Origin: Ectocarpus siliculosus
Taxonomy: Eukaryota > Sar > Phaeophyceae > Ectocarpales > Ectocarpaceae
Reading direction: 5' to 3'
Length of the DNA: 25,783 nt
Assembly: GCA_000310025.1 (NCBI GenBank)
Contig: FN648619.1
Span: 714,236-740,018 of the forward strand
Made by a program: the position numbers and the translations under genes. The notes beneath the pieces are model-generated. The model saw only the letters and a program-made list of their open reading frames with translations, was not told the origin of the DNA and did no database searches. Position 1 is the stretch's first letter; each line of letters opens with the position of its first letter. Of the stretch, positions 1-25,783 are shown piece after piece.

Positions 1-172
1 TGCGGTATTACTGCTGTATTGCTGTTCAAGTCCTCATAGGCCGTCTTTTTACATAGGGCGTCTACTTCCTCGACCCGACAGAAAAAAAGAAGAAAAAAGA
101 ACACCACGACAAGATGGATCATCATCGAGCGAGTGGTGGGTTTCCTATGTCGTAGGGCACCCGAAATTGTGC

Positions 173-296
173 AGGGTGTACCCTTTTTTGGGGGGGGAGT
201 TGACCCGTCACCACGGAAGGCTTCCGCGGCAGTATTGTGCAGAGTGTACCCTTTTGGGGGGGGGAGTTGACCTGTCACCACGGAAGGCGGCCGCGT
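173..296. repeat. Two-copy tandem repeat, about 64 bp
   Basis: Two adjacent copies begin with GTGCAG(G/A)GTGTACCC, then a T and G homopolymer run, then a stretch reading GTTGACC(C/T)GTCACCACGGAAGGC. The second copy starts near 237. A more diverged single relative, starting GTGTGTACCC, lies near 14724. That one occupies the equivalent place next to the second paralogue of the SIM/NLS gene, so the repeat was probably part of the duplicated segment. Confidence 0.75.
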
Positions 297-468
297 CATT
301 CGGACCGGTGCGGGTACTACAGAAGCCACCCAGCAGAGACCAAAACGGCCTCGAATGCGAGAACTCCGGCAGCAGCACCCCGAACCACGGCGAGTGTGCT
401 GCTGAGAGAGCAGCCATTGCCAAGGGGGAACCGACCGCAGCGTACCTACATTATCGAGACACCCTCAC

Positions 469-693
469 CTCCGTGCAGGCGAAGCGGTTGTGCGGCAGCT
501 TCGCCGTGCCGGTCGTGCCAACCACCTCCATGTCTTCCTCGTCTCCCCCCCTGCTGCGCTTGGCCGGGCGGCGGGCGACCTCCTCGTTTATCATCTCCGG
601 CGGCTTGTCCGTGACTTGGACCTCGCCGCTCTGCTGGGCCTTGGCGGAGGCCTCGGCGGCCCTCTTCAGCCCCTCATTCTTCACCTCCTTCTT
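469..693 (-). CDS. Second recognisable exon of SIM/NLS nuclear protein, copy 1
   Basis: This 75-codon exon starts after an acceptor reading TTCGCAG and ends at a donor reading ACGGAG/GTGAGG. It is read in phase 0, which matches the phase-0 end of the first exon at 2685-2891. The peptide has a Lys/Glu-rich start, an Ala/Gln helix-like stretch (EASAKAQQSGEV), a basic cluster RRPAKRSRGG that looks like a nuclear localisation signal, an acidic DEEDMEV patch and a conserved tail GTTGTAKLPHNRFACTE. The paralogous exon at 15194-15491 shares the QQSGEV, RPAKR, GTTG and LPH.RF blocks and a donor at the same place. Conservation of protein blocks and splice site between copies is the main evidence that this is a real exon. 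The following exon, below 469, was not identified. Function is unknown; a nuclear role is inferred. Confidence 0.6.
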
Positions 694-762
694 CTGCGAA
701 CAAGGGATTGGACCGACGGGGTTTTACGCATAGCAAGGCTTGAGGGTGAATTACTACTGGTC

Positions 763-985
763 CACGTGCGAGTCGTGTGCTTGTCCCAAGAAACGCAGTT
801 CATTGTAATACCACGGATTACCTTTTGAGAATACTGGCACACGTGCGAGTCGTGTGCTTGTCCGAGAAACGCCCTTCATTGTTGTGCCATGGAATGGCTT
901 TGGGATGACCGGTACGTGAGCGTCGTGTGCTTGTCCGAGAAAAGCACTTCATTGTTTGTACCATGGTATACCTTTTGAGTATTTA
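763..985. repeat. Three-copy tandem repeat, 73-77 bp
   Basis: Three imperfect units start near 763, 840 and 913. Each has the core GTCGTGTGCTTGTCC, then a run like GAGAAA(C/A)GC, TTCATTGT and a CCATGG- or CCACGG-containing tail ending in CCTTTTGAG or similar. A diverged single copy occurs at about 15566-15630, on the matching side of the second paralogue. The units lie in the large intron of SIM/NLS copy 1 and show no coding potential. Confidence 0.8.
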
Positions 986-1411
986 GTAGATAGGGCTTGT
1001 TGCGAAACCAGAACATCCCCCATGCCCAACGCCGACCCAACACTGCATATGTAACCGGTGAACGTCTACATACCAAGTCGTGCCCTCAACGTGCATGTGC
1101 CCTCAATTTCTCCCCTACGATTGTATGGTGTTTCAGAAGAGACATGCGCAACTAACAGGTTTGTGTTGCTGTTGTCTGCACAGCAGCTACTACGGCATTC
1201 CAGCAGCTATTGCAGACGGTACCACTGCAGCACGTACAAAAAAAACGAACAGGCCCAACCTGCAGCAGGCTCTCGCAACGTGCGACGCAACCCTAACGAA
1301 GCATGGCGCGGTGTCGTGTAAGAAATCTGCGCCATCTACCACAGACCCAGGCACCCAACACGGCGATAGATAAAATTACAAATTGGCACCACGACAGCAG
1401 TGATACATAGC

Positions 1412-1561
1412 AGCAGAGGCCCCTGTTTAGTGTCGATTGCCGGTGTTTCCGGCGGGCACGCACTGATTTACCAAGTTGTTCTGTACTTTAAATGGTGCTG
1501 GGGTCCGGTATATGTAGTAAAATCTCTGGGCAGATACCGGCACTAAACAGGGAGCTCTGCT
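1412..1561. mobile_element. MITE-like element related to the 11325-13605 element
   Basis: A 150-bp non-coding unit is bounded by inverted repeats. The left end reads AGCAGAGGCCCCTGTTTAGTG; the reverse complement of the right end reads AGCAGAGCTCCCTGTTTAGTG followed by CCGG. The CCTGTTTAGTGCCGGTA ends and an internal CCAGAGATTTTAC block are shared with the arms of the larger element at 11325-13605, so it is probably a deletion derivative or close relative. No target-site duplication outside the inverted repeats was obvious. Confidence 0.65.
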
Positions 1562-2684
1562 GTAACACGATTGGTCCATGGCATGACTCTCTCTTGGGTT
1601 GTACAGAGTAGACATGTGCCTTTACTGACTGCTGTGTAGTGTCTTAGAACCTCTGCTGAGGAACAACACCTGCGAGCATGACAACGATACCCCCAAAGTG
1701 CAACTACTACTGATAGGAAGGAGCGCCGGCGATAGGTCTTCGGCGTGATGCCTCGTCCAAGTCAGGCACATGCGGCATAAACATGCATGCCTTGCATGCG
1801 ATCTATGTAAATAAATAGTGATCTTGTATGAGGCCCAAAAGGGCTGAAACTTTGCCCGTGACCCCAACTGACCCAAATATATTCCGCTCCCACGGCAGCG
1901 GGCTCGGCTGAGTACGCCTTGCGGCACGCCTTAAGACGTGGTAGCCTGATAGGCTCTGTTGGTTTGCAACCGCCGTGTTACAACGCTACTTGCAGATAAT
2001 CCGCTTCAATGCATACTACATGCTGCCATTAATAAACACGCTTCATGGACGCGTGTGCTGTAGTCGATTTATAACTGCTGTCGTGTACATGATATGTACT
2101 CCCCAAACCCAAAAACAACTAATTAAATCAAACAACCCCCATAAAACAAATAATTACAAATTCAAACAACCCCCATAATATTGGTGCATTTCATGAGAGG
2201 AACACGAATTTCAAATTTCAAATTTCGGATCACAAGCCATGTTCTTTCTCCTCTCTCTACCGGTGTGGCCGAAAGGGGGCTTGTTGCACGGCGACCTACG
2301 AGGAAAGAGGTAACACGTACGAGACCACGGGCAATACTATTCAAGACCGCAGAGCAGTGGTCATAGCCGTGTACAAGGGCTTGGCACAAACTGATCCCCC
2401 TTGAAACAACGGCGGGCGTGTGCATACAACGGACTTTACGCAGACATGGGCAACATCACTGCTGGCACGTTGTGCTTTTGCGCGAGGTGAACAAAAACAG
2501 GTTGTGCAGTCTCGCGTGGACAGACGATCATTGAACTGGGGGATATTGTAGGCCGCTTCTACAGGCCAAGCAGGCCGGCGGTGGATATCTATTCAGAGCC
2601 CCTCCCTCGCTGCTGGAAAGCGCGTCGTCAGATGGTGCAAAGACATCATGCATGATGACAACACACGGCCGTTTGCATGCATAC

Positions 2685-2891
2685 CGCTTGCATCTTGAGG
2701 GCCCAGGGAGACAGGACCTCGACGCCAGCGTTGCTCGAGGAAGCTGATGCTGCTCCTGCTCCTGCTCCTGCTGCTGCAGGCGATGGCGAGTCCTCCGTAT
2801 CGGACGTGAGATCGATGACGGCTTCGTTGTCGTCATCAACGTCCACGGGCGTTGCCGAAGCCGCAGAGCCCTTGGGTGCCCACCATGCCAT
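2685..2891 (-). CDS. First exon of SIM/NLS nuclear protein, copy 1
   Basis: A 69-codon first exon starts with MAWWAPKG and ends LKMQA at a GCG/GTATGC donor, phase 0. Residues 25-32 read VIDLTSDTE, a textbook SUMO-interacting motif: a hydrophobic core followed by Ser/Asp/Glu. It is preceded by an acidic DVDDDNE run and followed by an Ala/Gly/Ser low-complexity linker encoded partly by a GCAGGA-type repeat. The chosen ATG is supported by the paralogue at 16275-16454, whose ATG lies at nearly the same distance from the motif. An in-frame upstream ATG at 2945 has no support from the other copy. Spliced to 469-693 the product would have a SIM, a linker and a nuclear localisation cluster, suggesting a SUMO-binding nuclear factor. 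That role is inference; the family is not known to me. Confidence 0.65.
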
Positions 2892-3815
2892 GATTTGACG
2901 TGTCTCCGGTTTGCTTTTCGAAAAACAAAGACAGAGCTGTACCACACTTTTTCGAACAAAGACTGCTGTTGCGGGAGTGCTGCAACGCGGGTCGAGAGAG
3001 AGCTCGGCTGAAGCTAAGCTTTCTCAGGTGCTAACCCCGTAGCTGCACCTCTCTCACACAAGGGAGGGACGTAGACAGACAGCAGGGAGCTTGCTTGTTG
3101 AGCGCGGCCCGTCTGCGAATTCGGGGGGCTTCACAGCTAGCTGCAGAAAATGATCGTCCAGGTATGTGCGCGAACACGTTTCGTTTTGACGAGCCCCTTC
3201 AACCTTCAATGCACAACTCAAAGGCTACAATGACTCGGGGTATATAAAGAGTCATAGCCTTTGGCACAACTTGGCACGACCAAGCCACAACCCACGCCCC
3301 CGCAGGGCAAATGTAATGCAGGTTCTCCGTGAACGAACATGTGATATGTGATGCTGCATGTTTGCGCGGACAGCTAAAAGAGGGGCTGCCGTGAGCACTT
3401 GGAAGGCAACCCTACCGCCACTCCAGACAACAGCACCAAATCTCCACCGCTCTTTATTTCCTCAACCCAAGTTCTGGCGCTCAACGAAATCGAGCGAAAT
3501 GAACGCTGGTGGCGCTTATATTTACTGCAACTGCTACTGCACATACATAAGAGAGTAAGCGGATACTCGTCCAATACACAACCGTGACGCGCCACGCAAC
3601 AGAACGAGCAACAACGACCTCAACACACTTGATACAGGAAATAGGAATGTAACCCCAAACTTGCCCAAACCCACCCACAGCATCTACAAAAAGCTGCTTG
3701 TTCGGCTCGCAAGGACGACACAACAGCAGAAAGTTGTTTGGCCCTCAGCACAGACGCGCCTCTCTTGCATTGATCGGCCGAAAACTCCAAGTACCTTCAG
3801 CAGACGTCCAAAGAA
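2892..3815. other. Intergenic stretch without a recognised gene
   Basis: Apart from the TATA-centred inverted repeat, I see only short overlapping open frames on both strands (for example 3374-3595 minus and 3481-3723 minus) with no recognisable motif. The stretch lies between the 3' end of the serine-rich gene at 3816 and the 5' end of SIM/NLS copy 1, so it probably contains both flanking untranslated and promoter regions. Confidence 0.5.
3219..3263. promoter_or_regulatory. TATA-type box in the loop of an inverted repeat
   Basis: The arms CAAAGGCTACAATGACTC (3219-3236) and GAGTCATAGCCTTTG (3249-3263) can pair with a small bulge. The 12-base loop between them is GGGGTATATAAA, which contains a canonical plus-strand TATA sequence. 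The minus-strand SIM/NLS copy 1 starts about 330 bp away. On the plus strand, only a 66-codon open frame of unknown value follows, at 3358. The structure is plain; promoter function is inference. Confidence 0.45.
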
Positions 3816-4031
3816 TCAAACGTTTGGGTACTTGTCGAAAAAACAAATGGTGGTTGGGACGACTTGCGCTAGAGGCTCCCGGGCCTGGATGCCCCAGTCG
3901 TACTTGCCGCCTCGCGACACGGCAACCCCGTCCTCCGTCACACGGACCTCGTACGTGGAGTCCTTCTGGCGAAACCCGAACCACGAAGGCCTGGATTTCC
4001 GAAGGACGATGGATCCGTCCACGGAGACCTC
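3816..4031 (-). CDS. Terminal exon of unrecognised charged protein
   Basis: A 71-codon exon plus TGA stop follows a pyrimidine-poor but usable acceptor CTGCGCAG. It reads EVSVDGSIVLRKSRPSWFGF, continues with RQKDSTYEVRVTEDGVAVSR and ends FFDKYPNV. It begins in phase 0. A donor CTG/GTACGT at 4403/4402 also ends in phase 0, so the junction would read SVTNKGDL/EVSVDGSIV. Alternating short beta-like segments with Gly/Asp turns suggest a small beta domain. I do not recognise the family. The intron would be 371 bp. The strong codon regularity and matched phase make this one of the more convincing exons here. Confidence 0.6.
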   Translation of the reverse strand, partial: EVSVDGSIVLRKSRPSWFGFRQKDSTYEVRVTEDGVAVSRGGKYDWGIQAREPLAQVVPTTICFFDKYPNV

Positions 4032-4402
4032 CTGCGCAGGTGCACACACATTGCAGCGGTTGCGCGAAAAGGAGGGGGAGCTATGTTAGGGGACATGGCT
4101 TTCTGTAAATGTCAAGTGGGGAGACTCAGTGTGCCTGCGATTCTTCTCTCACCATAATTGACTTCTACCGACAAAAAAAAAGTAGTGAGGGGGAGCTCAC
4201 CGACGAAGGGAAGGGGTACAAGCCAGTTTACAGCGAGGCGGGGGAGGGCGGATGGGAAAATTTGTTTTGCCGGATGCACCGAGAGAAACCGCCCGTTTGC
4301 ATCTAACCATAATACGACCTGAGGAACAATGCCAGCAAACATCATCTCGCACGATTCGCATCCTGCTACCACAGCTACAAGTCTTGCCGCCGCCCAACGT
4401 AC

Positions 4403-5414
4403 CAGGTCTCCCTTGTTCGTGACGGAGAGCGTCGCCTCCCCCAAGTGCGCAGCCACGTGCTCCCTCGCTCGTCGCCGGCGGAAGCCGTGCTTTCCGAAGG
4501 GCAAAAAGCCCAAGACGGTGACCATCTTCGACTTCGTAAGACCCCGGCCCTCAACCGCCTCCTTTTCCGCCTCGTCCCTCTCATCCATGACTTCAGCTCG
4601 GAGCTCCTCGACCTTCGACACGCATCGCGGGTTGGCCTCTAGCAGGGTCCGCCTCGTCAGCGACACCGGGTCAATGGTCCGGCCCCCGGCGGCGTTCCGG
4701 TGGTCGTGGCGTGCACGACGGAGCCGTCAATGGACGTGGCATACACCATGGTCGTCTTGGCGGGGTTCGGAAGTCTCCCGTGCAGGAAGTCTCCGACACG
4801 CATAACGAAGTCCGGGTGAAACTCGAACGCGTCGGGTGAGTACGTAGGTCCTCTCTTGCCGTTACATTTGCTGTTGCTGCTACTGTTGCCGTTGTGGCTG
4901 CTGTTGCTGCTACTGCTACTGCTGCTGCTGTTGTTCCCGTCGTCACTACCGTCGCTCTCGGGGTCCCTCTCGTTCTGTTGATCCTCCTGCTGCATCTGGG
5001 CTTGGTTCTCTGCTGCGACCCCCGAGATAGATTCAGGAATAGGCGAAGTATGCTTGCCTTCGTCATCACCCTTGGTCTCGATCTTGCCGCCGTTGTGGAC
5101 CGAGGCGCGAAGATTATGACGCTCGCGGGCCCTCTCCGTCACGTCGCCCGCACTGGGGTTGTCGCCGGCCCTGTGCACTAGCTCGGCGATCATGAGCATA
5201 GCCGCCGTTTTTTTCCGTCAGCTTTCGCGCGATCCGACGAAGTGCTCTCAGATGGCGAACGAACAGAGGACGTGACCGTGGAGGTGGGGACGGCATCATG
5301 AGCCGGGACGTTCTTGTCGCCATCACCAGCGTTCGGGTCGGCAGCAGTGGAGGTCGGCGCAGGGTCGGACTTGTGGAAGGAGGGTTCTTTGAACGAAACA
5401 GCGGGGTCGGCCAC
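4403..5414 (-). CDS. Main exon(s) of unrecognised Ser-rich charged protein, apparently frameshifted
   Basis: Three overlapping minus-strand frames form one protein-like series. The first (5414 to about 5200) is acidic and Ser/Thr/Pro-rich. The second (5199 to about 4680) contains an ATG start reading MLMIAELVHRAG, a Gln/Glu/Asp region, a poly-Ser/Asn tract and then FHPDFVMRVGDFLHGRLPNP and KTTMVYATSIDGSVVHAT. The third (from about 4680) continues as TIDPVSLTRRTLLEANPR, a Glu-rich helix and a basic GKHGFRRRRAREHVAAHLGE stretch. Changes of frame coincide with an A7 run near 5214 and a G5 run near 4685. Each is explained by one missing base, so either assembly error or a decaying gene is possible. 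A start at 5199 would need only the second shift. The frame upstream of 5414 begins after a possible acceptor AACAACAG, so the true 5' end is uncertain. No family recognised. Confidence 0.5.
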
Positions 5415-5446
5415 GTGCTGTTGTTATTATGATGCGCGCGGAACAT

Positions 5447-5789
5447 GGGCGGGAGACCGCGGCAGCGAGAGAGGGGACATGGGGAGGCCAGTCAGTGCAC
5501 TGTATTGTCAATAACACTCCCACAACAAGCGGCCTTGAAACGTGGATAGGATTCAAAGAGAACACGGTTATCCAAGGCCGCGTGGCCACCTGCTATTCCG
5601 CACCCAATATTTGCCAACATGTATGTTCTTGAACAAAAATAACAGTACCAATGAGAGAGTCGAGCTTCTTCTAGACGCTCAAATGGCCTGAATCGTTTCA
5701 AGAGAGAAAAAAAGATGAAGGAAAGTCCTCTTGCACTATGGCATGCTTGCAACACCAAGACCTAATCTGCCTCTGTGTTCTTGCGCCTG
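5447..5789. other. No gene recognised
   Basis: Short frames occur on both strands, but none shows a motif, signal peptide or plausible exon limits that I could support. It lies upstream of the minus-strand Ser-rich gene and may contain its promoter or an unrecognised first exon. Confidence 0.4.
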
Positions 5790-6561
5790 AGAAGTGGGAC
5801 CCTACTCCCGAAATACAACCGACAGGTATGTGCGTCCCACCATGTCGCTGACGTCTGCTGCTGCAGCTCCTGTTGCCGTTGCTGCTGCTATGGCTGTGGT
5901 GTTCTCACATGCACAGATGGACGAACGCGGTGTCGTGTGGGTCGGAGGCCAGGGCCTAGTCCTGTCGAGCAACAACATGGTCACATACACGGCCACGGCC
6001 AAGTCCGTTGTTGTGTCAGCTGATAAGAATCATGCACATATGTAATTATTGATGTGCATGTATTTTATCAGCTGACACAACAACGGAGTCGGCCATGTAG
6101 TCTATGTGATCTTGTTATTGCCCGAAAGGACTGAGCCTTGAGTTCTAAGCCACCCCGCACCGCGTTGGTCCATCTGTGCATGTGAGAACACCAAATCCAC
6201 AGCAGCATCAGCATCAGCAGACCTCAACGACGTTGTCGTTGATGTTCGTCACGTAAGAGAACCCAAGATTAGTGTCTCGATGACGAAACGTCCAGCGCAC
6301 TTCTCAATAAAAATAGACAACCTCACGGGGCTAATTCCCGCCGGCCCAGCGAGCTACATGGATTACTCCAAAACGCAACCGACATGCGTCTCACCATGAG
6401 TAGACTCAAGAAAATTATGCGCATGTACCTTGTCGGCTGACGACACAACGACAGATCTGGCCGTGAATGCGATGGAGTGGTCGGAAACCACTGAGGCCTG
6501 ATCTCCGACCCACACGATGTTGTGCTCGTCCAGCTATTTATGTGTGTGAGAACACCAAACC

Positions 6562-6607
<46 letters not shown>

Positions 6608-6770
6608 TCAGCAGAATTGACGTTGTTGATGTTTGTCACGTAAGAGCACTCAAGCTGATTAACGCGTTGTGTGTCTTGATAACGAATCGTCCAGCGCATT
6701 TCGCATTGAAAAACACAACCTCACAGCGCCAATTCCAGTCGGCCTGGCCGGCTCCATCGGGTTTTATCCC
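5790..6770. repeat. Foldback plus direct-repeat array
   Basis: The left part (about 5860-6040) and the next part (about 6050-6230) are imperfect reverse complements. GGTGTTCTCACATGCACAG at 5897 is answered by the complement ending near 6193, and GTTGTTGTGTCAGCTGATAA at 6007 by its complement at 6064. The segment from about 6060 to 6400 then recurs as a direct repeat at about 6420-6770: CACGTAAGAG at 6250 and 6638, and CCAGCGCA with ACAACCTCAC at 6291 and 6689. A (CAG)n run of about 14 units at 6563-6605 lies in the second direct copy. A minus-strand poly-Leu frame is just a reading of the CAG run. An 83-codon plus-strand frame at 5794-6045 spans the left arm and is probably incidental. Confidence 0.75.
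6563..6605. repeat. (CAG)n microsatellite
   Basis: About 14 uninterrupted CAG units lie in the second direct copy of the foldback array. The equivalent site in the first copy (about 6195-6220) is interrupted as CAGCAGCATCAGCATCAG, so the run has expanded after duplication. Confidence 0.9.
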
Positions 6771-7087
6771 AGTCTTCATGCTTACTCAACATTAAAGCAC
6801 GTCATCGTTAGAGGAGGTAGGAACCTAGACTAAGGCGGAGTACCTAATACATGACGCCGAAAACTTGGTCGAGGCGTGCGATTCGCTGTATGTGCTAGTC
6901 ACCACAGTGCCGTCAAGCGGATGCTCAAGCCACGAGGTGACCTGAAAGTCGATGGAGCCCAGCACCAATAGCACGGGGTGGTCCCGCATAGCCTGTCAAA
7001 GGAGATTCGTATTTGTTTGAGCAAACGGGGCGCGGACGATTTATTTTTTCGTATTCCAGTAACCGCCAAGAGGAGGGGCGGGAGACA

Positions 7088-7175
7088 GCCGCACGGAGAC
7101 TACACTGACGTATTGTCATTGGTCATCCGATTAGTTAGTTAAGGTCGATGCAAAAAATGTAGATGTTCACCCCCA
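7088..7175 (+). promoter_or_regulatory. Diverged copy of CCAAT/TATA-type module
   Basis: The stretch CATTGGTCATCCGATTAG, then GGTCGATGC, matches the module upstream of the 245-aa HTH gene (12829-12912, minus) and the relic at 24086-24165. The left neighbour also aligns (CCGCACGGAGACTACACTGACG against CCGCACTAAGACTGAC). No TATA box survives here. Probably a relic of a dispersed element end. Confidence 0.5.
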
Positions 7176-7357
7176 CTTTTATTGGGCTCCTACGTACAGT
7201 ACAGCGTCTCCATCACCTAAAACAATAAAAAATGCTTAAGAGCGAAAGATCGGAACTCAAATCTACTACCTTAAAACCACCATCCAATGGGACGGGTATG
7301 TATCTGAATCTTCCCGTACCATTGCAACGGACGGTATTCTTCTTCACGCTCAAGTAC

Positions 7358-7494
7358 CCTTTCCTCAGTCCATGCCACGGACACCGTTGGGGCTCGGACC
7401 GTCAGGTGGGCCCCTGGGTGCATGATAAGCGTGAGCGCCATCGTGGTGATGGACGTGGGCGAGCGGATTTCCGTGTCCCCGCTCACTCGATCGT
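7358..7494 (-). CDS. Candidate internal exon of the secreted-protein gene
   Basis: A 137-base stretch lies between an acceptor TACACACAG and a donor AGG/GTACTT. It encodes VSGDTEIRSPTSITTM, then ALTLIMHPGAHLTVRAPTVS. Short hydrophobic strands separated by Gly, Ser and Thr resemble beta-helix (pectin-lyase-like) repeats, and the preceding exon at 8356-8553 has a similar LTFLGDIDCG strand. The start phase (one base needed) does not match the phase-0 end of the 8356 exon, so at least one exon between them is missing from this model, or the two do not belong together. Assignment is tentative. Confidence 0.3.
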
Positions 7495-7861
7495 CTGTGT
7501 GTACATCAAAAACGAGCAAAATTGATGGGAAATAGTGAGGTGTTGAGGCATTCTGGAGACAAAAGCAATGGTTACTCTTCCACTGCACTATTGATGTAGC
7601 ATCACAGTTTCGATTTTCCCATGCTCATCGTTGTGTTCATCTTGCCCATGGCGAACCCCGGATATTCGCGTCATTGAAGCACTCCCGAGGGGATTCTGCT
7701 ATTTCTTGCCAGAAAAAAAATATCCCTGCAGTAGAAGTATTCATACATCAGACAAAAAAAAGCGCGCGGTTCAGGAAAAAAGGAGGTGGACAAAGAGGCA
7801 ACCAATATTGCTGGAGAGCGACCAGGGTGGCGCCAAACCCTCGGCTGCATGCAAGGTGCTC

Positions 7862-7880
7862 ACACACACACACACACCTC
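7862..7880. repeat. (CA)n microsatellite
   Basis: A short run of CA dinucleotides within non-coding sequence between the two candidate exons of the secreted-protein gene. It is flanked by a pair of A-rich runs at 7707 and 7754. Confidence 0.8.
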
Positions 7881-8355
7881 ACGCCACTTGAGGATAGGGA
7901 TAAATCCATCATGGTTAGACTATACACACGGACAAATCCTCTGCGCCGACGATAGGAGAAAGTCGGCAGGGTCCGAGAGAGAAGCGAGCTCTCGGAATGC
8001 ACAGCATCAATCAGTCGTGGTCTCAGCCTTTTTAAGCTATAGCAGCAGCGACCGGGATGAGCTTCGAAATAAAGAAAAATGATCGATCCTGCCTGTACTT
8101 GGGTTAGCACTTGGGTAGCATGCAGGATCTTGGATGTGGGCTTCTTGCTATTGAGCTAGCTGCTGTAGCAGTTTAGACTCGTTATGTTGAACTGGAAACC
8201 AACGGCTATCGCTACACAGGCTGCCGATCGATGCCTACCTGATGGCCTGCAAACAGACGCTTGCTTATTGCCTGCCCCGAAAATGCCCCCGCGTCTCCTA
8301 CGCTACAGGCAATAGCTGCTGAGAGTTGATCTGGCCGGGATTCAAAATATCTCAC

Positions 8356-8553
8356 CTTTGACGTCTTGCCGCAGTCAATGTCCCCAAGGAACGTGAGAGC
8401 TCCGCCGGCGTGCGCGGTAGCCTTGGAGGGGATGTCATCGCAGTTGCGGATGACGGTCGTGTCGTCTGCCAAAGAGCGAGCTTGGACGAGCGGCATCGTG
8501 CAAAGGCTGAGCAAGGCAAGCAAGCCACCGACCAGCATCTTCGAGAGACACAT
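8356..8553 (-). CDS. First exon of a probable secreted protein
   Basis: A 66-codon exon starts MCLSKM and ends DCGKTSK at a strong donor AAG/GTGAGA, phase 0. Residues 1-24 have the three parts of a signal peptide: a short basic start (SK), a hydrophobic core LVGGLLALLSLC and a small-residue cleavage region ending VQA before RSLADD. The mature part has two cysteines (NCDD, DIDCGK), which fits an extracellular protein. The segment GGALTFLGDIDCG resembles the strand-turn pattern of extracellular beta-helix proteins, but this is too short to name a family. The frame is open further upstream, with an in-frame ATG at 8769; the start at 8553 is preferred because it places the hydrophobic core correctly. 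The rest of the gene should lie below 8340. Confidence 0.55.
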
Positions 8554-9297
8554 TCTTGCGTATGTGCAGGACCGTTCGCTCACGCGTTTGTTGTTCTGTT
8601 CTTCGGCAAGATCAGTCGCACTCACAAGCGCAGGTAGCTGTGCCTTGGGTGGGTAGATGGTGAGTGATCGAAGGGGTGGGAGTGATAGATGTATCGATCC
8701 ACACGGCAGCACACCCCGTATTGTAGCGGGCAGGGCTATGGGAAGAGTTAGAATTTCGCACCCGATCACGTCTATTCTTGACGGATGAAAACCATCTAAC
8801 GGGTAAATCCTGCTCCTACGTTCCAGGTTCGGAGAGACACGGCGGTGTGGTCTCCCTTTATTCTTTCAACTGCTGCGGACTCCCAACACATAGTCCAACC
8901 GACCCAGATTATTGGTGTATTGTATTTTTTTCTCACACGTTGGCGATCTCACACGTTTGCTGCCAGCTGCTGGTGGCGACGTGCCTCGGTCAGTACAATC
9001 CACTTGCATGCGTGCGCTGTATGGGCAACACAAAAGGTACCGTATGCAGACAATGACCAATTGAAGACTTTCCCTTGATGCGCAGCATCTTTCAAAAAAA
9101 TAATGCGGAGGAATCGCGCCTAGTTGTTCAGCCACCGGATACATGCAACCCGATACATGTATGAACCTCGAGGGAGATTACTTCCTCACCGGTCTCCTGT
9201 CCAGCAGGAAGCAGTATGATGGGTAAGTTTCTTGCTGGTCGAACGGCCGCCTGGAATGAACTGCACTCCGTTGTGCTGTAGGGTATCCATATCATGG
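8554..9297. other. No gene recognised
   Basis: Only short mutually overlapping frames are present. The stretch lies upstream of the secreted-protein exon and should include its promoter, but I saw no convincing TATA or CCAAT arrangement at a useful distance. Confidence 0.45.
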
Positions 9298-9852
9298 TTA
9301 CGCTTTTTGCCAAATGCCGATCGAAAAGGCCGCCGCTCTACCTCCCCGCCGTTGTACATACGTAGTTGGACGCAAAGTCTTTCCAACTTTGTGTGAACGT
9401 ACCCCAGTCGTAGCTGGTATCTGGCATGGTGATGAAAGTGTTCTCGTTCCGTGATATTGCTGCACGACAAGCAGTACACTGCTGATGTAGACTGCTGTGT
9501 AGACTCTCAAACTCTCAAAAGCTGGGTGTACAACGGTCAAACTGGTTCTTGTGAAAAAAGTGTGTCGGTTCGGCATAACGTGCAGTATGTCCAGTTCCAC
9601 CGCAAAATCCAACCCCACTCCTTCCGTATGCTGAGATGCTGAAATCACTCCTTTCCCTCTCTTTCTTTCCCATACATGTACCGCACGGCATCCACTGCGT
9701 GAGCAGGGCGAGGAGGATGTAATACTACGCCTGACCTTGTACTCTGTGGTGAAATGTACGAGCGAAAGGAGCAAGTTTGCGTACAGGAGGCAGCTGATAT
9801 CATTGTGTGTGGCGTCGGGATGGCGAGCAACAGAGAGAAACACTACACACAT
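9298..9852 (-). CDS. Open frame of 184 codons, doubtful
   Basis: This is a complete ATG-to-stop frame without any motif, signal sequence or composition bias that I recognise. A stretch of mixed hydrophobic residues near the middle (YTAVYISSVLLVVQQ) is the only notable piece. In an intron-rich genome an uninterrupted frame of this length without family resemblance may be chance, so it is listed only for completeness. Confidence 0.15.
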   Translation of the reverse strand: MCVVFLSVARHPDATHNDISCLLYANLLLSLVHFTTEYKVRRSITSSSPCSRSGCRAVHVWERKRGKGVISASQHTEGVGLDFAVELDILHVMPNRHTFFTRTSLTVVHPAFESLRVYTAVYISSVLLVVQQYHGTRTLSSPCQIPATTGVRSHKVGKTLRPTTYVQRRGGRAAAFSIGIWQKA

Positions 9853-10171
9853 CGCTGATTTATCCTGGACATGCTCATGTATGGGCGGAAGGAGAAAAGC
9901 GAATGACTTTGTATCTTGTCGAAAGAAACAGAGCTCACTCTCCTAATGAACAGAAAATTGTCCGCGGGTTTGTGGGACGACGGGTGTTGGGGCCCGAACT
10001 AACCGCGCCTTTGGGATGAGAGCCGTGCCGTCTCCCACGTCTCACGTGGCAGTCTCCAACGGCAGTGACTTTCGCTTGCCCCGACCCCCCCCCACAGTTG
10101 CAAGACACCCCTGGCCGACGACACACTCAGTAACTGACCTCGATATTAAAGTAGTCTTGTGAGAAACTGAG

Positions 10172-10693
10172 CTAAGGGTAAAGTGTAGCCAGGTCTTGTT
10201 GCAAGAATGGAACGAACGGTACAAAAAGCACCAACTGCATCGTGTTGCCTGTTGCGGTTGGTGTTTTCCATGATCGCAACGCCACAAGCGAGCGGAACAA
10301 CATGGTGAAAATAAACAGGCACATGCTTGTATAATCGGCGAATACCCAATCCATCAAGGGCCAACACACAAACAAGGGCCACCACGCCGCATAGTCTCCA
10401 AACCGCCCTTGAAGAACCGCAAAAAAAGAGCGCGCCGTGTCGGCTGTACAACAGCGCTCATGAGCACGAAAAAATGTTGTTGATTCTCTTCCCCCGAAGT
10501 CAAACTTGACTGGATAACGCGACCACGCTATGTTGCTACAGACCCCGCACAGCATGGCTACACAGCAGCAGCACACAGGAAACCAACAGAGGGGACGTTT
10601 AGTGAAGCACAGCAAGCAGGACACGTACACCAACCAACGAAGCACCATTACGGAACACTGCTGCTGCTGCATCACCCAACGCGGAGCATTCAC
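10172..10693 (-). CDS. Open frame of 173 codons, Trp/Cys/Phe-rich, possibly membrane protein
   Basis: The frame has three hydrophobic stretches: VLRWLVYVSCLLCF, then VCCCCVAMLCGVC, and WWPLFVCWPLMDWVFADY followed by MCLFIFTMLFRSLVAL. Arrangement and length could suit a small multi-pass membrane protein. However, the Cys and Trp content is unusually high and I do not recognise a family. It may be an exon with intronic extension or a chance frame. The opposite strand has no better candidate. Confidence 0.22.
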   Translation of the reverse strand: MNAPRWVMQQQQCSVMVLRWLVYVSCLLCFTKRPLCWFPVCCCCVAMLCGVCSNIAWSRYPVKFDFGGRESTTFFRAHERCCTADTARSFFAVLQGRFGDYAAWWPLFVCWPLMDWVFADYTSMCLFIFTMLFRSLVALRSWKTPTATGNTMQLVLFVPFVPFLQQDLATLYP

Positions 10694-10704
10694 GGGGTAC
10701 TAAG

Positions 10705-11322
10705 CTAGCACAGTAAGCCAAAACCCGACAACCCATCGACCTCACTTCCCAGGAAAAATGGAAAGGAGCTGGACTCATTGCAATTTCGTTGAAATGGAAC
10801 CACTTTCTGTTTATGCCTCCTCCTTCTCTTTTTCTTCTTCCTCTTCTGCTGGATGGCATCGTAAAGCCCAGACTGCCGGTCGGAAAATTGTAGACACCCC
10901 TGATTCTGCCTTCTCGCACAGCATCCGCGAACTACCGCGTCCACCGACCACCGCCAATCTTGGGTCTTGGGTGTACGGTATTTCGCACCAACTGCATTGC
11001 TGCTTCTCCTGCTGCTGCCACTGCTTCTGCGGCTGTTCTGGGTGCTACTGCTGCTTGTTGTGACAGCCCTGCCGGGGGCGCGGTTGAGTCGCTCGAGCCA
11101 ACCTACAGAGTCCTGAAATAACGACGAAAAGGACAAAGAGCACCGACAATCACACCGGCTCACGGTGACGACCGTGGCAACGACAACAACAGTGGGGTGG
11201 TGGAGATGAACGGTGAGGAAGCGGTTGTGCGGTACTGTAGCACTGTTGGCACTACCGTACAACAGCAACAACAAAGAGCTACATGCATTCAGCAAAATGG
11301 GTTTGTCGCCAGGTCTAAGCAA
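10705..11322 (-). CDS. Open frame of 205 codons with a Ser/Arg-rich middle, doubtful
   Basis: Within the frame, a stretch after a good acceptor (TTATTTCAG near 11114) reads DSVGWLERLNRAPGRAVTTS, followed by a Ser/Arg run (RRSSGSSRRSS) and TPKTQDWRWSVDAV. A basic KKKKRRRRHK cluster occurs later. The Ser tract is encoded by AGC repeats and appears on the plus strand as a CTG-rich run at 10995-11060. Some of this may be a real exon of a Ser/Arg-rich protein, but the full frame includes sequence that looks intronic. No family recognised. Confidence 0.22.
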   Translation of the reverse strand: MLRPGDKPILLNACSSLLLLLYGSANSATVPHNRFLTVHLHHPTVVVVATVVTVSRCDCRCSLSFSSLFQDSVGWLERLNRAPGRAVTTSSSSTQNSRRSSGSSRRSSNAVGAKYRTPKTQDWRWSVDAVVRGCCARRQNQGCLQFSDRQSGLYDAIQQKRKKKKRRRRHKQKVVPFQRNCNESSSFPFFLGSEVDGLSGFGLLC

Positions 11323-11324
11323 TA

Positions 11325-11465
11325 GGGGGACCTGTTTAGTGCTGGTACTTGTCCAGAGGTTTCACCGGCACTAAACCGGGCACCCGGCACTATTGCGAAT
11401 GGTGCCAAAACGCCACTATTGAGGGCTGGCCAATCCCTCATTAGTGCTGGTCTGGCACTAATCAG
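11325..11465 (+). repeat. Left terminal arm with GGCACTA iterons
   Basis: Besides the terminal GTTTAGTGCTGGT, this arm contains ACCGGCACTAAACCGGGC, CCCGGCACTATTGCG, GCCACTATTGAGGGC and TTAGTGCTGGTCTGGCACTA. These are spaced by roughly 20-35 bases and occur in both orientations. Nothing in the arm is coding. Iterons like this usually bind the element's own DNA-binding protein. Confidence 0.7.
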
Positions 11466-11828
11466 ATTGTGTTCGACTCATATGGTGTAGCGCCCACGCT
11501 TGCAGGGTCGACAGAGTACGAAATGGATCGACACTACTGTTGAGTGAAGTTCCAGCGTCGGCGTGGGCAGACTTTCTTTCCTGCGACACGTTTGGTTCGA
11601 ACCTGTGGAGCCCACAACAGTTTGTTGTAAAATAAGATACAGTAGTTTCGGCCTACAGCCTAACCGGGACTAGTCGACGGCGAAAGAAAATACGTCATGT
11701 ACCCGAGTAAGCTGTGACGGCACAAACTGCTTGTAAAGCTCTCGTTCGTACAAAATATCACTGCTCGTTGCCTACTTCGATGTAGCTCCAAAAAAAGCGC
11801 ACCAAAGACAACAAAAAAACACAACTAC

Positions 11829-11900
11829 AGCTGTACCCCCGCCCTCACTACGTCGGGACAAATTCTCTCCTGTCTGCCTGGCGCATCCGCTTCGATGTTG
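11829..11900 (-). pseudogene. Duplicated 3' end of the zinc-finger/HTH gene
   Basis: This stretch repeats the last codons and stop region of the gene at 12000-12737. CAGCTGTACCCCC, CTCTC(C/A)TGTCTGCCTGGCGCA and CCGCTT occur in the same order here and at 11981-12053. Read on the minus strand it gives SKRMRQADRREFVPT and stop, against SAKRVRQADMREFVVVTE and stop in the intact copy. It is a tandem partial duplication about 150 bp downstream, probably non-functional. Confidence 0.65.
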
Positions 11901-11999
11901 CAAGAACAAGCGAAAAAAAAAATAAAAACAAGAAGCACGACAGGCAGCGCACCGCAACAAATCAAACAACCATCACTACCACAGCTGTACCCCCCGCGC

Positions 12000-12737
12000 T
12001 TACTCCGTAACAACAACAAACTCTCTCATGTCTGCCTGGCGCACCCGCTTAGCGGAATGCGCTGCAACCATCGCCATCTTCGCTTTTGCTAGGTAGAGCG
12101 CCGCGTCTTCGTTGCCACTCTCCTCTGCTGCCGCTTCCAGGATGCCGAAGTGAGACGACAGCTCACCATAAGCAGGTAGGGCACGGCGCGCGAGCCCCGT
12201 GTTCTCATCGCCACTGTCCTCCTCCTGTTCGTCCTCCTCCTCAGCAGTGTAGCGCACCTCCGGAAAGTCGCCTGTGCGTATGTTTTTCTGGCTTCCTCCG
12301 CCTCCTGCAGCAGCCTCGGTCTCGTACTTCTTTCGGTTTTTCTTCACATTCCGGACCAACCGTTCCGAGCACCCGGAGCGGCCCGCTATCTGCTCATGAG
12401 TCACCTTGTCATCCATCAGCTTCAGCATCTCAAGCTTGGCGCTGAAGTCCGGCCGCGCACGAGGCTCCCCACGAGGCTGAGACTTCTTACTCCCCCCATT
12501 CCTGGCCTTCGGGCGTTTAGATTGTGCCTTCCCAGCGCTGTCTGCTGCTGGCGCTTTGCGCTTGCCGGCCTCGGCGACGCACGCGCTGCAGATGCGGTGA
12601 TTTTCGTTGTCATCATCAAACATGCTGCCGCAAATGCCGTGCAGCCGCCCGCCACATCCTCCCTGGCAGCCGTGGCCATGAAGGTCTTGCGGCGTTGAGT
12701 CTGGTTGAGCGCAAAGTTCACCTTCCGCACATGGCAT
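12000..12737 (-). CDS. Zinc-binding plus CENP-B/pogo-type HTH protein of a mobile element
   Basis: A complete 245-codon frame. Residues 3-53 have a Cys/His array: C3-x5-C9, C24-x3-C28-x4-H33-x2-C36, then C50-x2-C53, similar in spacing to PHD/RING-like zinc modules. Residues 70-90 are basic (SKRPKARNGGSKK), a likely nuclear localisation signal. Residues 98-140 (FSAKLEMLKLMDDKVTHEQI, then AGRSGCSERLVRNVKKNRKK) fit the N-terminal helix-turn-helix of CENP-B and pogo/Tigger transposases: a KLE.LKL.D start, IA..SG.SE..VR, and KN..K. A Gly linker and an acidic EEEDEQEEDSGDEN patch follow, then a helical end. There is no DDE catalytic region; full transposases are usually much longer. A promoter-like CCAAT/TATA module lies about 90 bp upstream. 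It sits inside the TIR element at 11325-13605, whose iterons are its likely target. It could be a truncated transposase or an accessory or domesticated binding factor. Confidence 0.7.
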   Translation of the reverse strand: MPCAEGELCAQPDSTPQDLHGHGCQGGCGGRLHGICGSMFDDDNENHRICSACVAEAGKRKAPAADSAGKAQSKRPKARNGGSKKSQPRGEPRARPDFSAKLEMLKLMDDKVTHEQIAGRSGCSERLVRNVKKNRKKYETEAAAGGGGSQKNIRTGDFPEVRYTAEEEDEQEEDSGDENTGLARRALPAYGELSSHFGILEAAAEESGNEDAALYLAKAKMAMVAAHSAKRVRQADMREFVVVTE

Positions 12738-12828
12738 GGTACGCCCCTGCGTAGTGCTGTTCGGGTCTGCAGCAGCACGTGTACCCTATTTTTCTGTGTG
12801 GACTCTGTTTTCTCTGCCTGGTGTGTGT

Positions 12829-12912
12829 CTTTATATAATTAGCATCGGCCGCGCTAACCGGCTGACCAATGAAAAGGTGTCAGTCTTAGTGCGTTTGAAA
12901 ACACAAAACACT
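12829..12912 (-). promoter_or_regulatory. CCAAT/TATA promoter of the zinc-finger/HTH gene
   Basis: On the minus strand the order is CATTGGTCAGCCGGTTAGCG, then GATGCTAATTATATAAAGAC. That is an inverted CCAAT box followed about 30 bp later by a TATATAAAG box, which lies about 90 bp before the ATG at 12737. Spacing and order fit a polymerase II core promoter. Closely similar sequence occurs at 24086-24165 and, more diverged, at 7088-7175. Confidence 0.6.
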
Positions 12913-13037
12913 TCTATCTGCCATGAACTGGGACCCCGTGAGGGAACAGCATAGGGGAGGCTAAACTATCGTTCGGATCAAAGACAGAAACAGCAGCAAC
13001 AGAAGAAAACTGGGCGCGTCTACCAAGGCTATTACCT

Positions 13038-13355
13038 TGTACTCCAGTTCGTTTAGGAGTACTTTCACCATTATCCTCCTTGTTTTCGCTGCCATCATGC
13101 TGATCCTCATTTTGACAAGAATCTCTGGGCAGTTCTTCCCTAGCCCTACGTTTCTTGTTTTGGGGAAGGTCATCTGGCTCAAACCCTTTGCTCTCTTCCA
13201 CTCCTCCATGTTTTCCTCCTCCATCGTCGTCTTCGTCCTCCTTTCTTCCCTTTCCCTTTCCTTCGTCTCCGTCACTCCTAAAAGAACTACCCTCATTACT
13301 ATCATTGTCGCAGAGATCCCAACCGGTTGGCCCTTGGAAGTTGGTCGATCAGTAG
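13038..13355 (-). CDS. Acidic, Lys-rich candidate exon inside the TIR element
   Basis: An open minus-strand stretch reads TNFQGPTGWDLCDNDSNEGS, then a Gly/Lys/Asp/Glu-rich run, VEESKGFEPDDLPQNKKRRA and STPKRTGVQ before a donor-like CAAG/GTAATA. KNKKRR-type residues could act as a nuclear signal. The same DNA on the plus strand gives a hydrophobic 110-codon frame (13037-13369), the expected shadow of charged codons. Which strand, if either, is used is not certain. No transposase catalytic motif is visible. Confidence 0.3.
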
Positions 13356-13406
13356 CCCATGACGTTTGAACACATCGCGAGTTCGCATCGACAGAAAACG
13401 AGCTAG

Positions 13407-13436
13407 CTCGTGTGTGTGTGTGTGTTCGCGCGCGCG
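13407..13436. repeat. (GT)n microsatellite
   Basis: A run of GT units followed by alternating CG, next to the inner edge of the right arm of the TIR element. Confidence 0.85.
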
Positions 13437-13605
13437 GGGTAACCAGCACTATTGGGGGTGACAGCGGCGCCGAACCGGCACTATACCGGGCAAGCTCTCA
13501 AAAGTGCCGGTCTGGCACTATTGAGAGCACCGCCTGTGTCCAGAGATTTTACCGGCGCTATATCGGGCAGCTGGCACTAATCAACCGGCACTAAATAGGT
13601 CCCCC
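13437..13605 (-). repeat. Right terminal arm with GGCACTA iterons
   Basis: The arm holds AACCAGCACTATTGGGGG, AACCGGCACTATACCGGGC, AGTGCCGGTCTGGCACTATT, ACCGGCGCTATATCGGGC and CTGGCACTAATCAACCGG before the terminal CACTAAATAGGTCCCCC. The CCAGAGATTTTACCGG block is shared with the left arm (CCAGAGGTTTCACCGG) and with the short element at 1412-1561, confirming one family. Confidence 0.7.
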
Positions 13606-13607
13606 TA

Positions 13608-15193
13608 CTGTAGTCTACTTCCAGAACCGGCGGTGTTTGTGCTATTCCGCGCAAGACAGCGAAGCTACTCCAGCTGTGTGCACAACAAGCGTGGGGAATA
13701 GGCAACATAGAGCGCTAAACAAGCAGCCCTCCGTGACAAAAGGGAACGACAGAATCAGCAACACAAGTATTCCAGGTCATATTCAACAACAAAACCCAAA
13801 CCAATCCCACCTACCGTATGTACGGAATTCCCATTCTCATCATATGGCAAAGGGGACACGGGGGCAACATCCGGCCGAAATCCCATGCTGGAGATTGAAC
13901 GTTTGTTCCCCCCACGTTTGTCGGTTTTGGAAATTCTGAAAAGACACCGAGACAAGGGCTCACCGCCGAGAAGCGAACAGACACCGGCGGCCGCCTTCCT
14001 GCCTGAAGGGAGGGTTCGGCGTGTACCCGCATGGACTTCCACATCAACTTCGCGGGGCCGGAGTCCGAGGCGTGGCAGTGGTTGGTTCACTCCAGGTACT
14101 CGCCCGCCGGTCTGTTGTCGTGGTGGCTGTGACAGACAGACGCAACGGACCAATCGAGAACTAAAGGGTCGGAAATAGCATCTCCTGCCTCAATTGGACC
14201 CCCACTGTCTACAGTCGAAGCTTCTTTCATAGCCTACCAACTCATGGCAGGCGATGTTCGTCTCAAAGGCTTCGTCCTACGAGTGCTAACGAGAAACTTG
14301 GGGACTTCCAGGGGAAATAACTGGTGGATGTGCCGCCAGACACAACGCACCGGTCACAGACGTAGCAGTAGCACAGGGAACACTTCTCCTTGTGGCTGCG
14401 GCTCCATTCCGGACCCTCGAACTGATGCTGCAGAAAAGTGTGGATCCGGGGAGGGCGGGGGGCTTTTCAGTGGCGGAAAAAGTGAGGGCGCCGGGCTGCC
14501 GTGTGTGAGGGTGGCTATATTGCCAATCTCGCTGGGCTTGTTCGCGCCCGGCCAATGGATATCACTCCCAAGCGTGCACGCCATTGTCAAGATCCTTCAC
14601 GTTGACTTCTGTTCAATCCGTCATTGGGTGTCTTCCCTCTTGACCCTACCAAGAATAAAAAATCATATCCATGGTACATGATCATCACGCGGTTTTTCCG
14701 AGTATACTACCGATCGTCCGAAGTGTGTACCCTTTTTTGGTTAGTTGATCTGCGACTACCGAAGACATTCGCGTCTGTTGGACTGGTACTTATTCTGAGC
14801 ATAGGTCGGAATGGCGCTTCATGTGAAGACTGCAACGACAGCCCAAACCACGCGTGGAATGCGGGGCTTGTTCGTGTGTGTTCATGTGCAGGAAGGATCT
14901 GAGGACGGTTCTGTGTTCCGTAGATGAAGGGACCTACTGTTTGTACCTGTTGTGGTAGACTTGGATGACTCTGCGGTGCCCCCATGCTGCGTCAGCCTGT
15001 GGAGGCACTCTCTTTCTTCTCTGTCTGTCGTGCGTGTGTCCTGCTGATCTTTTAAAGCCATCAGCGAGACTTACTCGTCACTGGACACAAATACGGGCAT
15101 ACCCAGCACACACTCCGGCTCTAGGAGTGATCAACAGGACTCATTTCCGGGGGGGATGGGGGGTCAGCTGCTGAACGACGTGCACCACCTCAC
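13608..15193. other. No confident gene; weak exon candidate on plus strand
   Basis: Near 14031-14095 a plus-strand reading gives MDFHINFAGPESEAWQWLVH before a donor-like TCCAG/GTACTC, which looks protein-like but stands alone. A 145-codon plus frame at 14244-14681 lacks motifs. A diverged copy of the 64-bp repeat from 173-296 lies near 14724. The rest shows nothing supportable. Confidence 0.35.
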
Positions 15194-15491
15194 CTCCGTG
15201 CAAGCGAAGCGGATATGCCGCAAATTGAGTGTTCCGGTTATGCCTACCAACTTCCCCAAATGCGAAGCGCTTGTGCGGCAGCCTGGGTATGCCGGTCGTG
15301 CCGGTCACCTTCAGGCCTTTGTCTGCCTCCCCGTGTTGAGACGACGACGGCCCCTTCCTGCGCTTGGCCGGGCGGCTGGGGATTCGCTCTTCCATGGACG
15401 GCTGGGCCGTGGAGATAACCTCGCCGCTTTGCTGGGCCGTCGCGGAGGCGTCGGCAGCCCACCTCACACCCTTGCTATTCTTCTTCTTCTT
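15194..15491 (-). CDS. Second recognisable exon of SIM/NLS nuclear protein, copy 2
   Basis: This is the paralogue of the exon at 469-693. Shared blocks in order are KKNSKGVRWAADASATAQQS with GEV, the nuclear-localisation-like RPAKRRKG, a GTTGIPRLPHKRFA tail and the ACGGAG/GTGAGG donor. After RFAFGE this copy carries an extra ~55 bp, a tandem duplicate of the GTTG-to-RFACTE segment. It restores the conserved donor but shifts the frame within the tail. The acceptor here is a weaker TCGAAG where copy 1 has TTCGCAG. These changes make copy 2 the more likely degenerating or alternatively spliced member. Function unknown. Confidence 0.5.
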
Positions 15492-16274
15492 CGACGGGAT
15501 TGGGGGGTTCGTGTGGTACAGAGCTTGAGTGTGAATCTGCGAAGGCCAAGAAATGAATATGCATCGGTGCGAATCAAGTGCGGTCCGAGAGTCGCAGTTC
15601 ATTTTGTTGACCACAATACCTTCAAATGTCTTTCCTACCAGGTACTCCGGATTACTTCGTACGAAGTAGCATAATTCACAAATATTTATCACACGTTGAT
15701 TATTTCCCGGAACAGAGTCGACAGGTTACAAGAGTATTTTTGTTGATTGTTGATTGTTCTTGCATTTCACGTGTAGTTTATTGTGCAGTTTGAATTTCGA
15801 ACATCCTTGCTTTCATGGCCTTGGAGCCACATTCTCTGCTTTCGGGCTCCCCGTGAACATCAAATACATGCAATGCAACCGATCTGTGGTCTGTTTACCC
15901 AATGCTTTAAAGCGCATTAAACCCGTTCAACCAGCCCTTCCCTTCAATACCCATCTGCCTCCTACAACCACCCCCCCCTGGCACAACATATAGATCTGTA
16001 AAAGTCAGTCTACATACTCTATCGATATGTATGCGGATATATTCACGCAGAGATAGATAACCACCGAACGGCCCTTTGCTGGGCCTGTTTACGCCGCACA
16101 TCTCTCGATATTTTCTGTTCGGATACTGTGCAGGCTAGTGCTGTGAATTTCCTCCTGCGCCGTCTTGGACTCAAAGCAGCAAAAATTAGATGCGATGGGT
16201 TTTCGCAAGAGACAATCAAGAAGCACGAGGGGGAGAGTCGGTCTACATGTATGTCAGCACGCACACAAGCATGC
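15492..16274 (-). other. Presumed intron of SIM/NLS copy 2
   Basis: The stretch between the two copy-2 exons holds a diverged relative of the 75-bp repeat (about 15566-15630), which in copy 1 lies at the equivalent place, and otherwise unremarkable sequence with small chance frames. The 5' border would be a GC rather than GT donor (GAG/GCATGC at 16275/16274). Confidence 0.4.
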
Positions 16275-16454
16275 CTCTGGTATCTTGAGGGCCGAAGGAA
16301 ACGAAGTCTCAACATCGCCATTGCTCACGGAAGATGCCGCTGCTCCTGCTTGTGGAGGTGAAGCCTCGGTGTCGGACGTGAGGTCGATAACTTCCATCGC
16401 TGCCGCCGAAGGGGTCTCGGACGGCTTGGATGGCTTGGGTACGCGCGACGGCAT
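16275..16454 (-). CDS. First exon of SIM/NLS nuclear protein, copy 2
   Basis: A 60-codon exon starts MPSRVPKPSK and ends FPSALKIPE, phase 0. Residues 22-30 read VIDLTSDTE, identical to the SUMO-interacting motif of copy 1, followed by a similar Ser/Pro/Ala linker and a conserved VE(T/V).SP.ALK end. The Asp-rich run before the motif in copy 1 is missing here, and the Ala/Gly run is shorter. The exon end aligns with copy 1, but the donor there is GCATGC instead of GTATGC. GC-AG introns are a known minor class, so the exon can still be spliced, or the copy is decaying. Protection of the SIM while the surrounding residues diverged suggests selection on SUMO binding (inference). Confidence 0.55.
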
Positions 16455-16608
16455 GAACGAATCGCCCTTCTCTATCTATACTGTTTCAAACAAGGCTGTC
16501 TTCGCCGGAGTTTTTCAAAACGAATCGATGGAGAGTTCAACTGCTGGAGTCTAAAGGTATGCTCGCAGCCAGCTATTGGAGTATATCGTAGCTCTTTCAC
16601 AGACAACG

Positions 16609-16640
16609 GAGAAGGAGAGAGGGAGAGAGAGAGAGAGAGG
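16609..16640. repeat. (GA)n microsatellite
   Basis: Interrupted GA run upstream of SIM/NLS copy 2. The long minus-strand frame over it translates the repeat as Ser/Leu and is not a gene. Confidence 0.85.
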
Positions 16641-17357
16641 GCGCACGCGGGACGCGTGCTGAAACTTCGCCGGTCTTCACCTGTGGAGGACGTTTGTGGC
16701 GAAGCGCGTCTTGGTGTGTATGGGTGAGTGAAGCGCTCGTTCGAGGAATGAATGGGCTGATAGGATGAATTTTGTTGTGATAATTGCAAGACACGCCGAA
16801 ACGGCCGAAAAATTTCCAAAATTGTGATTTCAACAGTATTCGAAATCATCAAAGCTCATCGATCGAATGATAGATATTGTTCGGCAAACAGATGTACCGA
16901 AAACATGCCAAACAAATATGCAAAAAATGAAAAAATCAAAGCGAGTGAAATATAGATAGATTCTAACTCGTTCCCAACTTCTAGAAACAGAAATAAGGGT
17001 CCTGTTCTGAGAGCATTCTTCGACGCGGAAGAACAAGAATCCCAAATATATTAAGAGTGAAATGCGCTCCTCTTGCTGAATCTCTTGTTGTACAACTGAA
17101 GACGAAATTGATTAAGGAGGAACAAAGCAAATGCCCACCACCAGACACCAGCAGTAGCAGGTTCCGCCCGCCGTAATCAAACTCCAGACACCGCGGAAGG
17201 TGCTCCTGTTGCGTGGACTCCATCGCTGGCCAACGCAGGCCAGACGAGCATCATCTGGCCGTTGCTCTGAGTGTCGGAAGTGAGCTGAGGCGTGGAGCTC
17301 TCTTCGCATTGAAAGCACGCGCGTGCTTGTTCACAATATATTTAATCTCTCTCTCTC

Positions 17358-17392
<35 letters not shown>

Positions 17393-20320
17393 TTGTGTTG
17401 TTGCTGCCGGGTTGTTGCTGGGCTAGAGAAAGACAACCAGACTGGGCAAGAGAAAAGACCAATCAGTCCTGTGAGGACACGAACGAATATATGCACACGC
17501 CTCGAGCAGTACGCCAATCTTCATGGTACGCCCTGTGATCAGCTCCACTTTTTCACTCACTGGGTGCTCGACCTCTCGTGCTGGTTGCTGCTACAGAATG
17601 ATGGTTTCTCTCTCTCGTGGAAAACGTCCGTCTCTCGTTCGTTCACAGCAAGAAAATGCGAGATGAGGCTCCTTGACTCGTTGATCACCCTACAACATTG
17701 AACTGTGGTACAGCTCCTCAATTGTGTGGTCAATGTCTGGTGAGTGATCGTGTGTGTTTTGTCGATGCCGCAGCTGTTCTCCTTGTCGCTGCCGCTTTGC
17801 TAGGCCGCCCCGGCGTGCCCTTTTGCCGTGTTCAACTCCTGCCGCGTTCAACTCTCCCGTGGCCACTCACAACTTAACTCATTGTTGTGTGTTTTTTTTT
17901 TCCAGCTTTCATTCTGAAATCCCCCAATTATATGTACTTCCGAAACAATAAGGCGGTACATACTATCTTACCTCAGTGCTGCTTCCTACAGTAACAACAT
18001 TAGGATGAACTTTCGAAGAGGGCAGTATTGTGGGGATATATGTGGCATGACCCATATCTGCATGCCCTGTATTACGTTTCTGAAGTTGGCGCAGCTGGCG
18101 CGAACCTATCTCTCCCCAATGAAGACAAAACACCCCATTCCTACAACCTAGCTGTGAATCGAGAGCGCATGGACCCGCACCTATCTGCACTATGTGGTCG
18201 AAGGGCTTGTTCAACGATAGATCCCAGACTCCATCGGAGGATAGAGGATCGGAGGATAGAGGATAGAGTGTGTTGAGTGAACACAGCAGCGGCGCGTATC
18301 TTTAGTCTATCTCCGAACATGATGGAAATATCTAGTCAAATCATGATTGATTAATCGGATTCACAGAGGCGACTTCCTTGAAGTTTCCAAAAAGGATAGG
18401 AATGATAGGCAGGTTCACACCATAGTCTACCGGGCACGAAGGTTGATAGGAAGACCCTACCTATCGCGATCACACGGATTTACCTGATACCTGTTGCCCC
18501 TGCCAGCTCACCCCCAACGCAACTCATCAATTCTCTGAGAGTTCTGCCAAAAATAGAGACGTATTTATGTCCTACCCAACCATTTGCAGCTGCGAGGGCG
18601 TGCCGATTCCTGCGCCACCACAGATAATGCATGGTAACATCATCATCACAGAAACTCCCTTCTTGTTGTCCAGAAACACATCGAACGGCGATTCGGCACA
18701 CACCCGAGTGGTGCTAAGCTAAGCACACGCAGGGGCCTCATGTGACGCTTTCGGGTTGAAGGAGACACTTGATAGACCTGTTGGCCGCGTCCAATGTCGC
18801 CGCAACGTCACCGAAACAAGACTATGTAGTGATGAGGCGCCTCTATCTGAGTACCCCGAAAGGACACCACGGAGAAAAATTGAGCTAAACGTGTGCACGT
18901 CGCTGCTCTACCATATCTTCTCAAGCCAAACGCAGGAGTAAACTATGCTATCGCAGCTTTCATCGTGCCAGCGCGCCTATTTCATCAATTGTGCAAGCTG
19001 AGGGCAAGATCGAATGCACAACGGAGTAGACTTGGACCAGTCGGTGCTGCGGCAAGGGAAGACTGAAAGTTGGCGTTGGAGATGCTGATGAAAAGGTGTT
19101 AAGAGTCTGATCATTGGGGTTTCGCCGTTTTTGAAAGCGGAGGGACAATGTTTGCGCGTGCTTCAATGTCTGCGGCCACCGGAAAAATACAAATCGTTCA
19201 CATCAAATACGCCGGGTAACAAAATCTTGGAAAAACAAAGCAACAACACAAAACCGGACAAGCGTCAACACGAAAAACCGCACCCCACTGGAGTCATACG
19301 GAAGAAATGAAGAGGCCATTGGACGGGACATGAAAAATCTTATTCATAGCACATGGCGTCAAGAACAATACAAAAAAAAAAACACGATCGGGCGAGAGGA
19401 AGAGGGACTATTCCAGGCGCACAGCATTTAGACGCAAATGAAGGTCGGAGGACTCCAAACTGCACTTGACGCACAGCACGTGGCAGAAAAAAACGCGGTA
19501 CTCCCGTTCCACGAGAGTTTACGCCCTGCCGTCGACGAACGAAAAGGATACTGCAGAGTCGCAAAAAAAAAAAATGACCCCGTTACACTAGTATTTCCGT
19601 CCTGCCGTGCAACAACAAAAACATGACAAGAGGTCATCGGTATTGTATGAAAATGGTACACGAAAAGCGAAGCCGAGCTACACAAACACCATGCGGCTAC
19701 CCGTTCTCATCCTCAAATGTATCGGTTAGGTCGTCGGTCCGAAATTGACAAATAGCTAGAAAAGCGGCCTATCGCCTACGTTCGCCGCGTGACAACTCGA
19801 ACTGCAGGCCGGAAACAAGCTTAGGAACTCCCGACTCTGGCTTCCATCAGCAAAACCCCGACACAGGCCTAGTACTACGGTTTCGTGCGTACCGAGGTCC
19901 TACCATGGTTCCTTCCCTGATTCCTAGGGCCTTGACGGAGCGGCCGCCGCCGCTACATCTTCGGCGACTCAAGCATATGAACGATGGCAGCACGTCAGAA
20001 ACGATCGCAACTGCGCCCTCCAGGTTTGAGCGCCAAACGTAAAACGACGGCACCGGCTCAGAAACGATCGTGCCTCCACCTACAGTGAGAGGCGAGGGCG
20101 AGGGGAGAGATGGCACCCCCCCCCCCAGACCGATTTTCAAAGCTCGAATACTCCACACGCAAGCTTGCGCCGACACCAAAAAATGGAGCTCTTGGACACA
20201 TCTCGTCGTCGAGGATGTTCCTTGCCTGTGTCGGGCTCTTGCCGCACCCACTTTGATCGGTCGCGGAGAAATCGAGCTCATCAATTTGTTCCAGGGAAGG
20301 GGGGGGGGGGTGCCATCCCT
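16641..20320. other. Long gene-poor stretch
   Basis: I found no exon with recognisable family features. Besides the CT tract there is a GGATAGAGGATCGGAGGATAGA minisatellite-like run near 18235-18268, A-rich runs near 19372 and 19563, and a short duplicated CAGAAACGATCG motif (about 19997 and 20058). The region lies beyond the 3' end of the RING/SNF2 gene and could hold unrecognised genes of lineage-specific type. Confidence 0.45.
17347..17391. repeat. (CT)n microsatellite
   Basis: Nearly pure CT tract with one CA interruption. All open frames across it (Leu/Ser one way, Glu/Arg the other) are products of the repeat. Confidence 0.9.
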
Positions 20321-20406
20321 CCGCCTCTTTCGGTAGTTCCCCTTCCCTAGCTTTGAGCACAGCCCGCCTCTTACGGTAGTTCCCCTTCCCTAGCTTTGAG
20401 CGCAGC
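20321..20406. repeat. 43-bp tandem duplication over the RING/SNF2 stop codon
   Basis: Two nearly identical 43-bp copies share CGGTAGTTCCCCTTCCCTAG and CTTTGAGC. The inner copy (20364-20406) contains the predicted stop and last codons of the gene; the outer copy repeats them in the presumed 3' untranslated region. Confidence 0.85.
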
Positions 20407-20639
20407 CGGGAAGGCCTCCGTCGAAGTCATCATACTCGTCGTAGCCGTCGAAGTCGTGAGACATGGCGTAGTAGAGCGACCGCTTCCTCTTGGAGGCCTT
20501 CTTCTTGTTGTACTTGCGCGCGTTCCTCCGCGCCAGCTCGGCCAAAACCGCGCTGCTGTCCGCCTTTACCCCGAACAGGGCATTGTACTCGTCGATCTTG
20601 AGGTTCTTCGCGTTGTCCCTCGCGATGTTGCCGGCGATA
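20390..20639 (-). CDS. RING/SNF2 ATPase, candidate last exon
   Basis: This exon follows a T-rich tract and the acceptor CTTCAG. It starts one base before a codon, matching the two bases left by the donor AATGG/GTGAGC at 21631. It reads IAGNIARDNAKNLKIDEYNA, then LFGVKADSSAVLAELARRNA, a basic KKKASKRKRS stretch and an acidic DFDGYDEYDDFDGG tail before the stop. The NLKIDEYNALFG segment recalls the short Leu-rich helix ending many RAD5/RAD16-group proteins, and matched phase supports the join. The basic run may be a nuclear localisation signal. Alternatively translation could run into the TGA right after the previous exon, ending the protein there. Confidence 0.5.
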
Positions 20640-21630
20640 CTGAAGTTGAGCCGTAAAAAAACGAAAAAGAAAAAACAGAACATGACAAGAGGCGTTTTTC
20701 TTCCGAGTCGGTCCGTTCTAGACAAAATAGGCCCTGCTCGCTCACGTGTGTGACACGAATGAGCTTGGCAGTCAGGACAGGTATATCGAGGCGGGAACGT
20801 GCCGCATGAGGTCACGTCAACTCGAGACGCCGATTCCATTCCAGGTTATCAAATCAGGCGTAGAAACGAGCAAAACGTGAGTATGGAGGGTGTCTATTCT
20901 ATTTCATTCTATATACTTGAATTTTTCGATTTAACTATGCCTTCATCCTCAAGTTCTTGGTGGCGGGGAAGGGAATGTGAGGGCGCAAACAGATCAAAAT
21001 CCGCCATTTCAGCTCACGGGCAAGCGCGACACAGCCTGGGGCTCGGAGCCATCCGCACATGTGGTTGTCATATCGCACCATCTCGAGAGGGTATTTTGGC
21101 GGAACAACCATCAGCTATGCAAACTGTTTCCTCTCGCCAGGGAAGCAGCCGCCACATCCATGGTCCAAACATTTGCCTCTCGACAGAATACACGAGACAG
21201 CGGAAACGCACTCACGGACGGTAGGCTGTGACAAGAGATGACAAGGGATACTCCGCGAGAATAACAAAAGGTGCGCGGAAACGACCATTATCATTATCAG
21301 CCACGTCCAAAAGGTAGAGGGATAACGTCCCTGAAAGAGCGCATGTCTTTCGAGAGCCCGGAAACGATCAGCAGCAGCAGCAGCCACATCCGAATGGGAA
21401 AGCAAAAGCCCTCCTGCAAGAAGGAAAACCCGGAGAAGTAGCTGCGGACTGCCATGGAAGACTAACATCCGGAGGCGAGATGGCTCCTCCTCCCTACTCG
21501 TGCTTCCAGCCTTTTGGACGTGGCTGATAATGATGATGGTCGTTTCGGCGCTGTCTACGAAGACGCGCGCGGCGCTACTGGCCCGGACAAACAACCCATG
21601 CCTCTCTGCAGAGGCAGGCGTAGCGCTCAC

Positions 21631-21740
21631 CCATTGCTGCCGGCTCCAACGGCGGCGGAGGCGGAGCCCTCGGTCGCTTGCTTCTTCTGCAGGGCGAGGA
21701 TGCGGGTCTCAATCGAGTCCTTCAGGACCAGCTTCGTTAC
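21631..21740 (-). CDS. RING/SNF2 ATPase, exon after motif VI
   Basis: The exon starts after GACTTAG and reads VTKLVLKDSIETRILALQKK, then QATEGSASAAVGAGSN. The pattern V..L..KDSIE..IL.LQ.KK is the standard helical segment directly after helicase motif VI in SNF2 proteins, where family members have lines like IEDSVEE.IL.LQ. It joins in phase 0 to the exon ending RPVT at 22428, so the junction reads TRPVT/VTKLV as expected. Its 3' end is either the donor GG/GTGAGC, used here, or the TGA contained in that same donor. Confidence 0.7.
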
Positions 21741-22120
21741 CTAAGTCAACAGTACACAGCAGTGCCAATGCCAATGACAATGAAACGGTGTCAAGAGATC
21801 TTCGTAACGCAACAATAGCAACAAGACAGCGTTGACGACAGGTTTCTAACCTGGCCAACATCACCATCATCATCAACAACACCAAACAACATCAAGCAGC
21901 CACCAACACCACCACCACCAACAACAACAACCGAACACCGCAGACAGGCACAACGCAGGTATAACGTTTCAACGGGCAACCGGCACCTCTCCCTCGACAA
22001 CTCACAAATCCGCCCGCAACCCAACACCTGAGTAGTCGGTGCAACGCTATTCAGCTTCAGCACCGAACCTGGCTCGCGATGAACGCCCCGTCGCACAGAC
22101 AACGAAACTTCCGCCAGAAC

Positions 22121-22235
22121 GAGTGAAACCACGCCACCAAAAAGAGTGAATTCGTGCCACCGAAACACAAAAAAAGAGTGAAACCGTGCCACCAAAAAGA
22201 GTGGACCCGTACCACGAAAAAAGAGTGAAACCGTA
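22121..22235. repeat. Five-unit tandem repeat in RING/SNF2 intron
   Basis: GAGTG(A/G)A..C(C/G)(T/A)(G/A)CCAC begins units near 22121, 22144, 22176, 22199 and 22223, spaced 23-32 bp with A-rich connectors. It lies in the intron between exons 21631-21740 and 22428-22499. Upstream of it is a CAC/AAC-rich low-complexity stretch (about 21860-21935). Confidence 0.75.
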
Positions 22236-22427
22236 CAGTACTTTCACAGCGGGAATAACCAGTCGAACAACACCTTGACTACCGCAAAAGTGCTGTGCGC
22301 AAGACGATGGTCTCGCTTCGAATTGAAATCGCCCCAGATACATCAGTATCGTGCGGGGGGACATGCCGATTACCCAACGTTCATGACAACGATTTCAACG
22401 CCAATAGGCAGGAAGGCACGCGCTCAC

Positions 22428-22499
22428 CGTCACGGGGCGGGTCTGTCCCAGTCGGTAGACCCTTCCGATCGCCTGCTTCTCCAGAGCCAGGTTGAGCAA
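22428..22499 (-). CDS. RING/SNF2 ATPase, exon with helicase motif VI
   Basis: A 24-codon exon runs between acceptor TTCTTTAG and donor ACG/GTGAGC, phase 0 at both ends. It reads LLNLALEKQAIGRVYRLGQT followed by RPVT. QAIGRVYRLGQTRPV is helicase motif VI of the SNF2 superfamily, with the two Arg residues that contact ATP. RVYRLGQ with RPV is the form seen in the RAD5/RAD16/HLTF/SHPRH group (commonly RVHRLGQ). The start continues the preceding exon's LLEP. Most relatives have W.NP where this protein has LNLA, a mild oddity. Confidence 0.85.
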
Positions 22500-22544
22500 C
22501 TAAAGAACCGCGAACAACACGGATTTCCCGCGGTCGTAGGGAAC

Positions 22545-22549
<5 letters not shown>

Positions 22550-22576
<27 letters not shown>
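22550..22576. repeat. (CAG)n microsatellite in intron
   Basis: About nine CAG/GCA units lie about 50 bp upstream of the acceptor for the motif VI exon (minus strand), that is, within the likely branch-point and pyrimidine-tract region, where on the transcript they read as CTG repeats. Confidence 0.9.
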
Positions 22577-22580
<4 letters not shown>

Positions 22581-22823
22581 AGGATAAGGTTGAGCATAAA
22601 GGGAACAGCAGGTGTGACTCGGAACATCAACGGACACAAGCGCAGCGCCCGCTCGGCGATGTTCGGATTCTATTTCTGGCTCTTCAGATAGAAAACCAAG
22701 AAACGACTTCAGCCACCAAAACGCAGCAATAGAAAATCAAATGAAACATCGAAACGAAGACGCGGTGGCACGGAAATCCCCAGGCAAGGTGTTCAACAAG
22801 ATTGGGCGGGAAGAGCAAAGTAC

Positions 22824-22928
22824 CGGTTCGAGCAGGAAGACGTTGTTGGCCTGCGTGAGGTTGATCCCCACAGCTCCTGATCGCACCGACAGGAGGAAGA
22901 CCGTCGTCGGGGGGTCCTTCGCGAACGC
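22824..22928 (-). CDS. RING/SNF2 ATPase, exon with helicase motif V
   Basis: A 35-codon exon runs between acceptor GTTAACAG and donor CCG/GTACTT, phase 0 at both ends. It reads AFAKDPPTTVFLLSVRSGAV, then GINLTQANNVFLLEP. This is motifs IV-V of the SNF2 C-terminal lobe: the VFLLS strand, then SGAVGINLT, where relatives usually have KAGGVGLNLT or SLKAGGVALNLT, and ANNVFLLEP, where relatives have A..VFL.DP. VRSGAVGINLTQAN is closest to SHPRH and RAD5-like members. The joins to the exons on both sides give an uninterrupted family-like sequence. Confidence 0.85.
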
Positions 22929-23127
22929 CTGTTAACGCGGTAGAAACCCGTCGCGAAGGAAGAGAGGGAAGCGACACCACCGGATTGAGGTGGGTAGGAT
23001 AACGACCATGTGAGCTTGCTCGTCGGGTGGACACCGAGTCACGGGCGTGTATGTATGTATTGGGTAGTTATCATGACGTTTGTGGTTAAAGTACTGTATT
23101 TTCGCTTTCACTGCCGCAACACCGTCT

Positions 23128-23166
23128 GCCACCGAAAATGACGTTTGGCCACCGAAAATGACGTTT
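23128..23166. repeat. 20-bp tandem duplication in intron
   Basis: GCCACCGAAAATGACGTTT occurs twice with one base between copies; a diverged relative (CGTCTGCCACCCAAGATAAG) follows near 23207. Non-coding, within the intron between the Ia/IV and V exons of the RING/SNF2 gene. Confidence 0.85.
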
Positions 23167-23407
23167 ATCGCCGACCCTGCTGTCACTACGCTTCAACTGA
23201 TACATCGTCTGCCACCCAAGATAAGTTTATGGCTTAATGTCTGTTCGCTTTCACAAAGACAAGTTCTGCATGCCACTACTCCCGCTTCTGCTGGTGCCTG
23301 CTCCTCCTCTGCTGGTGCACGCGCAACCGCTGCCACAACCTCTCGACGCTACCACCCATCACCGCAAAACCTCTACAACACCACTCGACGTATTCTGCGG
23401 AACGTAC

Positions 23408-23548
23408 CGTGAGCGCCGCGGTCCTCTGCGTCCGGGACATGTTTCCCGTGAGCGTGCGGAACTGGAAGCCCCTCTTGGGCAGGGTGCGCTTGAGCCACTC
23501 CAGGGAAGAGTTGAACTGTGAAAAGACCAGGCTCTTTGATGTGGGGTC
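23408..23548 (-). CDS. RING/SNF2 ATPase, first exon of helicase C lobe
   Basis: A 47-codon exon runs between acceptor GATTGGCAG and donor ACG/GTACGT, phase 0 at both ends. It reads DPTSKSLVFSQFNSSLEWLK, then RTLPKRGFQFRTLTGNMSRT and QRTAALT. KSLVFSQF..SL..L...L...GF.F..L.G.MS...R..A is the hallmark start of the SNF2 Helicase_C domain (motif IV region), and KSLVFSQF is typical of RAD16/RAD5/HLTF proteins. With the upstream exon the junction becomes LVEMLAGIHAK/DPTSKSLVF, just as in relatives, where a helix leads into this strand. Confidence 0.9.
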
Positions 23549-23567
23549 CTGCCAATCGGATGAAGGG

Positions 23568-23735
23568 GGGGGGTGGGGGTACGCAAGTGCTGCATTACTT
23601 AGCTCTAAAACCATTGACCGCGCGTCCTCTCGACGAGGGGGGGGGTGTACTCACGAAAACACATGCCGCGGCCGGTAGACCATTGACCTCGCATCACTAC
23701 AAGCCCAGATGAGCAATATGCCGGGTTTCCCTGGC
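23568..23735 (+). repeat. SINE-like repeat, one partial and one longer copy
   Basis: A partial unit (about 23568-23635) and a longer one (about 23636-23735) each begin with a G-run, GGTACgCA or GTGTACTCA, and include ACCATTGACC(G/T)CGC(G/A)TC. The same block occurs at 24640-24740. The series GGTAG/CGTTAG, then ATTGACCTCGCATC, and GGTT with a C-rich follow-up is tRNA-like (D-arm, anticodon-loop-like CTCGCAT), which suggests a tRNA-derived short interspersed element. The tRNA origin is inference. It sits in the intron between the RING exon and the helicase exon. Confidence 0.5.
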
Positions 23736-24085
23736 TACGTTTCGCAAGGATTAACCAGAGGCTGGCCATCATCATTACGTTAAGGAGGAGAAGGAAGAGC
23801 GGGCTGAAATACTGCTCTTGTCGCACGCGAAAAAGAGCAGCGCCCGAAGAGGGAAGACTACACAGATCGCGCCCGCTGGACAGCTCGGGTGAGCCTTACG
23901 CCTTGGCGACGCCATATCTTTCGCGGGAAGCTCAACACACTCCCGGAAGCGAGCGCTCGAGGAGTCGCACCCACCCCCGCCAACGACACAGGAGCCATCC
24001 GTGCGGGCGCCGTGCGTAACCTAGCGGGTTTGCGTGGGTCCAACCGACAGCTCAAAGAGCAACGAGTAGGATCACACACACACAC

Positions 24086-24165
24086 AGTGTTTTTGTGTTT
24101 TCAACCGCACTAAGACTGACCTCTTTTCATTGGTCAGCCGGTTAGCGCGGTCGATGCTAACAATA
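24086..24165 (+). promoter_or_regulatory. Relic of the HTH-element promoter inside RING/SNF2 intron
   Basis: GTGTTTTCAACCGCACTAAG, ACTGACCTCTTTTCATTGGT, CAGCCGGTTAGCGCGGTCGA match, in inverse orientation, the stretch upstream of the zinc-finger/HTH gene (12829-12912) with only a few differences. The TATA position here reads AACAATAAAAAAG, so the core promoter is weakened. It is antisense to the host gene and preceded by a (CA)n run at 24073-24087. Confidence 0.6.
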
Positions 24166-24236
24166 AAAAAGAAACACCCACACCTTTACATGAGCTAACG
24201 AACGCTCACGCCCTCGTCTCAACAGCCCTCCATTAC

Positions 24237-24584
24237 CTTGGCGTGGATGCCGGCAAGCATCTCCACCAGAGCTTTAAGCTTGGTCTCCATCACCACTCCG
24301 GTGCCCGGCGAAGCTGAAGAAGAAGACCCTCCAGAGCTACTCGACCCGCCGCCTCCTGCCGAACCACCGCCGCCTCCTTGTTCCTGGGGCTCGGGCTTGG
24401 TCGCCCCAGAACTAGACCCCGTTGGAGCCGCTGCTGCTGCTGCTGCTGCTGCGGCGGCGGCGGCGGCGGCGGCGGCGGCACCACCGCCGACGTGGGTAAG
24501 GTCGTCCAGCCGAACGGTCTTCTTGCACTTGGGGCAGGGGCCCTGGTCGTCCTCCTTCTTGGTCAACACCGACGAGATGCACGC
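24237..24584 (-). CDS. RING/SNF2 ATPase, exon with RING C-terminal half and polyalanine linker
   Basis: A 116-codon exon runs between acceptor GATGTCAG and donor AAG/GTAATG, phase 0. It begins ACISSVLTKKEDDQGPCPKC, the second half of a C3HC4 RING finger: C..CI...L, then CP.C, with the first four zinc ligands expected in the previous exon outside the window. After KKTVRLDDLTHVGG comes about 18 alanines, then Gly/Ser-rich sequence with PTGSSSGATKPEPQEQ, and finally ETKLKALVEMLAGIHAK, the helix leading into the helicase C lobe. A RING between the two helicase lobes defines the RAD5/RAD16/HLTF/SHPRH group of ubiquitin ligase-translocases used in DNA-damage tolerance and nucleotide excision repair. 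The low-complexity linker of ~80 residues between RING and C lobe is unusual. The N-terminal helicase lobe lies beyond the right end. Confidence 0.85.
24425..24482. repeat. Alanine-coding trinucleotide run
   Basis: On the plus strand, GCTGCTGCTGCTGCTGCTGCT is followed by GCGGCGGCGG units; on the coding minus strand these are GCA/GCC codons giving the polyalanine tract of the RING/SNF2 protein. Mixed codons suggest the tract is partly selected at protein level, but the two pure blocks could still change length. Confidence 0.9.
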
Positions 24585-24639
24585 CTGACATCACACACAA
24601 TTGTAGGAAGAAATTGCGGCGACGGGAGGGGGGAGGGGG

Positions 24640-24740
24640 GGGGGGGGGGGGTACTCATAGTAGTGCATGCCGTAGTCGTTAGAACATTGACCTCGCATCC
24701 CTTCAAAGCCGGGACGGAGCACGCCAGGTTCTCACCGGAC
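24640..24740 (+). repeat. SINE-like repeat, second location
   Basis: Starts in a G-run at about 24628 and reads GTACTCATAGTAGTGCATGC, CGTAGTCGTTAGAACATTGA, CCTCGCATCCCTTCAAAGCC and ends near CCAGGTTCTCACCGG. The TAGTCGTTAG part resembles a polymerase III A box and GGTTCTCACC a weak B box. Relative of the copies at 23568-23735. Confidence 0.5.
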
Positions 24741-25071
24741 CAGGCTCTCACATAACCAAGCGCGAAGCGCCGTGAGGTACTCGGCGAGTCGCATCTTGTG
24801 CTTACTTCCTTGCGTACGGATGACAGCTGCGTATGACTTAATTTATTTTCAGGTGCTTTCACTTGCAGAGACAGTTATAAGAACTGTGTAACTGCCTCGA
24901 TGGGTGCTTGATCATTTTAACACAACGTGGTACGATCATCCCCCTTGCACGGAGTGAGGGTTCTCGACCCCGCACAACATGATATACTCGACCACCATTA
25001 TGGTTACCGCAAAAAAAAACAGAGGTAAAAAAAAGAAACGGTAACCTGGTTGCCGAGTTCACGAAGTGAAT

Positions 25072-25204
25072 TGGCTTGTTTTACAACGTCGTTGCCAAGC
25101 GACGAAAACCCAATCCCGATGGCAAACACCGAGGGGGGGGCTTGTTTTACAACGTCGTTGCCAAGCGACGAAAACCTAACCCCGATGACAAACACCGGGG
25201 GGGG
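25072..25204. repeat. Two-copy direct repeat, 66-67 bp
   Basis: GCTTGTTTTACAACGTCGTT, GCCAAGCGACGAAAACC, then CCGATG(G/A)CAAACACCG and a G-run occur twice with four or five differences. Non-coding. The G-run ends may have favoured mis-assembly next to it. Confidence 0.85.
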
Positions 25205-25205
25205 C

Positions 25206-25783
25206 GCTGGGGGGGGGGGGGGGGGGTAACCCAAAGGGGTCATTCCCTAATCCTTTTAACCTTTACCCCCCATCCCCACAAAACCCGGAACGAACACCCC
25301 CGGGTTTCCCCCGAACCGGGTCTCCCATCACCAAACCCCAAACCCCCTGGAGTATTTTGGCAATCCCCAAAAAGGGGAACCGCCTCCCTCTTAAGGGGTT
25401 CCGCATCTTTTGCTTTATTTCTTTCCTACCGGGTAAAACTACCTATTAATTAATTTTTTTTTTGGGGCTTTTCCTTCCCAAAAAAATTTTAAACACTTTT
25501 TAAATTCCCCCAAGAAACTTTACCCTTTTTAAACAAACTGGGGCCAACATCCCCCCTTTCCCCGAATGAAGGTTTTCCACCCCCCCCAAAATTATCTACT
25601 CCAACCCCCTTTTTGTTTCCCCCCAAAAAAAAAACCAAGTAAAAAAAAAAAACCCGGAACCCTGTTTTCCAATTTCCCAAATGAAATTGGTTTTTTTAAA
25701 AACTCCTTTCCCAACCAACAAAACCCCATCCCCAAGGGAAAAACCCAGGGGGGGGGCCCTTGGGGGGGGGGGAAAAAAAAAAA
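25206..25783. other. Degraded duplicate of the preceding ~575 bp; probable sequencing or assembly artefact
   Basis: From the G-run near 25208 to the window end, the sequence follows 24630-25208 in order, with single bases replaced by their neighbours and homopolymers lengthened. GGGTTCTCGACCCCGCACAA at 24959 becomes AGGTTTTCCACCCCCCCCAA near 25570, and GCGACGAAAACCCAATCCCG becomes ACCAACAAAACCCCATCCCC near 25714. Substitution toward the adjacent base is typical of failing base calls at a read end, not of evolution. Frames here are meaningless. Confidence 0.8.

Follow-up and report, generated by a model that had tools for sequence, protein, structure and literature searches.

The locus raises the question of what kind of mobile element keeps an intact gene for a putative DNA-binding protein between terminal inverted repeats (TIRs) and arrays of a short motif, and carries no recognised transposase. 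Within the window, by which we mean the whole analysed stretch of 25.8 kb, a sequence-only reading had placed this element at 11325-13605. The near-matching ends GGGGGACCT(G/A)TTTAGTGC that it had named are both exact; GGGGGACCTGTTTAGTGC at 11325-11342 (plus strand) and GGGGGACCTATTTAGTGC at 13588-13605 (minus strand) are the sole matches without mismatch in the window. With up to three mismatches, the end sequence has three matches in the window compared to 0.09 expected from shuffles. The boundaries 11325 and 13605, however, did not hold, since the conserved end homology runs further out, as seen from a 157-bp relative at 1408-1564. When the four ends of both elements are anchored on CCT(G/A)TTTAGTG, C at position -11, A at -10, A at -7, G at -6 and G at -4 are invariant, and the homology extends outwards past GGGGG as CA(A/G)(T/C)AG in all four ends. 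Judged from this alignment, the conserved end reaches at least 5 bp beyond GGGGG. In the leading model, which is based on the four-end alignment of the two elements, the large element would therefore extend over 2297 bp from 11316 to 13612, with the ends TAAGCAATAG (on the TAAG-CAATAG side) and TACAGTAG, which lie 9 and 7 bp outside those given before. The left TIR (TAAGCAATAGGGGGACCTGTTTAGTGCTGGT, 11316-11346, plus strand, end profile score 34.4) and the right TIR (TACAGTAGGGGGACCTATTTAGTGCCGGT as read on the minus strand, 13584-13612) pair as inverted arms of 27 nt with 89% identity. The correction is of practical importance, as searches with the previous ends would target the wrong empty site.

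The 157-bp miniature element is flanked by ACA at 1405-1407 and 1565-1567. Its own ends CAGCAGAG and CCCTGTTTAGTG pair as an inverted repeat, and under the leading model they read TAG-CAGCAG and TACAGCAG. The reverse complement of the miniature aligns locally with the left end of the large element with a score of 62, which none of 500 shuffles reaches (maximum 39); the other three end-to-relative alignments are weak, their scores being reached by 5, 14, and 12 of 500 shuffles, respectively. Two copies of the ends are available, both inside this window. A miniature element related to the large one is what can be expected if the family is mobilised in trans.

Under the leading-model ends both elements start and finish with TA, and both are flanked by 3-bp direct repeats, GTC/GTC at 11313-11315 and 13613-13615 in the large element and ACA/ACA in the miniature. 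We give slightly better than even chances to a target-site duplication of 3 bp, which is taken as the leading model and not as proof. A shared terminal dinucleotide within 2-4 bases of the four ends, combined with a 3-bp repeat in both elements, arose in a fraction of 5e-6 to 3.5e-5 of 200,000 random-flank trials, under a rule that was framed post hoc, after the data had been seen, and for two copies only. For a single element, 48% of random flanks contain a 3-bp match anywhere within 0-6 bases. Against the 3-bp model stands the unequal spacing at the left ends, with four versus three bases before CA. Next comes a Tc1/mariner-like reading, which we regard as unlikely, in which the ends start with CAG, lie beyond those of the sequence-only reading and are directly enclosed by a TA duplication. 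TA stands immediately outside CAG at both right ends, which is compatible with a TA duplication as well, and one or two bases outside CA at both left ends. However, in neither element is the left TA directly adjacent to the TIR, and GTC/GTC and ACA/ACA outside of TA would have to be coincidence. Still less probable is a duplication of 5 bp (GTCTA at 11313-11317, with the same five bases in the right flank), which was initially preferred; it suits the large element, but not the 157-bp element, and 3.8% of random flanks contain a match of 5 bp at some point within 0-6 bases. The pogo/Tigger-like reading with a TA duplication directly outside GGGGG and ends at 11325 and 13605 is very improbable: TA is indeed present on both sides of the GGGGG pair, which is among the two listed TA-bounded 14-nt inverted repeats of the whole window (up to two mismatches, less than 6 kb apart), but the homology runs outwards past it in all four ends, the corresponding positions (-8 and -7) read CA in both ends of the 157-bp element, and the CENP-B_N match described below stays under its cut-off. 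What probability remains for the target duplication goes, in our judgement, to something else. As a dinucleotide, the TA outside of both GGGGG ends is real, whereas as a target duplication it is unsupported. It is probably internal to the element, which speaks against Tc1/mariner or pogo. The expected pre-insertion site would be AGGTCTACTT under the 3-bp and the 5-bp model alike, and AGGTCTAGTCTACTT under the outer-TA model.

The dense iterons that had been described for both arms of the element are real. The 9-bp motif TAGTGC(C/T)(A/G)G (TAGTGCYRG) has 11 exact matches in the window compared to 0.5 expected, ten of which fall into the two arms, five in each, and none between them; the eleventh is in the 157-bp element, at 1537. 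The left subterminal array (11316-11466) contains its five exact motifs in both orientations, and the right one (13437-13612) has two further motifs with one mismatch besides its five exact ones. With one mismatch allowed, the motif has 32 matches in the window, 16 inside 11300-13630 and 16 outside, compared to a mean of 15.75 in 20 shuffles of the whole window. Furthermore, the arms share direct repeats in the same orientation, of 43 nt (84%) and 39 nt (79%), and are therefore mosaics and not a simple mirror of each other.

Between the arrays lies the gene, at 12000-12737 on the minus strand, and its open reading frame of 245 codons is intact, as had been stated before. The element's longest open frame runs to 261 codons, above the 95% point of 206 but below the maximum of 287 in 300 single-base shuffles, whose median was 130. 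The 245-aa protein consists of an N-terminal Cys/His module (residues 3-53), a basic linker, a helix-turn-helix (HTH, residues 99-134, encoded at 12336-12443 on the minus strand), an acidic stretch (residues 166-178) and C-terminal helices, predicted at residues 180-206 and 210-228 by a low-confidence model. The AlphaFold model of the whole protein has a mean pLDDT of 52 and served for helix hints only. An HTH had already been seen in the letters and is confirmed by HTH_23 (PF13384), which matches a 57-aa fragment alone with E 1.8e-5 and 24.8 bits at a cut-off of 24.6, and the whole protein under the cut-off with E 2.8e-4 and 21.1 bits. Its assignment to the CENP-B/psq type was not confirmed, since CENP-B_N (PF04218) reaches 13.5 bits compared to a cut-off of 21.2 (E 0.058), so that the HTH can be called generic but not demonstrably of CENP-B or psq type. 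HTH_23 and CENP-B_N are both transposase-type HTH models. The AF2 model of the HTH fragment shows four short helices with a mean pLDDT of 78. Foldseek returned 681 matches for this fragment at E ≤ 10 and none at E ≤ 0.001; among the best 50 of the 681, a signal-recognition-particle chain comes first, and the others are mostly HTH regulators, mainly bacterial. The Cys/His module (C3-C9-C24-C28-H33-C36-C50-C53, encoded at 12579-12731 on the minus strand) has a PHD-like spacing. A loosened PHD-like pattern, picked post hoc, was fitted by none of the 20,000 sequences made by shuffling residues 1-60. The zinc module proposed before has no family match above cut-off (best zf-RING-like, E 0.92), and the EsV-1-7 spacing was not found in it.

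The 3' end of the gene is present as an old tandem duplication at 11820-12050 (11820-11892 and 11974-12050, 80%). Upstream of the gene, a block at 12819-12912 (minus strand) contains motifs spotted by eye, ATTGG and TATATAAA, which are CCAAT-like and TATA-like, respectively. This block matches 24086-24180 over 96 columns with 88.5% identity, where no copy of the element ends was recognised. The copy adjoins a minus-strand open frame at 24219-24590, which was read from the letters as a helicase RING exon. Together with 23276-23614, this frame constitutes pieces of a probable SNF2-type helicase gene on the minus strand, with Helicase_C under the cut-off (E 0.0012) and a RING-like CxxC exon seen by eye. 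The window contains other repeats as well. An inverted repeat of 42 nt (95%) at 21273-21314 and 21510-21551 surrounds a short stretch and is probably another miniature TIR element, a near-palindrome of about 330 bp (80%) at 5883-6210 with related pieces up to about 6744 is a possible foldback element, and diverged dispersed direct repeats of 73-75% are found at 24915-25140 and 25527-25755 and at 547-682 and 15351-15483. On the minus strand of the large element itself, there is an open frame of 144 codons at 12914-13348, whose sole Met, as judged by eye, is near its end. Its GC3 is 0.40 compared to 0.64 in the gene for the 245-aa protein. Neither this frame nor an overlapping ATG frame of 114 aa at 12961-13305 has a family match above cut-off, and neither was counted as a gene.

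The absence of a DDE nuclease, which had been claimed from the letters, agrees with the Pfam scan: among the 27 open frames with ≥50 codons in 11325-13606, none matched a transposase at E ≤ 0.1, in a scan of single open frames that would miss a transposase split into many short exons. Besides the HTH models, Pfam gave just two matches, Trypan_PARP at E 0.019 and Mhr1 at E 0.056; these are under the cut-off, and neither is a transposase. For the 245-aa protein, NCBIfam gave nothing, and two PHROGs families, an HNH endonuclease family (E 0.053, residues 43-131) and one of unknown function (E 0.075), were taken as chance. Among PDB sequences the best E-values were 0.29 for the whole protein and 0.28 for the HTH, and the zinc part had no match at E ≤ 10. 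Relatives of the protein were searched for in viral contigs (28 pattern matches, none confirmed by tblastn), in genome contigs (169 pattern matches, none confirmed) and in phages (no match), by single-protein scans that reach close relatives only and in sets to which eukaryote genomes do not belong. The pattern of the zinc module occurs at 30 viral loci; these were judged by tblastn together with others, 39 loci in total, to be chance, the best E-value of the 245-aa protein being 0.044 and two 18-residue matches there crossing a stop codon. Viral contigs contain no match to the element ends and none to a 27-mer of the upstream block. A shorter end core gave three loci with one, one, and two exact motifs, and a two-part end pattern gave no match in viral contigs and six unrelated bacterial loci with one or two motifs each, all of which were considered chance. 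At gathering thresholds, Rfam had no match.

The observations thus comprise ends, arrays, an intact gene, an HTH, one miniature relative and no transposase match. Given its TIRs, the presence of its ends in two copies, both in this window, and the lack of a transposase match, the element can only be filed as a non-autonomous TIR transposon. From the composition and gene style of the window its host is taken to be a eukaryote, and a brown alga like Ectocarpus is suspected. For its biology we consider it about an even chance that it is a class II transposon of this kind whose subterminal arrays are served by its own accessory or regulatory protein, which would bind the iterons, with the transposase acting in trans. 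Precedents exist for such a division. In En/Spm, TNPA binds the subterminal repeats and regulates the element, TNPD is the putative transposase, and both proteins are required and are able to act in trans (PMC2613891). Ping/Harbinger requires ORF1 plus the TPase (PMC9921582). As En/Spm is built in the same way, with the gene of a binding protein between short-motif arrays, and as Ping/Harbinger also relies on two proteins, we infer that the 245-aa protein recognises the motifs of the arms and that the transposase is supplied by a relative. Accordingly worded as a model, the protein would be expressed from its own upstream block, would bind the arrayed motifs via the HTH, would pair or mark the element ends and would possibly throttle its own promoter. 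The predicted C-terminal helices, taken from a low-confidence model, may mediate dimerisation, and the cut-and-paste step would be carried out by a DDE transposase that an autonomous relative encodes elsewhere. The protein may help or repress transposition. Against this explanation it has to be considered that the 3' end of the gene carries the old 80% tandem duplication. Moreover, the sets searched contained no relative of the protein that could attest to selection on the gene or to a link between gene and ends across the family. The element is real and coherent, and the proposed mechanism is plausible. The earlier suggestion, in which the element is mobilised in trans, carries the gene of a binding protein and lacks a nuclease, is in keeping with these observations; its pogo/Tigger placement is not.

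Among the alternatives for the gene, a Pack-type element, in which a captured host gene or the gene of another transposon is passive cargo without a role in transposition, has a real but clearly smaller chance. The copy of the upstream block elsewhere in the window, without recognised element ends, is in line with it, and the PHD-like spacing would fit a chromatin protein. Gene cargo has also been reported in Ectocarpus giant transposons (PMC12477816). However, dense short-motif repeats on both sides of the gene for an HTH protein are what can be expected of an element-specific binding protein. Doubtful is the view that the gene is a truncated or internally deleted transposase, namely the N-terminal DNA-binding part of a Tc1/mariner, pogo or other enzyme that has lost its DDE domain, to which the matches to the transposase-type models HTH_23 and CENP-B_N would correspond. 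The open reading frame finishes in an acidic, helical C-terminal part of its own, neither this frame nor the others scanned have a DDE match, a TA duplication is unsupported, and the EsV-1-7 spacing is absent. The latter bears on TcMar-2_Ec32 of Ectocarpus, which according to PMC12477816 joins an extra N-terminal EsV-1-7 domain to a transposase and which otherwise speaks for this view. It is similarly unlikely that the element represents an undescribed group of two-component transposons, in which a PHD-like zinc module plus an HTH reading TAGTGCYRG arrays would travel without a transposase; the zinc module of such an end-recognition protein could read chromatin.

Returning to the preferred reading of a non-autonomous transposon with its own iteron-binding protein, none of the known systems fits in all parts. 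Like En/Spm (CACTA), the element combines a gene for a putative DNA-binding protein with short-repeat arrays in both orientations inside both ends, and it shares the 3-bp target duplication, though in the leading model only, which is derived from two elements and a post hoc rule. EnSpm/CACTA ends begin with CAC(T/A), whereas the leading-model ends lack a CAC start. Unlike En/Spm, the element has no tnp2/DDE match in its 27 open frames (Pfam), the 245-aa protein has no Pfam match beyond the generic HTH, and the element is far smaller. Judged by these comparisons, CACTA does not fit in its ends and its transposase. With PIF/Harbinger the element shares the two-protein logic with a separate DNA-binding protein, which there is a Myb/SANT-like ORF1 beside the TPase, but here a TPase match is absent and HTH_23 takes the place of Myb/SANT. 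Harbinger is diverse in Ectocarpus, and TNA or ANT duplications are reported there (PMC12477816), neither of which is fitted by GTC and ACA if the 3-bp model is right. Harbinger therefore does not match in its set of proteins, nor probably in its duplication.

The Tc1/mariner pogo/Tigger group has in common with the element a homeodomain-like HTH, TA at the ends and a CAG-like start, which is typical of this group and found here at the right ends. The membership claimed for the element is not borne out: its TA is probably internal and unsupported as a duplication, 3-bp repeats flank both elements, CENP-B_N is under the cut-off, and there is no DDE match, an absence that is compatible with non-autonomous members of Tc1/mariner, which would lack the transposase too. 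Tc1/mariner thus fits neither in its transposase nor, probably, in its duplication. If the 245-aa protein binds the motifs, the element would be a very small natural transposon that keeps the gene for end recognition and borrows the cutter, in the division of labour known for TnpA and ORF1. In the Ectocarpus survey, 51 DNA families are unclassified, and among the giant DNA transposons there are several families whose genes all lack homology to transposases (PMC12477816). The element resembles these gene-carrying non-autonomous transposons in having a gene without transposase homology, but differs from them in size, as they are giant, generally >10 kb, whereas it has 2.3 kb, and, provided that the host is the suspected brown alga, it could help to assign one of the 51 unclassified families (PMC12477816).
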